Origin: Gloeocapsopsis sp. IPPAS B-1203
Lineage (GTDB): Bacteria > Cyanobacteriota > Cyanobacteriia > Cyanobacteriales > Chroococcidiopsidaceae
Assembly (NCBI RefSeq): GCF_002749975.1
Contig: NZ_PEIG01000005.1
Coordinates: 62,001-126,000 of the forward strand
Length of the DNA: 64,000 bases
Direction of reading: 5' to 3'
Shown piece by piece: positions 1 to 64,000 of this stretch (the first letter of the stretch is position 1; each line of letters begins with the position of its first letter). Both the position numbers and the translations under genes were made by a program. The notes beneath the pieces were generated by a model. It had not been told where the DNA came from, searched no databases, and saw only the letters and a list, made by a program, of their open reading frames with translations.

Positions 1-500
1 GCTTCTACAACTGACAACAAGTCGTTTGCTGGAGAGGTGACGAGATACAACTGCGATCGCAAAAGTTGTTGATGACGTTCGTAACCGAGAAACTGGCTTT
101 CTAGTATATAAACACGATACCGCATGTGCTTAAATACACTACCCATCTGCGGATGATAAAGCTTGCCATATTCTTCTAAAACTCGCAAAGCTTCTTCCAC
201 ACGACAAAAGTTTGCTTGAAGCAAAGATTTTAAATCAGTGCGTTGTTGTTCTTGTGGATGTGTCAGTTGCGTGCCAGGATCGCTAGGTGTATCTCGCGCC
301 GCACGTAATTCTGAGTTATGCCAAGTTGCGAGTTCTTGCCGTAGTTGTTTGCATTCACCGCTCAACTGGGCATTATTCAAACCAAAGCGACACCATTCTT
401 CAATTATGCGCAATCCTTCACGGGCGCGGTCTAAATTTGCGTCCAAGATACGGCAAACGGCTGGTTGCACTTGTCCTCTTTGGTTATGTGATTCGACCAT
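1..500 (-). CDS. thiE: Thiamine-phosphate synthase, N-terminal part (cut by window edge)
   Basis: The minus strand reads without a stop from an ATG at 500 (alternative ATG at 545, just after a TGA) to the left edge. The translation contains ILDANLDRAREGLRIIEEWC, RAARDTPSDPGTQL, LLQANFCRVEEALRVLEEYG and a terminal LYLVTSP. This is the N-terminal extension of about 150 residues that cyanobacterial thiamine-phosphate synthases carry before the TIM-barrel ThiE domain, followed by the first strand of that domain. The enzyme joins the thiazole and pyrimidine phosphates to give thiamine monophosphate. The rest of the barrel lies outside the window. I chose 500 because I recall homologues starting near MVE; neither start has a clear Shine-Dalgarno. 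I saw no TPP riboswitch upstream. Confidence 0.85.
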   Translation of the reverse strand, partial: MVESHNQRGQVQPAVCRILDANLDRAREGLRIIEEWCRFGLNNAQLSGECKQLRQELATWHNSELRAARDTPSDPGTQLTHPQEQQRTDLKSLLQANFCRVEEALRVLEEYGKLYHPQMGSVFKHMRYRVYILESQFLGYERHQQLLRSQLYLVTSPANDLLSVVE

Positions 501-710
501 TGGAACAAACCCATTATTGTTTTCATCGTACCAGCCAGCATTCATATTTCAGCAATTTGAGTGTGATTTAACTTTATTGCAAAAAGAAGTGTTTAATGCC
601 ATTGATTTTCTGCGACATCGGCTGTATAAGAAGCAGCATAGATTAACGTCGAAGTCGCCGTTGTCATCACCCTTGACTTTGATATTCCCAAAGTGATGCG
701 GAGGAGTGCC

Positions 711-2432
711 GTGAATTTAACCCACCTTGATACCTACCTTGAATTTGCTCCTTGTAGCAGTGTCAATACACTTATTTTGAGCATAGCTAATATTTCTTAC
801 CTCAGTTCCAATACAATTGCAGTTGGTTTAGCAAGTATCACTTTACTTGTTGCCAGTGATGTTGGTTTATCGTCAGAATTGCCACTATTACACTTAGCAT
901 CGCGTCCCAATCAGACATCGCCAGCGAAAGTGATATATGTCAACCCTAATATAGAAAATACTGCTCAAGCCGATGGTAGCGATCGCGCCCCATTTAAAAC
1001 GATTACTCAAGCACTAAAGTTAGCTCCGCCGAACAGCGTTATTATGCTAGCAAGCGGTAAATACAGCGCCGAAACTGGAGAAACTTTTCCACTCCAGCTT
1101 AAATCAGGTGTAATGATTCAAGGCGATCCGCAAACTCGTGGCAGTAATATTATTATCCAAGGTGGCGGTGTGTTCCTCAGTCCTACGTTTGCACGGCAAA
1201 ATGTGACGATTATAGGAGCAAACCAAGCTACGCTGACAGGTGTCACCATCACTAATTCTCATCCACGGGGTTATGGTTTGTGGATCGAGTCGAGTCATCC
1301 CACGATTATCAACAATACATTTACTCGTAGTACCCATGACGGTATTTCGGTAACGGGTAATAGTACACCCCTCATTCGCAGCAATTACTTTCATCAAAAT
1401 GGGGCAAACGGTATTACTATCTATGGCATCTCTCGACCAGAAATCCGCGAGAATATCTTTGAAAAAACTGGATTTGGTATCAATGTTTCACAGAAAGCCG
1501 CGCCATTATTAGTTGGTAATCGCATTACACAAAATCGTGCGGGAGTAGTGGTACAAGCTCAAGCTCAACCAATCCTCAGAAATAATACAATTGAGAGCAA
1601 CATTGAAGATGGTGTTGTAGCGATCGCTTCTAGTCAACCTGATTTGGGCACTGCTAGGCAACCAGGAGGCAACATATTTCGCCAAAATGGCGGTTACGAT
1701 ATTAATAGCAAGGCGGCGCGTCAGACAATTCCAGCGTTCGGTAATACTTTAGCTGCTAACGCTCGTACAGTTGGTAATCTTGATTTATCAGGTAAAGTTG
1801 ATTTAGCGGCAATCCCTCAGACGCCACCGCGAGTAGTACAACTGAATACAACTGCGACAACAATTGCACCAGTAGTCACAACAACTCCGACAAATTCAAT
1901 CGCGATTCCTGTACCACCAGCGAATACAAACAATCGCGCCAATCCTCCACAATTACCTCCAGCGTTAGGTTCGGATACTGCGATCGCCATTACTGTACCG
2001 CCACCGACAACTTCCGCAACTATCCTCCCGCCACCAGCAAATCCTAATCCTGGCACCATAAATGTCCCAGTGTTACAGTCTGCCCAAATTACCGAAGCAG
2101 ATTTACTTCCTGTTCCTAGTGGCAACATTCCGATCGGAAACCCGCGTAATTTACCAAAAATAACATTACCAAGAACAGCGCCTGCGCCTGGTACTCCACC
2201 ACTTCCACCTACTCGCGAATCAGCTTTGGGTTTGCGTTATCGAGTGATTGTAGAAGCTGAAAATAAGAGTAAGCAAGACTTGGTGCGATCGCTTGTTCCT
2301 GGAGCTTTTCGGATGTTTGCGAATGGTAAAGTTTTTATGCAGGTAGGAGCTTTTGGCGATCGCGCAAATGCTAACGAAGTTTTGCAGTTACTCAATAGTC
2401 GTGGTTTAAAAGGGACAGTAGAACAAATTTAG
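711..2432 (+). CDS. Secreted DUF1565 right-handed beta-helix protein with C-terminal SPOR-like domain
   Basis: About 573 residues. A GTG at 711 is preceded by GGAGGAG (700-706), so I prefer it to the GTG/ATG at 693/696. A hydrophobic N-terminal segment suggests export or a membrane anchor. Next comes a DUF1565-type opening (IYVNPNIENTAQADGSDRAP, then FKTITQAL) and a parallel beta-helix with repeated N-rich turns such as IINNTFTRSTHDGISV and IRENIFEKTGFGINV. A long Pro/Thr-rich linker follows (about residues 370-500). The C-terminus, VFMQVGAFGDRANANEVLQL, resembles a SPOR peptidoglycan-binding repeat. Known beta-helix proteins of this type are surface carbohydrate-binding or -processing proteins; a periplasmic or envelope role is inferred and the substrate is unknown. 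It is divergent from thiE. Confidence 0.8.
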   Translation: MNLTHLDTYLEFAPCSSVNTLILSIANISYLSSNTIAVGLASITLLVASDVGLSSELPLLHLASRPNQTSPAKVIYVNPNIENTAQADGSDRAPFKTITQALKLAPPNSVIMLASGKYSAETGETFPLQLKSGVMIQGDPQTRGSNIIIQGGGVFLSPTFARQNVTIIGANQATLTGVTITNSHPRGYGLWIESSHPTIINNTFTRSTHDGISVTGNSTPLIRSNYFHQNGANGITIYGISRPEIRENIFEKTGFGINVSQKAAPLLVGNRITQNRAGVVVQAQAQPILRNNTIESNIEDGVVAIASSQPDLGTARQPGGNIFRQNGGYDINSKAARQTIPAFGNTLAANARTVGNLDLSGKVDLAAIPQTPPRVVQLNTTATTIAPVVTTTPTNSIAIPVPPANTNNRANPPQLPPALGSDTAIAITVPPPTTSATILPPPANPNPGTINVPVLQSAQITEADLLPVPSGNIPIGNPRNLPKITLPRTAPAPGTPPLPPTRESALGLRYRVIVEAENKSKQDLVRSLVPGAFRMFANGKVFMQVGAFGDRANANEVLQLLNSRGLKGTVEQI

Positions 2433-2637
2433 GGAGTTCTAAAAACTGGAAGTGTTTAGTGGCTAGTGACTAGTGGTTAGTTACTAGTCATTAAGCAAAA
2501 AGGCTTTGGTGATTGCATCTAAGTCTTGTTTAAGCTAAATAATTAGAAATACAAAAAGGCACTAGATCTTAAGAAGACATAATGCCAATAACCTGAAGCA
2601 AAACTATTAAGCTTTATTGTTTTAAGATATCAAGATT

Positions 2638-3303
2638 CTACTGCTTAAAAACAAAATTGAATTGGCGGAGAAAATCGATATTCTCAGGAGATAAAAGTTT
2701 TTGCATAGAAGGAGTATTGTTGAGGATGCTAATTTCTTCTTCACAGACTTGACGCAGAATTTGTAAACAGCGATCGCGTTGAGAACCTGGAGGTAAGTTT
2801 TTAACTAGAGACATTGCCATATTAAGTTTTGGAACAACGCTAGCTTTGGAATTAGCATACTTTTCTAATTCTTGAACTTCTTGTTTCAAAGAATCAGCCC
2901 GTTGGCGCTCGTTATAATACTGCTGCATCACAATTTCCTGCTTGGCAAATCGCGAAGCGATCGTATTTAATAATTCTGTCCGAGTAAAAGGCTTAGTTAA
3001 ATAATCATCTGCTCCTAAATCCATTCCCCGCCGCATATCAGCGCGATCTGCATTTGCTGTTAGAAAAATGAAGGGAATTGTAGCTGTTATAGAATCTTGG
3101 CGTAATGCTGTCAGAACATCATATCCGTTAAGTTCTGGCATTCTTACATCACAAATAATTAAGTCAGGTAAATATTCCTGTGCCCACATTGCACCAAAAA
3201 AACCATTTTCTGCACCAACAACATGAAAATCTTCTGCTTCGAGCAACTCAATGATATTAGCTCTAACATCTGGCTCATCTTCAATAACTAAAATCTTTTT
3301 CAT
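2638..3303 (-). CDS. Single-receiver response regulator with C-terminal helical tail
   Basis: 221 residues. The receiver domain covers about residues 1-120, with acidic residues at E8-D9-E10, the phospho-acceptor D52 in LIICDVRMPE, T82 and K104 in YLTKPF. The C-terminal 100 residues are helical and partly coiled-coil (ERQRADSLKQEVQELEKYA); no DNA-binding or enzymatic output domain is visible, so output is probably by protein-protein contact. It starts 12 bases after the stop of the upstream histidine kinase reading frame and is almost certainly co-transcribed with it, as its cognate regulator. The interruption of that kinase makes its phosphodonor uncertain. Confidence 0.88.
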   Translation of the reverse strand: MKKILVIEDEPDVRANIIELLEAEDFHVVGAENGFFGAMWAQEYLPDLIICDVRMPELNGYDVLTALRQDSITATIPFIFLTANADRADMRRGMDLGADDYLTKPFTRTELLNTIASRFAKQEIVMQQYYNERQRADSLKQEVQELEKYANSKASVVPKLNMAMSLVKNLPPGSQRDRCLQILRQVCEEEISILNNTPSMQKLLSPENIDFLRQFNFVFKQ

Positions 3304-3315
3304 TTAACTTAATTC

Positions 3316-4605
3316 CTAAGAATTTAATGGTAGTGTTACCGTAAAGGTTGTTCCTCTATTTACTTCACTATCAACAGTAATTTGACCTCCATGTAAATCA
3401 ACAGACTTTTTCACAATTGCTAAACCTAGACCAGTACCCGAAATGACACCTACATTACTAGCTCGATGAAAAGAATTAAATAGTTGCTCTTGGTCTAGTT
3501 TAGGAATTCCAATACCTTCATCTTGAATAACAAAAACTAGCTCGTCTTTTTGACAAATCAAGTCAAAACGAACAACACCTCCTTGTGGAGAATATTTAAT
3601 AGCATTTGATAATAAATTTGTTAAGATGTGTCTTAATAACTTTTCATCCAAGTAAACTATTAAATTTTGATATTGAGCTTGAAAAATAATCTGATGTTCT
3701 GTAGTACTAATTTGCAATTCTTCTACTAAGCTGGAGCAAAACTGAATTATATCTAATGATTGTGGATTAAACTCTAATTTCCCTGCTTCAGCTTTGCCAA
3801 TTAATAAAACATCATTCAACAAACTAGTCATGTGGTTAACAGCAGACTGAATTTTATGAATATGACTAAGCTTTTTATCCTCACTCCATTTATGACTGTA
3901 ATATTCTAATAATTCTGCTGAAGAGAGAATTGTTGCTAATGGAGTACGAAATTCATGAGACGTCATGGTGACAAAGCGTGATTTGAGTTCGCTTAGTTCT
4001 CTCTCTTTTTTCAAAGCATTGAATGTGTCGCGCTCGATTCTTTTACGTTCTGTAATATCGTAAGCAATGCCAGTTGTGCCGATAATTTCGTTATTTTCGT
4101 TATGAATTGGTGTTTTGATAGTTTCAAACCAAATCTCACTACCATCTGGATTAACTGAAAATTCTTCAAAATATTTTCTTTTGCCAGTCGCTAAAACTTC
4201 GCGATCGTCATCAATACATTTTTGAGCCAAATCAGGGGGAAACAAGTCGTAATCTGTCTTACCAACAACCTCTTCTAATTTTTTATTAAATAACTTCAGT
4301 AAGGGTTCATTAACAGCAATATATCTACTTTCGTTATCTTTAAGCCAGGCACTACCAGGAATATTATTTAAAATTGCTTTTAGCTGGCGTTCTTGTTGCT
4401 GTAATAAATCTAAAAATAGCTTAGTTTCAGTAATATCACGAACAATCACCATTACTTCATTTTCTGCACTAACTACGATTCTAAATTCGTAGTACCGCAA
4501 AAGATTATCTACAAATGTTTGTGATTCAAAAACTTGAAGTTCTCCTGTTGCTAAAGCTTTTTCGATACATGCTATTGCGGGTAAAGCAATTTCTGCAGAA
4601 AGCAC
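3316..4605 (-). CDS. PAS-histidine kinase, 3' segment of an interrupted sensor kinase
   Basis: This frame runs from a GTG at 4605 (429 residues). It begins in the second half of a PAS domain (ending VIVRDITETK), then has a complete PAS/PAC (about 70-190, ending AYDITERKRIE), a HisKA domain with H217 in TSHEFRTPL, and an HATPase domain with N334 (LLSNAIKYSP), DEGIGIP (363-368) and GTGLGLAIVKK. All kinase motifs are intact. The frame is the same as that of 4648-5502, separated by one TGA; the bases between translate as the missing middle of the PAS domain (VIPENNFVGKHLCE). It is therefore the 3' part of a GAF-PAS-PAS-kinase gene. If translated separately it would be a soluble kinase without its GAF sensor. 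No good ribosome-binding site precedes the GTG. Confidence 0.75.
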   Translation of the reverse strand: MLSAEIALPAIACIEKALATGELQVFESQTFVDNLLRYYEFRIVVSAENEVMVIVRDITETKLFLDLLQQQERQLKAILNNIPGSAWLKDNESRYIAVNEPLLKLFNKKLEEVVGKTDYDLFPPDLAQKCIDDDREVLATGKRKYFEEFSVNPDGSEIWFETIKTPIHNENNEIIGTTGIAYDITERKRIERDTFNALKKERELSELKSRFVTMTSHEFRTPLATILSSAELLEYYSHKWSEDKKLSHIHKIQSAVNHMTSLLNDVLLIGKAEAGKLEFNPQSLDIIQFCSSLVEELQISTTEHQIIFQAQYQNLIVYLDEKLLRHILTNLLSNAIKYSPQGGVVRFDLICQKDELVFVIQDEGIGIPKLDQEQLFNSFHRASNVGVISGTGLGLAIVKKSVDLHGGQITVDSEVNRGTTFTVTLPLNS

Positions 4606-4647
4606 TTCACATAAATGCTTGCCAACAAAATTATTTTCAGGTATAAC

Positions 4648-4650
4648 TCA
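4648..4650 (-). other. In-frame TGA splitting one kinase gene
   Basis: The minus strand reads AAT GAA AGT TGA GTT ATA CCT. The stop is the only interruption of a frame running from 5502 to 3316 (about 729 codons). PAS sequence continues on both sides with no missing residues, so a point substitution (for example of TTA or TGG) or a base-calling error explains it better than an indel. Confidence 0.85.
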
Positions 4651-5502
4651 ACTTTCATTTTTTGCTGCTTTAAAGTTAACAAAGTATCCTTCCTTGTTGA
4701 TCCGCAGTAGTAGATCTGGTAAGGCATTGATTAAGGCTCGGTTTGTTGCCACACTAGAACGTAAAGCTTCTTCTGCTTGTTTGCGTTGAATCAAAGAGCC
4801 TAATTGAATAGCTACTGTTGAGATGATTTCAACAAGTCGTTGATCCTCCTCATAAGCCTCAAACATGAAAAAGACGAGGATTGCTAATACTTCATTGCGG
4901 TTAATAATTGGAATACCTACTCCTGCTTTGAATCCAACTTCTCTAACAAGTTGACAGCGTTGACAAATTGTATCAGATACATTGGAAACATCCTGAATCC
5001 ACTCTGGATGCCTTGATTCCCAGACACGCCCTGGAATACCGACTCCTAATGAAAAAGTAAATGTTTGACTTAACGTTCTAAATTTTTCTAATTCTGGGCT
5101 AACACCATACCAAGCAGGGCTATACTCTAAGACATGAGAATTTGTCTTAGGAATCCACGCCTCACCAAATTTCCAACTTGTGAAGTCGCACACCTTTTGT
5201 AAAGCAATTCCTAATGCTGAATGAAAGTCTGTAGCTTCACTAATTGCTTGTGTCATCCTTTGTAAAAAAAGGACTTCTTCTTCTGCACGCCGTAAATCTA
5301 TGTTTTCTATTTTTAATTGCTGACTAGCTTGTTCAAGTTCAAGAATGCGTTCTTCTAGTGTTTGCTTGCCAATGTAATTGTTTTTATGTGTAGAGTCTAG
5401 CAAGTGAGAGTCATCGGGATAAATATGAGATGGGTGAGTTAAACTATCTTGTACTGCTAGTATATGCTCATCTAGCGACTGTTTATCTCTACCTACAACC
5501 AT
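4648..5502 (-). CDS. GAF-PAS sensor segment, 5' part of the interrupted sensor kinase
   Basis: 284 residues from an ATG at 5502. After about 50 residues of no clear fold and a coiled coil (LEERILELEQASQQLKIENI), a GAF domain spans about residues 75-245 (FGEAWIP, LGVGIPGRVWESRHPEWIQD, AGVGIPII). A linker helix leads into the start of a PAS domain (ALINALPDLLLRINKEGYFV), which stops abruptly at KAAKNES. GAF domains of this LGVGIPGRVW type are common in cyanobacterial light- or redox-linked kinases, but no bilin cysteine is apparent. The PAS continues in frame directly after the TGA, so this is a truncated sensor rather than a natural end. Confidence 0.75.
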   Translation of the reverse strand: MVVGRDKQSLDEHILAVQDSLTHPSHIYPDDSHLLDSTHKNNYIGKQTLEERILELEQASQQLKIENIDLRRAEEEVLFLQRMTQAISEATDFHSALGIALQKVCDFTSWKFGEAWIPKTNSHVLEYSPAWYGVSPELEKFRTLSQTFTFSLGVGIPGRVWESRHPEWIQDVSNVSDTICQRCQLVREVGFKAGVGIPIINRNEVLAILVFFMFEAYEEDQRLVEIISTVAIQLGSLIQRKQAEEALRSSVATNRALINALPDLLLRINKEGYFVNFKAAKNES

Positions 5503-5835
5503 TGTGCTACCTCTGATTATGCCTTATGCTGCTTTGAAGCAAGGTGAACAAATATCTTAAAAAATTGATATCATCCGCTCAATCGTATTCTGTAAATGGG
5601 CTGGCTGTAATCCGAGAAAACTAGGAGATAAATTTCTTCTGGTTCAGAGAAATTGCTGATACTTGTTAAAAATGACAGCAGAAGAGCGATTAGTCATTAA
5701 AATGCGAGTGCGAATGAATTCACTACCAAATAAATTAAAGTCCACCAATTTAGAGTGTTGAGTTATGAGTTAAGAAAATTCAAAATGATTGCCTCCGGCA
5801 CGCTTAGGCGAACAAAACTTAAAACTCAAAACTAT

Positions 5836-5892
5836 GCTTGAGTAGCCCTGACTTCAGTTGAATGGTATCTATGATTCATACAGGAGGTCTAC
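5836..5892 (+). repeat. Dispersed element copy 1 (without hairpin half)
   Basis: The string from GCTTGAGTAGCCCTGACTTC to CAGGAGGTCTAC matches 22943-22999 closely. Its left half also matches the complement of 14076-14116. The GAAG-loop hairpin that flanks the other copies is absent here, replaced by an AACTCAAAACT repeat. Confidence 0.8.
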
Positions 5893-5918
5893 AAAAAAAG
5901 ACAGGTTTTGACAACCTG
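5893..5918 (-). terminator. Intrinsic terminator of the ndhF1-ndhD1 operon
   Basis: On the minus strand CAGGTT (5918-5913) pairs with AACCTG (5907-5902) across a short loop, followed after two bases by seven T (5899-5893). It lies about 40 bases past the ndhD1 stop and fits a rho-independent terminator. Confidence 0.65.
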
Positions 5919-5956
5919 CCTGAGCAATCGTATTTTAGTTTTTGAAACCTTGTTTG

Positions 5957-7531
5957 TTACTTATTACTCATAGCTGGTGCACGGAATGACAAAGTAGGAG
6001 CTTCTTGAGAAACAAGAGTAGGCACAGAATCACGCAACCTTTCAGTTAACTGAATTGTTGTAGCGTCGTAGACTTGAGTCAGGATCTTAGGATATAAACC
6101 AATTCCAATAATTGGCACTAACAAACAAGCAATGATAAACACTTCTCGTGGTTCTGCATCGATCAATGCTTCATGAGAAACCAACTCCTTATTTTCTGGT
6201 CCGTAGAAGATCTCGCGGAGCATTGATAGTAAGTAAATTGGCGTTAAAATTACACCAACTGCCATGAGAAAGACGATGATGATTTTAAACGTCGGGCTGT
6301 AGGCATCGCTATTAGCAAAGCCGACGAATACCATCAACTCTGCAACAAAACCACTCATTCCAGGTAAAGCTAAGGAAGCCATTGCACAAGTTGTCCACAT
6401 AGCGAACATCTTCCGCATTTTCTGTCCAACACCACCCATCTCATCTAACATCAGAGTATGAGTGCGATCGTAGGTTGCTCCAACCAAGAAGAATAGACTT
6501 GCACCAATCATGCCGTGAGAAATCATTTGTAAGATTGCACCATTCAAGCCCAAGTCAGTAAATGAGGCAATACCAATGACAACAAATCCCATGTGGGAAA
6601 TTGAAGAGTAAGCAATTTTCCGCTTGAGGTTACGCTGGGCAAAAGATGTTAGTGCAGCGTAGATAATGTTGACAACTCCCAGAATAACTAACACTGGAGC
6701 AAAATAAGCATGAGCATCGGGTAGCATTCCGGCATTCATCCGAATTAAAGCATAGCCGCCCATTTTCAGAAGAATTCCTGCCAGTAACATATGTACTGGC
6801 GCAGTTGCTTCACCGTGGGCATCTGGTAGCCAAGTGTGTAGCGGAAAAATGGGGAGTTTTACTGCGTAGGCAATCAAGAAAGCTGCATACACCCATAATT
6901 GAAAATTCAAGGCATAGTCTTTAGCAGCGATCGCCCGCATATCAAACGTCACAGTATTGCCATAGAATGCCATTGTCAGGGCAGCAACCAAAATAAACAG
7001 TGAACCACCCGCCGTGTACAAAATGAATTTTGTGGCTGCGTACTGCCGCTTTTTACCGCCCCAAATTGCCAGCAATAGATATACAGGGATCAGTTCGAGT
7101 TCCCATACCAGGAAAAACAGCAGCAAGTCCTGAACAGCAAATACTGCAATTTGACCGCCGTACATTGCCAACATCAAAAAGTAAAACAAGCGCGGCTTGA
7201 GAGTAACAGGCCAAGCCGCCAACATTGCGAGCGTTGTAATAAACCCAGTTAGAATGACTAAAGGCATTGACAAGCCGTCTACGCCTACAGACCAATTTAA
7301 ATCTAGCTGCGGCACCCAGGGGTAACTTTCCACTAGCTGTAAATTGGGGTTAGTAAAATCGTACTGAGAATAAAACGTCCAAACAATCAGTGCAAAATCG
7401 ATCAATCCCACGACTAGGGAGTACCAGCGTACTGTTTTACCATCTTTGTCTGGTAGGAAGGGAATCAACAGTGACGCGGCGATCGGCAACAAAATTATCG
7501 TCGTCAGCCAGGGAAAATTAGCGGTATTCAT
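5957..7531 (-). CDS. ndhD1: NDH-1 subunit NdhD1 (NuoM/NdhD family)
   Basis: 524 residues, normal for the family. It is a polytopic thylakoid membrane subunit of the antiporter-like module of NDH-1. Visible signatures are [18 protein letters not shown] near residue 80, [20 protein letters not shown] (the conserved Glu/Lys region of the proton channel), [20 protein letters not shown] and [14 protein letters not shown]. The complex moves electrons from reduced ferredoxin to plastoquinone and pumps protons in respiration and cyclic electron flow. Pairing with ndhF1 directly upstream points to the respiratory/cyclic NDH-1L form (D1/F1), not the CO2-uptake forms. It is separated from ndhF1 by 94 bases containing heptameric repeats. 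Confidence 0.93.
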
Positions 7532-7537
7532 AGTTAA

Positions 7538-7571
7538 CTAGGGAGTAGGGAGTAGGGAGTAGGAAGTAGGG
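7538..7571. repeat. Short tandem heptamer repeat (GGGAGTA type)
   Basis: About four and a half tandem copies of GGGAGTA (one varied to GGAAGTA) lie between ndhF1 and ndhD1. Such STRR heptamers are typical of cyanobacterial intergenic DNA. The following CCCCTCGCCCCTCACCCC string is similar low-complexity material. Confidence 0.8.
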
Positions 7572-7625
7572 AACTTAGGGTTTTAACTCTTTACTCGCCC
7601 CTCGCCCCTCACCCCTCACTCCTCA

Positions 7626-9710
7626 TTACGTCACACCAAAAACAATCACCAAGCCTAACACAGCCCCAAATACAATCAGGGCATAGAATTGAGCGCGACC
7701 ATTTTCTAGGTATTTCAATCCTTCACCGCTAATGAGTGTGAAGAAGCCTGTTAAGTTAACTGCACCATCTACAACACGGTAGTCAACTTCCATGACTTGT
7801 CGCGCTAAGCGGCGACTACCTAAAACAAAGAAGCGGTGGTAAATGTCATCAAAGTACCACTTGTTGAGGGAAAGTTCATAAAGTGGCTTGATTGAAGAAG
7901 CGATCGCAGCTGGATCAATCCTACCGAACAAATACATTAGGGACGCTAGGGTAATTCCAATCAAGGAAATGCCTACCGAACTGCCTGCCATGATGAAAAA
8001 CTCTGTTTGATCGAACTCGGCAACTTTTTCCATCACTTCTGCTAGGGTTTCACTCGGAGGATAGATAAACTCCTCAAAGTAGTTAGCATAAGGCGTTCCC
8101 ACTAAACCAATCAGGATAGAAGGAATTGCTAGAGCAATCAGTGGTAGCGTCATCGTCCACGGTGATTCGTGGGGATGTTCGTTATGTCCATGACCGTGAG
8201 AATCGTCAGATAAAGCTGCTAGTTCTCTTGTATCCATAGCCCCAGGACCAAAGTTAGGCGCAAGGGGAGAAGGACTCATTAATGTATTAGCTGCGGCAGA
8301 TTTCAATTTCTGGCGAATTTCAGCTTGATGACCACGGAATTTGCCTTCAAACGTGGAAAAATACATCCGAAACATATAGAAAGCTGTGATTCCAGCAGTT
8401 GCCCAACCAACAAACCATAGCAAGGGATTTGCTGCAAAGGCAGAACCTAGGATTTCATCTTTAGACCAAAAACCGGCAAATGGTGGAATACCACTGATGG
8501 CTAACGTACCAATCAAGAAGGTAATTGCGGTAATTGGCATAAATTTCCGCAGTCCTCCCATCATCCGCATATCTTGTGCCAAGGCTGGATCGTGTCCTAC
8601 GACTCCTTCCATGCCGTGAATGACAGAACCTGAACCAAGAAACAGCATTGCTTTGAAATAGGCGTGAGTCATGAGGTGGAATAACCCTGCGCTGTATGCA
8701 CCAACACCCATTGCCATCACCATATATCCCAATTGGGAAATCGTGGAGTAGGCTAAGCCTTTTTTAATGTCGTTTTGTGTAATAGCGATCGTTGCCCCTA
8801 AAAACGCTGTAAAAGCGCCTGTGAAAGCAATGACATTCATCGCTGCGGGTATACCTTCAAAAACTGGGTACATCCGCGCAATTAAAAAGACTCCAGCTGC
8901 AACCATTGTGGCGGCGTGGATTAGTGCCGAGATTGGAGTTGGACCTTCCATTGCATCCGGCAGCCAAACGTGCAGTGGAAATTGAGCCGATTTAGCAACA
9001 GGACCTAAGAAAACCAAAATTGCGAATAATCCGGCAAGCAGACTACTCAGTGAACCTGTTTCTACTAGTATTTGCAGGCGATCGCCGATTGCCTCAAATT
9101 CAAAGCTACCAGTTGCCCAGTACAGCCCTAAAATGCCCAGTAATAAACCAAAGTCACCGACGCGGTTAGTGACAAAGGCTTTCTGACACGCATCTGCTGC
9201 TGCTTGGCGATCGTACCAAAAGCCTACAAGTAGGTACGAACACATACCTACCAGTTCCCAAAAAATGTAAATCTGCACAATGTTTGGGCTAACAACCAAG
9301 CCCAACATCGATGAGCTAAATAGACTCAGATATGCGTAAAAGCGTACATATCCTGGATCGTGAGCCATGTAGCCGTCGGTGTATACCATCACCAAAAAAG
9401 CCACTGTGGTGACAATCACCAACATCAGGGCTGTGAGGTGGTCAATGGTATAGCCCATTGTCAGGTGAAAGTTTCCTGCGGCTGCCCACTCTAGCGTGCG
9501 GATATAAGGCGCGTGTCCTTGAAATTGACTGACAAGCAATGCCACTGATAGAAACATTGCGGCACCTAGCAAGGAGACGACAAACACCGCATTTAATTGC
9601 CGCGCGCGGTTCGTCACCTGATTGAACGAGATTAACCCAAGACCGACCAGCATTGCCCCGACCAAAGGTAACACCGGAACGAGCCAGGCATACTGATAGA
9701 TTGCTTCCAT
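7626..9710 (-). CDS. ndhF1: NDH-1 subunit NdhF1 (NuoL/NdhF family)
   Basis: 694 residues from the ATG at 9710 (MEAIYQYAWLVPVLPLVGAM); an in-frame GTG lies one codon upstream. Motifs are IFWELVGMCSYLLVGFWYDR, KSAQFPLHVWLPDAMEGPTP, SALIHAATMVAAGVFLIARM and AYSTISQLGYMVMAMGVGAY. A His-rich loop (HGHGHNEHPHE) sits before the last third, and the C-terminal lateral-helix region is present, so the gene looks complete. It forms the distal proton-pumping unit of NDH-1L with NdhD1, which follows on the same strand. The promoter should lie in 9711-9986. Confidence 0.93.
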   Translation of the reverse strand: MEAIYQYAWLVPVLPLVGAMLVGLGLISFNQVTNRARQLNAVFVVSLLGAAMFLSVALLVSQFQGHAPYIRTLEWAAAGNFHLTMGYTIDHLTALMLVIVTTVAFLVMVYTDGYMAHDPGYVRFYAYLSLFSSSMLGLVVSPNIVQIYIFWELVGMCSYLLVGFWYDRQAAADACQKAFVTNRVGDFGLLLGILGLYWATGSFEFEAIGDRLQILVETGSLSSLLAGLFAILVFLGPVAKSAQFPLHVWLPDAMEGPTPISALIHAATMVAAGVFLIARMYPVFEGIPAAMNVIAFTGAFTAFLGATIAITQNDIKKGLAYSTISQLGYMVMAMGVGAYSAGLFHLMTHAYFKAMLFLGSGSVIHGMEGVVGHDPALAQDMRMMGGLRKFMPITAITFLIGTLAISGIPPFAGFWSKDEILGSAFAANPLLWFVGWATAGITAFYMFRMYFSTFEGKFRGHQAEIRQKLKSAAANTLMSPSPLAPNFGPGAMDTRELAALSDDSHGHGHNEHPHESPWTMTLPLIALAIPSILIGLVGTPYANYFEEFIYPPSETLAEVMEKVAEFDQTEFFIMAGSSVGISLIGITLASLMYLFGRIDPAAIASSIKPLYELSLNKWYFDDIYHRFFVLGSRRLARQVMEVDYRVVDGAVNLTGFFTLISGEGLKYLENGRAQFYALIVFGAVLGLVIVFGVT

Positions 9711-9986
9711 CACTGACGCCTATATAATTCTTTTCTATTGTGACCAAACTGTTAACAATTGTGACATAAGGGTTTTATCATAAAATAGCCCACTTGACTG
9801 AAATATCCGTGGGATTCTAAAAATAGCTATCAGTTTTGAGCAAAGCGACTGATGAGTGGTTGGTGAGTAGTAGTTAGTGAATAGTTATGAGTTTTGACTT
9901 CTGAATTGAGGAATTTTCTTAACTCTCTACTGTTTTATGCTTAACACTGATTCCGAGTAACTCCTAGTTTCCCCAGATCTTTTTGC

Positions 9987-10382
9987 TTAAGCTAAACGAC
10001 ACTCCCACTCAGAAGTAAAAGATGAGCTTGCGCCTGCAAGAGAACAAAGTTTATTTTCGTAGAGAAGTTGAATTTTCTCTAGTTCTGCACGCAGTTCTTC
10101 CCGCCCGCGTAAAGTGTCCCATCGTCGCTGAGGATGACCATCTTCGAGCAGGATTAAGGTTGGTAGTGTGGTGAGACGAAAGGAGTTAGCAAGTTTGAAG
10201 TTTTCGTCAGCGTTGATGCCAACAACTTTGATTCGATGACCACACTGAGATTGAAACTGTGATAGTAAAGGTTCGATGTTGCGGCACAGACCACACCAAG
10301 GTGCCCAAAAATGCACAAGAACAGGAATAGGAGATGCTAAAACTTCTTGAGTAAATGTCTGCTCATTAACCGACAACACCAT
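9987..10382 (-). CDS. Thioredoxin-like protein with WCGLC active site
   Basis: 131 residues with one thioredoxin fold. The redox motif is APWCGLC (C30, C33), with Leu where classic thioredoxins have Pro. The cis-Pro loop is LTTLPTLILLEDG. VVGINADENFKLANSF matches the central strand and helix. A 25-residue tail with two more Cys (NKLCSLAGASSSF, EWECRLA) extends past the usual end. No signal peptide or membrane segment is seen, so it is cytosolic. The CxxC change should alter redox potential. The partner is unknown. It lies upstream of ndhF1 on the same strand, 276 bases away. Confidence 0.85.
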   Translation of the reverse strand: MVLSVNEQTFTQEVLASPIPVLVHFWAPWCGLCRNIEPLLSQFQSQCGHRIKVVGINADENFKLANSFRLTTLPTLILLEDGHPQRRWDTLRGREELRAELEKIQLLYENKLCSLAGASSSFTSEWECRLA

Positions 10383-10708
10383 AATTCCTCTAAGTAAATT
10401 TATCGAATTTTATTATTAAATTAGCTACTTGACCTGAGCAGTCGAAAAAGTATGTATTAAAAATTTGACAATAGTTGTCAAAGACAACTGACTAACTGCT
10501 AGTTTTTAGTAGCCGATTTGAACCATGCTACATCAATTTGGGATCAATTGGTAAGCTAAAATTTTCGATTTACACTTTATAGGTAGAATAGTGGGATCAA
10601 TTGTTGCAAGGGTTTTGACAAATTCGCGCTCAAGCAAATAGCATTCTAAAATGCGCATGTTTAGCGATCGCTAGTAGTAAGCAAGATTCCTCATTAAGAA
10701 AGCTTACC
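10383..10708. other. Intergenic region with overlapping palindromes
   Basis: 326 bases between the thioredoxin-like gene and the NnrU-like gene. No gene is seen. It holds the inverted repeats at 10465-10488 and two direct copies of TGGGATCAATTG (about 10540-10551 and 10591-10602). Confidence 0.5.
10465..10488. promoter_or_regulatory. Possible operator: overlapping inverted repeats
   Basis: TTGACAA-TAG-TTGTCAA (10465-10481) is a perfect 7-bp inverted repeat, and GTTGTC-AAA-GACAAC (10474-10488) is a second that shares its right arm. The pair lies about 80 bases upstream of the thioredoxin-like start. This is how a dimeric repressor site overlapping a -35-like TTGACA could look; the regulator is not known. 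Confidence 0.4.
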
Positions 10709-11422
10709 TTACCAATTGACTTGACCAGTTGCTTGAATTAAAAGTGGATGAGACAACCACAGTAAGATGACAAAAACGGTAACACCTAGGTAAGCAGGTC
10801 GGAAAAATTCTTGAAGTTTAAGCGTTTGTTTGCCTTGGACAATCGCCAGAAAAGGAATTATGGATGTCCGATCTTTAACGCTAGTAAAAGCTTCTCCGTA
10901 ACGATTTGTTAAGCGGCGATCGCCATGCCAGACTCCAAATAAATGATGCAAGACGAGTCCTACAGAAGTCACGAGTGTAAATGTTGTTCCCAACCACAAG
11001 GTATGGGCAACGCACCAAATAATTTGACCCACCATTTGCGGATGACGCGTAATCCGAATAATGCCAGTTTCATAAAGATGAACTTGGGGTTTCTGAATGG
11101 CGGCAATTTCTAGTAGATTGAACGTAGCTGGATAAAGGAATAAAAAAGAAATAGCTGACAACACCCAAACGACTGATTTTATCCCCAAAACCCCTTGGAC
11201 TTGCCACAATTGCCAACCATCGTACCTGTGATTGATAAAGTAAATGATTAAGATAACCGCCAATGGCAAACTTACCAAAGCAAAGACAACGCGATAAAGT
11301 CGCGCACCAATGCGTTTTTCTGCCCAAGGTCGTAATGCAGCTAGACCACTGTGGGCGATCGCAAATCCGACTAAAAGACTCAGCATAATGAAATGACTGG
11401 GCGTCAACCAAGCGAAAATCAT
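10709..11422 (-). CDS. NnrU-family membrane protein (15-cis-zeta-carotene isomerase relative)
   Basis: 237 residues with about six or seven membrane segments. The family motifs are AHSGLAALRPWAEKRIGARL near the N-terminus, IIRITRHPQMVGQIIWCVAH in the middle and LHHLFGVWHGDRRLTNRYGE towards the C-terminus. This is the NnrU/Z-ISO family. The plant member is a heme-b enzyme that isomerises 9,15,9'-tri-cis-zeta-carotene, using conserved His residues as ligands; several His are present here (HPQ, HH, WHGD). A carotenoid-isomerase role is plausible in a cyanobacterium but inferred; NnrU in denitrifiers has another, poorly defined role. It is divergent from the rbcR-like gene. Confidence 0.75.
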   Translation of the reverse strand: MIFAWLTPSHFIMLSLLVGFAIAHSGLAALRPWAEKRIGARLYRVVFALVSLPLAVILIIYFINHRYDGWQLWQVQGVLGIKSVVWVLSAISFLFLYPATFNLLEIAAIQKPQVHLYETGIIRITRHPQMVGQIIWCVAHTLWLGTTFTLVTSVGLVLHHLFGVWHGDRRLTNRYGEAFTSVKDRTSIIPFLAIVQGKQTLKLQEFFRPAYLGVTVFVILLWLSHPLLIQATGQVNW

Positions 11423-11626
11423 GTAAATAAAGTTGTGAGAAGAAAACTAGCGTGCAGTACAACCAATAGCACAAAGTATTCAACAGGATCGACTTAATCA
11501 GAATGAGTTGTGATAGTGTCAAATTCTAGATTAAGTCACCTTAACAAGCAGGCTATGAACCATCTAGGTATGACCGCTCCAGATTGGTTGCCTGAAGTCT
11601 CCTTTCATCTTCGTGGGTTTAGCAGT

Positions 11627-12637
11627 ATGTCTGACCTTCCGTTTACTTTAGATCAGTTACGCATTCTCAAAGCGATCGCTGCCGAAGGGAGCTTCAAGCG
11701 TGCCGCTGATAGTCTCTACGTCTCGCAGCCTGCTGTGAGTCTCCAAGTACAAAACTTAGAGCGACAGTTGGATGTTCCTTTGTTCGACAGAGGAGGACGC
11801 CGAGCACAACTGACAGAAGCAGGTTATCTCCTCCTTAGCTATGGTGAGAAAATTCTCACGCTTTGCCAGGAAACCTGCCGCGCTATTGAAGACCTCCAAA
11901 ACCTCCAAGGCGGTACGTTAATTGTTGGTGCCTCGCAAACGACAGGAACTTACCTTTTGCCACGGATGATTGGTTTGTTCCGAAAACAGTATCCTGATGT
12001 AGCAGTTCAGTTGCACGTTCATTCCACAAGGCGTACAGCTTGGAGTGTAGCTAACGGGCAAGTCGATCTTGCTATTATTGGCGGCGAAGTACCCAGTGAA
12101 TTGCAAGACTCGCTAGAAATTATTCCTTATGCGGAAGATGAGCTAGCATTGATTTTACCAATGTCTCATCCCTTTGCGAAGCTAGACACAATCTACAAAG
12201 ACGATCTTTACAAGCTACAATTTATTGCCCTTGACTCACAATCAACAATTCGTAAGGTAATAGACCAAGTACTAACGCGCTGTGATATTGATACGCGTCG
12301 TCTCAAAATTGAAATGGAACTCAATTCAATCGAAGCGATCAAAAATGCCGTGCAATCAGGGCTGGGTGCTGCCTTTGTTTCGATTACTGCGATCGCTAAA
12401 GAATTGCAAATGGGAGGGTTGCACTGTGCCAATATTGAAGGCGTTGTAGTCAAGCGGACATTGTCGGTTATTGTTAACCCAAACCGTTACCGCTCCAAAG
12501 CCGCAGAAGCCTTCATTAACGAAATCTTACCGCAATTTGCTAAGCCAGGCTGGAATAAGGATGTGTTGAAATCGCAACGACCAATCGTACCTGAGTTTGA
12601 TGAAGAAGAAGTCACGCCAAGCTCAGCTGGAGGATAG
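11627..12637 (+). CDS. rbcR: LysR-family regulator, RbcR-like
   Basis: 336 residues from the ATG at 11627 ([20 protein letters not shown]). An upstream in-frame ATG at 11555 would add poorly conserved residues. The N-terminal winged helix ([20 protein letters not shown], then [20 protein letters not shown]) and the two-lobed effector domain ([20 protein letters not shown]) are intact. The wording closely follows RbcR/Ycf30, the regulator of RuBisCO operons in cyanobacteria and red-lineage plastids, rather than CmpR or NdhR, though I separate these from memory only. Effectors of this group include sugar phosphates or NADPH. The neighbouring ndh genes suggest, but do not prove, links to carbon/redox control. 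Confidence 0.78.
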
Positions 12638-12689
12638 TTGCATGATGGGGATTTGGCGTTAAAACAATTTTTAGCCCCAACTTGGATTC

Positions 12690-14072
12690 ATGGAAGTCTT
12701 CTGCACCCGTTCTGGTTGTCCTCGTCCCCAAAATTTTTTTGCGGATTTAGACGATAGCGCCACGCTCAAAACGATTCAACAAAAATACTGCACAGCTTGC
12801 GGGATGCCGTTGATCTTAGTCGGACGCTATCTACCGTTAAAACTGGTTGGCAAAGGAGGTTTTGGCGCAGCATTTTTAGCTCGCGATCGCTATACTCCAG
12901 GAATGCGCCGCTGTGTTGTTAAGCAATTTCAGCCTTCTGGCAACTTAACTCAAACTCAGCTACAAATTGCCCATAAATTGTTTGAACGGGAAGCTGAAGT
13001 TCTAGAAGAATTGGGACAACACGACCAAATTCCTGATTTGTATGCTTTTTTTGAACTAACAGTTCCCAGTTTACAAGCAAACTCGCAAGACAAGTTTTTC
13101 TATTTGGTACAGGAATACATTGATGGCAAAAATTTAGAAGAGGAATTACAAGAAAAAGGCAAGTTTTCTACTAGCGAAGTGGTGGAATTATTGCAGGGAA
13201 TTCTCCCTGTGTTGCAGTTTATTCACGAACGCGGTTCGATTCATCGCGACATCAAACCGTCTAATATCATGCGCCATCGCAATGGGCGGCTTTATTTGCT
13301 CGATTTTGGTGCGGTTAAACAAGTCACAACTGCAGTTCCCATCAAAGGCTCAACAGGAATTTATTCCCAAGGTTACGCGCCACCCGAACAAATGTCTGGC
13401 GGGGACGTTTACCCATCAACTGATTTGTATGCCTTAGCAGTGACTGCTGTCATGTTACTGACAGGTAAAGAACCGGCTGAATTGTTTGATGCTTACAACA
13501 ATCGCTGGAACTGGCGATCGCACGTTAGTGTTCCATCAGCGATCGCTGACATTCTCGATCGAATGCTGTCAGTGACACCTAATCAACGCTTTCAGTTTGC
13601 CCAAGACGTATTAGCTGCGATCGCCTCAGCGACGGCACCACCTGTATCTCCGCCACCAGTTACGCCGCCTGCTAGTACCGCTAAGGCAGTATCTCAGTCA
13701 AATCAACCACTATCACGCCAAAGCGTATTTTCGACATTAGAGTTGCTCTCAGGTGCAGGATTTAGTGGATTTGAGGGGGGTTTAATTGGAATTGCTATCT
13801 ACAACTTACTCAATTCGCTACCCATCACATTAGCTGTAACTACATTCATTTTGGGGATACTCATTTTTGCCCAGACGCGACGCTGGGTTAATGTTAAAGA
13901 TTTATTAATTTTAATCGGTATTACGCTGGCAATCATTTTGTTTATTCCAGCATTGCAAGGTGGACAGACAGTTTCAAATATATTGCTTGTCGCCTTAGTC
14001 ACAGGCGCAGCAGCGATCGCTTTTGCAGCAATATTTCGTTTAATATACAAACTGCTTTCTTTAATTTTTTAA
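12690..14072 (+). CDS. Membrane Ser/Thr protein kinase with N-terminal 4-Cys motif
   Basis: 460 residues. Four cysteines at 5, 10, 34 and 37 (CTRSGC...CTAC) form the 4-Cys prefix typical of one class of cyanobacterial Hanks-type kinases, such as SpkB. The kinase domain has GKGGFGAAF (54-62), the ATP-binding Lys in VVKQF (about 78), HRDIKPSN (about 186-193), DFGAVK (about 205) and a GYAPPEQ activation-segment end; all catalytic residues are present. A Pro-rich linker (about 310-335) leads to a C-terminal part with about three membrane helices. The Cys cluster may bind metal or sense redox. The start has no strong Shine-Dalgarno. It is followed by a PstS-like gene on the same strand. Confidence 0.9.
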   Translation: MEVFCTRSGCPRPQNFFADLDDSATLKTIQQKYCTACGMPLILVGRYLPLKLVGKGGFGAAFLARDRYTPGMRRCVVKQFQPSGNLTQTQLQIAHKLFEREAEVLEELGQHDQIPDLYAFFELTVPSLQANSQDKFFYLVQEYIDGKNLEEELQEKGKFSTSEVVELLQGILPVLQFIHERGSIHRDIKPSNIMRHRNGRLYLLDFGAVKQVTTAVPIKGSTGIYSQGYAPPEQMSGGDVYPSTDLYALAVTAVMLLTGKEPAELFDAYNNRWNWRSHVSVPSAIADILDRMLSVTPNQRFQFAQDVLAAIASATAPPVSPPPVTPPASTAKAVSQSNQPLSRQSVFSTLELLSGAGFSGFEGGLIGIAIYNLLNSLPITLAVTTFILGILIFAQTRRWVNVKDLLILIGITLAIILFIPALQGGQTVSNILLVALVTGAAAIAFAAIFRLIYKLLSLIF

Positions 14073-14075
14073 TCT

Positions 14076-14131
14076 GAGATGCCCTCCGACTAAAGTCAGG
14101 GCTACTCAAGCAAAGTGTACCTTCGTACACT
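14076..14131 (-). repeat. Dispersed element copy 2 with hairpin
   Basis: The complement reads AGTGTAC-GAAG-GTACACT, then TTGCTTGAGTAGCCCTGACT and TTAGTCGGAGGGCATCTC. It is nearly identical to 22923-22978. It sits just behind the kinase stop codon. Confidence 0.85.
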
Positions 14132-14288
14132 AAGATATAAGACTTTTAACAATGAGTTCACCTCTGTAGACTTTGTCTATGCAGCAGCGAATTCATTGGC
14201 TAAGCTTTGAGCAATGCTGATGCCATTTTGAATTTTAGAGCTTAAATTTTGAATTAAGTTCAATTTGAGGATCGCCTGATCAAATCTT

Positions 14289-15335
14289 ATGTCTCAAAAA
14301 AATGAAACCGCTGTTTTAGTGTTGGCTCTCTTCATTACACTTGCAGTAATAGGTGGTAGTTTGTGGTGGTTTGCCAATCGATCAGGTATTGATATTGACT
14401 TCAGTAGAATCACAACACCATCAGAAGATGATAATTCGCCGCCTATTGTATCTGACAGTACAAATTTTGCCTCAGTACAAAATGTTCCCAACGGATTGTT
14501 TAACTATGGTGGTAGTACAACTTGGGCACCGATTCGCTTAGCCGTTGACTCTGCAATTCAAGCAGCACGACCAGAATTTCGCTTGCGTTATGTTAACCCA
14601 ACAAGCGATACACCAGGTTCAGCAAGTGGCATTCGGATGCTTATTGACGGTACAATTGCCTTCTCACAGTCTTCTAGACCACTGCTCGATCAAGAAATTG
14701 CACGTGCCCAACAACGCGGATTTGGTTTGCAACAAATTCCAGTGGCAATTGATGGATTAGCGATCGCTGTTAACCCTAATTTGGATATTCCAGGACTCAC
14801 TATCGAACAACTTCGCGCAATCTACAGTGGCAAAGTTGCCAATTGGAATCAAGTAGGCGGTCCTAATTTACCAATAGTACCTTTTTCGCGGCAGGTCAGC
14901 GATGGTGGCACTGTTGAATTTTTTGTTCAAGATATCTTGGCACAATCGTTTGGCTCAAATGTAGAATTTGTTCCTGACACGACTCAAGCATTACGCAGAT
15001 TAGCGGTGACTCCTGGTGGTATTTATTATGCCTCTGCACCAGAAGTTGTCCCGCAGTGTACTATCAAATCTCTACCTATAGGGCGTGGGTCAGGTGAATT
15101 TATTCCACCCTACCAAGAACCCTTTGTTCCTTTATCTCAGTGCCCAAAGTCACGTAATAGCCTCAATCTTGAAGCTTTTCAAACTGGTCAGTATCCAATC
15201 ACGCGTAACTTGTTTGTCATCATCAAGCAAAACGGTCAAAGTGACGAGCAAGCCGGAGATGCTTATGCTAATTTTCTTTTAACAACGCAAGGACAAGAAC
15301 TCATCGAGCAAACTGGTTTTGTCAGAATTCGCTGA
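14289..15335 (+). CDS. Membrane-anchored PstS-like substrate-binding protein
   Basis: 348 residues. An uncleaved-looking signal anchor (residues 8-28) is followed by a type-2 periplasmic-binding-protein fold of the PstS superfamily: NYGGSTTWAPIRLAVDSAIQ, DGTIAFSQSSRPLLDQE, LTIEQLRAIYSGKVANWNQV and VPFSRQVSDGGTVEFFVQDI. The second Ser/Gly-rich loop expected for phosphate binding is altered (SDGGTVEFF in place of GSGT), so the ligand may not be phosphate. No pstCAB genes are nearby. The 4-Cys kinase lies directly upstream on the same strand, 216 bases away. Confidence 0.82.
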   Translation: MSQKNETAVLVLALFITLAVIGGSLWWFANRSGIDIDFSRITTPSEDDNSPPIVSDSTNFASVQNVPNGLFNYGGSTTWAPIRLAVDSAIQAARPEFRLRYVNPTSDTPGSASGIRMLIDGTIAFSQSSRPLLDQEIARAQQRGFGLQQIPVAIDGLAIAVNPNLDIPGLTIEQLRAIYSGKVANWNQVGGPNLPIVPFSRQVSDGGTVEFFVQDILAQSFGSNVEFVPDTTQALRRLAVTPGGIYYASAPEVVPQCTIKSLPIGRGSGEFIPPYQEPFVPLSQCPKSRNSLNLEAFQTGQYPITRNLFVIIKQNGQSDEQAGDAYANFLLTTQGQELIEQTGFVRIR

Positions 15336-15373
15336 CATAGAGGCTATGTAGGACGTTTATCCACAGAGGCATG

Positions 15374-16120
15374 TTACCTCTTAGCGATATTGACTGAATC
15401 TGCTGGTAAACAAATCAAATTATCTCCCTGAGTAATTAACAAACCTCGCTGACGTAATTTACCCATCAGGCGAGTCACAGTGACTCGTGTAGAACCAATT
15501 GCACTGCCAATTTGAGCATGGGTAAGCGGAAATGGTAAGCAATAACCACGAAGTAATTCGGGATCTTCTGGGCTGAAGGAAGGTTCACCATACTCTTCAA
15601 CTAACAGTGTAAGAAATCCGAGCAAGCGATCAATTGTTCGCCTTTGCCCCAAAGCACTCAGCCACAATAATTTTCGTTGATGTTGGTAACGAAAGGCATC
15701 GAGAACTTCACGCCGGAAATGTGGCCAATTATCTAAATCGTGCCAATACATCCAAACTACAGAAGTTTGATCGACATGAGCGTATGCTTGAAGTGTAAAC
15801 GGCGATTGAGCAACAATTTCAAAGGGCTGTCCAGCACCAACAAAGCCTAAGAAAGCTTCTTCGGGGGTGCGGTTAACTCTGCGGGAGGTAAGCTGACTGG
15901 CGGTGGCACTAACCTGGGCAGTACCCACAAGTCTAATCGCACCACGTTGTACTAAGTACAGTAGCCCTGGTCTTGCAGGAATTCGCTCATCTTTATTAAA
16001 AGAGCGAACTCGGTAGTGTTCTTGCGCCCAGTCAAGAATTCGTTGCCAAGTTAAAAACGGTCTTGGTGTTTCTGGAAATGTTGGGGACTGCATAGATGGA
16101 GAATGCATAAGTCGAAGCAT
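15374..16120 (-). CDS. Crp/Fnr-family regulator with NtcA-like DNA-binding helix
   Basis: 248 residues: an N-terminal cyclic-nucleotide-binding-like beta barrel (about 40-150) and a C-terminal winged helix with LTHAQIGSAIGSTRVTVTRL, nearly the NtcA recognition helix, which reads GTA-N8-TAC sites. The barrel differs from NtcA (AFLGFVGAGQPFEIVAQSPF) and the protein is longer, so it is a paralogue, not NtcA itself. The start at 16120 is uncertain; in-frame ATGs at 16108 and 16093 are alternatives. It converges on the PstS-like gene with 38 bases between stops. Confidence 0.82.
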   Translation of the reverse strand: MLRLMHSPSMQSPTFPETPRPFLTWQRILDWAQEHYRVRSFNKDERIPARPGLLYLVQRGAIRLVGTAQVSATASQLTSRRVNRTPEEAFLGFVGAGQPFEIVAQSPFTLQAYAHVDQTSVVWMYWHDLDNWPHFRREVLDAFRYQHQRKLLWLSALGQRRTIDRLLGFLTLLVEEYGEPSFSPEDPELLRGYCLPFPLTHAQIGSAIGSTRVTVTRLMGKLRQRGLLITQGDNLICLPADSVNIAKR

Positions 16121-16644
16121 TTGGCTTTTAGCCGAAAACGTTACAACAAGATGCAGCCGTTACTGATATGTTAACGCTCTCAAGAGCACCTAACAGACCA
16201 GTGTAATTATCGGCTACTAGTTAGCTTAACTCTACATTTGTTTTATAGGTCTTACAAAACAATCCTAGTATTAGATGTTACTTAATATTTACTAACTTTT
16301 GCAGTTTTTTTCTTTTGGCGATCGCGTAGTTCAATATTAAAACAACATAAAGTTTGGCAAAATTGAAACAATGTCAACACAAGAAATGTCAGCACATACA
16401 GTGATACACATTGCCAGGACTATCCACCCTCGATCCTTATTTCGTCAGTGATCTTCGTCACATTTTTAGGTCTTTTTTATCACATGACAATATCAGTAAA
16501 ATTTTAGTATCGAATGAAACTGATTTGGATAGAAGTGATGGTTGAACAAAGCTGAATGTCTGCACTAGCGACGAGAAAAAATGTGTTTGAAATCATAAAA
16601 TGATTGTGGTTGAATTTTGAACTAAAATTTACGCGTGGAATCAA
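16121..16644. other. Divergent intergenic region without recognised gene
   Basis: 524 bases between the Crp-like gene and the DALR-domain gene. It is AT-rich and holds one HIP1 site near 16319 but no repeat family or coding signal I can support. It must carry both divergent promoters. Confidence 0.5.
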
Positions 16645-17535
16645 TTGTTATCTCCTAACTACTGCACAATTAAACACGTATTATTGCAGCAACTGCAAAT
16701 AGCTCTCGATTTATACTTGCTGAATCAAAAGTTGTACGCAAAACCAAAAATTAATCTTTCCTGGAACTTAAAAAATAATCAAATTACTTATATCTGGGCG
16801 ATCGCGTTGCAGTTAAGCGCAGTACAAAAGCTTCCGGCAATGCAAATTGCGACGACTATGATGCACTTGATCGACACTACAGCAATTTCTCAGACCATAC
16901 CACCAACAAAGTTATCTACAGAAAATGCTGTTAGCTCAACCTCGATCGTAACTCATGTAGCACCACCAGGTTTAATTTATTTAGAATTAACAGATCTCAC
17001 TGTTGGCAGTTGGCTACAGTACTTCACTATTAACCCTCCAAGAATAGAACAATATTGCTCGCAAAAAGGCAGTGGTGCTTCGCTGTCATTTACTCTTCAG
17101 TATACCCATGCTCGTTGTTGCTCAGTTCTACAGCTAGCTGCACAAGAGGGATTAATTACACTCCGATCGCAAGTAGAGTCTGCCGAAAATATTTTTCCTG
17201 TTGTTTCAGAACAGACACCAATTTCTTTTCTTGATTCTCAACAACGCCTTCTTTGTTGTCACTCAACTGAGCAAGCTTTAATCAAGCAATTACTAGTACT
17301 ATTTGATAACTTATACTATCCCCGCACCGAGTCAAAAGCACAGTGGGAAAAAATAACACTAAATTTGTGTCAATCTTGGCAAAACTTCTATACTCACTGT
17401 CGGATCTGGGGTGAAGTCAAACAAAATAATCTACTTCTAGCACGGGCGCGATTGGGTTTAACGTCATTAACTCAAAGTCTTCTAGCTGTATTCCTAAACG
17501 ATAAGTTAGGTGTTTACGCACCAACCGAACTATAA
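16645..17535 (+). CDS. ArgRS-derived protein with DALR anticodon-binding domain, no catalytic core
   Basis: 296 residues from a TTG at 16645; no ATG exists between the preceding in-frame TGA (16618) and this point. The N-terminal half resembles the additional N-terminal domain of arginyl-tRNA synthetase (ATTMMHLIDTTAI, then VAPPGLIYLELTDLTVGSWL, like the AGPGFINIRL strand). The C-terminal half is a DALR fold: CHSTEQALIKQLLVLFDN, LNLCQSWQNFYTHCRIWGEV, then ARLGLTSLTQSLLAVFLNDK and LGVYAPTEL. The Rossmann catalytic domain with HIGH and KMSKS is missing, so it cannot charge tRNA. A tRNA-binding or regulatory role is inference. Confidence 0.72.
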   Translation: MLSPNYCTIKHVLLQQLQIALDLYLLNQKLYAKPKINLSWNLKNNQITYIWAIALQLSAVQKLPAMQIATTMMHLIDTTAISQTIPPTKLSTENAVSSTSIVTHVAPPGLIYLELTDLTVGSWLQYFTINPPRIEQYCSQKGSGASLSFTLQYTHARCCSVLQLAAQEGLITLRSQVESAENIFPVVSEQTPISFLDSQQRLLCCHSTEQALIKQLLVLFDNLYYPRTESKAQWEKITLNLCQSWQNFYTHCRIWGEVKQNNLLLARARLGLTSLTQSLLAVFLNDKLGVYAPTEL

Positions 17536-17721
17536 GGCAGAATTCGTAGGGATCAGAACATATTGCCAGAGACTGGAAATCTTAAACGCTAATTACATAA
17601 ACTTTCTCTTCTTCTGGTATGACATTGGTAACTTCTACCTTTAGATAGAAAATTTTGCGCAAAGCAGTGACAAATAGATAGAGTTCATATAATATTGCAA
17701 GTGTGTGAGGAGCGAACCAGT

Positions 17722-17762
17722 CAGGGTACCGAGACGAAACACGGCCAGTCGTCGGTACTCTT
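17722..17762. other. Long imperfect hairpin between convergent genes
   Basis: GTACC-GA-GACG is followed by CGTC-GGTAC (about 17727-17759), giving a 9-bp stem with a two-base bulge and a loop of about 13. No T-run follows on either strand, so it is not a standard terminator. It lies between the convergent DALR-domain and HAD genes and could be a bidirectional terminator or part of a repeat. Confidence 0.35.
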
Positions 17763-17796
17763 TCTGTGTTTGAGGGTGAGACGTAGATAAAAGGTT

Positions 17797-18663
17797 TTAC
17801 TTAAGCAAAATAAATTCTTCAATTGCTGCTGCTGCACCATCTTCTTCAACACTCGGCGCTACCCAGTGGGCAATATTTTTAACTGCTGTCGGTGCATTAC
17901 CCATTGCAACGCCAACACCAGCGTATGCAAGCATCTCTACATCATTGAAATTATCACCAATTGTCATGACATTTGCAGCTTGGATACCTAAGCATTCTTC
18001 TGCTAAGTAACGTACGGCTGCTGCTTTGTTTACTAGAGGATTGGTTGCTTCAAAAAAAGTCGCAACGGATTTTGTCATGTACAGTTCAGCAGGCGTGTAG
18101 CGCTGCCGCAAGCTTCCTAAAAGACGATCGATCAAGACAACATCATCACTGAGTGCAAGCACTTTTGTTGGTTCATCTGCAAGAACTTGACGCAAGTCAC
18201 CAACAGCGATTGGTTCAATCCCAGAACGTTCTGAGTAGAGTTGAGTTTCTGATGTGAGTTCGCGCACATAGAGGCGATCGTTGATATAAAAGTGAACTGA
18301 TAATAGCGATCGCAGTTGGGGTTGTTCAAAGTAATCTAACAACTGGTACGCTGTTGCTTTCGCTACAGGTAAATGACGGTGAATTTTTTGCGTGTGGGGA
18401 TCTTGAATCCAGGCTCCTTGGTAAGCTAGTAATGGCATTGTCGAGCCAATATCTTGATGAAAGCGTAAAGCAGAGCAATACATTCGACCTGTAGCTAGTG
18501 CAACTTCAATGCCCTGGACTTTTGCTGCTTGGATCGCCTGACGTACAGCAGGGCGAATTGTGTTTGATTCTCCGGCGATCGTGCCATCAATATCGAGTAC
18601 AAGTAGTTTAATTGAAGTCTTAAAGAGTTTTGAGTTTTGAGTTTTGAGTTTTGAATTAGTCAT
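17797..18663 (-). CDS. Cof-type HAD-IIB phosphatase
   Basis: 288 residues from the ATG at 18663. HAD motif I is LLVLDIDGTIAG, motif II lies in VALATGRMYCSALRF, and motif IV is MTIGDNFNDVEMLAYAGVGV; the large C2-type cap between them is typical of Cof/YbiV sugar-phosphate or nucleotide-sugar phosphatases. The first residues (MTNSKLKTQNSKLF) are encoded by a tandem TTTTGAG heptamer repeat, so the conserved protein really begins about 17 residues in. A start further up at 18777 is possible but would translate non-conserved sequence. The substrate is unknown. Confidence 0.85.
   Translation of the reverse strand: MTNSKLKTQNSKLFKTSIKLLVLDIDGTIAGESNTIRPAVRQAIQAAKVQGIEVALATGRMYCSALRFHQDIGSTMPLLAYQGAWIQDPHTQKIHRHLPVAKATAYQLLDYFEQPQLRSLLSVHFYINDRLYVRELTSETQLYSERSGIEPIAVGDLRQVLADEPTKVLALSDDVVLIDRLLGSLRQRYTPAELYMTKSVATFFEATNPLVNKAAAVRYLAEECLGIQAANVMTIGDNFNDVEMLAYAGVGVAMGNAPTAVKNIAHWVAPSVEEDGAAAAIEEFILLK
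18629..18656. repeat. TTTTGAG heptamer repeat inside a coding start
   Basis: Four tandem copies of TTTTGAG, the last ending as TTTTGAA. The same unit recurs at 25598-25635 and 50199-50232. Here it is translated as the first residues of the HAD phosphatase. Confidence 0.8.
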
Positions 18664-18960
18664 TGGTAATGGGGTTGGAATAAAGTATAAATAAACTTCA
18701 CTTATGCTTGATACGTCTGGCAATACGTATTTTGGCAAAATACGATTTATCTTGTTATGCAAACGGTTAATAAACAATTATTCTGACATTTTTTACGCCC
18801 AAATTTTAAACCAATAAGGCAAAAATGTGTGGATTAGTTGTAGTAGGAAATACTTAATGTTGGCGTTTTCAATATCACAAAATCAGCTTAAAAGTAGATT
18901 CAAAAAATAGTAGAGATAGATACACTGAAGCAATTGCTTTTGGTATAGGAATAAATTAAT

Positions 18961-20250
18961 ATGCTGGGGATTGAGCGTTTTGGGATGCAAACAGCAGCCC
19001 ACGCAGATTCAGCGTTTCAGGGAGTATCAGTTGAGCCTTTAGTAACAACGCCTCCTGCTGCAGAATGTGAAATATGTGTTGTTGTACCAGTACGAGATGA
19101 AGCTGAACACTTAGTAGCTACACTCAATGCCTTAGCACATCAAATCGATCTACAAGGAAAACCACTACACTACAGCCGTTACGAGATTATTCTGCTTGCA
19201 AATAACTGCTGTGATGACTCTGCAGCGATCGCTCGCAAATTTGCCCAGCAACATTCATCGTTAGCACTGCACGTAGTAGAAATGACCTTATCCAAGCCCG
19301 AAGCTTATATTGGTAAAGTACGACGTATATTGATGCACGAAGCATATCGTCGCTTGATGGGTATCGGACGCAAGCGCGGTATCATTGCTTCAACCGATGG
19401 CGATACTCGCGTAGCACCGACTTGGATTGCTGCAACTATACAAGAAATAACTCATGGTGCGGATGCAGTCGGTGGGAGAATTATCACAGACCGTGCAGAA
19501 CGCAGTCATTTAGAACCCTATGCGCGATTGTGTCACTTGCGTGAGGTAGGCTATCGCTATTTACTAAGCGAACTCGAAACATATCTCGATCCTGAACCGT
19601 GCGAATGTTGGCCTCGGCATTATCAGCACTATGGTGCAAGTTTAGCCGTTACAGCGCAAATGTATGCTCGTGTAGGCGGTATGCCTGCGGTACGTACGCC
19701 GGAAGATGTCGCTTTTTATCAAGCACTGGTACGTGTAGATGCGAGGTTTCGTCATAGTCCAGCTGTGAAAGTGATTACCTCAGCACGACAAACAGGACGC
19801 GCCAACAATGGCTTAGCAAATCAGTTGCGTGAATGGGCAGTGATGGGACACCAGCATCAGCCGTTTATTGTAGAATCGGCAGCAATCAGCGAGCAACGGT
19901 TGCAAGCACGTCGTAAGTTACGGATGCTATGGATGCGATCGCGTATTCATCAACAATTAAACAACTATGAAATTGCACAATGTGCGCATGAATGGAAAGT
20001 TTCCCTTTCTTGGTTAACCGAAGAACTATCCCAGTCACCTACTTTTGGTTTATTGCTAGAACGAACCAAAGAAAAAACAGTTGAATTAGAAAGAGATGCT
20101 TACCAAGAAATTTCTCAGGCGATCGCCGATCTCCGATTGCGTTTAAGCAGTTTACGTCAAGCAGCAACTCATTTAAATTCGCTCGAACAAGTCAAGCCGA
20201 TATTGATCTTCCCGCCGTCCTCGCAAATGCCGCAAGTGCGAATCAGTTAG
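18961..20250 (+). CDS. Family 2 glycosyltransferase of a deacetylase/methyltransferase cluster
   Basis: 429 residues. A GT-A fold opens with VVVPVRDEAEHLVATLNAL (about 42-60), has LLANNCCDDSAAIA, and the metal-binding region IIASTDGDTRVAPTWIAATI. The acceptor side continues with YGASLAVTAQMYARVGGMP and TPEDVAFYQALVR. A helical C-terminal tail of about 130 residues lacks membrane segments, so it is a soluble transferase, not a NodC-like synthase. Its last 78 bases overlap, tail to tail, the NodS-like gene on the other strand. The convergent genes for deacetylase, methyltransferase and flavoprotein suggest one shared pathway. Donor and acceptor are unknown. Confidence 0.85.
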   Translation: MLGIERFGMQTAAHADSAFQGVSVEPLVTTPPAAECEICVVVPVRDEAEHLVATLNALAHQIDLQGKPLHYSRYEIILLANNCCDDSAAIARKFAQQHSSLALHVVEMTLSKPEAYIGKVRRILMHEAYRRLMGIGRKRGIIASTDGDTRVAPTWIAATIQEITHGADAVGGRIITDRAERSHLEPYARLCHLREVGYRYLLSELETYLDPEPCECWPRHYQHYGASLAVTAQMYARVGGMPAVRTPEDVAFYQALVRVDARFRHSPAVKVITSARQTGRANNGLANQLREWAVMGHQHQPFIVESAAISEQRLQARRKLRMLWMRSRIHQQLNNYEIAQCAHEWKVSLSWLTEELSQSPTFGLLLERTKEKTVELERDAYQEISQAIADLRLRLSSLRQAATHLNSLEQVKPILIFPPSSQMPQVRIS

Positions 20251-20769
20251 TTCCATAAACGAGTCATGAACTTCATCGCCCCATAAAGGGTAATCTTCTG
20301 CATATAGTGTCCAATGGACGAGAAGCAGATGCCCTCCTGATTCTAGATGCTCTAGGAGCAATTTTTGCGTTTTTCTTAAATCCTCCCAAGATAAGTAATA
20401 ACCAACTTCAGAAACTAAGGTCAAATCGAAATTCTGCGGCGGATAATCGCCAGGAACCTGCATTAATTGAAACTCAACGTGGGATAAGTGCTGACAGCGT
20501 TTAATCGCTCGATTCAAGGCAATTTCCGATGCATCAATTGATAAGAGGGAATCGCAGCGTTCGGCTAAACGCGAGGTGAGGACACCAATTGAACAACCAA
20601 TTTCGAGTGCACAGCGATAGCGTTGTCTAGGTAGTACAGCTAAGGTATTTGCATACTTATGCGCTTCGTACTCACTTGTTTCAAATTGCCACGGATCTTC
20701 ATCAGCAGTGTAGAGATCGTTAAAGTATTGAGGTTGCAGTGAGTTCATGTGTGGCTTTGGTTGATTCAT
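20173..20769 (-). CDS. NodS-like SAM-dependent methyltransferase
   Basis: 198 residues. The ATG at 20769 overlaps the stop of the PIG-L gene as ATGA, which decides the start. An N-terminal motif YFNDLYTADEDPWQFETSEY is characteristic of the NodS family. SAM motif I is ALEIGCSIGVLTSRLA; LTLVSEVGYYLSW and GGHLLLVHW follow. NodS N-methylates the deacetylated glucosamine end of Nod factors. Because a deacetylase is encoded immediately upstream, the substrate here could be a freed amino group on a sugar; that is inference. The stop TAA lies inside the glycosyltransferase gene on the opposite strand. Confidence 0.85.
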   Translation of the reverse strand: MNQPKPHMNSLQPQYFNDLYTADEDPWQFETSEYEAHKYANTLAVLPRQRYRCALEIGCSIGVLTSRLAERCDSLLSIDASEIALNRAIKRCQHLSHVEFQLMQVPGDYPPQNFDLTLVSEVGYYLSWEDLRKTQKLLLEHLESGGHLLLVHWTLYAEDYPLWGDEVHDSFMELTDSHLRHLRGRREDQYRLDLFERI

Positions 20770-21518
20770 TGCGTCTGCTCCAAGTAAAGCTCCCAAGAAT
20801 GGGCAAAGTGGGCTAGCATTTGAGGTGTCAAACGAAAACCTTCAGGGTCGTCGTCAATTAAATCTGTTGTTTGCGAACGATATGCTGCGATCGCCTGTTG
20901 TTTTAAATCGATAACTGTACTAATATCCAACCGCCACAGCTCAACATTTACAAGTAGTGTTGCATCTTTGCGTTGCAAGGGGTCCCAATCCCAAATCAAA
21001 TATTCAATTTGGCGCACAGACAAATTTGCAGTATGAATTGCGGCTGTCAGTAGTTCCCAAGTCGCACGGTGATCGGGGTGTGGATCGTACCGCCAAGGTA
21101 AAAAGAGCGCTCGGAAATTACGGCTTGATAAATAGTCGCGTAAGCAAGCCACAGCCGGCTCAAAATCTGAGGTATTTTTATGAGGAACAGCGCCATCTTG
21201 GAGGCGGAAAAATGTGACTGCATTAACACCAAGTATCGAAAGTGCTGTGCGAGTTTCACTTTCACGTAAGTCTCTTAAAGCTGGTGCTGGGTAGCGACGT
21301 GAGTTGGGATGCGATTGAGTCCCATCACTGATTACAAGTACCTCTACGGGGATACTAAGCTGCTGTAATAAAGCGATCGCACCACCACAACCGAGCGATT
21401 CATCATCAGGGTGCGGCGCGACAATGAGTGTAGAACCAAAATCAGCGATCGCCTTTGCTGGACGTAGTGGTATTTGTTCTGGGTTCGCTAATAATAGTTG
21501 CGGCACGATTGAAGTCAT
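20766..21518 (-). CDS. PIG-L (LmbE-type) zinc N-deacetylase
   Basis: 250 residues from the ATG at 21518, which overlaps the stop of the flavoprotein gene as ATGA; an in-frame ATG three codons up (21527) is possible. Zinc motifs are APHPDDESLGCGGAIALL (His-Pro-Asp-Asp) and DPHPDHRATWELL. The family removes acetyl groups from N-acetylglucosamine-containing lipids or pseudo-disaccharides, for example GlcNAc-PI and mycothiol precursors. It has no membrane segment. It is the middle gene of a translationally coupled trio. Confidence 0.9.
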   Translation of the reverse strand: MTSIVPQLLLANPEQIPLRPAKAIADFGSTLIVAPHPDDESLGCGGAIALLQQLSIPVEVLVISDGTQSHPNSRRYPAPALRDLRESETRTALSILGVNAVTFFRLQDGAVPHKNTSDFEPAVACLRDYLSSRNFRALFLPWRYDPHPDHRATWELLTAAIHTANLSVRQIEYLIWDWDPLQRKDATLLVNVELWRLDISTVIDLKQQAIAAYRSQTTDLIDDDPEGFRLTPQMLAHFAHSWELYLEQTQ

Positions 21519-22717
21519 AGCGTCCATAGCGAACTTGCGGTTTCACTAGATAGCGCATATTGCCCGATATTAGCGATCGCTGCATCAAACGCAGGTTGGC
21601 GCAGGTACAAAGTCAAGTCACGGATGACGCGTTCTATTGGTTGTGGTGGCAGTAATCCGCGAGTACCAACACAGCGTTCGCATAGTTGAATGACATTCAT
21701 ACAGATTTGCTCAATCGCAGTGCGTACCATATTGCCATAGGCAACAATTGTGCTTGCTTGGGGATGCTCATCAGCAGCATAACCACCAAAGACAGGTGCG
21801 TATTCATCCATTAAAGTTGCAGCACCGCGTAACCAAAGATGACCACTTTCGATAGCGATCGCCATTTGTCCTAGGCGTTCTTCTTGGTAAGGATCTTGAG
21901 TCCGATTGAGTGAGTGTAGGTATTCCCGCGTCAAATTAAATAAAGCTTCAGCACCACCAAGTTGCACCGCAGCAAAACGAATCACACCTCCTGTTAACCA
22001 CGGTTGACGGAAGTAATCGCCAGGATTGCCAATGACGTAGAGTGGATCGAGTTCCACACCTGTAAAATCTACTTTATAACTAGCCGATGCGCGCATTCCT
22101 GAAGGTTGCCACCAAGAAGGATCGACAATTGTCTGAACTTCATCCATTGGCACAATACACATTTGCCAACTACCATCTGGTAGTACTCCATTCACAAACG
22201 GACGTTCGACAAAACCACAACCCGAAGCAAAGGTTTTAGAACCTTCCAACCGACAATTGCCATTGTCTAAAGGAATGACTTTGACACCATCAGCGGCTTC
22301 AGCATTCCAAACACCAAAGATTTTATGGCGATCGCGTGCGGCTACAGCAAAGCTTTCAATTTGTTTTGGAGTTCCAAATGTGTTAATCAGTTGTAGTGCA
22401 TTAACGTGACCTTCATAAACGCGACCAACAGATAAATTACCACGACCTAGTTGTTTAAGTAGCAGCAACAATGGTAACGTTCCACCCGCTTGTGTACCTA
22501 AGCCTAATCCGCCCAATTCGCGAGGTAGCGGCGCGGTTAATAACCCCGCTTGCGCAATCAGTTCAAATTCTTTCGCGGGGAAGGCTCCGTGACAATCTAC
22601 CGCAGCAGCATTACTGAACGCAAAATCAGCAATATCTACAACCCGCGATAATATTTCTGTAATTGCTGGTTCGTGCCAACTATCAGGAATAACGCTGGGT
22701 GAAAGTTGTGTAATAAT
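21515..22717 (-). CDS. Acyl-CoA-dehydrogenase-fold flavoprotein
   Basis: About 400 residues. The N-terminal helical domain (FELIAQAGLLTAPLPRELGG), the beta domain (IFGVWNAEAADG, GSKTFASGCGFVERPFVNG) and the C-terminal helical domain (GGAEALFNLTREYLH, ending ERVIRDLTLYLRQPAFD) are present. The C-terminal RD...QPAFD pattern recalls DszC/HpaB-like monooxygenase members as much as true dehydrogenases, and I do not see a convincing catalytic Glu. The start is unusual: AAGGAGG (22729-22723) is followed by ATT at 22717 and 22714 with no ATG; a TTG at 22765 lacks a Shine-Dalgarno. The stop overlaps the PIG-L start. Confidence 0.75.
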   Translation of the reverse strand: MITQLSPSVIPDSWHEPAITEILSRVVDIADFAFSNAAAVDCHGAFPAKEFELIAQAGLLTAPLPRELGGLGLGTQAGGTLPLLLLLKQLGRGNLSVGRVYEGHVNALQLINTFGTPKQIESFAVAARDRHKIFGVWNAEAADGVKVIPLDNGNCRLEGSKTFASGCGFVERPFVNGVLPDGSWQMCIVPMDEVQTIVDPSWWQPSGMRASASYKVDFTGVELDPLYVIGNPGDYFRQPWLTGGVIRFAAVQLGGAEALFNLTREYLHSLNRTQDPYQEERLGQMAIAIESGHLWLRGAATLMDEYAPVFGGYAADEHPQASTIVAYGNMVRTAIEQICMNVIQLCERCVGTRGLLPPQPIERVIRDLTLYLRQPAFDAAIANIGQYALSSETASSLWTL

Positions 22718-22722
22718 ATTGT

Positions 22723-22729
22723 CCTCCTT
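22723..22729 (-). promoter_or_regulatory. Strong Shine-Dalgarno deciding a non-ATG start
   Basis: AAGGAGG on the minus strand, 5 and 8 bases before two in-frame ATT codons. No ATG, GTG or TTG lies at normal spacing; the only TTG nearby overlaps the motif itself. Confidence 0.55.
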
Positions 22730-22883
22730 CAAGTCTTCTGTGTAAACCCACCTACGATTGCACAACCAAAGGCTTTTTGGTATTTATTATCACTGTCTCA
22801 CTACAACTTATGTTCATTCCTGGGGTAGAGCTTGTATGAAGAGGGGTGAGCTGGGCGAATAAATTCGCTGGCTAAATAAACAA

Positions 22884-22903
22884 AGTCCACGAAGGTGGAC
22901 TTA
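22884..22903. repeat. Palindromic hairpin of the dispersed element (GTCCAC stem)
   Basis: AAGTCCAC-GAAG-GTGGACTT is a perfect 8-bp stem with a four-base loop. It is the reverse complement of 24443-24462. Confidence 0.85.
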
Positions 22904-22922
22904 CTAGTAAAAGTCTCATTTC

Positions 22923-22999
22923 AGTGTACGAAGGTACACTTTGCTTGAGTAGCCCTGACTTTAGTTGGAGGGCATCTGTGATTCATGCAGGAGGTTTAC
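22923..22999 (+). repeat. Dispersed element copy 3, complete
   Basis: AGTGTAC-GAAG-GTACACT hairpin (22923-22940), then TTGCTTGAGTAGCCCTGACT to CAGGAGGTTTAC. The first 56 bases match 14076-14131 (complement), and the part from 22943 matches 5836-5892. Its end runs into the stop codon of the secreted protein gene. Confidence 0.85.
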
Positions 23000-23598
23000 G
23001 GAGTTACTGGTGTAGTTGGTGGAGAAGGTTGTGCTGGTGGTACTGGAGTAACGGGTTCTGGAGACGTTTGAATCGCAGGCGTTTGGCTTTCTGGGATGAA
23101 TGTTGGGGAAAGGTTTCCTAAAGGATCGCTAGCATCGATACAACTATCCATTGCTTGAACAGGCGTAAAATTAATTTCACTGCGTAAACCAACAACACAC
23201 TCAGCAAAACGTACTGGTAACAAGCTGCGACCGCAATAGTCTAAAACATTAGCAGGTTGTTCTTGACTAGTCTGACTAATTCCGACAACACAGGTGGCTA
23301 ACTCATCTTGACTTCGTACCTGTCTACACGTCGCCAAAGCATCAGCTGCAGCAATTTCTGTGCGTTGATCAATGCTTACAACACAGCTAGATAGCTCCCG
23401 AGGATTGAGTGCTGTGGCACAAGCATTAGCTGCTGCGACATCGGTAATACCAACACTTAGGAGGCGGGCAGTACAAACGCGAAAACTATTGCGGTAAGAA
23501 GTCGTAATTGTTGCAGCAACACTAGGAACACTAGTCAGTGCGAGTACTGCGATCGCGAGTGGGGTAGTAGCGATTTGGATGTGCTTTCTTCTTGCCAT
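22996..23598 (-). CDS. Secreted cysteine-repeat protein, unknown function
   Basis: 200 residues. A clear signal peptide ends near SVPSVAA. The mature part carries about four tandem units of 35-40 residues with a Cys near each end, such as ACATALNPRELSSCVVSI, TCRQVRSQDELATCVVGI and YCGRSLLPVRFAECVVGL. The C-terminus is Pro/Thr/Ser-rich (about 170-200). The paired Cys probably form disulfides in the periplasm. I recognise no named domain; similar short proteins occur in other cyanobacteria as far as I recall. The last codons overlap the end of a dispersed repeat. Confidence 0.75.
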   Translation of the reverse strand: MARRKHIQIATTPLAIAVLALTSVPSVAATITTSYRNSFRVCTARLLSVGITDVAAANACATALNPRELSSCVVSIDQRTEIAAADALATCRQVRSQDELATCVVGISQTSQEQPANVLDYCGRSLLPVRFAECVVGLRSEINFTPVQAMDSCIDASDPLGNLSPTFIPESQTPAIQTSPEPVTPVPPAQPSPPTTPVTP

Positions 23599-23772
23599 AT
23601 CACCTTTACTTAATTCAGTATTCTACAGCGATAAAACTTTATTTTCCGCTATGTTACAGTCTGCAGCGGCATTTGATCGAGTTGAATTTACTCCAAACTT
23701 TGCCAATATGATTATTACAGATTTATAATGGTCAATTTGGGAGAAGTTTGACAAGGTAGTAAAGAGGAACCC

Positions 23773-24381
23773 ATGTCCCGATACAGAGGACCACGATTAA
23801 GAGTTGTACGTCGTTTAGGAGAGTTACCAGGATTAACTCGTAAAAGCGCCCGTCGTTCATATCCACCAGGACAGCATGGACAGAATCGCAAGAAACGTTC
23901 TGAATATGCTGTTCGTCTAGAAGAGAAGCAGAAGCTTCGTTTTAATTACGGTTTAACAGAAAAACAGTTGCTACGCTACGTCCGCCGCGCCAGAAGAGTG
24001 ACTGGTTCAACCGGACAAGTGCTTTTACAACTATTAGAAATGCGGCTTGATAACACTATTTTCCGCATGGGAATGGCTCCTACAATTCCTGCTGCGAGAC
24101 AACTGGTGAATCACGGTCATATTACAGTCAAGGGTCGAGTTGTCGATATTGCAAGCTATCAATGTCGTCCAGGCGACGAGATTAAAGTTAGAGATCGCGA
24201 AGCTTCACGTAAGTTAGTAGAAGCTAACCTACAATATCCAGGACTAGCAAACCTTCCTAGCCATTTGGAGTTTGACAAAAATAAACTCGAAGGTAAAGTT
24301 AACAGCTTAGTTGAGCGTGAGTGGGTGGCGTTACAAGTTAACGAACTGTTGGTCGTTGAGTACTACTCACGTCAAGCATAA
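23773..24381 (+). CDS. rpsD: 30S ribosomal protein S4
   Basis: 202 residues. [20 protein letters not shown] opens the protein; the S4 RNA-binding domain is [20 protein letters not shown], then [19 protein letters not shown], and the C-terminus is [13 protein letters not shown]. The form without N-terminal zinc cysteines is normal for cyanobacteria and plastids. It binds the 5' domain of 16S rRNA early in assembly. AAAGAGGAA 4-12 bases before the ATG gives a good ribosome-binding site. It stands alone, as usual in cyanobacteria. Confidence 0.97.
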
Positions 24382-24383
24382 AA

Positions 24384-24406
24384 ATTTTGGATTTTGGATT
24401 TTGGAT
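24384..24406. repeat. TTTGGAT heptamer repeat
   Basis: Three tandem copies of TTTGGAT directly behind the rpsD stop; ATCCAAAATC near 24520 is an isolated inverse copy. Confidence 0.7.
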
Positions 24407-24416
24407 TATCAACCTA

Positions 24417-24501
24417 GCGACTAAAGTCGCGGCTTAAAAGCAAAGTCCACCTTCGTGGACTTAAAGGTAGGTTTTGTCTGATTAGCTGCGGTTTCAACCG
24501 C
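24417..24501. repeat. Dispersed element copy 4: three consecutive hairpins
   Basis: GCGAC-TAAA-GTCGC (24417-24430), AAGTCCAC-CTTC-GTGGACTT (24443-24462) and GCGGTT-TC-AACCGC (24488-24501) follow one another between rpsD and moaA. The first two with their linker align to copy 2 (CGACTAAAGTC, GGCT, AGCAAAGT, hairpin). Both flanking genes converge here, so the hairpins may also stop transcription, though no U-tract follows. Confidence 0.8.
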
Positions 24502-24538
24502 TGAGATAATCCCAGCAAATCCAAAATCTGAAATTGAG

Positions 24539-25525
24539 TTAACCTCCAATTTGAGACATTGTACGGCTGTAAGTGCCAGTCGTTCCTGATTCACGTTGCT
24601 TGAAGTTAATTTCTGGTTTAATCGCTAAAAGTTGGCGTACTTCTTTGCGCAACTGTGCTATTTCTGTGCCAGTGCGTAGGGGTGTTTTAAGGTCGATTTG
24701 ATTGCCTTCGTTGAGCAAGCAGGGACGTAACCAACCATCAGCAGAAAGCCGCATCCGGTTGCAGCGATCGCAAAAACATTCTGACATCTGACTAATAAAT
24801 CCTAATGTTCCTTTAGCGCCAGGAATCTGAAAAACGTCTGCTGGACCATTACCACGCACTTGTGATTCCGTCAAGCCAAAAGAATCGCGAATTTGTTGGC
24901 GGAGTTCTTCAGAAGCAATCCAACCGCGATCGCCAAAAAGTTGAGAATTGCCAATTGGCATAAATTCAATGAAGCGGACGTGCCATTGACGGTCAATAGT
25001 CAAAGCAGCCAGATCGAGAACTTCGCGATCGTTGACACCAGGAATGACAACGACATTCAGCTTTAAAGGATTAAAACCAACTTGATACGCACTTTGAATA
25101 CCTTGCCAGACTTGTTGCCAGCGCGAACGACCGCGATTGCCAATAATTTGGTCGAAAGTGTCGGGATCGAGGGAATCTAAACTAATATTAATCCGCCGCA
25201 GTCCAGCATCGTAGAGAGCTTGTGCCATGCTTGCGAGTAAAAACCCGTTAGTTGTCATAGCAAGGTCTTGGGTTTGAGGAAAAGCAGCGATCGCGCGGAC
25301 AATTTCGATCACACCTGGGCGTAGTAACGGTTCTCCACCTGTTAATCGAAACCGCGTAAATCCGACGGGAATAAATACTTCTTGAATCAAAGTAAGTAGT
25401 TCCTCGTCAGTTAAGAGCTGTTGCCGCAAAACATAATCTAATTCAGCACCCTCCGGCATACAGTATTGACACCGGAAGTTACAGCGGTCGATTAAGCTGA
25501 TCCGGAGGTAGTCTACTGCATTCAT
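24539..25525 (-). CDS. moaA: GTP 3',8-cyclase, molybdenum cofactor biosynthesis
   Basis: 328 residues, the family length. The radical-SAM cluster motif is RCNFRCQYC (C15, C19, C22); [11 protein letters not shown] binds SAM; the second 4Fe-4S site is [18 protein letters not shown]; and the protein ends in the conserved double Gly (SQIGG) needed in trans for activity. It converts GTP to 3',8-cyclo-GTP in the first step of molybdopterin synthesis. No other moa or moe gene lies in the window and no Moco riboswitch is visible upstream. Confidence 0.95.
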
Positions 25526-25764
25526 AGTGGTTAGTGGCTAGTTGATAGTGGGAGTGTGAAAGAGTTGTCGAGTAGGAGTGTGGGAGTGTAGGTAATAGAG
25601 TTTTGAATTTTGAGTTTTGAATTTTGAGTTTTCTTAACTCATAACTCAACACTCAACATTCATAACTCTCTTAGTCTTCCCGCCTACTCTACTACCCAAC
25701 TACCCTCTGCATCGCTGTTCTCTCCATCAGTTTCCTCAGATCTTATCCGCCTGACTCCTAATTC

Positions 25765-27228
25765 TTATTCTGAACGATCTCCAATTTCTATGGCAGGTAC
25801 AGGTGTCAATTGTGGTTTAGAGGGAAGAAAATTGCGGAGAATTTTGAAAACTGATTGACTGCGGGGTTCGTGGACAAAAACGAGCGGAAATAGTGCGAGT
25901 AAGCGGACTAAAACTGAAAGTGCAAATAACCCAGGTAAGCCACCAATGACAGACAACTGCGCCAGAAAGCCACCAGTGGTTGTGCCAAAAGCACCACAAA
26001 CTCCAGATATTGCTGCTGCGATCGCAAAATATTTAGAAGGATGTTCAACAGGGGCAACTTCCATCTGAATATTGTTGCTACACAAATCAATTGCTGCCCA
26101 AGTTCCACCGCTGAATATATGAATTAAGGGCAACCACAGCCAGCGCGAAAGCGAGTCAGCACTAGCCCCTAGCCAGAATATTGGTGTAATTGCAGCTAAA
26201 ATTCCTACCAGAAGTAACAGTGGACGATTGCCTACGCGATCCGCCATCTTGCCCCACAATAGCAGCATGACAAGATTCGCTCCAGCCGTCAAACTTGTGT
26301 AGGTTGTTACCCAACTTAAATTGAGATGTAAATTATCTAACAGATACAAATTAAAAAATGGTGCGCTTAAGTTAACTGCAAATGTCCATAAGCCAAAGTA
26401 AAGTAAAAACTTTAAAAAGTTAGTGTCCTGAAAAATACTAGGCTGTAAACGGGCACTCTCATCAACGACATTCAAAGTTTCTGCAGTTCTTGCCTTAGCT
26501 CGATAAGAAGCAGCGTCTCTAGGCTGTAACGGGTTTACATCTGCCATAAAAAACTGGCATCCCAAACTAATTAACCCAGCAACAACACCTAGCAACAGTA
26601 CGACACCGTATCCTTGAATACTACTATTAGGCCATGCTGAAACTGCGAAACCAAAGATTGGTATACTCAACAAAGTTGTGAGGCTGCTGGCACTATTGCG
26701 TAAGCCAAAATAGCGCCCTCGGAGGCGATGGGGAACTAATGCTGCCATCCAACTTACCCAGCAAGAACTACCAAGAGCATTGAGGATGTGCGTCACTAAG
26801 ATCATCCCCAGTGTCCAACTCACAAGTTGATGTAAATTACTTCCTGACCAGCAGACCCAACCAATCCCTACCACTAAAATCAACCAAAGTAGCCGAGATA
26901 CGCCAAAAATAGCCAAGCAATAGTTGTGGCGACTCGTAGTTCTGTCTGCAAAGTAAGCGCCTAGAGGCTGTAGTAAATTCACTACCATGGGAATTGATGA
27001 AAGCATCCCAATCTCTACAGAACTTGCTCCGAGTTGTAATAAAAAATTGGTGAGCAAGACGCCACTAGTAATACTAGAGAAAATCGCTGCAAAGATACCA
27101 TCAATTGTTGATGCTCTGAGACTGGTACGAATTTCTTGCGGCGAAATTTTAGGCGGTAGTTCGCTTGGTAGTACCGTTAATGAGTGATGGTGTTCTCTAT
27201 CTATGGTGGGAGGAGAGATGATTTCCAC
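25765..27228 (-). CDS. MFS transporter
   Basis: 487 residues from a GTG at 27228, with about 12 membrane helices in two bundles. The loop after helix 2 reads PLGAYFADRTTSRHN and that after helix 8 LLLWGKMADRVGNRPLLLLV, both matching the MFS signature. A cytosolic loop of about 50 residues joins the halves. SSCWVSWMAALVPHRLRGRY resembles a subgroup of uncharacterised cyanobacterial permeases. The substrate cannot be inferred and neighbours are unrelated (moaA downstream, cbiD divergent). Confidence 0.85.
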   Translation of the reverse strand: MEIISPPTIDREHHHSLTVLPSELPPKISPQEIRTSLRASTIDGIFAAIFSSITSGVLLTNFLLQLGASSVEIGMLSSIPMVVNLLQPLGAYFADRTTSRHNYCLAIFGVSRLLWLILVVGIGWVCWSGSNLHQLVSWTLGMILVTHILNALGSSCWVSWMAALVPHRLRGRYFGLRNSASSLTTLLSIPIFGFAVSAWPNSSIQGYGVVLLLGVVAGLISLGCQFFMADVNPLQPRDAASYRAKARTAETLNVVDESARLQPSIFQDTNFLKFLLYFGLWTFAVNLSAPFFNLYLLDNLHLNLSWVTTYTSLTAGANLVMLLLWGKMADRVGNRPLLLLVGILAAITPIFWLGASADSLSRWLWLPLIHIFSGGTWAAIDLCSNNIQMEVAPVEHPSKYFAIAAAISGVCGAFGTTTGGFLAQLSVIGGLPGLFALSVLVRLLALFPLVFVHEPRSQSVFKILRNFLPSKPQLTPVPAIEIGDRSE

Positions 27229-27469
27229 TAGGCATTATCCAAGTTTGAGTTCAACTTTGGGGTTAGCTAACTATGCAACGAAGGCAGTGTAGCAAGATAC
27301 GTTTCTCAATCTATTGAAACAAAAAATAAAGATAATATTCTCTCTGTCGCTGGTTACAATTCTAAATTTGAGGAGTGATGAGTGGCGCTTTGACTAGAGA
27401 AAAACAAGCTTTCAGGGGTTAACACACCTTAAAATTACCTCTAATCTACTTAGTCTTTCTTAACCAAAA

Positions 27470-28567
27470 ATGCTCTTTCGTTCCGGATATACTTTGCCAG
27501 TTTTTGCTTGTGCGGCGGCGATCGCCGCTTTGCATTGGCTACACAAAAAGCAAGTCATGAGGTCGGTTGACGTTAATCTTATTTATCCCGCAGAAATTGT
27601 AGAAATTCCGATTGAGCAAGTTTCAGGTGTCTATCAAGGTGCATTGGCAATCACTCGCAGCGATCCTGGTGATAACCTCGATTTAACTCGGAATACCCCG
27701 ATTTGGGCACTGGTAGAACAACGTGCGGAAGGGCAAGCGATCGCTATCCAAGGCGGTGAAGGAATTGGCAAGCTGGATGCAACAAGAGAAGCGGCGATTT
27801 ATAGTTATGCACAGCAATTATTTCAAGAAAATTTAGCGCAGTTACTACAACCAGATGAAAAAATCACCGTCACGATTATTCTCCCCGAAGGAAGACAATT
27901 AGCTGAAAGAACGTCGAATGCTGCGTTTGGTGTTGTCGAAGGACTCTCTTTACTTGGAACGACTGGAATTTCCCAACCATTGAGTGCTCCTGGACAACTA
28001 GAAGCCTTTCGCGAGGAATTACAGGCAAAACGTCATTTTGATTGTTTGGTGTTTTGTATCGGTGAAAATGGCTTGGATTTAGCAACTCAGTTGGGAATTG
28101 ATCCTGATCGATTAGTGAAAACTGCGAATTGGCTTGGGCCTTTACTTGTGGAAGCTGCTGTACAACAAATAAAAGCAATTTTACTATTTGGTTATCACGG
28201 AAAGTTAATGAAACTTGCAGGGGGAATTTTTCATACACATCACCACCTTGCTGATGGACGTCGCGAAATTATGACTGCGTATGCTGCAAACGCAGGTGCA
28301 CCAACACCAGTGCTGCAAACTTTGTTTGCAAGTTCCACAGCAGAAGCTGCACTGAAGTATTTACGAGATGTAGATGCACAAGCAGGTAGCGACTGGGTAA
28401 ATATCGTGTATAGTGCGATCGCTCACAGCGTTGATCGACGCGCTCAAGAGTACATTTTTAAACAAAGTACTCGCCAACTTCAGGTTGGTTCAGTGTTGTT
28501 TGACCGCGATCGCCAAATTATCGTCAAAAGTGAAATCGGTAGCACTTTATTAACATATTTGTGTTAA
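27470..28567 (+). CDS. cbiD: Cobalt-precorrin-5B (C1)-methyltransferase
   Basis: 365 residues. Motifs RSGYTLPVFACAAAIAAL, ITRSDPGDNLDLTRNTPIWA, IQGGEGIGK, SNAAFGVVEGLSLLGTTGIS and LLFGYHGKLMKLAGGIFHTH are those of CbiD, which methylates C-1 of the cobalamin corrin ring in the anaerobic pathway. Together with cobN in this window it shows B12 synthesis capacity. There is no cobalamin riboswitch upstream. It precedes guaA on the same strand with a 140-base gap. Confidence 0.93.
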   Translation: MLFRSGYTLPVFACAAAIAALHWLHKKQVMRSVDVNLIYPAEIVEIPIEQVSGVYQGALAITRSDPGDNLDLTRNTPIWALVEQRAEGQAIAIQGGEGIGKLDATREAAIYSYAQQLFQENLAQLLQPDEKITVTIILPEGRQLAERTSNAAFGVVEGLSLLGTTGISQPLSAPGQLEAFREELQAKRHFDCLVFCIGENGLDLATQLGIDPDRLVKTANWLGPLLVEAAVQQIKAILLFGYHGKLMKLAGGIFHTHHHLADGRREIMTAYAANAGAPTPVLQTLFASSTAEAALKYLRDVDAQAGSDWVNIVYSAIAHSVDRRAQEYIFKQSTRQLQVGSVLFDRDRQIIVKSEIGSTLLTYLC

Positions 28568-28707
28568 CTTAAGAAAAATATATACTTTAGTATTCATTAA
28601 TAGCTTTTTAGGGATCTATCGTCTGGTAGATGTTTAATAGTACGTACTACCAAGATAGAAATTTTTAACCTTCGCCGCTGCAAACCTTCTCCATCGGGAA
28701 TCCATCT

Positions 28708-30312
28708 GTGACTATCCAGACACAAACACCGCCTCAAACGACATCAAAGCAGCTGGATCGCCAAATGATTATCATCTTGGACTTCGGCTCTCAATACTCT
28801 GAACTGATTGCCCGTCGCATTCGGGAAACTCAAGTTTATTCAGAGGTGATTTCCTACCGCACCACTGCTGAGCAATTACAGCAACTTAACCCCAAAGGAA
28901 TTATTCTTTCTGGTGGTCCTAATTCAGTTTACGACGTCGGCGCTCCGCAATGCGATCCCCAAATTTGGGAGTTGGGTATTCCCATTCTTGGTGTCTGCTA
29001 CGGAATGCAGTTGATGGTGAATCAACTCGGTGGAAATGTCGTTCGTGCTGAACGGGGTGAGTATGGTAAAGCATCACTCTTAATTGACGATCCGACAGAC
29101 TTACTGACAAACGTCGAAGACGGCACAATTATGTGGATGAGTCACGGCGACTCGTGTACCGCATTGCCAGAAGGGTTTGAAGTTTTAGCACACACAGAAA
29201 ATACTTCTTGTGCAGTGATCGCCCACCATGAAAAAAAGTTTTATGGTGTACAATTTCATCCAGAAGTCGTCCATTCACTAGGCGGAATGGCGTTGATTCG
29301 TAACTTTGTGTATCACATTTGCGACTGCGAACCGACATGGACAACGGAAGCTTTCGTCGATGAAGCAATTCGCGAAATTCGTGCCAAAGTTGGTGATAAG
29401 CGGGTATTGCTAGCGCTTTCTGGTGGGGTGGATTCCTCGACGTTAGCGTTTTTACTTCACAAAGCAATCGGCGATCAGTTGACGTGTGTCTTTATTGACC
29501 AAGGCTTTATGCGGAAGCTAGAGCCAGAGCGGTTAGTCAAGTTATTTCAAGAACAGTTTCATATTCCGGTAGAGCATGTTAAGGCACGCGATCGCTTTTT
29601 AGCGGCAATTTCCGGTGTCACCGATCCTGAAGAAAAACGCCGCCGCATTGGACACGAATTTATTAAAGCCTTTGAAGATGCTTCCAAGCGCTTAGGACCT
29701 TTTGATTATTTAGCACAAGGAACTTTGTATCCTGATGTGATTGAATCGGCAGATACCAATGTCGATCCCAAAACAGGGGAACGTGTCGCAGTCAAAATTA
29801 AGAGTCATCACAATGTTGGTGGCTTACCCAAAGACTTAAGATTTAAGCTTGTCGAACCACTGCGCAAGTTATTTAAAGATGAAGTGCGTAAAGTTGGGCG
29901 ATCGGTTGGTTTACCTGATGAAATTGTGCAACGACAGCCATTTCCAGGTCCAGGTTTAGCCATTCGGATTTTAGGCGAAGTAACAGAAGATCGCTTAGAA
30001 ATTTTACGCGACGCCGATTTAATTGTCCGCCAAGAAATTAACCGCAACAATATATACAATCAACTCTGGCAAGCGTTTGCAGTCTTGTTACCAATTCGTA
30101 GCGTTGGCGTGATGGGCGATCAGCGTACTTATGCGTATCCGATTGTTTTACGTTTGGTTTCCAGCGAAGATGGGATGACTGCGGATTGGGCGCGAGTTCC
30201 TTATGACTTGCTAGAGACAATTTCTAACCGCATTGTGAACGAAGTTCGCGGCGTGAATCGCGTCGTTTACGACATTACTTCCAAGCCACCTGGAACGATT
30301 GAGTGGGAGTAA
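28708..30312 (+). CDS. guaA: GMP synthase (glutamine-hydrolysing)
   Basis: 534 residues from a GTG at 28708. The glutamine amidotransferase domain has Cys in LGVCYGMQL and His/Glu in [11 protein letters not shown]. The ATP pyrophosphatase domain has the PP-loop [15 protein letters not shown], and the dimerisation domain includes [16 protein letters not shown] and ends [13 protein letters not shown]. It amidates XMP to GMP in the cytosol. All domains are complete. It is probably transcribed with the following methyltransferase, which starts 46 bases later. Confidence 0.97.
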
Positions 30313-30358
30313 TCAATATTGTTTTACGGTTCCCAACCTACTCGTAGTCAAGATTGAT

Positions 30359-31108
30359 ATGTACGACGATATTGCTAGTCTTTATCACCTTGTTTACCCC
30401 AACTGGAACGAAGCGATCGCAAAGCAGGGAACTGCACTCAACGGTGTAATTAGCAATTTCGTGGGGGCAGCCCCACAATCGATTCTTGATGTTTCCTGTG
30501 GTATCGGAACTCAAGCACTAGGACTCGCCACTTTAGGACATAACGTTACAGCATCTGATTTATCAGCAGCAGCCGTTGCACGGGCGCGCAAAGAAGCGTT
30601 GTCACGCGGACTCGAAATGACCTTCAAAGTAGCAGATATGCGTCAGTGCGCCCAAACGCATGGTTCTGGATTTGATGTCGTATTAAGCGCCGATAACTCC
30701 TTACCACACCTTTCTGGGGAAGATGAGATTCGCGTTGCACTTCAGGGTTTCTATCAGTGTTTGCGGCAAGATGGAGTGGCGATCGTGAGCCTGCGCGAGT
30801 ATCTTGAGGATGAAGATAGATCCTCCCCACAGATGTGGTCGTATGGGTTCCGTTATGAGGGAAGCGATCGCTACTTTGTATTTCAAACTCGTGATTGGAA
30901 TGGCAATACTTACGACGTGGCGATGTATTTTGTGCGTGAGGTAAAGCAAGGTAGTCCTGCTAGCGTTACTGCTGGCTTATCTCGTTATTATGCAATTACA
31001 GTAGATCAGTTAATGTTTCTCCTTAGAGAAGTAGGCTTTACCAATGTCCAACGTTTAGACGGAATACTGCATCAACCAATCATCGTGGGTCGCCGTATTG
31101 ATGCATAA
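30359..31108 (+). CDS. Class I SAM-dependent methyltransferase
   Basis: 249 residues from the ATG at 30359 (MYDDIASLYHLVYPNWNEAI); an earlier in-frame start at 30299 would overlap guaA and is not conserved-looking. SAM motif I is ILDVSCGIGTQALGLATLGH, followed by VTASDLSAAAVARARKEA, DVVLSADNSLPHL and a C-terminal FTNVQRLDGILHQPIIVGRR. It resembles small-molecule methyltransferases of the UbiE/glycine-sarcosine group, but the substrate is unknown. It is followed by a gene-poor accessory patch. Confidence 0.85.
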   Translation: MYDDIASLYHLVYPNWNEAIAKQGTALNGVISNFVGAAPQSILDVSCGIGTQALGLATLGHNVTASDLSAAAVARARKEALSRGLEMTFKVADMRQCAQTHGSGFDVVLSADNSLPHLSGEDEIRVALQGFYQCLRQDGVAIVSLREYLEDEDRSSPQMWSYGFRYEGSDRYFVFQTRDWNGNTYDVAMYFVREVKQGSPASVTAGLSRYYAITVDQLMFLLREVGFTNVQRLDGILHQPIIVGRRIDA

Positions 31109-31516
31109 CTAAGGTGTTATCCAAAAGAATTCCATTTAATACTATAAATGAGGATGTTATACAGAACAATTCTTGATAGCACCAAGGAATACACGGAAGG
31201 ATTCTATGTAATGTTCCTTCATGAAAGGATGATGCAGAAAAAATCTGGATAATATCCAAATAGCGGCGTAAAAAATAAACTTTCTGTATATTCTGACAGC
31301 ACAGGGCTGTAATGCTTACATATCTCTATTTAGAAAAAGATTATACAGAAGCTTTCCGTCTAATAAATAGTTAGCCTGCTCAAGCTATTGATAAGGACGA
31401 TAGTCCGAGGACGTTGGTAGGAAGTTTGAGGCTGAATTGCCGCTAGCATGTGAGTGATCGCTAAGATTAGAAGCAATAATTGAACTGTCAAGCTGTATAG
31501 TTCAAGAGCAATATTT
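31109..31516. other. Intergenic DNA at the start of the accessory patch
   Basis: 408 bases without a recognisable gene. It contains TTGAACT/AGTTCAA (31480-31505) and CAATATT/AATATTG around the following ATG (31510-31529), plus two direct copies of GAGCAATATT. Base composition is more AT-rich than the flanking guaA region. Confidence 0.45.
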
Positions 31517-31585
31517 ATGAGCAATATTGTGCGTGATTATTATGATCGAAATTCACAGCGTGAATGGGAAAGAGTAACGAAGTAG
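31517..31585 (+). pseudogene. N-terminal stub of a methyltransferase
   Basis: ATG at 31517 gives 22 residues, MSNIVRDYYDRNSQREWERV plus TK, then TAG. This is the typical beginning of a class I SAM methyltransferase (NIVRDYY...NSQREWERL), but the SAM-binding core is absent downstream in all frames; DUF3303 sequence follows within 20 bases. I read it as the remnant left by a deletion or insertion junction. Confidence 0.55.
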
Positions 31586-31603
31586 TTGCTGAAGTTGAAA
31601 TCA

Positions 31604-31875
31604 ATGCTTTACATGGTCATCGAATATTCAATGCAGGCGCGGCTGTTGATATTTATCGTCGTGCCCACGATTATGGTCGTCAATTACCACCGGGTTTGGA
31701 GTATGTGGACAGTTGGGTAGATTTAGACTATTTCCGATGCTTCCAACTCATGCGAACGGATGACCGAGCCTTGTTTGATGTTTGGATTAAAGCTTGGAGC
31801 GATCTCGGTCATTTTGAAATCATCTCGGTAAGGACTTCAGCAGAAGCTGCTCAACATATTGCAGATAAGCTCTAG
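31604..31875 (+). pseudogene. DUF3303 protein with a one-base frameshift
   Basis: From the ATG at 31604 the frame starts MLYMVIEY, the usual DUF3303 beginning (MLFMVIEHF). The rest of the family sequence, FNAGAAVDIYRRAHDYGRQL, then PPGLEYVDSWVDLDYFRCFQ and DDRALFDVWIKAWSDLGHFE, is in another frame. One missing T near 31627-31628 (TATTCAAT for TATTTCAAT) explains the shift. The second frame is also open from 31564, so a 103-residue hybrid could be made. The function of the family is unknown; intact members are about 90 residues. Confidence 0.65.
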
Positions 31876-31947
31876 CAGTATTCTCTGCCTGTGGTAGCAA
31901 GAGATCCCGATATAATGTAGACAGATATTCTCCCACATACCGCTTTT

Positions 31948-32172
31948 ATGGACTACCAACACATCATCACAATTGAGCCTGGAAAGCGCAGTGGCAAGCC
32001 ATGTATTCGGGGAATGCGAATCACCGTGTATGACATCTTAGAATATTTGGCAGGTGGGATGACCGAGGCGGAAATTCTGGAAGATTTTTCTGAACTCACT
32101 TCGGAAGACATCAAAGCTTGTCTTACTTTTGCAGCTGATCGTGAGAAAAAGTTATTTGTAGCATCGCTGTGA
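31948..32172 (+). CDS. DUF433 antitoxin
   Basis: 74 residues, the usual length: IITIEPGKRSGKPCIRGMRI, TVYDILEYLAGGMTEAEILE, DFSELTSEDIKACLTFAADR. DUF433 proteins are small helix-turn-helix antitoxins paired with DUF5615 PIN-like toxins. The stop overlaps the next start as GTGA, which implies translational coupling. The protein probably represses its own promoter, in the roughly 70 bases after the DUF3303 remnant. Confidence 0.9.
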   Translation: MDYQHIITIEPGKRSGKPCIRGMRITVYDILEYLAGGMTEAEILEDFSELTSEDIKACLTFAADREKKLFVASL

Positions 32173-32501
32173 AATTGCTTTTAGATGAAAACCTGTCAGA
32201 CCGAATTATTCACCGGGTTATTGATTTGTATCCTGATTCTGAGCATGTCAAGATCCTAGGATTGATAAACACGGATGATGCAGTGATTTGGGAATATGCG
32301 AAAACGAAGGGCTTTGTAATTGTTTCCAAAGATTCTGATTTTCACCAGCGCAGTTTACTTTATGGTCATCCACCCAAGTTTGTTTATCTTCGGATCGGCA
32401 ATTGCCCAACATCAAAGATTATTCAAATTTTGAGAGATAATGTGGACACGAGCATTCAGTTTGAAAGTAGTCAAACAGAAAGCCTTCTAGTATTGACGTA
32501 G
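32169..32501 (+). CDS. DUF5615 PIN-like toxin
   Basis: 110 residues from a GTG that overlaps the antitoxin stop. MKLLLDENLSDRIIHRVIDL carries the first acidic residues (D6, E7); the central TDDAVIWEYAKTKGFVIVSK and DSDFHQRS motif carries the rest of the PIN-type metal site. The family is a predicted endoribonuclease related to VapC. All expected acidic residues are present, so the pair looks functional. Its place in a patch of decayed and foreign genes fits horizontal acquisition. Confidence 0.87.
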   Translation: MKLLLDENLSDRIIHRVIDLYPDSEHVKILGLINTDDAVIWEYAKTKGFVIVSKDSDFHQRSLLYGHPPKFVYLRIGNCPTSKIIQILRDNVDTSIQFESSQTESLLVLT

Positions 32502-32512
32502 TATAGAGCCAC

Positions 32513-32601
32513 TGCATAACAACCTACTGGCACACCGACCGTATTGAGTTGGCTGGTTGAGAACCAAAGGCTACTAGCGGTGGGTGAAGCAGAACGTTAG
32601 A
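32513..32601. other. attC-like imperfect palindrome
   Basis: A left end GCATAACAACC and a right end GCAGAACGTTAG have complementary TAAC and GTTA cores. An inner pair CACCGACC and GGTGGGTG matches with one mismatch, over about 89 bases. The layout recalls integron attC sites (RYYYAAC...GTTRRRY), although the outer boxes deviate from consensus. It lies directly after the toxin gene. Could also be a degenerate intergenic repeat. Confidence 0.35.
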
Positions 32602-32735
32602 AGTATTCTAAATTCTCTTCTGAGTGGAGTGTGAAGACACTTTTCCATTAAAAACTCATATTTCTAGAGTATTGATGAAAACTTTGTAGATATGCTGATA
32701 GTAAGAAGTTTATAATTATCAGTAACAAAGGCTCG

Positions 32736-33314
32736 ATGCATGAACCGTTTTATGAATTTATTCGACAGCTTTCGCCTGACTTTAAAGTAAATGTTGTGCG
32801 TATTGAACCACTGCTAAAGTCAAAAATAATTTATAAGGGTGAATTTCTCTTTCGGGAAAATGATATTTGTGAATTTGTCGGTTTCACGCTCAAAGGTTGT
32901 CTGAGAACGTTTTTTATAAAAGATGGAAAAGAGTTTACTCTGTTTTTTCATCCCGAACACCGACCAGTGGGTGATTATGAAAGTTTTCGCAAACAAAAAC
33001 CTGCGTGTTTCTCATGTCAGGCTATTGAAGATTCTGAAGTTTTGATTGTCAACAATCAAGTATTTAATGCTTTTGAAGAATTACCAGGTAGTCAAAAATT
33101 CTTGAGACTTCATGCAGAGAATCTTGCGTTTATGCTGCGAGATAAATTGCTTTCTCTTTTTAGAGATTCGCCAGAACAGCGTTATCTTGACCTGATTCAA
33201 ACCGAACCTGAATTGCAGCGCATACCTCAATATCATTTAGCATCATATCTCGGTATAGAGCCAGAATCACTCAGTCGATTGAAGCGGAGAATTTACCAAA
33301 AAAGAATTTCTTAA
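32736..33314 (+). CDS. Crp/Fnr-like regulator of Bacteroidetes type
   Basis: 192 residues. A cNMP-binding-like barrel has IIYKGEFLFRENDICEFVGF and GCLRTFFIKDGKEFTLFFHP; the C-terminus DSPEQRYLDLIQTEPELQRI, then PQYHLASYLGIEPESLSRLK is the short winged-helix ending typical of Crp-family proteins common in Bacteroidetes. Such proteins respond to unknown signals. It is AT-rich and lacks HIP1 sites, unlike neighbouring core genes, suggesting transfer. The next gene follows 68 bases later. Confidence 0.82.
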   Translation: MHEPFYEFIRQLSPDFKVNVVRIEPLLKSKIIYKGEFLFRENDICEFVGFTLKGCLRTFFIKDGKEFTLFFHPEHRPVGDYESFRKQKPACFSCQAIEDSEVLIVNNQVFNAFEELPGSQKFLRLHAENLAFMLRDKLLSLFRDSPEQRYLDLIQTEPELQRIPQYHLASYLGIEPESLSRLKRRIYQKRIS

Positions 33315-33382
33315 CCCAAGTCAATGCAGTCACGGGCTTTGCACAGTAAATTCGCAACATGATACTTCAAAAAGAACCTGCG

Positions 33383-33814
33383 ATGTCGTTAGAACAAAAT
33401 AAATCTATCGTCCTGCAAGCCTACGATGCTTTTGATCGAGGAGATATTGAGCAAGGTAAAGCATTAATTGCTTCAGATCTCACTGGCTGTGTGATGGGGA
33501 GTCACAAACTTAAAGGGGCTGATGCTTTCTTTGAGTATGCGCTAAAAATTCGTGATGCTTTTCCTGATGGTCGCCACACGTTTGAAGATGTGATTGCCGA
33601 AGATGATAAAGTCGTTACGCGTGGAGTGTTCTGTGGAACTCATTTGGCAGAAATTATGGGTATTCCCCCGACAGGAAAACAGGTAACATTTTCAGTTGTT
33701 CATATTGATCGTGTTGTCAACAGTAAAGTGGTGGAACATTGGGGGCAAGCTGACATAATGGCTTTAATGCAACAATTAGGTTTGGTAAACTTTCCAGCAC
33801 TACATGCAAGTTAA
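33383..33814 (+). CDS. SnoaL-like (NTF2-fold) ester cyclase family protein
   Basis: 143 residues from the ATG at 33383 (MSLEQNKSIVLQAYDAFDRG); an in-frame ATG at 33359 would add eight residues. The NTF2-like cone has FFEYALKIRDAFPDGRHTFE, VIAEDDKVVTRGVFCGTH, IPPTGKQVTFSVVHIDRVVN and KVVEHWGQADIMALMQQLG. The family includes polyketide cyclases and many proteins of unknown substrate. It is probably co-transcribed with the Crp-like regulator; such pairs are common in accessory DNA. Confidence 0.85.
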   Translation: MSLEQNKSIVLQAYDAFDRGDIEQGKALIASDLTGCVMGSHKLKGADAFFEYALKIRDAFPDGRHTFEDVIAEDDKVVTRGVFCGTHLAEIMGIPPTGKQVTFSVVHIDRVVNSKVVEHWGQADIMALMQQLGLVNFPALHAS

Positions 33815-33885
33815 TTCTTAAGCAGCGATTGCGCGGAGCGCAGCGCCAAAGGCGATCGCACTCTAGCAACTTAATAACTCAAAGC

Positions 33886-34806
33886 TTATAACTTAGCTTC
33901 ATAACTGATGCGATCGCTTTGATATTCCGGCGGTTCAATATGAATAGAAATACGTACAGGGCTAAATTTTTCTATCAGCTTCGCTTCGACTTGTTCAGTT
34001 ATTTTATGGGCTGTTTCGACGTCTATGGCCTCGACAATTAAGTGCATTTCAATAAATACTTGCCGCCCGACAACACCTCTAGAAGCAATATCGTGACAGT
34101 TAACTACACTAGGAACTTGCATAACAAGATCATAAATTGCTTCAGGTGCGATCGCCATTTCATCGACGAGCCAAGGTAGGTTTTCTTTTAGTACTGACCA
34201 ACCACTTTTAAATACTAATAACGCTACCGGAAAAGCGAAAGCAACGTCTAACCATTGCAGTTGTGGCAAATTTAAAATATTTCCTTGCCATATCCCAACT
34301 AATCCAGCAATCACCGTAATTGTTACCCAAACATCGCTCATTGTATGTTTAGCATCAGCAATCAAAATTGGACTACCTACCCGTTGACCGACAGTACGTT
34401 CATAGAAGGCAACAAAGATATTAATTCCGAGTACAATTAACAGTAACCATAACTCTGATGAAGATATCTGCACAGATTCTCCACCATTGAGAATTCGCTC
34501 AACCGCACTTTGAAGAATTTCAAAGCAAGCAATACCTAAAAATGCAGCAATTCCCAACGCACCTACAGCTTCAAACTTGAGATGTCCATAGGGGTGATCG
34601 CGATCGGGTTGTGGAGAAGAAAAGCGACTGGCAATTAAACCTAGGATGTTATTAGCACCATCTGTTACGCTATGTAATGCATCAGCCTGTAAGCTCAAAG
34701 AACCAGTCCACGAACCTACTATGGCTTTTAATGACATCACCCCTATATTGAGTATCAGCGTGATGAATAACACCTTCCGCACAGTTGCGCGGTTATCTCT
34801 GACCAT
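33886..34806 (-). CDS. Cation diffusion facilitator transporter
   Basis: 306 residues with six membrane helices and a C-terminal cytosolic domain. Metal-binding segments are QADALHSVTDGANNILGL in helix 2 and IADAKHTMSDVWVT in helix 5. Helix 3 is preceded by PQPDRDHPYGHLKFEAVGAL, the CDF signature. The C-terminal domain reads VNCHDIASRGVVGRQVFIEM. It exports divalent metals such as Zn, Fe or Mn in exchange for protons; specificity cannot be told. A HIP1-rich intergenic repeat follows its 3' end. Confidence 0.9.
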   Translation of the reverse strand: MVRDNRATVRKVLFITLILNIGVMSLKAIVGSWTGSLSLQADALHSVTDGANNILGLIASRFSSPQPDRDHPYGHLKFEAVGALGIAAFLGIACFEILQSAVERILNGGESVQISSSELWLLLIVLGINIFVAFYERTVGQRVGSPILIADAKHTMSDVWVTITVIAGLVGIWQGNILNLPQLQWLDVAFAFPVALLVFKSGWSVLKENLPWLVDEMAIAPEAIYDLVMQVPSVVNCHDIASRGVVGRQVFIEMHLIVEAIDVETAHKITEQVEAKLIEKFSPVRISIHIEPPEYQSDRISYEAKL

Positions 34807-35011
34807 AGAATACTAATATCGTAATTCCGTAATTGTTTATCTTATATATGTCGAATTTAGAGAATTGGTTCGGTTTTACTATTTTGTTGTAGTTAAAAAT
34901 TGCCTGATTAATACATATATATTAGAATTTTTGGTGGAAAGTAGCCTGTGTATTTAAGAAACTGCGCTGTAACAGGTAATATAAAGTAGCAGGTTTGGAT
35001 AAATTACGCTT

Positions 35012-35359
35012 ATGTCCCCAAAGCTAACTTTAAACTTGGTTGAGGGTTCTGTCTCTTTTAGTTTCTCACCACAAGCTGCACGCGAGTTACAAAGTGCGAT
35101 CGCGCAATTGATGCAAAGTCTTAAAATTGTTAGTACTAAGGCTACTCCTGGCACTAAAGCTACTCCGCAACAGCCTTTAGAATATCGTTACACTGGCGAA
35201 GTCTTTCTAGAGATTTTTTGTAATCCTAATATCTGGGCTACACCTTTCGCTGCTAAAGTGTTGATTACCCTACGCGATCCTCATATTCGTCTTACTACTG
35301 AAGCAGAATTAACTCGAATTACTGAAGATCTCAATTTTTATTTAGAACAGGTAAGTTGA
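35012..35359 (+). CDS. Conserved-looking cyanobacterial hypothetical protein
   Basis: 115 residues with no signal peptide or membrane segment. MSPKLTLNLVEGSVSFSFSP and the C-terminal FAAKVLITLRDPHIRLTTEA, then ELTRITEDLNFYLEQV look like a small alpha/beta protein. A Thr/Ala/Pro-rich middle (STKATPGTKATPQQP) may be a linker. I do not recognise the family. A start 30 bases after a possible -10 (TATAAAG, 34980s) is consistent with its own promoter. Confidence 0.6.
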   Translation: MSPKLTLNLVEGSVSFSFSPQAARELQSAIAQLMQSLKIVSTKATPGTKATPQQPLEYRYTGEVFLEIFCNPNIWATPFAAKVLITLRDPHIRLTTEAELTRITEDLNFYLEQVS

Positions 35360-35686
35360 CTTATAGCTATAGTTTTTCTGTTTAAGTTCTAAACATCCAA
35401 TTGAGGCTGCTGATAGTTAATGATTAATTTTTGATGGAGTTCTTGCGTCCACAAATCATTTAGAAGGGCTATAGTGAGGCAAGCTGTTGCAACGTTACAA
35501 CGTTGTTGCAGTCTACCTAGTTTTATCAAAACTCCTCAAATAAAAAATTGTTCTGCCTAACTACTTTTTGGCAAAACAATTAAAGAATGTAGAAAAATTT
35601 TCTGTATTTATTGTGGTCTTTATCTGAAGTTGATATATAGAGCGATCGCAACGTTCTATATTTAGTTTTCTAACAGCTTAAGCGAT
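35360..35686. other. Intergenic region with hairpins
   Basis: 327 bases between convergent genes. TGCAAC/GTTGCA surrounds an AACGTT-rich loop (about 35486-35511). ATTGTT-C-TGCC pairs with GGCA-A-AACAAT (about 35546-35580), giving a 10-bp stem that could end either transcript although a clear T-run is lacking. No gene is seen. Confidence 0.45.
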
Positions 35687-35920
35687 TTAATCGTTATCCC
35701 ATTCCTCATGTCCCAAGAGATCGCCAATGCGATCGCGCAGCAGGAAGTCACACTTTTCTAGTTCTCCTTCCAAACAAACCCATTCCCGTGGGGGAATAAA
35801 CTGGCACAACGTGTAGATTGGTTGTTGGCGGCTGATTACTCCTTTTTGCACCAAACGCCGCACCTCGTCTTGAATCACATCTAACGAGTACCGAACAGGT
35901 GGCAATGTATTCACACTCAT
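35687..35920 (-). CDS. DUF4327 family protein
   Basis: 77 residues from the ATG at 35920 (MSVNTLPPVRYSLDVIQDEV), the usual start of this cyanobacteria-specific family; an upstream in-frame ATG at 35959 is less likely. It continues RRLVQKGVISRQQPIYTLCQ and ends CDFLLRDRIGDLLGHEEWDN plus D. Function unknown. It is small, acidic at the C-terminus, and soluble. It stands alone in AT-rich intergenic DNA. Confidence 0.87.
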   Translation of the reverse strand: MSVNTLPPVRYSLDVIQDEVRRLVQKGVISRQQPIYTLCQFIPPREWVCLEGELEKCDFLLRDRIGDLLGHEEWDND

Positions 35921-36240
35921 GATTTTTAACCCAGGAAAAATTAGGGATATAGTATTCAACTCTCTATTTCGATCTTGATAATCTTGGCAGTAAATTTAGT
36001 TTTTGTATTTTACTATACTGATACTTTTTCTATTTTCCTTTCTTCTTTCCTATTATAATATTAATAAATGTTGCAAGAGTCAAGAAAACGTGACAATTTC
36101 ATTTATAAAGTTTTTAAGACAAACCATAGTAAACGTAAAACTACGCTAATCTAGTCTAGCGTTAAATAGAGTATCATCCTGAAATACTACCTTTAGATAG
36201 AAGTGTACGCTAAAAAAAATCTATCTATTGATAGAAAGCG
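35921..36240. other. AT-rich intergenic region
   Basis: 320 bases between DUF4327 and the GH3 gene. ACGCTA/TAGCGT forms a short palindrome (about 36152-36166). No gene is seen; the region should hold the DUF4327 promoter. Confidence 0.4.
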
Positions 36241-37797
36241 TTATAAATTGAATAACGTATTCATGATTGCTAACTGAGCAACAGGTATTTGCCCATAGGA
36301 GAATAAGCAAGGCGTCGTTTTAGGCAACGCTGGTAAAAACTCCTGCACTACATAGGGACTACCGTAAACGATTAAAGCTTGTAAATTGTCCGATTGTAAT
36401 AATCTCTTAAATAAGTCCTGGGCTAATTGAGTTAAACCAGCACTACCTCGAAATGGATTACCACGAATGAATAGTTGTAACACAGTAGGTTGACTGCTCC
36501 CAAGAGCTGTAGCTGGAGTATGACAATCGATCAGTTCAGTTGTATAGCCTAATTGTTTCGGAATCGCGATCGCTGGGCTAACCTCACTTAAAAAAGTGCA
36601 GTTGAGGAGATTATCGACAACCACTAAGTTGCGTAAAACGCCAGAAGTCACATCCACATTGATAGGGACAGAACCATAAATAACCTGTGCTGCTTGCAAA
36701 ATGTTGTTAACTATCCCAAATGCTGCGGGTTGAGCTAATTCTTGTAGTGTAGGCATAGGGTACTCAACCTGCTGTTTAGCCTGCCAGATGCGTTCTACTG
36801 AAGTACGAATTCGATCTAAAGAAATGCGATCGCTCTTGACTGCGTGACAAACAGCTTGGATTGCGGCTTCGGGTTCAAGTGGCATTAATAAAATATCTGC
36901 TCCTGCTTCTACAGCTAAAACTGCCGCTTCTTCAGTTCCGTAGCGGTTAGCTATTGCTCCCATCACTAAAGCATCAGTCACGACTAATCCCTCAAATCCC
37001 AACTCCTGACGCAATTGTTGAGTTAATATCTTTGGCGATAGTGTTGCTGGATATTCGCTATCCCAAGCGGGAATGAGCAAATGGGCACTCATGACAGCAT
37101 CAACCCCAGCCGCGATCGCGGCTCGAAATGGTGGTAATTCGATTTTTGCTAATCTTTCAAGTGAGTGTGGAACAACAGGTAATTCAAGATGAGAATCTGT
37201 TGCCGTGTCACCATGTCCTGGAAAATGCTTTGCTGCGGTAAGTACAGGGGATTTTTTAGCGCCTTGAATAAAAGCTGTTGTTAATTGACTGACAATTTCT
37301 GGAGTTTCGCCAAAGGCGCGAACGTTAATGACAGGGTTTGCCGGATTGTTATTGACATCTACTACTGGTGCTAATACCCAGTTGATGCCAATTGCTAACG
37401 CTTCTTGCGCAGTCACAGCCCCCATTTGCGATGCATATTGTATGGCAGTATTGAGATCTCGCTGTGCGATCGCACTCAGTGCCATTGGTGGAGGAAACTC
37501 TGTAGCACCGGAAAAACGTTGTCCGACGCCTTCTTCAATATCTGCGGCAATGAGTAAAGGAAATTTTGCCCAATTTTGGAGTTGTTGCGATCGCAGCGCA
37601 ATTTCTCCCGCACTACCTCCCAACAAAATGACACCACCAACACCCATTTCTAGCCAATACTGCAACTTAGCTGCGGGAGGTTCCCACTGTGGGTACTGAA
37701 TTTGATGATCGAATAAATAGCCAGAGGCGCGAACGACAATCATTTGGGCGACTTGTTCGGCTAGCGAAAGACTATTGATATCGGGAAGCGATCGCAT
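36241..37797 (-). CDS. Family 3 glycoside hydrolase, beta-N-acetylhexosaminidase (NagZ-like)
   Basis: 518 residues. The TIM barrel (about 1-345) has IAADIEEGVGQRFSG, the N-acetylhexosaminidase loop AAKHFPGHGDTATDSHLELP with the catalytic His, and LVVTDALVMGAI containing the nucleophile Asp. A C-terminal alpha/beta domain (about 370-518) is present, which short NagZ enzymes lack. It removes GlcNAc from muropeptides or glycoconjugates. No signal peptide is seen, so cytosolic peptidoglycan recycling is the best guess. It is followed by rbfA upstream on the same strand (34-base gap). Confidence 0.88.
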   Translation of the reverse strand: MRSLPDINSLSLAEQVAQMIVVRASGYLFDHQIQYPQWEPPAAKLQYWLEMGVGGVILLGGSAGEIALRSQQLQNWAKFPLLIAADIEEGVGQRFSGATEFPPPMALSAIAQRDLNTAIQYASQMGAVTAQEALAIGINWVLAPVVDVNNNPANPVINVRAFGETPEIVSQLTTAFIQGAKKSPVLTAAKHFPGHGDTATDSHLELPVVPHSLERLAKIELPPFRAAIAAGVDAVMSAHLLIPAWDSEYPATLSPKILTQQLRQELGFEGLVVTDALVMGAIANRYGTEEAAVLAVEAGADILLMPLEPEAAIQAVCHAVKSDRISLDRIRTSVERIWQAKQQVEYPMPTLQELAQPAAFGIVNNILQAAQVIYGSVPINVDVTSGVLRNLVVVDNLLNCTFLSEVSPAIAIPKQLGYTTELIDCHTPATALGSSQPTVLQLFIRGNPFRGSAGLTQLAQDLFKRLLQSDNLQALIVYGSPYVVQEFLPALPKTTPCLFSYGQIPVAQLAIMNTLFNL

Positions 37798-37831
37798 TAC
37801 GGTAAATTATTGATAAAGTGTGTGCTGCAGC

Positions 37832-38254
37832 TTAAATATCGTCTTCATTGCTATCAAACTCATCAAACTCCTCTTGGGTTGCTACTGCGTTATCAATTTG
37901 ACGATTTTGATTAAGTTGGTTAATCAGCGATAAAACTCTATTACCGCGCTCGATTGAACGATCTTCTTGGAAGACAATTTCTGGCGTTCGCCGTAAGCGG
38001 ACTCTTTGCCCTAATTCACTACGGACGTATCCAGTTGCAGATTTTAAGCCAGCCATAGTTTCTGCTCGTGCTTCATCAGTACCATAAATACTGACAAAAA
38101 TTTTGGCGTGTTGGAGATCGCCCGAAACATCGACATCTGTCACACTCACCATTCCTGCACCCACGCGATCGTCTTTGATATCGTGGAGTAGCATTTGGCT
38201 GACTTCGCGTTTAATTAATTCGGCAACGCGAGAAACGCGACGACTAGTAGCCAT
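37832..38254 (-). CDS. rbfA: 30S ribosome-binding factor A
   Basis: 140 residues. The KH-like core shows [38 protein letters not shown] and [20 protein letters not shown]. An acidic C-terminal tail ([12 protein letters not shown]) extends past the domain. RbfA helps mature the 5' end of 16S rRNA and is needed for growth in the cold. It sits between the DUF751 gene and the GH3 gene on one strand and may be co-transcribed with both. Confidence 0.94.
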
Positions 38255-38309
38255 TACTGTTCTACTTCCTCACTATATGTTGTCTTTACTTATTCTTTCT
38301 CGCTCTGGC

Positions 38310-38516
38310 TTAAATCGGATCTATCCCTAGCATGGCTCGCAGCGTAAATGTAACAAAAACGATCGTCCCAATAAATACACCAATGAGTGCGATCGCTGTA
38401 ACTGGACGCTTGAACAGTGGAGCAAGTGGTGCAAATGCGTTTAAAAAGACACCCAGGATAATCGTAATGAAATAGCGGGGGTAGCGCGAGATGTTTTGCC
38501 AAAATCCATCAAACAT
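38310..38516 (-). CDS. DUF751 (Ycf33-like) small membrane protein
   Basis: 68 residues with two membrane helices: RYFITIILGVFLNAFAPL and VTAIALIGVFIGTIVFVTFT. MFDGFWQNISRYPRYF matches the N-terminus of the DUF751/Ycf33 family, which is conserved in cyanobacteria and some plastids. Its function is not known. It lies 55 bases upstream of rbfA, an arrangement I recall from other cyanobacteria. Confidence 0.85.
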   Translation of the reverse strand: MFDGFWQNISRYPRYFITIILGVFLNAFAPLAPLFKRPVTAIALIGVFIGTIVFVTFTLRAMLGIDPI

Positions 38517-38762
38517 CTTGTGTTATTGAAATATTTTTTGGAGTTTTCTTATTTGCTTAATATTATATAGCAGTCATATTTAGTTATGAAATATTATTTT
38601 TAAACGCAGACGTGGAGCGGCATGCCGCAGGCTACCACTCCAGACACAGAGTTCACAGAGAATGAATGAAGAGATAATTTGATACTTTCTTATTATCGCT
38701 TCAATTCCTAAAATATTTTGTAAAATTGACTTAAACTTGATGTTTCAGTTGCGTTTTTATTA

Positions 38763-39593
38763 ATGTTCAATCAAGAACCTAGCTATCCAAAACCATTTTT
38801 GAAATGGGCAGGTGGAAAAAATAAGTTAATTCAGCAATATGTTTCTTTGTTTCCACAGGAAATTCTTCACTACTATGAGCCTTTTTTAGGAGGTGGGGCA
38901 GTATTTTTCTACTTATATAATAATTATTCGGTTAGTTATGCAGACCTCTCAGATATTAATCCTGAGTTAATTAATACATACTTATGTATAAAACACGATG
39001 TTGAAGCCGTTATTTCTTTATTAGAACAGCATCAAAAAAAACATAATAAGGAATATTACTACTATATGCGCTCTTATAATACAGACAATTCTGTGGAACG
39101 AGCTGCACGGTTAATTTATTTAAATAAAACTTGCTTCAATGGTTTATATCGGGAAAATTCTAAGGGTGATTTTAATGTACCGATGGGAAAATATAAAAAT
39201 CCACAAATTTGTAATCCTGAATTACTGCGTGCTGTAGCGCAAGCACTCCAAATAACTTCAATAGAAGTAAAGCCGTTTGAGGCAGTTTTGAACTATGCTG
39301 AAAGTCATAAAGATTTTGTGTACTTCGATCCTCCTTATTATCCTCTAAGTGAAACTAGCAACTTTACTGCTTACAGTCGTGATGCTTTTAATAAAGACGA
39401 TCAGATTAAATTGAAAGATGTATGTGTAGAGTTAGCTCGAAGAGGAGTAAAAGTGATGCAATCTAACTCGGATTGTCCTTTTATAAGGGAACTTTACAAA
39501 GATTTCAAAATTTATGAAATCAAAGCTCCTAGAGCAATTAACTCGAACGCCAGCAAACGAGGTAAAATTTCAGAAGTATTAATTACTACCTAA
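38763..39593 (+). CDS. Orphan Dam-family DNA adenine methyltransferase
   Basis: 276 residues. The SAM motif is PFLKWAGGKNKLIQQY, followed by YYEPFLGGGAVFFYLY, and the catalytic motif is YFDPPYYPLSETSNFTAYSR, close to the DPPYAPLSATANFTAY of E. coli Dam. N6-adenine methylation of GATC is thus expected. No restriction gene adjoins it. The gene is AT-rich with no HIP1 site, unlike neighbours, so it may be acquired, or ancient but poorly adapted in composition. HIP1 (GCGATCGC) contains GATC, so genome-wide sites would be targets. Confidence 0.9.
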   Translation: MFNQEPSYPKPFLKWAGGKNKLIQQYVSLFPQEILHYYEPFLGGGAVFFYLYNNYSVSYADLSDINPELINTYLCIKHDVEAVISLLEQHQKKHNKEYYYYMRSYNTDNSVERAARLIYLNKTCFNGLYRENSKGDFNVPMGKYKNPQICNPELLRAVAQALQITSIEVKPFEAVLNYAESHKDFVYFDPPYYPLSETSNFTAYSRDAFNKDDQIKLKDVCVELARRGVKVMQSNSDCPFIRELYKDFKIYEIKAPRAINSNASKRGKISEVLITT

Positions 39594-39625
39594 TAGATAT
39601 TGTTAGTAGTAAAATACTCTTATAT

Positions 39626-40528
39626 TTATAAGTGAACTATACCTCGATCAAAAACTTGATTTTTAGTATCAATGGCTTGAATTTCGATGCGATCGCTGTA
39701 TACTTCATAAGCAGCAAAACTTAATTTTTCGGCAGAATGTCCTGTCCATTCTGAACGTCCGACTGGGCGAACTCCAGCACCAGCGCCACAAGTTAAATAG
39801 GTTGTACCATTAATTGTGCGAGTACGTTCGTAATTGTGGTCATGTCCATTAATGTATAACTTTACATTGTATTTTTGAAATAGTGGAGTTAAGTCTTTGA
39901 TTAACTCTTGATTTTTGCCGTAATGACCAGAAGAATAAATTTGGTGATGTCCAAAGACAACTTTCCAAGGTGCATCACTGCGGCTCAGTTCAGTTTCTAG
40001 CCAAGGTAATTGCAATTTCCAATCAGCATTATTATTAGTATCTAAAGCAAAGAATTGCACAGCATCACGCTGGAAAGTATAGTAGCGTCCTTGCATATTA
40101 AACCCTGGATACTTAACTTGAGGATCGCCATTTGCTGTGCGAATATCGTGATTACCCAGACAAGCACGGAATTTAACGCCTTGTTTTAATAAGGGTTCAT
40201 ATGGGCGTTCAAAAACTGCACCTATTTTTTCGATTTCTCCCTCGTTGTAAATATTGTCTCCAGCTAAAATAGCTAAGTCAAAAGCGTTTTGCTTGTGATG
40301 TTTTGTCATTGCTTGCGCTACAGCATATTGCCCTTTGGCACCAGTTCCCGTGTCGGCTAATGAAACAAATCGTAAAATTGGGTCGGAGGTGAGTGGTTGA
40401 GCTTGAGATACTAAGTTGAGATCAGAAGTGTATTCGCCGCTGTGACTTTGAAGTTTTTTACCTAGCAAAGCCAAACCAAAACTACCAATACCACTGAGAA
40501 ATACAAACTGACGACGTTTGAGAGGCAT
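39626..40528 (-). CDS. Tat-exported metallophosphoesterase
   Basis: 300 residues. The N-terminus KRRQFVFLSGIGSFGLALLG resembles a Tat signal (RRxF), so export in folded form is likely. Metal-binding motifs are LADTGTG, GDNIYNEG, GNHD, GHHQIYSS and NGHDHNYER, the order found in purple-acid-phosphatase-like calcineurin-fold enzymes. The substrate is probably a phosphomonoester in the periplasm. It converges on the dam gene. Confidence 0.88.
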   Translation of the reverse strand: MPLKRRQFVFLSGIGSFGLALLGKKLQSHSGEYTSDLNLVSQAQPLTSDPILRFVSLADTGTGAKGQYAVAQAMTKHHKQNAFDLAILAGDNIYNEGEIEKIGAVFERPYEPLLKQGVKFRACLGNHDIRTANGDPQVKYPGFNMQGRYYTFQRDAVQFFALDTNNNADWKLQLPWLETELSRSDAPWKVVFGHHQIYSSGHYGKNQELIKDLTPLFQKYNVKLYINGHDHNYERTRTINGTTYLTCGAGAGVRPVGRSEWTGHSAEKLSFAAYEVYSDRIEIQAIDTKNQVFDRGIVHL

Positions 40529-40638
40529 AATTACACCTTTGGGGAATCAAACCTCACAATGATAGATTAAGGCTGAGTAGGCAGCAACGTCAGAATGAAA
40601 CTTAATTGATGTGTAATTTACTGCCTTAGTAGCAAGTG

Positions 40639-41553
40639 ATGTCACAACCACCCAATCCACAACCGCCATCGTCTCAACCGCAAGAACAAGTCACTTCCGA
40701 TTTAGGGTTTGTGAAAAAGCAGAGTGTGAGAGTGCTGCGTGGGACAATTAATGTCTTAGAAAAATTAGCAACAAAACTTGAAACTGAACCAACAATACCC
40801 ACCACACCATTCTGGAAGCAACTGCAACGCGGATGGAGTAGATTTTTAGCCAGAATTCGTCATTTTTTGCCTGGAAATACTTCACTATCAGATACAGCAT
40901 TGACGGGTATCATTGCTGGAATTGTTGCCGTTGTGGTAGGAACAACAGTCTTTTTCTTATCACCAAAATCACCAGCGCCAGAAGTCGCCGAGGTACCACC
41001 AGTACTTATTCAAGAGGAACCAGAACCACCACAAGCAGAACTTGCGCCAACCATACCACCGGAAGCAGTTGCAGAAGCGCCACAACCAGTTACAGAACCT
41101 GCACAAGCAGAACCTGAATTCATACCTGCACCATCAGAATTAGTTGCACCAGAACCACCGCAAGCAGTTGCAGAAATTCCTTCACCTGTTCCCTCAGAAA
41201 TAGCACCTTCTGAACCAATTATTGAACCTGTGCTACCTGTTATCGAACCCACACCCGAACAGAATTTAATTGCAGCAATCGAAAAGCAAGTTGCAGAAGT
41301 TAGCGATCGCTATGGTGACGGTATCATTCAATCACTTCAAGTCAATTTTCCGGCAAATAGTCTCACTGTGAAATTAAAGACTGATTGGTACAATTTGGAA
41401 CCATCACAACAAGATAAACTAGCGGCACAAATGTTTCAGCGAGCCAAGGAGCTTGATTTTATTTACTTAGAAGTTGTTGATTCTCAAGGAAATTTACTCG
41501 CTCGTAGCCCAGTTGTTGGGGAAAATATGGTGATTTTGAAACGACAAGCATGA
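40639..41553 (+). CDS. Membrane-anchored Pro/Glu-rich protein, unknown function
   Basis: 304 residues from the ATG at 40639. A basic cytosolic N-terminus (about 90 residues, GFVKKQSVRVLRGTINVLEK) precedes one membrane helix (GIIAGIVAVVVGTTVFFL). A long Pro/Glu/Ala-rich stretch (about 115-205, repeats of PEPPQA, EIPSPVP) spans the periplasm or wall. The C-terminal 90 residues form a small alpha/beta domain (LIAAIEKQVAEVSDRYGDGI, DKLAAQMFQRAKELDFIYLE). I do not recognise the family; the architecture suggests an envelope spacer. Confidence 0.7.
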   Translation: MSQPPNPQPPSSQPQEQVTSDLGFVKKQSVRVLRGTINVLEKLATKLETEPTIPTTPFWKQLQRGWSRFLARIRHFLPGNTSLSDTALTGIIAGIVAVVVGTTVFFLSPKSPAPEVAEVPPVLIQEEPEPPQAELAPTIPPEAVAEAPQPVTEPAQAEPEFIPAPSELVAPEPPQAVAEIPSPVPSEIAPSEPIIEPVLPVIEPTPEQNLIAAIEKQVAEVSDRYGDGIIQSLQVNFPANSLTVKLKTDWYNLEPSQQDKLAAQMFQRAKELDFIYLEVVDSQGNLLARSPVVGENMVILKRQA

Positions 41554-41576
41554 AATAAGTGTAGAGGCGAGTAGTA

Positions 41577-41603
41577 GGGTATGAGGGTATGAGGGTATGA
41601 GGG
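41577..41603. repeat. GGGTATGA octamer repeat
   Basis: Three exact tandem copies of GGGTATGA between convergent genes. Confidence 0.85.
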
Positions 41604-41639
41604 AAATTGACAATTATCTTTTACACGCCCACACTCCCA

Positions 41640-42329
41640 CTAACTAATCGCGGCTCGATATGCCTTCACTAAAGAATCGATTCCAGTAATGGCTGTACCG
41701 ACAACGACGGCGTATGCTCCTAAATCGAGTGCTTGACGTGCCATTTGAGGAGAAGAAATACCGCCTTCACATATTACTGGAACTGAAAGTTTTTCTACCA
41801 TTTGTGTCAGGAGTTCAAAGCCAGGAGGAGATAAATGTGTAGTTTCACTTGTGTAGCCGTAGAGAGTTGTTCCGACAAGATCTGCACCCGCAGCGACAGA
41901 GGCGATCGCTGCTTCCATCGTATCGACATCTGCCATCACAGGTTTGCCAAGTTTTTGATGAATTCGTTCAATTAAGGAAGTCAGAGTTTCTTTCTCTGGG
42001 CGCTGGCGTTGCGTAGCATCAATGGCGATAATATCTGCTCCCGCTTGAGCGATCGCCGCTGCATGGTGAAACTGCGGCGTAATATACACGTCGTAGCCTG
42101 GTATTTGTTGTTTCCACAGCCCAATAATTGGTACTGTACAGCGCTGTCTGACTGCACTAATGTGTTCAGGTGTATCAATTCTGACGCCTACGGCTCCTTG
42201 ATTCGTAGCCGCTTGCGCGATCGCTGCAATAACCATCGGCTCATGCAACGGCGAGTCAACTGGTGCTTGACACGAAACAATTAAACCTTGCTTCAGCTTT
42301 ACTACTACACTATTAAACTCATCTGCCAT
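41640..42329 (-). CDS. nanE: Putative N-acetylmannosamine-6-phosphate 2-epimerase
   Basis: 229 residues in a TIM barrel. LKQGLIVSCQAPVDSPLHEP, GVRIDTPEHISAVRQ, PIIGLWKQQIPGYDVYITP, ADIIAIDATQRQRPE and VICEGGISSPQMARQALDLG match NanE, which interconverts ManNAc-6-P and GlcNAc-6-P. No other sialic acid genes are nearby, so it more likely serves amino-sugar salvage here. Confidence 0.9.
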   Translation of the reverse strand: MADEFNSVVVKLKQGLIVSCQAPVDSPLHEPMVIAAIAQAATNQGAVGVRIDTPEHISAVRQRCTVPIIGLWKQQIPGYDVYITPQFHHAAAIAQAGADIIAIDATQRQRPEKETLTSLIERIHQKLGKPVMADVDTMEAAIASVAAGADLVGTTLYGYTSETTHLSPPGFELLTQMVEKLSVPVICEGGISSPQMARQALDLGAYAVVVGTAITGIDSLVKAYRAAIS

Positions 42330-42361
42330 ATATTTAAGTGTTACTTGCTATCTAATTACGC

Positions 42362-44329
42362 TTACCCTTGCCCCTCTACTCCTGGCAACCAAACTGTGAA
42401 AACTGAACCATTACCGACAACTGATTCGACTTCAATGCGTCCTTGATGCAGTTCTACTAAGTGTTTGGTAAGGGCTAAACCAAGCCCTGTTCCTTCATAT
42501 TGGCGACAGTAGGGTGTGTCTAGCTGCTGAAATTTTTCAAAGAGTAATGATAACTGATCTTCTGGAATACCAATGCCTGTGTCTTCAACTTGAAATACTG
42601 CCGTGTTTTGCTCTAGCCAAGCCCGTAATGTGACTTGTCCTCCAGCTGGGGTAAATTTTACCGCATTACTTAAGAGATTCCAGAGAATTTGTTGTACGCG
42701 TTTAAGATCTGCGGTGATGCGATCGCATGATGCATCAATTCTTAAATCTAAATCAAGGTTAACAGCTTGCTGTGCAGCAACACTAATGAAAGATTGCAAG
42801 CTAGTTTCAGCAATTGATCTCAAGGAAAACTCGCTTCTATCTAAAATTGCCTTACCAGCTTCAACCTCTGATAATGTCAAAATATCATTGATCAGAACTA
42901 GTAAATGTTCGCCACTATTGTGGATAGTTTGTAAATATTGACTCTGACGCTCAGTTAATTTACCCAATGGCCAGCGTAATAGTGTCGCGGATAATCCGAT
43001 AATACTTGTCAGTGGCGATCGCAATTCGTGACTCATCGTCGCCAGAAATTCGCTTTTCGCACGATTTGCAGCCTGCGCGGCGATTAAAGCATCTTGGAGG
43101 GCTTGGGTACGTTCTGAGACTCGTTGTTCGAGTAGTTGCTTTTCTTGTGTTAAAGATTGCATTAACTCGGCTTGGTGAATGGCGATCGCCAGTTGTTCGG
43201 CAATTCGTTGTAATAAATTTTTTTCACTGTCGCGCCAGTTGCGATCGCTACATTGATGCGCGATGAGTAAACCCCACAGCTTCTCTTGAAAGACTATTGG
43301 TGCTGCTAGCTTTGCCCTTACTTGGCTCTCGCGCAAGAACTCTAAAAGACACTGTGACAAAACGTATGTCTTTTCTATATCGTCTACGGCAAGGGTAAAG
43401 CCTTTGCGATACTTATCCCAACATTGCGAACTTGGTACAAAACAACCTGCTTCACGGTAATTCAACATAGAGGGAATTGATTCTGCTGCACGGGCTTCGT
43501 ACACCACACACCCAGAATGTTGCCAGGTATTGCTATGGTGCAGCGCCTGTGATGAGGCAGTTCCTCCCTGATGGCTATCTGAGTCGCGAGCGCTATTTTG
43601 TTCAAACTGATAAATTATTAAGCGATCTAATTGTAGAAAATCACGGACATGATTAACTGCTGTAGAAAGAATAACTGATAAATCTAAACTTTGACGAATT
43701 TGATTTGTGAGTTGGTTTAACAGCCGTTCGTGAGAAATCTGCTCTTTGAGAGCATCTTCTACAGGTTGACAAACAGACACGTAAGGATATTCAGTTTGCG
43801 CTGCGATCGCCTTCTCTTTAGTAAAGATAGATAATAGTAAAAGTGAAAAGTAACTTTGCAACTTAGCATCATTTGGCTGTAAGCTTTGACAGTACTGAGC
43901 CAGAGTTTGGTAAGCTTGAGAATCGTGCTGAAGAGTATTGCCCAGTTTTTGCAAAAAACGAGCGATCGCATCTTGATCAAATGTTAAAGTAGCATCAATT
44001 GAAGTCTCTTGCTGAGCAGATATTAAAAATTCGCTAGGTAGTGATGAATCTCCAGCATCGTTAAAGTCTTCCATCTTGACTGAATTCTGAAGGTTTAGTT
44101 TTTCAGGTTCCTCTTGAGATCCTAAAAGCAGCGCACTAAACCCTTGGGATATGATGACAATAAATTGTTGCTTCTTCTGAGGAACAGGAATTGATAAGAG
44201 AATGTCTTGTGTCAACACCACAGCTTCTGTTTCTGCGACTTGAGCCATCTGATGCAACAACTGCCTAAGTTGCTCAAAAATTGTCAAAGGCAAAGTGCCA
44301 TGAAAGCTCAAATCTTCAGGATGGAACAT
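42362..44329 (-). CDS. GAF sensor histidine kinase with cyanobacteriochrome-like GAF
   Basis: 655 residues. After an N-terminal region of about 190 residues without a clear family, a GAF domain (about 215-395) has LDRLIIYQFEQ, REAGCFVPSSQCWDKYRKG, DDIEKTYVLSQCLLEFLRES and QVRAKLAAPIVFQEKLWGLL, close to bilin-binding GAF domains. A Cys sits where the chromophore Cys is expected, but Leu replaces the usual His after it. The kinase core has TMSHELRSPLTSIIGLSATL, NLLSNAVKFTPAG, DTGIGIPEDQ and GTGLGLALTKHLV. No receiver is attached and no regulator adjoins. Confidence 0.85.
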   Translation of the reverse strand: MFHPEDLSFHGTLPLTIFEQLRQLLHQMAQVAETEAVVLTQDILLSIPVPQKKQQFIVIISQGFSALLLGSQEEPEKLNLQNSVKMEDFNDAGDSSLPSEFLISAQQETSIDATLTFDQDAIARFLQKLGNTLQHDSQAYQTLAQYCQSLQPNDAKLQSYFSLLLLSIFTKEKAIAAQTEYPYVSVCQPVEDALKEQISHERLLNQLTNQIRQSLDLSVILSTAVNHVRDFLQLDRLIIYQFEQNSARDSDSHQGGTASSQALHHSNTWQHSGCVVYEARAAESIPSMLNYREAGCFVPSSQCWDKYRKGFTLAVDDIEKTYVLSQCLLEFLRESQVRAKLAAPIVFQEKLWGLLIAHQCSDRNWRDSEKNLLQRIAEQLAIAIHQAELMQSLTQEKQLLEQRVSERTQALQDALIAAQAANRAKSEFLATMSHELRSPLTSIIGLSATLLRWPLGKLTERQSQYLQTIHNSGEHLLVLINDILTLSEVEAGKAILDRSEFSLRSIAETSLQSFISVAAQQAVNLDLDLRIDASCDRITADLKRVQQILWNLLSNAVKFTPAGGQVTLRAWLEQNTAVFQVEDTGIGIPEDQLSLLFEKFQQLDTPYCRQYEGTGLGLALTKHLVELHQGRIEVESVVGNGSVFTVWLPGVEGQG

Positions 44330-44544
44330 GCTCTGATGTCTAATTAAATTAAATCTTGGCTAAATTGCTTTGCACTGCGGGTTTTCTTTCTGTTGCAAGT
44401 TATTGAGCGTCAATACGGTTAAGACATTGTAAAGGCTCAAAATTATTACTCAAACTAAGGGCAAGGCAATGCTTAGCCCATGTTTTAACCCTGACCTCTG
44501 AACTTTGATATAAATCTACATTATGCATTATATAAAACAACGTT

Positions 44545-47500
44545 ATGCATCGTATTAATGCCACACCAGGAGGTTGGAATCCTCAATCAGAAGGCGTAAT
44601 TTTTTTAGAGCAGACTCCAGCACCAATTGTATTTTTGACTGCTGCTGATACTGATATTCAAGCCATAGCAGCCGCGATCTCTAAATTACCAGTGGGGTTT
44701 CCTGCACTGCGGGTTGCTAATTTATTACAGCTGCAGCAACAACTGACAATTGATACCTACGCAGAGGAAGTATTAGAAAAAGCTCAAATTATTATTTTAC
44801 GGCTACTTGGGGGACAATCTTACTGGTCTTACGGCTTAGAAGTGGTGCAGGAAACCGTACAGCGTACAGGTGCAGCACTGATTGTCATTCCTGGAGATGA
44901 TGTTCTTGATCCTAATCTAATTGAACATTCTACAGTTTCTTTAACCGCTGTTAACCAAATCTGGCGCTACTTTAGTGAAGGTGGTGTAGAAAACATTGTC
45001 AATGGCTTGCAATTTGTCTGCAATGCGTGTTTGAAAACTAGCTATGTTCCGCTGCAGCCTCAAGTTATACCGCGTGTGGGTTTTTATGAGGGGTCGGGGA
45101 TCAGAGGTCGGGGATCAGGGAGAAAGCCTAAAGTTGGGATTTTGTTTTATCGCGCTCATTATTTGGCAGGTAACTTGAGTGTAGTTGATGCTTTTTGTCA
45201 AGAGCTTGGACAAAGAAATTTAGAGGCTGTGCCGATTTTTGTGTCTTCGTTACGCGATCGCGATGTACAAGACGAGCTAGTATCCTATTTTCAACCAAAA
45301 GATGAACCACAAATTCAACTGTTACTGAATACGACAAGTTTCTCGCTAGCGCGGTTGGAAGCAACGCTGCAATTAGATTTTTGGGAAAAACTAGATGTCC
45401 CCGTATTGCAGGCAATTTTGAGTAGTGGTGCTGTGGATGTTTGGGAAACTCAATTTCAAGGGCTTTCACCGCGTGATATGGCAATGAATGTTGCACTACC
45501 AGAGGTAGATGGGCGGATTATTACCCGTGCAGTTTCGTTTAAAGCTGTGCAAACATGGAATGCTGAATTAGAAACGGATGTTGTGGTATATGAACCACAA
45601 TGCGATCGCATTGCTTTTGTTGCAGATTTAGCTGCAAGTTGGGCGCGGTTGCGGTTGACTCCACCACACGAACGACGAATTGCACTGATTTTGGCAAATT
45701 ACCCGAACCGTGATGGACGTCTGGCAAATGGCGTAGGGTTGGATACTCCAGCAAGTTGTGTGGAAATTTTGCAGGCTTTGCAAGATGCTGGGTATCAGGT
45801 AGAAAATTTACCTCAAAGTGGGGAAGAGTTGATACAGCGTTTGACAAGTGGGGTAACGAATGATCCTGAGGGTAGGGAGTTACGTTCGGTGTTGCAAAGC
45901 GTGAGTTGGCAGGAGTATGGCGAGTATTTTGCAAGTTTGCCGTTGGAGGTGCAACAGGGGATTGCTGGGCGGTGGGGGGAACCGAACTACAGAGATACAG
46001 AGGAAGCGATCGCGGTTTCTGGGATTAGTTTGGGGAATGTGTTTTTGGGGATTCAACCAAGCAGAGGGTATGATGTTGACCCAGCTTTGAATTATCATGC
46101 TCCTGATTTGGAGCCTACTCATGCTTATTTGGCGTTTTATTATTGGGTGCGGGAATGTTTTGCGGCTGATGCTGTGGTTCATGTGGGGAAGCATGGCAAT
46201 TTGGAGTGGCTACCAGGAAAAAGTGTGGCTTTGTCGGAGAGTTGTTATCCTGAGGTAGCATTCGGTGCTTTACCACATTTATACCCGTTTATTGTGAACG
46301 ATCCTGGTGAGGGTTCGCAGGCTAAACGTCGCGCTCAAGCTGTGATTTTAGACCATCTGACACCACCGTTGACTCGTGCCCAATTGTATGGTCCTTTGCA
46401 GCAGTTAGAGGGATTGGTAGATGAGTATTATGAGGCACAAAGTTTAGATCCGGCGCGGTTAACACTGATTCGCGATCGCATTCTCAATCTAGTTCTGCAA
46501 GAAAATCTCCACCGCGATCTTGGTGTAACAACTGACAACGAACAATTAAGTATTAGCAATATCGATGGCTATCTCTGTGAACTGAAAGAAGCCCAAATTC
46601 GCGATGGTTTACACATTTTTGGTCAGTGTCCGCAAGGAAGACAACTGTGCGATTTGATTGTAGCGATCGCCCGTATGCCAAGTAGCGATCGTATAGGACT
46701 CACTCGTGCAATAGCCCAATCCTGGGGACTAGATTTCAATCCTCTCACCGCAGATCTTAGCCAAAAGCTCTCATTAACTGAAATTGAGTTACTCTCCACA
46801 AAAACACAACAACCCTGTCACACCATCGGCGACGCTGTGGAAGCCTTAGAACACTACGCCACCACCTTAGTAGAACAAATACTACAAAACCCTGTCTCTT
46901 CTCTAACCACTAACCACTCTTCCCTAACCACTAATCTTGCTTGGATACGCGATCGCCTCCTACCTTCTTTGCAACAAACACAACAAGAAATTACAAATTT
47001 ATTACGCGGTTTAGATGGGCGGTATGTTCCGAGTGGGGCTTCTGGTGCGCCGACTCGCGGTCGTCCGGAAGTACTACCAACTGGTCGCAATTTTTACTCG
47101 GTTGATATTCGGGCAATTCCTACACAAACGGCTTGGGATATTGGGCGCAAAGCTGCTGAGGCTTTAATTGAACGTTACACACAAGACAATGGCGAGTATC
47201 CTAAAACTTTGGGTTTGTCGATTTGGGGAACTTCGACAATGCGGACTGGTGGTGATGATATTGCCGAAGCATTGGCGTTGTTAGGAGTACAACCTGTATG
47301 GGATGGTTTTTCGCGACGAGTTGTTGATTTGGAAGTTTTACCGCTTTCAGTATTAGGACGTCCGCGCGTGGATGTGACTTTGAGAATTTCAGGGTTTTTC
47401 CGCGATGCTTTTGCAAACTTAATTGATTTATTTGATACTGCTGTTGCTGCTGTTGCTGCACTTGATGAACCACCTGAACAAAACCCAATAGCTGCGCAAG

Positions 47501-48294
47501 TTGCTCAAGAAACACAATTATGGCAAGCAGAGGGGTTAGGTTTAGAACAAGCTGAGGTGCGATCGCGTTATCGCATTTTTGGCTCGAAACCTGGTGCGTA
47601 TGGTGCAGGACTCCAAGGCTTAATCGAAGCACAAAACTGGCACGATGATGCAGATTTAGCGCGTGCTTATATTAATTGGAGTAGCTACGCTTACTCGCGT
47701 TCGGCTGAAGGATGTGCAGTTCCCGAAGCGTTTGCCCAGCGCCTAAAGCAAATGCAAATTGTTTTACACAATCAAGACAACCGCGAACACGATTTACTCG
47801 ATTCGGATGATTATTATCAGTTTCAGGGCGGTTTAACCGCAGCAGTCCGTTCTCTACAAGGAAAAAACCCGCAAACTTATTTTGGTGACAATTCAATTCC
47901 AGCAAACCCTCGCGTTCGTCAACTCAAAGAAGAAATTGCCCGCGTCTATCGTTCTCGCGTTATTAACCCCAAATGGATTGCGGGAGTTATGCGCCACGGT
48001 TATAAAGGTGCATTTGAAATGGCGGCGACAGTGGATTATTTATTTGCCTACGACGCGACGGCTAATTGTGTTGAAGATCATATGTATCAAGGAGTTGCAA
48101 CCGCGTACTTGTTTGATCCTGATGTTCAGCAGTTTATCCAACAAAAGAATCCTTGGGCGTTGCGCGATATGGCAGAAAGACTATTAGAAGCGCATCAACG
48201 CGGTTTGTGGTGCGATGTCGATCGCGAGATGTTGGAGAATTTGCGATCGCTTGTTCATCATGCTGAAGCTAGTATTGAACAAACATTAAAGTGA
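44545..48294 (+). CDS. cobN: Cobaltochelatase subunit CobN
   Basis: 1249 residues. YHAPDLEPTHAYLAFYYWVR, HVGKHGNLEWLPGKSVALSE, LPHLYPFIVNDPGEGSQAKR and LSIWGTSTMRTGGDDIAEAL are CobN/ChlH-family motifs. The length and N-terminus (IVFLTAADTDIQAIAAAISK) point to CobN rather than the Mg-chelatase subunit ChlH. CobN inserts cobalt into the corrin ring with AAA partners, which in cyanobacteria may be ChlI/ChlD. Two low-complexity inserts are visible: a GSGIRGRGSGRK loop near residue 190 and NPVSSLTTNHSSLTTN near 790, the latter from a tandem repeat. The stop overlaps the Uma2 gene by 9 bases. Confidence 0.92.
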   Translation: MHRINATPGGWNPQSEGVIFLEQTPAPIVFLTAADTDIQAIAAAISKLPVGFPALRVANLLQLQQQLTIDTYAEEVLEKAQIIILRLLGGQSYWSYGLEVVQETVQRTGAALIVIPGDDVLDPNLIEHSTVSLTAVNQIWRYFSEGGVENIVNGLQFVCNACLKTSYVPLQPQVIPRVGFYEGSGIRGRGSGRKPKVGILFYRAHYLAGNLSVVDAFCQELGQRNLEAVPIFVSSLRDRDVQDELVSYFQPKDEPQIQLLLNTTSFSLARLEATLQLDFWEKLDVPVLQAILSSGAVDVWETQFQGLSPRDMAMNVALPEVDGRIITRAVSFKAVQTWNAELETDVVVYEPQCDRIAFVADLAASWARLRLTPPHERRIALILANYPNRDGRLANGVGLDTPASCVEILQALQDAGYQVENLPQSGEELIQRLTSGVTNDPEGRELRSVLQSVSWQEYGEYFASLPLEVQQGIAGRWGEPNYRDTEEAIAVSGISLGNVFLGIQPSRGYDVDPALNYHAPDLEPTHAYLAFYYWVRECFAADAVVHVGKHGNLEWLPGKSVALSESCYPEVAFGALPHLYPFIVNDPGEGSQAKRRAQAVILDHLTPPLTRAQLYGPLQQLEGLVDEYYEAQSLDPARLTLIRDRILNLVLQENLHRDLGVTTDNEQLSISNIDGYLCELKEAQIRDGLHIFGQCPQGRQLCDLIVAIARMPSSDRIGLTRAIAQSWGLDFNPLTADLSQKLSLTEIELLSTKTQQPCHTIGDAVEALEHYATTLVEQILQNPVSSLTTNHSSLTTNLAWIRDRLLPSLQQTQQEITNLLRGLDGRYVPSGASGAPTRGRPEVLPTGRNFYSVDIRAIPTQTAWDIGRKAAEALIERYTQDNGEYPKTLGLSIWGTSTMRTGGDDIAEALALLGVQPVWDGFSRRVVDLEVLPLSVLGRPRVDVTLRISGFFRDAFANLIDLFDTAVAAVAALDEPPEQNPIAAQVAQETQLWQAEGLGLEQAEVRSRYRIFGSKPGAYGAGLQGLIEAQNWHDDADLARAYINWSSYAYSRSAEGCAVPEAFAQRLKQMQIVLHNQDNREHDLLDSDDYYQFQGGLTAAVRSLQGKNPQTYFGDNSIPANPRVRQLKEEIARVYRSRVINPKWIAGVMRHGYKGAFEMAATVDYLFAYDATANCVEDHMYQGVATAYLFDPDVQQFIQQKNPWALRDMAERLLEAHQRGLWCDVDREMLENLRSLVHHAEASIEQTLK
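46893..46938. repeat. CTAACCACT repeat inside cobN
   Basis: TCTAACCACTAACCACT then CCTAACCACTAATC encode SSLTTNHSSLTTN, a duplicated peptide in cobN. The same strings occur in intergenic DNA (2459-2495 and 58201-58216, complement), so an intergenic-type repeat has entered the gene in frame. Confidence 0.65.
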
Positions 48295-48852
48295 TTTTGC
48301 CATTTTCAGCCAATCAAAAACCTCTGCTGTAGTTAACTCTAGAGGAATTTCTGCTAGCACTGGTAGGCGATCGCTATCTTGTCTCAGTTCCGGTTGCTGA
48401 CCTGGCAGGAAAACTAATACACTGCGATCGTCTGGATCAATAAACCAACCTAAGCGACTACCATATTGTAAACAGTGAAGAATGTTGCCAATGACTTTAT
48501 TTGGCTGTTGATTTGGAGAAAGAATTTCTACTACCCAATCTGGAGGTAATTCAAAGTTATCAGGGACTTCCCCATCAGTATTAAAAGGAATTCGTTGCCA
48601 CTGGAAGACAGCAACATCTGGAACAATTGAGCGATCGCCAAAGCTACAACGTAGTTCAGGAAAAGCATAGGCAATCTGTTGTTCTTCTGTAATCTCATTA
48701 ATTGCAGCACACAGCTTACTTTGCAAGCGACTGTGTCTCCCTTTGGGCATCGGTTTTTGAACGATCTCGCCATTGATGTATTCACTTGCTGGTTTCGTCT
48801 CAGGAAGCTTGAGAAACTCTGCTAAAGTGATTTTAGATGTTGTAGAGGTCAC
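48286..48852 (-). CDS. Uma2 family endonuclease-like protein
   Basis: 188 residues. The PD-(D/E)XK-like core has FPELRCSFGDRSIVPDVAVF and LPPDWVVEILSPNQQPNKV, with the Glu and Asp of the nuclease fold. An N-terminal TLAEFLKLPETKPASEYING is typical. The family (DUF820) is greatly expanded in cyanobacteria; a nuclease or mobile-element link is predicted, not proven. It converges on cobN with a 9-base overlap. Confidence 0.88.
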   Translation of the reverse strand: MTSTTSKITLAEFLKLPETKPASEYINGEIVQKPMPKGRHSRLQSKLCAAINEITEEQQIAYAFPELRCSFGDRSIVPDVAVFQWQRIPFNTDGEVPDNFELPPDWVVEILSPNQQPNKVIGNILHCLQYGSRLGWFIDPDDRSVLVFLPGQQPELRQDSDRLPVLAEIPLELTTAEVFDWLKMAKSL

Positions 48853-48953
48853 TGTCTCACCTCTATGTTTTCATTAGTTGTTCAATATTAACGTCAGTTC
48901 GATGGAAAAGTGCTGAGCGGTTGAAACCTATAACAGCATTGAGCGATTGACAA

Positions 48954-49484
48954 TTAGCTAGTTTTCTGTAACTCACGCCACTTTGCTGCTTTTTCATTCA
49001 TCTGTTGGATAAATCCATGCTTTCCATCTATGTAACTATCTATGTCGTATGGATACTTTCTGGCTAACTCGCGTTTCAACTCACTATATTTTTGTGCGTC
49101 TTCCAAATGGGCAATCATGTAGTCTCTGAATACTAGATGTTTCTCCACTTCTGGTTCGCCAACTTCAAATGTATGCACATGATGTGTTCTGACACCTACT
49201 GCATCGTTTTTGCGAAAGAAACGGCGACCTGGAATACCAAACTCACCCATCGCTTCATAGCCTAAACCTGCCATTGATAAATTGCATTGATCGGTTTTTG
49301 CGATCGCTTTTACCTCCACTAACAAATCAATAATCGGTTTGGCGTAGATACTAGGTATTGCAGTACTACCAATATGGTGAATTGCCACTACGTTGTCACC
49401 AAAGGCTTGCAAAATGTGCTGTTTTTCTTCTGCAAAGGCGTCTCGCCACTGGGGATTATGGGGAACAACTTCTACTTTTCTCAT
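48954..49484 (-). CDS. GrpB family protein (nucleotidyltransferase fold)
   Basis: 176 residues from the ATG at 49484 (MRKVEVVPHNPQWRDAFAEE); an earlier start at 49529 is less likely. Motifs are VAIHHIGSTAIPSIYAKPII, DLLVEVKAI, FRKNDAVGVRTHHVHTFEVG and HLVFRDYMIAHLEDAQKYSE. GrpB/UPF0157 proteins share the polymerase-beta-like nucleotidyltransferase fold; the GST and D-L-L motif for metal binding is intact. The cellular role is unknown. In some proteins this domain is fused to dephospho-CoA kinase. Confidence 0.88.
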   Translation of the reverse strand: MRKVEVVPHNPQWRDAFAEEKQHILQAFGDNVVAIHHIGSTAIPSIYAKPIIDLLVEVKAIAKTDQCNLSMAGLGYEAMGEFGIPGRRFFRKNDAVGVRTHHVHTFEVGEPEVEKHLVFRDYMIAHLEDAQKYSELKRELARKYPYDIDSYIDGKHGFIQQMNEKAAKWRELQKTS

Positions 49485-49665
49485 AGGGATGACTGATTTG
49501 ATGCTGAGTGCCAACACAAAACTTATCAACTAATCTCTCTCCAGTATTCTGAAGCTGGATCAAGACTGAATTCGAGTGCGATCGCCTAATCTCTATCCTG
49601 CTCTCAATTACAATATCTTTGTAAGCCATTCATAGCAGACACTTTTTAATAATCTAGAAGCAGAT

Positions 49666-50181
49666 ATGCCAAGAACTCAACGTAACGACAACTTTATCGA
49701 TAAATCTTTTACCGTTATGGCAGATATTATCTTAAAGATTCTGCCTACAAATAAAAAAGCTAAAGAAGCCTTCGTCTACTACCGTGATGGGATGGCAGCC
49801 CAAGCCGATGGAGACTATGCTGAAGCTTTAGATAACTACAACGAAGCTTTAGAATTAGAAGAAGACCCCTACGATCGCAGTTACATCTTCTACAACATTG
49901 CCTTAATTCACGCAAGTAATGGCGAACACAATAAGGCGCTAAATTACTATCACGAGGCACTAGAAACAAATCCGCGCCTGATTCAAGCGCTCAATAATAT
50001 CGCGGTAATTTACCACTACCAAGGCGAAAGAGCTAAAGAAGTAGGTGACAACGACGGTGCAGAAGCTTTATTCGATCAAGCTGCTGATTATTGGAGAAGA
50101 GCCATTAGCATCGCCCCCAATAACTACCTAGAAGCGCAAAACTGGCTGAAAACAACTGGTAGAATGCACGAAAACTTTTAG
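49666..50181 (+). CDS. ycf3: Photosystem I assembly protein Ycf3
   Basis: 171 residues, the family length. [20 protein letters not shown] and [20 protein letters not shown] open the protein; three TPR units follow ([60 protein letters not shown]). Ycf3 binds PsaA and PsaB on the thylakoid surface and is needed to assemble photosystem I. The gene starts on its own and is followed by repeats and gatC. Confidence 0.97.
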
Positions 50182-50198
50182 TGAGAGAGTGGCTAGTT

Positions 50199-50235
50199 GA
50201 AGAGTTTTGAGTTTTGAATTATGAGTTTTGAATTG
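50199..50235. repeat. TTTTGAG/TTTTGAA repeat
   Basis: GAGTTTTGAGTTTTGAATTATGAGTTTTGAATT, flanked by two copies of TGGCTAGTTGAAGAGT (50189 and 50234). Same family as the repeats at 18629 and 25598. Confidence 0.7.
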
Positions 50236-50288
50236 GCTAGTTGAAGAGTGAAAGAGTGACTAGTGAGTAGAAAGCTCAGTGTGATTCC

Positions 50289-50322
50289 ATTACCAATTAC
50301 CAATTACCAATTACCAATTACC
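50289..50322. repeat. ATTACCA heptamer repeat in front of gatC
   Basis: Almost five tandem copies of ATTACCA end seven bases before the gatC start, so the repeat makes up the translation-initiation region. Confidence 0.85.
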
Positions 50323-50329
50323 TCCTACC

Positions 50330-50623
50330 ATGATCGATCGCGAACAAGTCCGAAAAGTGGCGCTTTTAGCTCGATTAGAGTTGACTCCACAAGAGGAAGA
50401 GCAATTTACTACACAATTGAGTAGTATTCTAGATTACTTTGAACAACTTAGTGAACTAGATGTCACTGACGTACCACCAACAGCAAGAGCAATTGAGGTA
50501 AAAAATGTAACACGTCCTGATGAACTACAACCTTATCAGGAACGCGCTGCGATTCTCAGTAGTGCCCCAGAACAAGAGGGCGAATACTTCAAAGTGCCAC
50601 AAATTTTGAATGTTGAAGAGTAA
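50330..50623 (+). CDS. gatC: Glutamyl-tRNA(Gln) amidotransferase subunit C
   Basis: 97 residues. [40 protein letters not shown] and the ending [13 protein letters not shown] are typical GatC. It stabilises GatA in the GatCAB complex, which converts Glu-tRNA(Gln) to Gln-tRNA(Gln). gatA and gatB are not in the window, as is usual for cyanobacteria. The leader is a heptamer repeat with no classic Shine-Dalgarno (ACCTCCTACC). Confidence 0.95.
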
Positions 50624-50729
50624 TTACTGGAATTTTTAAGATAGGAAGGTGGGGAGTAGAAATTTGTGTCGTTTATTTAAGTGATAACTGCTGTAAATTA
50701 ACAGCAAGCTATAAAAGGAGATTCTAACA

Positions 50730-51713
50730 ATGGGTTTGGGTGTTCTCATTGATGGCAAGTGGGTGCCAGAACGCGAACAAGAGGATGAAGGAGGACGGTT
50801 TGTGCGTCCTTCAACTACCTTCCGTGACACCATTACTGCTGACGGTTCAAGTGGTTTTAAAGCTGAACCAGGACGTTACCATCTTTATATCTCCTGGGCT
50901 TGCCCTTGGGCGCATCGTACTGCGATTATGCGACGATTGAAAGGGTTAGAAGATGTTATTGGTCTTTCGATTGTTGCACCGGTTATCGATCAAAATAGCT
51001 GGGAATTCTCTGAAGATGAACCAGGGAGTATTCCGGATACAGTCAACAATACAAATTACTTGTGGGAAGTCTACCTAAAAGCTGAGCCTGACTACAGTGG
51101 GAGAGTGACTGTACCTGTCTTGTGGGATAAGAAAACTGACAGTATTGTCAATAATGAATCCCGCGAAATTATCCGGATGTTGGATACTGAGTTTGAAGCT
51201 TACGCTAAACAAGATATTCATTTCTATCCGCAAGACTTACAGGAAAAAATTGACGAAACGATTGATGCAATTTATCAACCTGTGAATAATGGAGTTTATC
51301 GTGCAGGTTTTGCGACGACTCAATCTGCTTATGAAGAAGCTGTCACAGAATTGTTTCAAGCATTAGATTACTGGGAAAAAGTTTTATCTGACCAGCGTTA
51401 TTTATGTGGCGATCGCTTAACTGAAGCCGATTGGTGTATGTTCACAACACTACTGCGCTTTGATCCTGTTTACTACGTTCATTTCAAGTGCAACTTGCGG
51501 CGAATTGCAGATTATCCTAATCTTTGGAATTACCTAAAAGACCTTTACCAACAAAAGGGTGTCAAAGAAACGTGCAACTTTGACCATATTAAACAGCACT
51601 ACTACATGAGTCACCCAAAAGTTAACCCGACGCGCATTGTACCAAAAGGACCAGTTCTTGATTTAGATGCACCACATAATCGCTATCGGTTAGGCGCTAC
51701 TCTGCAAGTGTAA
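50730..51713 (+). CDS. Glutathionyl-hydroquinone reductase (GST superfamily)
   Basis: 327 residues. The active-site Cys is in YISWACPWAHRT, the xi-class GST (YqjG/ECM4) motif; GLSIVAPVIDQNSWEFSEDE and VPVLWDKKTDSIVNNESREI complete the thioredoxin-like half. The helical domain has YRAGFATTQSAYEEAVTELF and YLCGDRLTEADWCMFTTLLR. The enzymes reduce glutathionylated hydroquinones. AAAGGAGATTCTAACA before the ATG gives a strong ribosome-binding site. An intrinsic terminator follows. Confidence 0.93.
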   Translation: MGLGVLIDGKWVPEREQEDEGGRFVRPSTTFRDTITADGSSGFKAEPGRYHLYISWACPWAHRTAIMRRLKGLEDVIGLSIVAPVIDQNSWEFSEDEPGSIPDTVNNTNYLWEVYLKAEPDYSGRVTVPVLWDKKTDSIVNNESREIIRMLDTEFEAYAKQDIHFYPQDLQEKIDETIDAIYQPVNNGVYRAGFATTQSAYEEAVTELFQALDYWEKVLSDQRYLCGDRLTEADWCMFTTLLRFDPVYYVHFKCNLRRIADYPNLWNYLKDLYQQKGVKETCNFDHIKQHYYMSHPKVNPTRIVPKGPVLDLDAPHNRYRLGATLQV

Positions 51714-51740
51714 AAACAAAAAACAAATTATCAAGCATTT

Positions 51741-51775
51741 ACGTAGGTACTAATAGCGACCTACGTTGTTTTTTT
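51741..51775 (+). terminator. Intrinsic terminator
   Basis: ACGTAGGT (51741-51748) pairs perfectly with ACCTACGT (51759-51766) over a 10-base loop and is followed by TGTTTTTTT. It lies 28 bases after the reductase stop. Confidence 0.9.
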
Positions 51776-51925
51776 CAATCAAAATATTCATTGGTTTCCA
51801 AATGCAAGAATAATAGATGATGGAGCTAGTGATTAGTAACTCGTGGCTTCAGGCAATAAGTGCTAACTATATACGGGCTAATTCTTAGTTTTACAATGAG
51901 GTAAGGCGCTATTGTAAGGAATACC

Positions 51926-52174
51926 ATGATGGCGATCGCAAAAATCACAACGAAAGGACAAATCACAATTCCGAAAGAAATTCGAGATCATCTAGGGCTA
52001 GAGGTTGGTAGCTTGGTAGAATTTGTTATTGATGAAACTGGAAAGGTCAAACTCATTCCACTAAACATTCCCGTCGAAGCATTGTCAGGAATTTTGCATC
52101 AGCCTGGGGTGAAAGCTGCAACTCAAGAAGAAATAGAAACAGCGATCGCAGAGGGAGCCTGTGATTGGGATTGA
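51926..52174 (+). CDS. AbrB/MazE-type antitoxin (VapB-like)
   Basis: 82 residues (an ATG at 51929 is equally possible). IAKITTKGQITIPKEIRDHL, then GLEVGSLVEFVIDETGKVKL is a SpoVT-AbrB swapped-hairpin DNA-binding domain. The C-terminal half, LSGILHQPGVKAATQEEIET, would clamp a PIN toxin. It overlaps the following PIN fragment by 14 bases. Since that toxin is truncated, the antitoxin is an orphan or acts on a toxin elsewhere. Confidence 0.88.
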   Translation: MMAIAKITTKGQITIPKEIRDHLGLEVGSLVEFVIDETGKVKLIPLNIPVEALSGILHQPGVKAATQEEIETAIAEGACDWD

Positions 52175-52370
52175 TACGAATATTCTGATTCGCTACTTCA
52201 CGAAAGATGACCTAGAGCAATGGGAACTTGCAGTTCAAATCATTCAGAACAACCAACCCTGTTTTGTGAGCAACATTGTTCTGTGTGAAATAGTGTGGGT
52301 ACTTAAAAGGCAACCATATCAATTTAATAAATGGCAAACTTGTTCGAGTGTGGGTACAAAATCTGGATAG
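52161..52370 (+). pseudogene. Truncated VapC-type PIN toxin
   Basis: The first 50 residues, IGIDTNILIRYFTKDDLEQW and CFVSNIVLCEIVWVLK, are a normal PIN start with Asp5 and the conserved Glu. After WVLKR the sequence becomes the complement of the aroA 3' end, and about 80 residues with the remaining catalytic acids are missing. The breakpoint lies near 52313-52320, right at the aroA stop codon. It cannot be an active nuclease. Confidence 0.8.
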
Positions 52371-53668
52371 GAAATAGCTGCAGCTTCTGCACGATTAATT
52401 GTGGTAGTCCCCGCACTGTTTAGCGCAGCGATCGCTAAACTCATGGCAATGCGATGATCAGTATGACTATCGACATCCGTACCTGTCAGCGGAGTTCCCC
52501 CAACAATTTCTAAACCATCAGGAAGTTCAGTCACATTAGCTCCCATGCGTTGCAGTTGATTTGCCATCACCGCAATGCGATCGCTTTCTTTAACACGCAA
52601 CTCAGCCGCATCGCGAATGACTGTTGTTCCCTGGGCAAAAACTGCAGCTACTGCAAGAATTGGAATTTCATCAATTAATCGCGGGATCAAATCGCCAGCG
52701 ATTGTGCAACTTTTGAGTTTACTCGAACGGACGCGTAAATCTGCCACAGGTTCGCCCGCAACTAACCGTTGATTTTCTAAGTGAATATCCGCGTTCATCA
52801 TCGATAAGGCTTCTAAAATACCTGTGCGCGTAGGATTTACCCCCACATTTTCAATAATTAATTCTGAATCAGGAACGATCGCTGCTGCAACTAACCAAAA
52901 AGCCGCAGAACTAATATCACCAGGAACGATTACAGTTTGTCCCTGCAATTGCGCAGGTCCTGTTACAGTAACGCTATGTGTTTCAGAATCGATACTGAGT
53001 TGTGCGCCAAAAGCTTGTAGCATTCTTTCGCTATGATCGCGTGACAAGGCTGGTTCTGTGACGGTTGTTTCGCCTTCAATCATCAATCCTGCTAGGAGAA
53101 TACACGATTTAACTTGTGCAGAAGCAATTGGAGAATTGTAGTGAATGGGTTGTAGCGTTTGTCCTTGAATTGCTAACGGGGCTAAAGAATTCTCTTTACG
53201 TCCCCAAATTTGCGCCCCCATTTGTTGCAAAGGTTTTACGACGCGGGACATCGGGCGCGATCGCAACGAATGATCGCCCGTAACGGCAAAAAACCGCCCA
53301 GGATGTGAAGCTAAGATTCCCAGCATTAACCGTAGTGTTGTTCCAGAGTTTCCAGCATCTAGAACATCAACTGGTTCTTGTAATTGCCCTAATCCAATAC
53401 CCTTAACAGTGACTAATTCCGTATTTAACTCAGAAATTTCCGCACCCAAAGCTTGAAAGCAACTTGCCGTACTGCGCGGATCTTCACCTAGTAATAAACC
53501 TTGAATGCGCGTTTCACCAGAAGCGATCGCACCTAACATCAAAGCCCGATGGGAAATAGATTTATCCCCTGGAACTCGGATACGACCTTGTAAAGATAAT
53601 CCAGCCGCAGTCTTGATAATGAGATTTTGTTGACGATTCGTCGTTTCTTGCGTGGTGACAACCGACAT
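52319..53668 (-). CDS. aroA: 3-phosphoshikimate 1-carboxyvinyltransferase (EPSP synthase)
   Basis: 449 residues. [75 protein letters not shown] and [20 protein letters not shown] cover the substrate-binding sites of both lobes. It condenses PEP with shikimate-3-phosphate in aromatic amino acid synthesis. The C-terminus ([16 protein letters not shown]) looks complete although a toxin-gene fragment has been joined behind it. Confidence 0.96.
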
Positions 53669-54091
53669 GGGGATAAACTCACGTAATATGCGTGCGTTTT
53701 ATCCTACCGCAGTATTAGCACTTAGGTACTTTAGTCTTGCCTAATTTTGTCTGAGTTACCTGCAACATTAGTCCAACCGCATTTAGTAAAGTATCAGCCT
53801 TCGTGTCTTCTCACTAAAAATTCATAAAAAGACCAACAATATAAAGGCATTGTTTAAGTAGTAGTGCCATAGTTTACTTTCTTTTGCCCACCTGTCAGTA
53901 TATTTGCATACATAATCTTAAGGTAAGAGTTTGTCAATACTATTTGAACTTAACAAAAACATAAGCTGAAGATATTTATTGATAATTTCAAACTTTGAAA
54001 AAGATTTTGCTTGGGTTAAATTTTAGTATCAAAACATCATAAAAAATATATTTGCTAAGTAAAAAAAGTAAATCGTATTAATTAAAAGAAA
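53669..54091. other. AT-rich divergent intergenic region
   Basis: 423 bases between aroA and the second GT2 gene; strongly AT-rich towards the right. I see no gene, repeat family or clear promoter. AAAAGAAA directly precedes the GT2 ATG. Confidence 0.5.
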
Positions 54092-55018
54092 ATGAAGATA
54101 AGTGTTATTATTCCTTGTTATAATGCAGCAGAAACAATTGCTGTGCAACTAGAAGCACTGGCAACTCAAACATGGAAAGATGCGTGGGAAATTATTGTTG
54201 TTGATAATGGCTCCACGGATAATTCAGTTGCAATTGTTGAAAAATATCAAAAACAAATCCCAAACCTCCGGTTAATTCGTGCAAGCGATCGCCCTGGTGC
54301 TGCTTATGCACGCAATGCTGGTGTGAGAAACGCAACTGGAGAAGCACTATTATTTTGTGATGCTGACGATCAAGTTGAGTCAGGCTGGCTAAGTGCAATG
54401 GGAGAAGCACTTCTTAAGTATGATTTTGTGGCTGGACGATTTGATTACACTCAACTCAACGAGTCATGGCTAATTAACAGCGAGATCTTTCAGGTTCAAA
54501 AAGCTGGACTTTCGCAGTATGAGTTTTCACCTTATTTACCTTTTGCTGGAAGTGGAAATCTTGGTATTAAAAAAGTATTACATCAAGCTGTGGACGGATT
54601 TAACGAAAACTTAATATATGCCGAAGATACTGACTATTGTTTCAGGGTTCAGCTAACAGGTACTCAACTGCATTTCATTGAAGATGCTGTAGCTCAAATT
54701 CGCCTGCGCCATACATTAAAAGATATTCATAAACAAGGAAAAAATTGGGCTGAAAGCCATATCTACCTCCGCTTACTATATGGCATTTCACTTAGTAATT
54801 TTGTAGTATTTGGTTATCTAATAAAGGTTTTATTATATCCCATAAAAATTATCTTTTACCTTAAAAATAAAAGTAGATTTGCAGAATGGGTGTGGATACT
54901 TGGTTGGAATATTGGAATTTTAAAAGGAAGTATTAAGTATTCTCAGAATATGACATTTAAAAATAATGTACTGGCGAAGAACAATAATCAAAAAGTAAAA
55001 ATTATTACAGCTAATTAG
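54092..55018 (+). CDS. Family 2 glycosyltransferase
   Basis: 308 residues. KISVIIPCYNAAETIAVQLE, EIIVVDNGSTDNSVAIVEKY and EALLFCDADDQVESGWLSAM (DxD) form the GT-A core. SGNLGIKKVLHQAVDGFNEN and EDTDYCFRVQL form the acceptor side. Two hydrophobic segments near the C-terminus (LSNFVVFGYLIKVLLYPIKI; FAEWVWILGWNIGILKG) suggest membrane contact. The gene is AT-rich. A PIG-L deacetylase starts five bases after its stop, so the two are coupled and probably modify one glycan or glycolipid. Confidence 0.88.
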   Translation: MKISVIIPCYNAAETIAVQLEALATQTWKDAWEIIVVDNGSTDNSVAIVEKYQKQIPNLRLIRASDRPGAAYARNAGVRNATGEALLFCDADDQVESGWLSAMGEALLKYDFVAGRFDYTQLNESWLINSEIFQVQKAGLSQYEFSPYLPFAGSGNLGIKKVLHQAVDGFNENLIYAEDTDYCFRVQLTGTQLHFIEDAVAQIRLRHTLKDIHKQGKNWAESHIYLRLLYGISLSNFVVFGYLIKVLLYPIKIIFYLKNKSRFAEWVWILGWNIGILKGSIKYSQNMTFKNNVLAKNNNQKVKIITAN

Positions 55019-55023
55019 AAAAT

Positions 55024-55803
55024 ATGTTGATTAACAAATACTATCAAAAAATCAAACAGCGGTTACTCTTAAAATCTCGATTTATTTATTTATGGTGGTT
55101 GTACAAGAAAAGCAAAGCGATCGCCTCGAATCAAAAATCAGCAATCGTCTTTGCACCCCACCAAGATGATGAAACATTAGGTTGTGGTGGCGCAATTGCT
55201 TTAAAGTGCGAGCAGGGAGTTCCCTTAGATGTTGTATTTTTAACAGATGGTAGGGCATCCTATGCAGATTATCCGCAAATTTGCCCCGATCAGTTAGTAC
55301 AAACTCGTCAACAAGAAGCGATCGCCGCCCTTAAAACTCTTGGTGTTTTGCCATCTGCAATTCACTTTCTTGGCAAACCTGATGGTGGTTTATTGCAATT
55401 ATCTGCCAGAGAACGTCAGCAAACTATTGATCAACTAGTACAGTTGTTACGCGATCGCCAACCGCAAGAGGTGTACATACCCTATAAACAAGATATTCAC
55501 CCTGACCATAAAGAGACTTATGCTTTAGTACAAGCTGCAGTGCAAAAAACAAACTTATCTATTGAAGTGTTGCAGTATCCTGTATGGACGCGTTGGGTAC
55601 CACATCAACTTGATTTCAAATCAGTAGAGCTTGCCAACGTATATAGATTACCAATTAATAATGTCATCAACAAAAAAATTAAGGCTTTAGAAGCTTATCA
55701 ATCGCAGTACTCTAGTGTAGTTCCTGGGATTGAACCAATTCTGCCATCAGGTTTTATGCAATGTTTCTTTTCTCCATACGAAATCTTTTTCAAAGCATCG
55801 TAA
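55024..55803 (+). CDS. PIG-L (LmbE-type) zinc N-deacetylase, second copy
   Basis: 259 residues. A basic N-terminal stretch with a short hydrophobic part (RFIYLWWLYKK) precedes VFAPHQDDETLGCGGAIAL, where Gln replaces the usual Pro after His, and YIPYKQDIHPDHKETYALVQ. Zinc ligands are present. It follows the GT2 gene by five bases. It differs clearly from the deacetylase at 20766-21518, so it is a separate paralogue, not a recent duplication. Confidence 0.9.
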   Translation: MLINKYYQKIKQRLLLKSRFIYLWWLYKKSKAIASNQKSAIVFAPHQDDETLGCGGAIALKCEQGVPLDVVFLTDGRASYADYPQICPDQLVQTRQQEAIAALKTLGVLPSAIHFLGKPDGGLLQLSARERQQTIDQLVQLLRDRQPQEVYIPYKQDIHPDHKETYALVQAAVQKTNLSIEVLQYPVWTRWVPHQLDFKSVELANVYRLPINNVINKKIKALEAYQSQYSSVVPGIEPILPSGFMQCFFSPYEIFFKAS

Positions 55804-55951
55804 TTAACAATCGTTTCAACACATTTTACATACACCTGATGTTCATCCTGCGTGCTTAGGTGTAATGGTATTAAGCTTTGCTTTAAGAACAGTTGTATAA
55901 GTCTTGTTCAAGATAAACTAGCGCTGTACTAGCCATGCGGTCTTTTTGCTC

Positions 55952-56407
55952 ATGCTGACTCGTTACCGTCAACCAGTATCACTCTCACTCATTTCTACAG
56001 ATTTACCCTTACGGTACGTTGTGCAAACTGCAGCTACGTTAGAACAAAAAGATCGTGAAAGTTTTCATCTTTTGATCTCAGAACCTTCAAAGAAAACTCT
56101 GCATCCATCCGCTAGCTCTAGTCTTCTTTGGTTTGAAATTTCACCTGATAGAGTGATTATGACTAGACAAGCAGAAAACCAAGTTTGCTATCGTCACTTT
56201 TGGGAACATGGAGTTTACGGAACTAGCCGCTATTGGTTAGGAAACGGATTTTTTCAAGGTAGCGAAAATATGCTGCAACTGCGTAATTTTACTAAGCAGT
56301 TAACTTTAGTGAGTCACCCCTTACCGCAGCAACTGCAAATTGAGTATGAATTGTGGTCACAAGTGCAACTGGGTCGTTATATTTTAAAGCTAAAGATGCA
56401 CCACTGA
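55952..56407 (+). CDS. Hypothetical protein
   Basis: 151 residues from the ATG at 55952 (a TTG two codons up is in frame). It is soluble, Leu/Gln/Ser-rich, with no signal or membrane segment. YRHFWEHGVYGTSRYWLGNG is the most distinctive stretch. I recognise no family. It converges on the CPBP protease gene, with 9 bases between stops. Confidence 0.6.
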   Translation: MLTRYRQPVSLSLISTDLPLRYVVQTAATLEQKDRESFHLLISEPSKKTLHPSASSSLLWFEISPDRVIMTRQAENQVCYRHFWEHGVYGTSRYWLGNGFFQGSENMLQLRNFTKQLTLVSHPLPQQLQIEYELWSQVQLGRYILKLKMHH

Positions 56408-56416
56408 TCAAGCGAA

Positions 56417-58006
56417 TTAAGTAGAACTGCTACCTAAGATAAAAAGACTAAGAAGAGTACCACTATTCCAAAGACTATGGAGTAACATCGGTGCGAGGAG
56501 GTTGCGCGATCGCGTATAAACAACACCTAAGACCATTCCTAACACTGTCAGCGGCAAAATTTCGGCGACGCTAAGGTGTGCAACCGCAAACAGCAACGAA
56601 CTAAGAAGAATTGCGCCCCAAACAGATACATAGCGTGTCAGCGAGGGTAAAAGAAAACCACGAAATAGTAATTCCTCAAAAATCGGGGCGGCGATCGCAG
56701 CGGTGAAAAAGAAAATTGCCAGTGCTACTTGATCTTGTGCCTGCAATGCTAAAGATAATAGCGGGTTACTACCTCCTTGCCCTTGCCAGATTTGTTGATT
56801 AATCAGTGACACAATCACAACTAGTGGTAGTGCAGCACAATAACCTCCTAATCCCCATAAAAACCAATTTCCTTGTAAGTCAAAGCGAAACCAATTTTTG
56901 GGCAAGGGAAAAAAGGGTTTAATCGATAAAACTAGCACTATTAACCCACCCAAAGCTACTGTCAGATAAGTTGTCAAAATATAAAAAGCCTGAACGCGCA
57001 CGCCTGAACCTGAAGGTGGTCTAATTTGCAGTAGCGCAAATCCCAAGGGGACAGCAATTTGACCCATAAAGAAAAAACCGAGGATAAACACCTGCCAAAC
57101 AGTTTCACCAGTCCAAGGAGTTGACCAACGTGCATCTTCATTTTGTGCTAATAGCGCATCTTTGCCTTTCAATAAGCGCTGGGCACATAAAAATAGCAGT
57201 AACCCAATACCTACTATGCCACCGAAAGCTGGTAAACTCCCGATAAATGCGAGTTTAATTAAAGCTTGCTGCGCTGTTGCTTGTTCCGTTGCTTGTAATT
57301 GTGTCAGGGTATCTTGGCGTTGCTGGATTTGATAAAGTTGAGATAGAGCACGATAGCGAAACCAACCATCTAAGTTATTTTGGAGTAGTTGTTCTCCATC
57401 AGGTATTATCCGAGGAGGATCGCTCCAAAGTCCAATCAAAACAGTAGCAGTTTCGGCTAGCACTGCTTGCTGTTGATTATTAACTTGCTGTTGAAAGTTT
57501 GTCCAAGTTTGAATTGCGGTATCTGTTTGTCCTTGCTGTACCTGTAGAAGTCCTAGCCGTAGATCTAATTCAGCAATTAGTCTTTGTAATTGAGCGCGGG
57601 ATTGTTGTAATTGTTCCTGCTGTCGCGGACGCGAAGTATTTGTAACTGGTGCAATTTCAGACTGTGGCTTAGGAGTTGCAGGGGTAGTTACAGATTCCGA
57701 CTGCAACTGTTTAAGTTGATTGTTAGCTTTGTCTAAGTTAACCTGTGCTGACGTTCTTGCTTCTTGATATTGCTCTAATGCGGAATTAAGCGGTTGTTCT
57801 CCGAGTAAAGCACTGCGGGCATTGCTGAGACTCGTGCTGTCATCGCCTTGAGGTTGCCACTCTTGCGCATGTAAAAGTAAATTTGCTTGGTACAGTTCTA
57901 AACGACTTTGAATTTGTGGTTGTTGCCAGCTTTCCCACAAAGACGCACCAGCAAACAAAATTGCAACTACTGTTAGCAAACTTAAGATGATCCGCTTAAT
58001 TGTCAT
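56417..58006 (-). CDS. CPBP-family intramembrane metalloprotease
   Basis: 529 residues from the ATG at 58006, which follows a run of six G; a longer start at 58111 is unlikely. An N-terminal anchor, a Gln-rich periplasmic coiled region (about 40-200) and about eight membrane helices follow. The CPBP/Abi motifs are FEELLFRGFLLPSLTRYV (Glu-Glu), LSSLLFAVAHLSVAEILP and LLAPMLLHSLWNSGTL. Relatives process prenylated or bacteriocin-like substrates; the function in cyanobacteria is mostly unknown. The last in-frame residues suggest a complete protein. Confidence 0.87.
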   Translation of the reverse strand: MTIKRIILSLLTVVAILFAGASLWESWQQPQIQSRLELYQANLLLHAQEWQPQGDDSTSLSNARSALLGEQPLNSALEQYQEARTSAQVNLDKANNQLKQLQSESVTTPATPKPQSEIAPVTNTSRPRQQEQLQQSRAQLQRLIAELDLRLGLLQVQQGQTDTAIQTWTNFQQQVNNQQQAVLAETATVLIGLWSDPPRIIPDGEQLLQNNLDGWFRYRALSQLYQIQQRQDTLTQLQATEQATAQQALIKLAFIGSLPAFGGIVGIGLLLFLCAQRLLKGKDALLAQNEDARWSTPWTGETVWQVFILGFFFMGQIAVPLGFALLQIRPPSGSGVRVQAFYILTTYLTVALGGLIVLVLSIKPFFPLPKNWFRFDLQGNWFLWGLGGYCAALPLVVIVSLINQQIWQGQGGSNPLLSLALQAQDQVALAIFFFTAAIAAPIFEELLFRGFLLPSLTRYVSVWGAILLSSLLFAVAHLSVAEILPLTVLGMVLGVVYTRSRNLLAPMLLHSLWNSGTLLSLFILGSSST

Positions 58007-58324
58007 CAATCCCCCCGTTACAGCCTGATTGAGAGCGCGATTCGCACCCTTGTGGAATGATAGCAAGGATTGAGAGCAGGGGAGCAGAGGGGCGAGACGG
58101 GAAGTCGTCAAGTGTTGAGTGTTGAATTATGAGTGTTGAGTTAAGAAAATTCTTTTAATTCAAAAGGTGCTAAGGCACTGCTACGCTAACAAAATTCAAA
58201 ACTAACCACTAGTCACTAATTCTCTTGTTAACAAGTGTTCATCGCACGTTAAAATAACGCTGGCTTGCCTGTGCTGCAAATGCAGTGAGCTAGGTAATAG
58301 AAGTGCTGTTGGAGGATAACTAGA

Positions 58325-59683
58325 TTGACCACTCGTGTAATCATTGTGCGTCACGGTCAAAGCAGCTACAACACTGAAAAGCGCATTCAGGGTCGTAGTG
58401 ATGTGTCAACTTTAACTGAAAAAGGGCAAAACGATGCTCGTAAAGTTGGTGCTGCGCTGAGTCACTTAAATTTTGCTGCCGTTTATACGAGTCCCCTACA
58501 GCGAGCAAAACACACAGCAGAAATGATCTGCAGTTGCTTGGCTACATCACTAAAGCCCCAACCCTCCAGTAACTTGATGGAAGTTGATTTGCCTTTATGG
58601 GAAGGAATGGTTTCATCTGAGGTACGTGAGAAATTTCCTGATGCTTACCGTCTGTGGCATGAACATCCAGAGCAACTTGTCATGGTAGTGCGATCGCGTG
58701 AAAACAACGAATATTTCCCAATCCTCAGTTTGTACGAACAGGCAAAGCAATTCTGGGAAGAAACTTTGCCGCGTCATGCAGGAGAAACGATTCTCATCGT
58801 TGGGCACAATGGCATTAACCGCGCTTTAATTAGTACTGCTTTAGGAATTTCACCTCAACGTTACCACTCGATACAGCAATCGAACTGTAATGTCACAGTA
58901 TTAAACTTTGATCCGGCGACTCCCTCACATCAGAAAGACAGCAAGTGGGGAGCGGTACAGCTAGAATCACTCAATCAAACTGCTCATTTAGGCGAAGTTT
59001 TACCTTCATTACGACCACATCATCAAGGGCAGCGCCTTCTACTTGTTCGCCACGGTGAAACTGAATGGAATCGCCAAACACGGTTTCAGGGGCAAATCGA
59101 TGTTCCGCTTAATGATAATGGTCGGCAACAGGCACAAAAAGCTGCAGAATTTCTAAAAAATGTCCAACTAGATTTTGCAGTCAGTAGCCCGATGCTGCGT
59201 CCTAAAGAAACAGCGGAAATTATTTTGCAGCATCATTCTAAAATTCAACTGCAGTTACATGCCGATCTCCAAGAGATTAATCACGGACTTTGGGAAGGTA
59301 AATTAGAAGCAGAAATTGAGCAAGCGTTTCCAGGTGAATTACATCAATGGCGGACAGCACCAGCAGAGGTACAGATGCCCCAAGGCGAGAATTTACAGCA
59401 AGTCTGGCAACGTAGTGTCACTGCGTGGCGGAGTATTCTTGATTCAGCAGCAAGTCAAACTAATGCACTAGTTGTAGCGCATGACGCGACAAATAAAGTG
59501 CTACTTTGTCACGTTTTAGGGTTATCACCTGCTCATTTCTGGAACTTCCGTCAAGGAAATGGGGCTGTTAGTGTAATTGACTATCCGCAAGGTGCGGCAG
59601 GTTTACCTGTACTGCAAGCAATGAATATCACAACTCATCTCGGTGGAGGTGTTCTTGATAAAACTGCCGCAGGGGCGTTGTAA
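58325..59683 (+). CDS. Tandem histidine phosphatase
   Basis: 452 residues from a TTG at 58325, with GGAGG nine bases before. Two phosphoglycerate-mutase-like domains are fused: the first has IIVRHGQSSYN and ILIVGHNGINRALI, the second LLVRHGETEWN and ALVVAHDATNKVLL. Both RHG phospho-acceptor His are intact. Similar two-domain proteins in cyanobacteria are annotated as phosphoglycerate mutase or phosphoserine phosphatase (PspA type); which reaction applies cannot be read from sequence. It precedes the dihydroorotase-like gene by 50 bases. Confidence 0.88.
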   Translation: MTTRVIIVRHGQSSYNTEKRIQGRSDVSTLTEKGQNDARKVGAALSHLNFAAVYTSPLQRAKHTAEMICSCLATSLKPQPSSNLMEVDLPLWEGMVSSEVREKFPDAYRLWHEHPEQLVMVVRSRENNEYFPILSLYEQAKQFWEETLPRHAGETILIVGHNGINRALISTALGISPQRYHSIQQSNCNVTVLNFDPATPSHQKDSKWGAVQLESLNQTAHLGEVLPSLRPHHQGQRLLLVRHGETEWNRQTRFQGQIDVPLNDNGRQQAQKAAEFLKNVQLDFAVSSPMLRPKETAEIILQHHSKIQLQLHADLQEINHGLWEGKLEAEIEQAFPGELHQWRTAPAEVQMPQGENLQQVWQRSVTAWRSILDSAASQTNALVVAHDATNKVLLCHVLGLSPAHFWNFRQGNGAVSVIDYPQGAAGLPVLQAMNITTHLGGGVLDKTAAGAL

Positions 59684-59733
59684 AGTACTGAGTAATTGGT
59701 GTCAGGTGAGCAATCTGTATCCAAGTAAAATTC

Positions 59734-61005
59734 ATGAAGAGTGAACTACTACAACAAGTTCGAGTAATTGATCCTGTATCGAATACCGATAAGGTGGTTG
59801 ATGTTTTAGTTGTTGATGGTGTGATTCGAGCATTACAGGAAAATATTTCTGATTATCCAACAGATACGCAGGTGCGTAGTTGTCGCGGGCTTGTGTTAGG
59901 ACCTGGATTGGTAGATTTGTATAGCCACTCCGGTGAACCAGGTTTTGAAGAACGAGAGACTTGGCGATCGCTAATTGCATCTGCTTTATCTGGCGGTTTT
60001 ACTCGATTGCATATTTTACCGGATACTATGCCTGCAATTGATAACCTGTCAGTGTTAACTCGGCTACAACAGAACCTAGAAGCAGCCACAGTTAAGGTTA
60101 ATTTTTGGGCAGCACTGACGCTTGGTGTTAAAGGTCAACAAATGACCGAATTAGCAGAGTTAGCCAGCGAATCTCATGTAGTCGGTTTTGCCGATGGTCG
60201 CGCAATTGAAAATTTAGCATTACTACGGCGCTTGCTGGAATACATTAAACCAATCAACAAGTCTGTTGCGCTTTGGGCGTGTGATTCGCAGTTGGCAGGA
60301 AATGGGGTGATGCGCGAAGGTACTCAATCAGTTCGCTTTGGATTGCCAGGAAATCCGGCGATCGCTGAAACTGCTGCGTTGGTTGCTATTCTGGAAGTTG
60401 TTGCTGCGGTTGGTACTCCGGTACATATTATGCGGGTTTCGACTGCACGCAGTGTCGAATTAATTCAGGCGGCAAAAGCACAAGGTTTACCAATTACTGC
60501 AAGTACGACTTGGATGCACTTGCTTTGCGATACTCAAGCGGTAAAAAGTTACAATCCACATCTGCGATTAGAACCACCTTTGGGGAATACTATCGATGTT
60601 CAGGCACTACGTCAGGGGGTACGTTCGGGGACTATAGATGCGATCGCTATCGATCACACTCCTTATACCTACGAAGAAAAAACTGTTGCTTTTGCTGAAG
60701 CTCCTCCTGGTGCAATTGGTCTAGAGTTAGCCTTACCTTTGCTGTGGCAAAATCTTGTAGAAACGAGTGAATGGTCAGCAGTTGAATTGTGGCGCAGTCT
60801 CAGCACTTATCCCACTCAGTGTTTACAACAAAAACCTAGTACTATTTCTCCTAACACCGCTGCAGAAATGATTCTTTTCGATCCTCAGCAGACGTGGACG
60901 GTAGAGTCACAAACACTAAAATCGCTTTCTACTAATACCCCTTGGTTGGGACATAAATTAACTGGTCGTGTTGTCCAAACTTGGTTGTCAAAATCAGGAA
61001 ACTGA
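59734..61005 (+). CDS. Dihydroorotase-like protein lacking metal ligands
   Basis: 423 residues with an amidohydrolase fold: GLVLGPGLVDLYSHSGEPGF, GGFTRLHILPDTMPAIDN, IHIMRVSTARSV-like and DAIAIDHTPYTYEEK. Compared with the genuine enzyme at 63025, DPQVHFREPG is DLYSHSGEPG, VHAED is LWACD, LHILHMST is VHIMRVST, and GIKIFMGS is lost; only the final Asp and nearby His remain. It should not bind the usual zinc pair. Non-catalytic PyrC-like subunits (PyrC') stabilise aspartate carbamoyltransferase in some bacteria; a similar role is inferred. Confidence 0.85.
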   Translation: MKSELLQQVRVIDPVSNTDKVVDVLVVDGVIRALQENISDYPTDTQVRSCRGLVLGPGLVDLYSHSGEPGFEERETWRSLIASALSGGFTRLHILPDTMPAIDNLSVLTRLQQNLEAATVKVNFWAALTLGVKGQQMTELAELASESHVVGFADGRAIENLALLRRLLEYIKPINKSVALWACDSQLAGNGVMREGTQSVRFGLPGNPAIAETAALVAILEVVAAVGTPVHIMRVSTARSVELIQAAKAQGLPITASTTWMHLLCDTQAVKSYNPHLRLEPPLGNTIDVQALRQGVRSGTIDAIAIDHTPYTYEEKTVAFAEAPPGAIGLELALPLLWQNLVETSEWSAVELWRSLSTYPTQCLQQKPSTISPNTAAEMILFDPQQTWTVESQTLKSLSTNTPWLGHKLTGRVVQTWLSKSGN

Positions 61006-61222
61006 TTCAATTCGGGGAATGTGCCAGAGTTAAATAAAATCTTTGATGAACATGGTAACAGCAAGAAAAAATAAGTTGCCCCACATTTGTTGGGTAATGG
61101 GTAATAGATACTGCTTGACCAATTACCAGTTACCAGCCCTTAAGTTATGTTTATTTTTCCCCACTTACTTAGTCAGGGGTAGCTGTTTGTTTGATGGTTA
61201 AATATCCCAAGGAGAGAGCAGC

Positions 61223-61450
61223 ATGAAACGAGTTCAGCAATTTACTGCAATTATTGAGCGTGAAGGAGATGGTTACGTAGCGTTGTGTCCAGAATTGGAT
61301 ATTGCTAGTCAAGGGAATTGTGTAGAGGAAGCAAAAAATAATTTGATTGAAGCTGTGCAACTATTTTTTGAAGTAGCAGATCCTTCAGAAATACAAAATC
61401 GCTTACGTACAGAAGTCTTCGTGACTCGATTGGAGGTTGCCGTTGGGTAA
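61223..61450 (+). CDS. hicB: HicB-type antitoxin
   Basis: 75 residues. FTAIIEREGDGYVALCPELD, then IASQGNCVEEAKNNLIEAVQ is the partly degraded RNase-H-like HicB fold; no C-terminal DNA-binding domain is seen, as in many short HicB proteins. AGGAGAGAGCAGC precedes the ATG. The toxin starts directly after its stop. The order antitoxin-toxin is the reverse of the common hicAB order. Confidence 0.9.
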   Translation: MKRVQQFTAIIEREGDGYVALCPELDIASQGNCVEEAKNNLIEAVQLFFEVADPSEIQNRLRTEVFVTRLEVAVG

Positions 61451-61666
61451 GTGCGAGTTTTATCCGGTCGAGAAGTCTGTCAAATTCTGGCAACACATGG
61501 CTTTGTGGAAGTACGACAACGCGGTAGCCATATCATTATGCAACTTAAAACTGAAGAAACAACGATTACGGTGCCTGTACCTAATTATGCAGAACTAAAG
61601 ATAGGAACTTTGCAATCAATTATTCGCCAATCAAGATTGCCACGTCATCTTTTTGAGGTTGTTTAA
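61451..61666 (+). CDS. hicA: HicA-type mRNA interferase
   Basis: 71 residues from a GTG that abuts the hicB stop. VLSGREVCQILATHGFVEVR and RQRGSHIIMQLKTEETTITV carry the dsRBD-like fold and the catalytic His. The end, LKIGTLQSIIRQSRLPRHLF, is complete. It overlaps the beginning of a monooxygenase fragment by 14 bases. Confidence 0.92.
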   Translation: MRVLSGREVCQILATHGFVEVRQRGSHIIMQLKTEETTITVPVPNYAELKIGTLQSIIRQSRLPRHLFEVV

Positions 61667-61949
61667 TGCCATTCCATTTGAGGGGGAACGACGGTCAAAT
61701 TTACAGGCAGTTCAAGTTAATGCAGTGCCAACATGGCGATACCCAATCGATAATAAGCTAGTCTACTTTTTTCTAGCGCTGAATGTATCGCTGATGGTGA
61801 TTCCTATTCCAGGTGGTGGATGCAGATTTTTTGCCTTTACCACCGATCCCGATCCATCCCAAAAAGAGCCGCCGACGCTGGAAGAAATGCGATCGCTGTT
61901 GCCCGAACTTAGCTATCGTAGCCAATCTACTCACATTAGTCAGATATAA
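61653..61949 (+). pseudogene. Internal fragment of an FAD-dependent monooxygenase
   Basis: 98 codons. PFEGERRSNLQAVQVNAVPT, then KLVYFFLALNVSLMVIPIPG and GGCRFFAFTTDPDPSQKEPP resemble the middle, substrate-binding part of PheA/TfdB-type aromatic monooxygenases (several hundred residues when intact). The FAD-binding N-terminus and the C-terminus are missing. The fragment begins exactly at the end of hicA, so the toxin-antitoxin unit probably inserted into or replaced part of an older gene. Confidence 0.6.
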
Positions 61950-62013
61950 CTAAAGAGCGAGTTTTAAGCTCAGCAGTTGTATTGCCAAGGATCTCAAAGA
62001 CATTGATAGTTTC

Positions 62014-62592
62014 TCAGTTTAATTCTCCTACTCGATTAGGAGGCCAAAAGCGGACTACTGCACGTCCTATAATGTTGTCGCGCGGGACAAAGCCCCAAAA
62101 ATGGCTATCATAACTATTGTTTCGGTTATCACCCAGGACTAAGTAAGAGTCTTCTGGTACGAACACAGGTCCATACAAGTACTGAGGAGGAGCTTCGATG
62201 TAGTTCTCTCGTAACGGCTGGTCGTCAATGTAAACTCGTCCACCTCTCACTTCTACCTTATCTCCTGGAAGCCCTACAATTCTTTTGATAAAAGCATCTT
62301 TGAGATTTGGGTTTTCTTGAATAATCCCTTCAGTGGGAGAAAATACGACAATATCTCCTCGTTGTGGGTTCGTGAAGCGATAACTCAATTTATCGACAAT
62401 CAACTTGTCATACTTTTGTAGCGTTGGTAGCATTGACTCAGAAGGTATCCAACGCGCTTCAGCTACAAAGGTACGAATTCCTAACGCAAGAATAATACTC
62501 AAAAAGATTGTTCTTCCTAGTTCGCCAATCCAAGAACCTTCGTTTTCTTGTCGCGAATTTTTATTCGATGCTTGATCTGGCACACGAGACAT
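62014..62592 (-). CDS. lepB: Signal peptidase I
   Basis: 192 residues. One N-terminal membrane helix (LGRTIFLSIILALGIRTFVA), catalytic Ser53 in WIPSESMLPTLQKYDKLIV and Lys103 in FIKRIVGLPGD, then YLVLGDNRNNSYDSHFWGFV (box E). It cleaves Sec and Tat signal peptides in thylakoid and plasma membranes. The length fits cyanobacterial LepB. It is divergent from pyrC. Confidence 0.95.
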   Translation of the reverse strand: MSRVPDQASNKNSRQENEGSWIGELGRTIFLSIILALGIRTFVAEARWIPSESMLPTLQKYDKLIVDKLSYRFTNPQRGDIVVFSPTEGIIQENPNLKDAFIKRIVGLPGDKVEVRGGRVYIDDQPLRENYIEAPPQYLYGPVFVPEDSYLVLGDNRNNSYDSHFWGFVPRDNIIGRAVVRFWPPNRVGELN

Positions 62593-63024
62593 AGAGCTTT
62601 AATTAAAACAACGGAAAGATGTTAATAACTAATCTAACGAGCGAAAATACTTTGATTTATTAATTCTAACTAGAAAAAGCTTACATTAATGTAACACTGG
62701 TATCCTGAAAAGTTTTGTTGAATTTTTAGGATTTGAACGAAAGACATGGTAACTGTGTGGTTTTACTGTAGAAGAAGATAGTCACGAAGGAGCGCCCAAA
62801 CAACTTGTGTAGCGATGAATGTGGTTAGGACATTACTTAAGCTTATAATTATTGTCTTGTAAAGTTTGCGGGCAATCTAACCTTTGCTGATCTAACTATC
62901 TTTTGACTCTGACCCCTGACCCTAACCTCTGCTATATGTGCTGTTTTGTCAGTTTTTATGTAAATCCTGCTATTTTCAAAGTATAGTCACCTGTCACACT
63001 AAACTCCATTCCTTCTGCATTGTC
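62593..63024. other. Divergent intergenic region lepB-pyrC
   Basis: 432 bases with no recognised gene. A TGACCCCTGACCCTAACC low-complexity string lies near 62917. Promoters for both genes must be here. Confidence 0.5.
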
Positions 63025-64000
63025 ATGTCATCTACAAATCTTTTAATCCGCCACGCCCAAATTCTTTTACCCAATGGTGACTTTTTGAGTGGGGATGTGC
63101 TGATACGCGATCGCCAAATTGCGCAAGTCGCGCCAGAAATTACACCACCAGTGGATGCAACAGATCTTACTGAGATAGACGCAACAGGTTTAACTTTGTT
63201 GCCAGGTGCGATCGATCCTCAAGTCCATTTTCGCGAACCAGGCTTAGAACACAAAGAAGATTTATTTACTGCCAGCTGCGCGTGCGCCAGAGGCGGTGTG
63301 ACTTCCTTTCTAGAAATGCCCAACACTCGCCCATTAACTACCAATCAGCAGGCTTTGGATGATAAACTCCAACGGGCGAAGCAAAAGTGCTTGGTAAATT
63401 ATGGCTTTTTTATCGGAGCTACTGGAGAGAATACACCTGATTTACTGACAGTGAATCCTACCCCAGGAATTAAAATTTTTATGGGTTCGATGCACGGTCA
63501 ATTATTAGTCGATAAAGAAGTTGCCTTAGAGGAAATTTTTTCGCAAGGCGATCGCTTAATTGCAGTTCATGCAGAAGATCAAGCCCGCATTAATCAAAGA
63601 AGACAAGAGTTTGCTGGAATTAAAGATCCAGCAATTCATTCGCAAATTCAAGATGTTACAGCAGCTTTAAATGCGACACAACTTGCGTTAAAACTTTCTA
63701 AAAAATATCAGCGACGATTACATATTTTGCATATGTCAACCGGTGACGAAGCTGAATTGTTGCGTCAGGACAAACCTAGTTGGGTAACAGCAGAAGTTAC
63801 GCCGCAGCATTTATTGTTGAATACTAATGCTTATGCCAAGATTGGGACTTTGGCGCAGATGAATCCACCACTACGATCGCCCCATGATAATGAAGTATTG
63901 TGGCAAGCTTTACTTGATGGTGTGATTGATTTTATTGCGACCGATCACGCACCGCATACGTTAGAGGAAAAAGCTCAAGAATACCCAAATACACCTTCAG
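63025..64000 (+). CDS. pyrC: Dihydroorotase, 5' part (cut by window edge)
   Basis: About 325 codons are open from the ATG at 63025 to the edge. GLTLLPGAIDPQVHFREPGL, GVTSFLEMPNTRPLT, GIKIFMGSMHGQ (carboxylated Lys region), LIAVHAEDQ, LHILHMSTGDE and DFIATDHAPHTLEEKA show a class I dihydroorotase with all ligands except that Gln replaces the first His of HxH; this QxH form is, as I recall, found in other functional members. It closes carbamoyl aspartate to dihydroorotate in pyrimidine synthesis. The last roughly 110 residues lie outside the window. Confidence 0.92.
   Translation, partial: MSSTNLLIRHAQILLPNGDFLSGDVLIRDRQIAQVAPEITPPVDATDLTEIDATGLTLLPGAIDPQVHFREPGLEHKEDLFTASCACARGGVTSFLEMPNTRPLTTNQQALDDKLQRAKQKCLVNYGFFIGATGENTPDLLTVNPTPGIKIFMGSMHGQLLVDKEVALEEIFSQGDRLIAVHAEDQARINQRRQEFAGIKDPAIHSQIQDVTAALNATQLALKLSKKYQRRLHILHMSTGDEAELLRQDKPSWVTAEVTPQHLLLNTNAYAKIGTLAQMNPPLRSPHDNEVLWQALLDGVIDFIATDHAPHTLEEKAQEYPNTPS

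Follow-up and report, generated by a model that had tools for sequence, protein, structure and literature searches.

A conserved four-gene cassette in the cyanobacterium Gloeocapsopsis sp. IPPAS B-1203, a probable amino-sugar modification pathway

Within a 64,000-nucleotide stretch of the Gloeocapsopsis sp. IPPAS B-1203 genome (hereafter the window), we find four genes that are real and form one unit. The minus strand carries a gene for a monooxygenase-like flavoprotein of the acyl-CoA dehydrogenase (ACAD) fold (21515-22717; 400 aa counted from the ATT start proposed below), a PIG-L (LmbE) deacetylase gene (20766-21518; 250 aa, containing the motifs HPDD and HPDH), and a NodS-like SAM N-methyltransferase gene (MT; 20173-20769; 198 aa), on which a soluble GT2 glycosyltransferase gene (GT; 18961-20250; 429 aa) converges from the plus strand. 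The sequence reads as an ATGA stop/start overlap on the minus strand both from the flavoprotein to PIG-L (21515-21518) and from PIG-L to MT (20766-20769), and by gene coordinates MT and GT overlap tail to tail by 78 bp (20173-20250), confirming at all three junctions the layout given in an earlier note on this DNA: three minus-strand genes linked by ATGA overlaps, with a convergent, overlapping GT gene. MT/GT overlaps of 4 to 95 bp recur in 19 of 46 convergent loci. The open frame of the flavoprotein spans 21515-22765 on the minus strand (416 aa), and residue numbers below follow this 416-aa frame.

The four families are not scattered in other genomes, and their order is conserved far beyond the genus. 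The order ACAD, PIG-L, MT is kept in 60 of the 61 genome loci that reach MT and in all nine strong-match cyanobacterial genomes of a second draw. Distance correlations among the four proteins lie between 0.90 and 0.96 (57 loci, leaving out L003, L007, L014, L035, L041, L063, L065, and loci missing any of the four genes), compared to permutation maxima of 0.35 to 0.41. The cassette is rare in cyanobacteria, with 7 of 291 genomes carrying it (the window's own genome counted), and the same gene set appears in Deinococcus, Acinetobacter, Comamonas, Bradyrhizobium, Sphingobium, Rubrobacter, and others; the Comamonas flavoprotein, which falls below the 60-bit profile limit, was placed by annotation and a flavoprotein alignment. 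A related flavoprotein family (L089/L090) occurs without the cassette. Variants of the cassette include a single fused PIG-L/MT gene (L055), MT proteins of some Nostocales that carry a fused HAD domain, and a Rubrobacter cassette (L070) in which a NodB-type deacetylase (PF01522) replaces PIG-L. For the comparison outside cyanobacteria, 18 annotated loci were picked for diversity from the 83 plasmid records in which the flavoprotein found a match. Full-text searches of open-licence papers showed no description of the cassette beyond an operon in a table of PMC5660220, and in the portions consulted of PMC13130816 (Acinetobacter Tol 5) and PMC6599016 (Sphingomonas melonis) its genes do not appear together.

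The deacetylase scores 83.2 bits against PF02585 (Pfam cut-off, 28.2), and in 16 aligned sequences H36, D38, H147, D149, and H150 are invariant and D39 nearly so; we take these six to be the metal and catalytic residues. Its PDB matches are diacetylchitobiose deacetylases and, more weakly, BshB, and its best NCBIfam models, BshB1 (63.2 bits versus a cut-off of 182.5) and BshB2 (56.7 versus 195), are both below cut-off, as is MshB (19.5 versus 224). MT passes the Pfam NodS model PF05401 (65.2 bits; cut-off, 24) but misses the NCBIfam NodS equivalog (74.8 versus 300), and its PDB profile matches are 4isc (an unnamed methyltransferase), NodS (3ofj), and phosphoethanolamine N-methyltransferases. 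Because the Rubrobacter cassette swaps in a NodB-type enzyme, because PIG-L and MT are fused in L055, and because N-methyltransferases are among the nearest solved structures of MT, we propose that an amino sugar is N-deacetylated and then N-methylated. Together with the conserved order, the fusion and the swap lend good support to the joint action and the N-methylated amino-sugar conjugate that the earlier note had put forward. The GT matches PF00535 at 35.5 bits and has no membrane helix by hydropathy (highest 19-residue value, 1.22); Foldseek returns only generic GT2 folds for its model (TM ∼0.3 to 0.4 to the query), which do not point to a sugar donor. By BLASTP, 10 of the 12 cassette GT proteins from the plasmid loci match it, including those of Deinococcus, Komagataeibacter, Bradyrhizobium, Rubrobacter, Acinetobacter, and Comamonas.

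Both Pfam (PF02771, PF08028, and PF00441 at 31 to 36 bits) and Foldseek assign the flavoprotein to the ACAD fold, so the fold in the earlier note's "acyl-CoA-dehydrogenase-fold oxidase" stands, with the amendment that profile and fold searches place it closer to monooxygenases than to dehydrogenases. DszC is matched at an E value of 2.7e-29, whereas the best-scoring butyryl-CoA dehydrogenase (4u83) reaches 2.7e-15 and short-chain dehydrogenase 1.8e-14, and DszC/TdsC structures take Foldseek ranks 1 to 9, with TM scores of 0.78 for the top matches versus 0.75 for dehydrogenases. The likeness to the DszC/MsuC group, in which the DszC type gives the top hits by profile and by fold, has its limits: the protein is far under the equivalog cut-offs (DszC, 65.1 bits versus 850) and has its own invariant H120, W153, and Q390, conserved with K177 in 33 of 33 sequences. 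DszC Ser163 is matched by S181, and Asn129 is without a counterpart. Amino-sugar nitrososynthases (DnmZ and relatives) match more weakly and are outscored in the profile search by ordinary dehydrogenases. The C-terminal loop (RDLTLYLRQP; residues 391 to 402 are poorly modelled) lies where, we assume, acyl-CoA dehydrogenases usually place their catalytic glutamate; the 33 aligned sequences have no Glu at 389 to 391, and 32 of them have Asp or Glu at 394. By sequence and model, then, the enzyme appears nearest to flavin monooxygenases of the DszC type, and N-oxygenation is a possible activity.

The start of the flavoprotein gene is probably the ATT (AUU) at 22715-22717 on the minus strand and not the TTG at 22765. 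A Shine-Dalgarno AAGGAGG (22723-22729, minus strand) stands 5 nt ahead of this ATT, and an ATT or ATC with a ribosome site occupies the homologous position in 26 of 58 loci; judged on the letters of the window, the in-frame TTG codons at 22765 and 22732 are also possible starts, and 16 of the 26 loci likewise carry an in-frame ATG, GTG, or TTG ahead of the motif. The count includes L043 and L048, where the ribosome site is kept and there is no in-frame upstream ATG, and on their strength also L047, L049, L050, and L053 despite an in-frame ATG 8 to 14 codons upstream of their ATT/ATC; it excludes L030, whose ATC with ribosome site is immediately followed by TTG. AUU is a very rare start codon used by very few natural genes, among them infC and pcnB of Escherichia coli. 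With these the flavoprotein gene would share an AUU behind a strong ribosome site, with the difference that the candidate in the window is a biosynthetic gene; infC of the window's genome appears to start with GTG. An AUU/AUC start in many cyanobacteria would be expected to limit the amount of flavoprotein made and to let it depend on initiation factor 3. If the conserved start is true, a biosynthetic gene joins a very short list, and gene callers restricted to ATG, GTG, and TTG would misannotate it.

How far does the cassette resemble known systems? The earlier note called it Nod-factor-like, a label that fits only two or three of the chemical steps and fails for the pathway. As in rhizobial nodC, nodB, and nodS, glycosyl transfer, N-deacetylation, and N-methylation are represented, MT belongs to the Pfam NodS family, and the Rubrobacter deacetylase belongs to the NodB family itself. 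In contrast, the window has a soluble GT2 without a membrane helix in place of the membrane-bound, processive chitooligosaccharide synthase NodC, PIG-L in place of NodB, and an additional flavoprotein; no other ORF of at least 90 aa lies among the four genes, and none of the 18 annotated loci lists a NodA-named product. With the NodS equivalog cut-off also missed, we reject the Nod-factor pathway. Mycothiol and bacillithiol assembly (MshA/MshB and BshA/BshB) shares the succession of a glycosyltransferase and a PIG-L deacetylase, but the cassette has a GT2 instead of a GT4 and would use methylation and oxidation instead; no cysteine ligase (MshC/BshC) is annotated beside the 18 cassettes. The HAD domain that some Nostocales MT proteins carry is reminiscent of the phosphatase step in mycothiol assembly. 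A close counterpart is ACICU_02432-02435 of Acinetobacter baumannii, with the identical four families in identical order; the A. baumannii record (L107) has homologues of all four window genes and differs in placing them on one strand.

In the part of PMC5660220 available to us, which gives no function for ACICU_02432-02435, this operon drops 31- to 62-fold alongside otsAB and catalase (Table 2), among 33 genes that fall together in colistin-dependent mutants. Catalase lies near the cassette in several non-cyanobacterial loci, and in Comamonas the cassette sits between otsA and otsB. Catalase, trehalose, Dps, or Ku/LigD genes occur within 10 kb in 10 of the 18 annotated non-cyanobacterial loci (8 are without such a neighbor) versus 1 of 12 control windows (p = 0.018, for a gene list chosen after looking); the count excludes Methylobacterium FF17 L075, which has the flavoprotein alone, Leisingera L103, which has just a PIG-L homologue, Paraburkholderia L105, which has MT and GT but neither of the other two and lies near a catalase-family gene, and A. 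baumannii L107, whose record has no gene table. An EcfG-type motif, the promoter type of the alphaproteobacterial general stress regulon, stands at 4 of 15 units in 10 loci, with 0.23 expected and 11 units without it; an initial count gave 3 of 14, and three GT units were included later. The link is not visible in the 63 cyanobacterial loci searched for catalase and Dps homologues, 4 of which have one (L016, L032, L045, and L058), and a stress role in cyanobacteria may be suggested by homology only.

Our best explanation, which taken as a whole we consider a little better than an even bet, is that a patchily distributed yet conserved four-enzyme cassette builds one glycoconjugate through amino-sugar modification, and that in at least some non-cyanobacterial hosts it belongs to a stress or desiccation programme. 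The GT2 enzyme would load an acceptor with an N-acetylated amino sugar, PIG-L would then strip the acetyl group, and MT would methylate the freed amine—two steps that the variants above support—and the flavoprotein, as a flavin-dependent monooxygenase, may oxidize what results, with the N-methyl amine as one possible site. The logic would approximate that of mycothiol and bacillithiol, with a methyl group, perhaps also oxygen, capping the amine instead of cysteine. That four unrelated genes merely lie together in this genome has a negligible probability: chance is ruled out because the order extends to very distant bacteria, gene fusions and synteny already refute it, and nothing among the genome loci compared speaks for it.

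Other readings concern what the enzymes make. Within the same pathway, and thus overlapping our best explanation, the flavoprotein might act on carbon in the sugar or the aglycone, as an oxidase or dehydrogenase, without N-oxygenation; the ACAD fold allows both reactions, DszC-like residues are conserved only in part, and dehydrogenase folds follow closely in score, but with monooxygenases as the solved proteins closest to it in profile and fold we hold this to be somewhat unlikely. Rather doubtful is a cassette that makes or decorates a cell-envelope glycolipid or exopolysaccharide unit, with the flavoprotein acting on an acyl chain or sugar carbon and the stress link reflecting envelope remodelling. 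A GT4, a GT28-like enzyme, and a second GT2 beside the cassette in Sphingobium, Novosphingobium, Jiella, and Cf. Phormidesmis L042 fit such a role, as do UDP-galactopyranose mutase and GT4 at two Deinococcus loci and the colistin-dependent background of the A. baumannii co-regulation (PMC5660220). Against it, hydropathy gives no clear membrane helix in any of the four proteins, just four of the searched loci have homologues of the glycosyltransferase trio, and the flavoprotein is without the glutamate at the usual acyl-CoA dehydrogenase position. MFS transporters within ∼4 kb of the cassette (L071, L072, and L073) and efflux genes in its vicinity (L072, L074, and L102) would suit a detoxifying or catabolic set acting on an external amino-sugar compound, which we nevertheless find very improbable, as a glycosyltransferase and translational coupling suit synthesis better and the A. 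baumannii operon is co-regulated with trehalose synthesis (PMC5660220). Returning to the synthesis of one glycoconjugate, its boldest form would make the product an N-methyl, N-oxygenated amino-sugar glycoside (hydroxylamine or nitrone) that would represent a new class of bacterial redox or desiccation protectant spread between phyla, with the cyanobacterial flavoenzyme held down by AUU and responsive to initiation factor 3; we regard this form as unlikely.

Full-text searches of open-licence papers returned no product assigned to this pathway. Its four enzymes stay together in hosts as distant as cyanobacteria, Deinococcus, and Acinetobacter, and in several hosts trehalose and catalase genes lie near it or are co-regulated with it. 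Identifying the product could uncover a stress metabolite common to such hosts and account for many genes labelled "acyl-CoA dehydrogenase," "PIG-L," or "methyltransferase." Beside the unit in the window, a HAD gene (17797-18777) adjoins GT and may be a fifth member.

The four adjacent genes form a genuine cassette, which is conserved widely and whose members are functionally coupled. In the window, a GT2 glycosyltransferase gene (GT, 18961-20250, plus strand) lies tail to tail with three minus-strand genes encoding a NodS-like methyltransferase (MT, 20173-20769), a PIG-L deacetylase (20766-21518) and an acyl-CoA-dehydrogenase-fold flavoprotein (ACAD, open frame to 22765) that is 99% identical to the ACAD of G. 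crepidinum (L003). Pfam agrees with the earlier note on all four families, and the arrangement described there is present in the sequence, with both ATGA overlaps and a converging GT gene that shares 78 bases with MT.

Scanning with the ACAD protein yielded 63 loci. Their titles are mostly cyanobacterial, with one labeled Verrucomicrobia (L059) and one Catalimonadaceae (L064), and partners were sought in them with profiles built from part of the same loci. MT is present in 61 of them (L035 and L063 carry ACAD alone on the stretch covered) and PIG-L in 60 of these 61, always ordered ACAD-PIG-L-MT on a single strand, with extra genes interposed in a few loci; GT occurs in 47 of the 61, several contigs stopping early. 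In genome draws taken irrespective of gene neighbors, ACAD was found at E <= 1e-60 in 7 of 291 cyanobacterial genomes, the window's own counted. A second draw of 386 genomes, centered on the L038 genome, returned six places of the first and therefore represents the same phylum; PIG-L and MT adjoin ACAD in all nine of its strong matches (L080-L088, the L038 genome among them). Draws around L059 and L064 yielded 2/145 and 2/148 positive genomes, centers counted; PIG-L and MT accompany ACAD in three of the four, whereas L059/L091 has MT without PIG-L. Because few genomes are positive and the partners are almost always present, the cassette is patchy in distribution yet nearly always complete. Contig L038 is titled Tatlockia sp., a title that looks wrong, as it bears a cyanobacterial-type cassette and its phylum draw gave already-seen cyanobacterial genomes.

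ACAD, a deacetylase and MT also occur together in plasmid records of Deinococcus, Acinetobacter, Comamonas, Bradyrhizobium, Sulfitobacter, Roseivivax, Roseomonas, Komagataeibacter, Sphingobium, Novosphingobium, Sphingomonas, Jiella, Paracoccus, Rubrobacter and Kitasatospora. The window GT was matched by 10 of 12 plasmid GT proteins tested; the profile search found no GT on the stretch covered in D. radiodurans (L068) or Roseomonas (L074). The neighborhood search proposed in the earlier note finds the four families together from cyanobacteria to Deinococcus and Acinetobacter. Across 57 loci, pairwise distances of the four proteins correlate at 0.90 to 0.96 (permutation maxima, 0.35 to 0.41), a figure that includes shared species history. 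Of the 64 loci in which the profile search found both GT and MT, 46 have the two genes in convergent orientation, with an overlap of 4 to 95 bp in 19 of those 46 (cyanobacteria, Deinococcus, Komagataeibacter, Jiella and L064).

The best reading of the protein sequences is that the cassette would carry out N-deacetylation followed by N-methylation, because (i) PIG-L and MT share a single open frame in L055 (titled Gloeobacterales; 3157-4518), which bears out the mention of such fusions in the earlier note; (ii) in Rubrobacter L070, where PIG-L was not found at the cassette, a PF01522 polysaccharide deacetylase, of NodB's own family, adjoins ACAD and MT; (iii) PIG-L retains the conserved histidines and aspartates; and (iv) the closest solved relatives are diacetylchitobiose deacetylases for PIG-L (BshB being weaker) and, for MT, 4isc (an unnamed methyltransferase), NodS and phosphoethanolamine N-methyltransferases. 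The product is likely an N-methylated amino-sugar conjugate, as first proposed, and possibly N-oxygenated; the GT fold search was uninformative and pointed to neither donor nor acceptor, and the literature searched assigns no product to the cassette. The label "Nod-factor-like" holds for part of the working logic, which is shared with both Nod-factor and mycothiol-type assembly, but the cassette belongs to neither. In some Nostocales, a HAD domain precedes MT in the same frame (seven loci seen, ten by frame length; confirmed by Pfam in L022). The window also holds a second GT2/PIG-L pair (54092-55803, plus strand), whose PIG-L is the genome's other PIG-L match and whose GT is a weak match (39 bits) to the cassette GT profile; its 3.4-kb stretch gave no methyltransferase or ACAD match.

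For ACAD, monooxygenation is the likely activity, with the freed, methylated amine as one candidate target. A 17-sequence profile matched DszC (E = 2.7e-29), TdsC (1.3e-22) and methanesulfinate monooxygenase (1.3e-21) best, ahead of butyryl-CoA dehydrogenase 4u83 (2.7e-15) and a short-chain dehydrogenase (1.8e-14), with nitrososynthases weaker still (4.7e-11 and 1.8e-10). DszC and TdsC likewise fill Foldseek ranks 1 to 9 for the predicted model (mean pLDDT, 77), with dehydrogenases close behind in TM score (0.75 versus 0.78). Among 33 aligned sequences (17 genome loci and 16 plasmids), H120, W153, K177 and Q390 are invariant, S181, the counterpart of DszC Ser163 in the alignment, varies only between Ser and Thr, and glutamate is absent at 389-391, which we take to be the place of the base in acyl-CoA dehydrogenases; residue 394 is Asp or Glu in 32 of the 33. 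Two points count against a DszC-like mechanism, namely the pairing of DszC Asn129 with Val152, as read from the profile alignment, and the poorly modeled loop 391-402. Deinococcus ACADs (L068:8762-11101, L069:7702-10050 and L106:10780-13143) carry an additional N-terminal domain of about 400 residues, which looks like a clan-A glycoside hydrolase and in L068 has no Pfam match. Two cyanobacterial genomes encode a related but distinct flavoprotein family (L089:1480-2700 and L090:1477-2697; about 200 bits), and neither has PIG-L or MT within the 4 kb covered.

Many cyanobacterial loci lack an ATG, GTG or TTG at the conserved ACAD N terminus. In 26 of the 58 loci in which the conserved FPxxEF motif was found (six loci lack it, and the ambiguous L030 was left out), ATT (22 loci) or ATC (4 loci) stands 36 to 42 codons ahead of the motif and 4 to 10 nt after a ribosome site (AAGGAG, AGGAGG or a close variant), followed in most by codons for x-x-Q/E-L. 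These loci include the window, L003, Nostocales, Pleurocapsa, Myxosarcina, Leptolyngbya and Nodosilinea types, and L055. In ten of them (L005, L006, L007, L009, L013, L014, L016, L019, L037 and L062), the stretch from the in-frame stop to the motif is free of ATG, GTG and TTG, and a canonical start would therefore remove the model's first helix; in the remaining 16 this stretch holds at least one of these codons, the window having TTG at 22765 and 22732. Among the 32 loci lacking the signal, 21 have GTG or ATG within -37 to -45, and ATG stands at -43 to -45 in five Calothrix-type loci. Where the codon stands at -40 (14 loci), the third positions of codons are the most variable after ATT/ATC (0.32 versus 0.19 and 0.22) and not before it (0.31 versus 0.37 and 0.31). 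The window gene thus probably begins at the ATT at 22715-22717 (minus strand), behind an AAGGAGG at 22723-22729, a combination that occurs once in the genome. AUU starts are known from infC and pcnB, and IF3 discriminates against them; we propose that ACAD would be throttled by IF3 in the same way. The source genome's own infC apparently begins with GTG.

A stress role is likely in some hosts. Catalase, trehalose-synthesis, Dps or Ku/LigD genes lie within 10 kb of the cassette in 10 of 18 hand-picked annotated loci, three of them Deinococcus and two Sphingomonas (present in L070, L071, L072, L073, L095, L096, L098, L099, L102 and L106; absent in L068, L069, L074, L097, L100, L101, L104 and L114), and in Comamonas otsA and otsB flank all four genes. 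Control stretches of 40 kb were taken from six of these plasmids, all of them positive cases; a single such gene was seen there, in 1 of the 12 20-kb windows that they make up (Fisher p = 0.018, with the gene list picked after looking). For A. baumannii, ACICU_02432-02435 (glycosyltransferase, SAM methyltransferase, LmbE and acyl-CoA-dehydrogenase-related) appear as a single operon in Table 2 of PMC5660220, down 31- to 62-fold in two mutants dependent on colistin, and the list of 33 reduced genes to which they belong also has trehalose-6-phosphate synthase, trehalose-6-phosphate phosphatase and a catalase; the A. baumannii record L107 has homologs of the four window genes consecutively (26 to 39% identity). 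An EcfG-type motif (GGAAC-N15-19-GTT, a shape of site that occurs in PMC6599016) was found in the 200 bp upstream of four cassette units, out of 15 from 10 alphaproteobacterial loci, against 0.23 expected (P = 1e-4, which is flattering because GT units joined after the first pass); that earlier pass gave 3 among 14 units within 400 bp. For cyanobacteria we infer a stress role; the sign itself was not seen there, with catalase or Dps homologs in just 4 of the 63 loci and no catalase or Dps gene adjoining the window cassette.

Other genes accompany the cassette in particular hosts. A GT4 gene and a UDP-galactopyranose mutase follow it on two Deinococcus plasmids (L069:12769-15004 and L106:15854-18161), and an extra trio of GT4, a GT28-like protein (no Pfam match) and a second GT2 lies beside it in two sphingomonads, Jiella and one cyanobacterium (L042, L095, L099 and L100). 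In both Acinetobacter loci, a divergent gene for a DUF2171 protein lies upstream of the cassette (L071:6718-6951 and L107:11307-11540).
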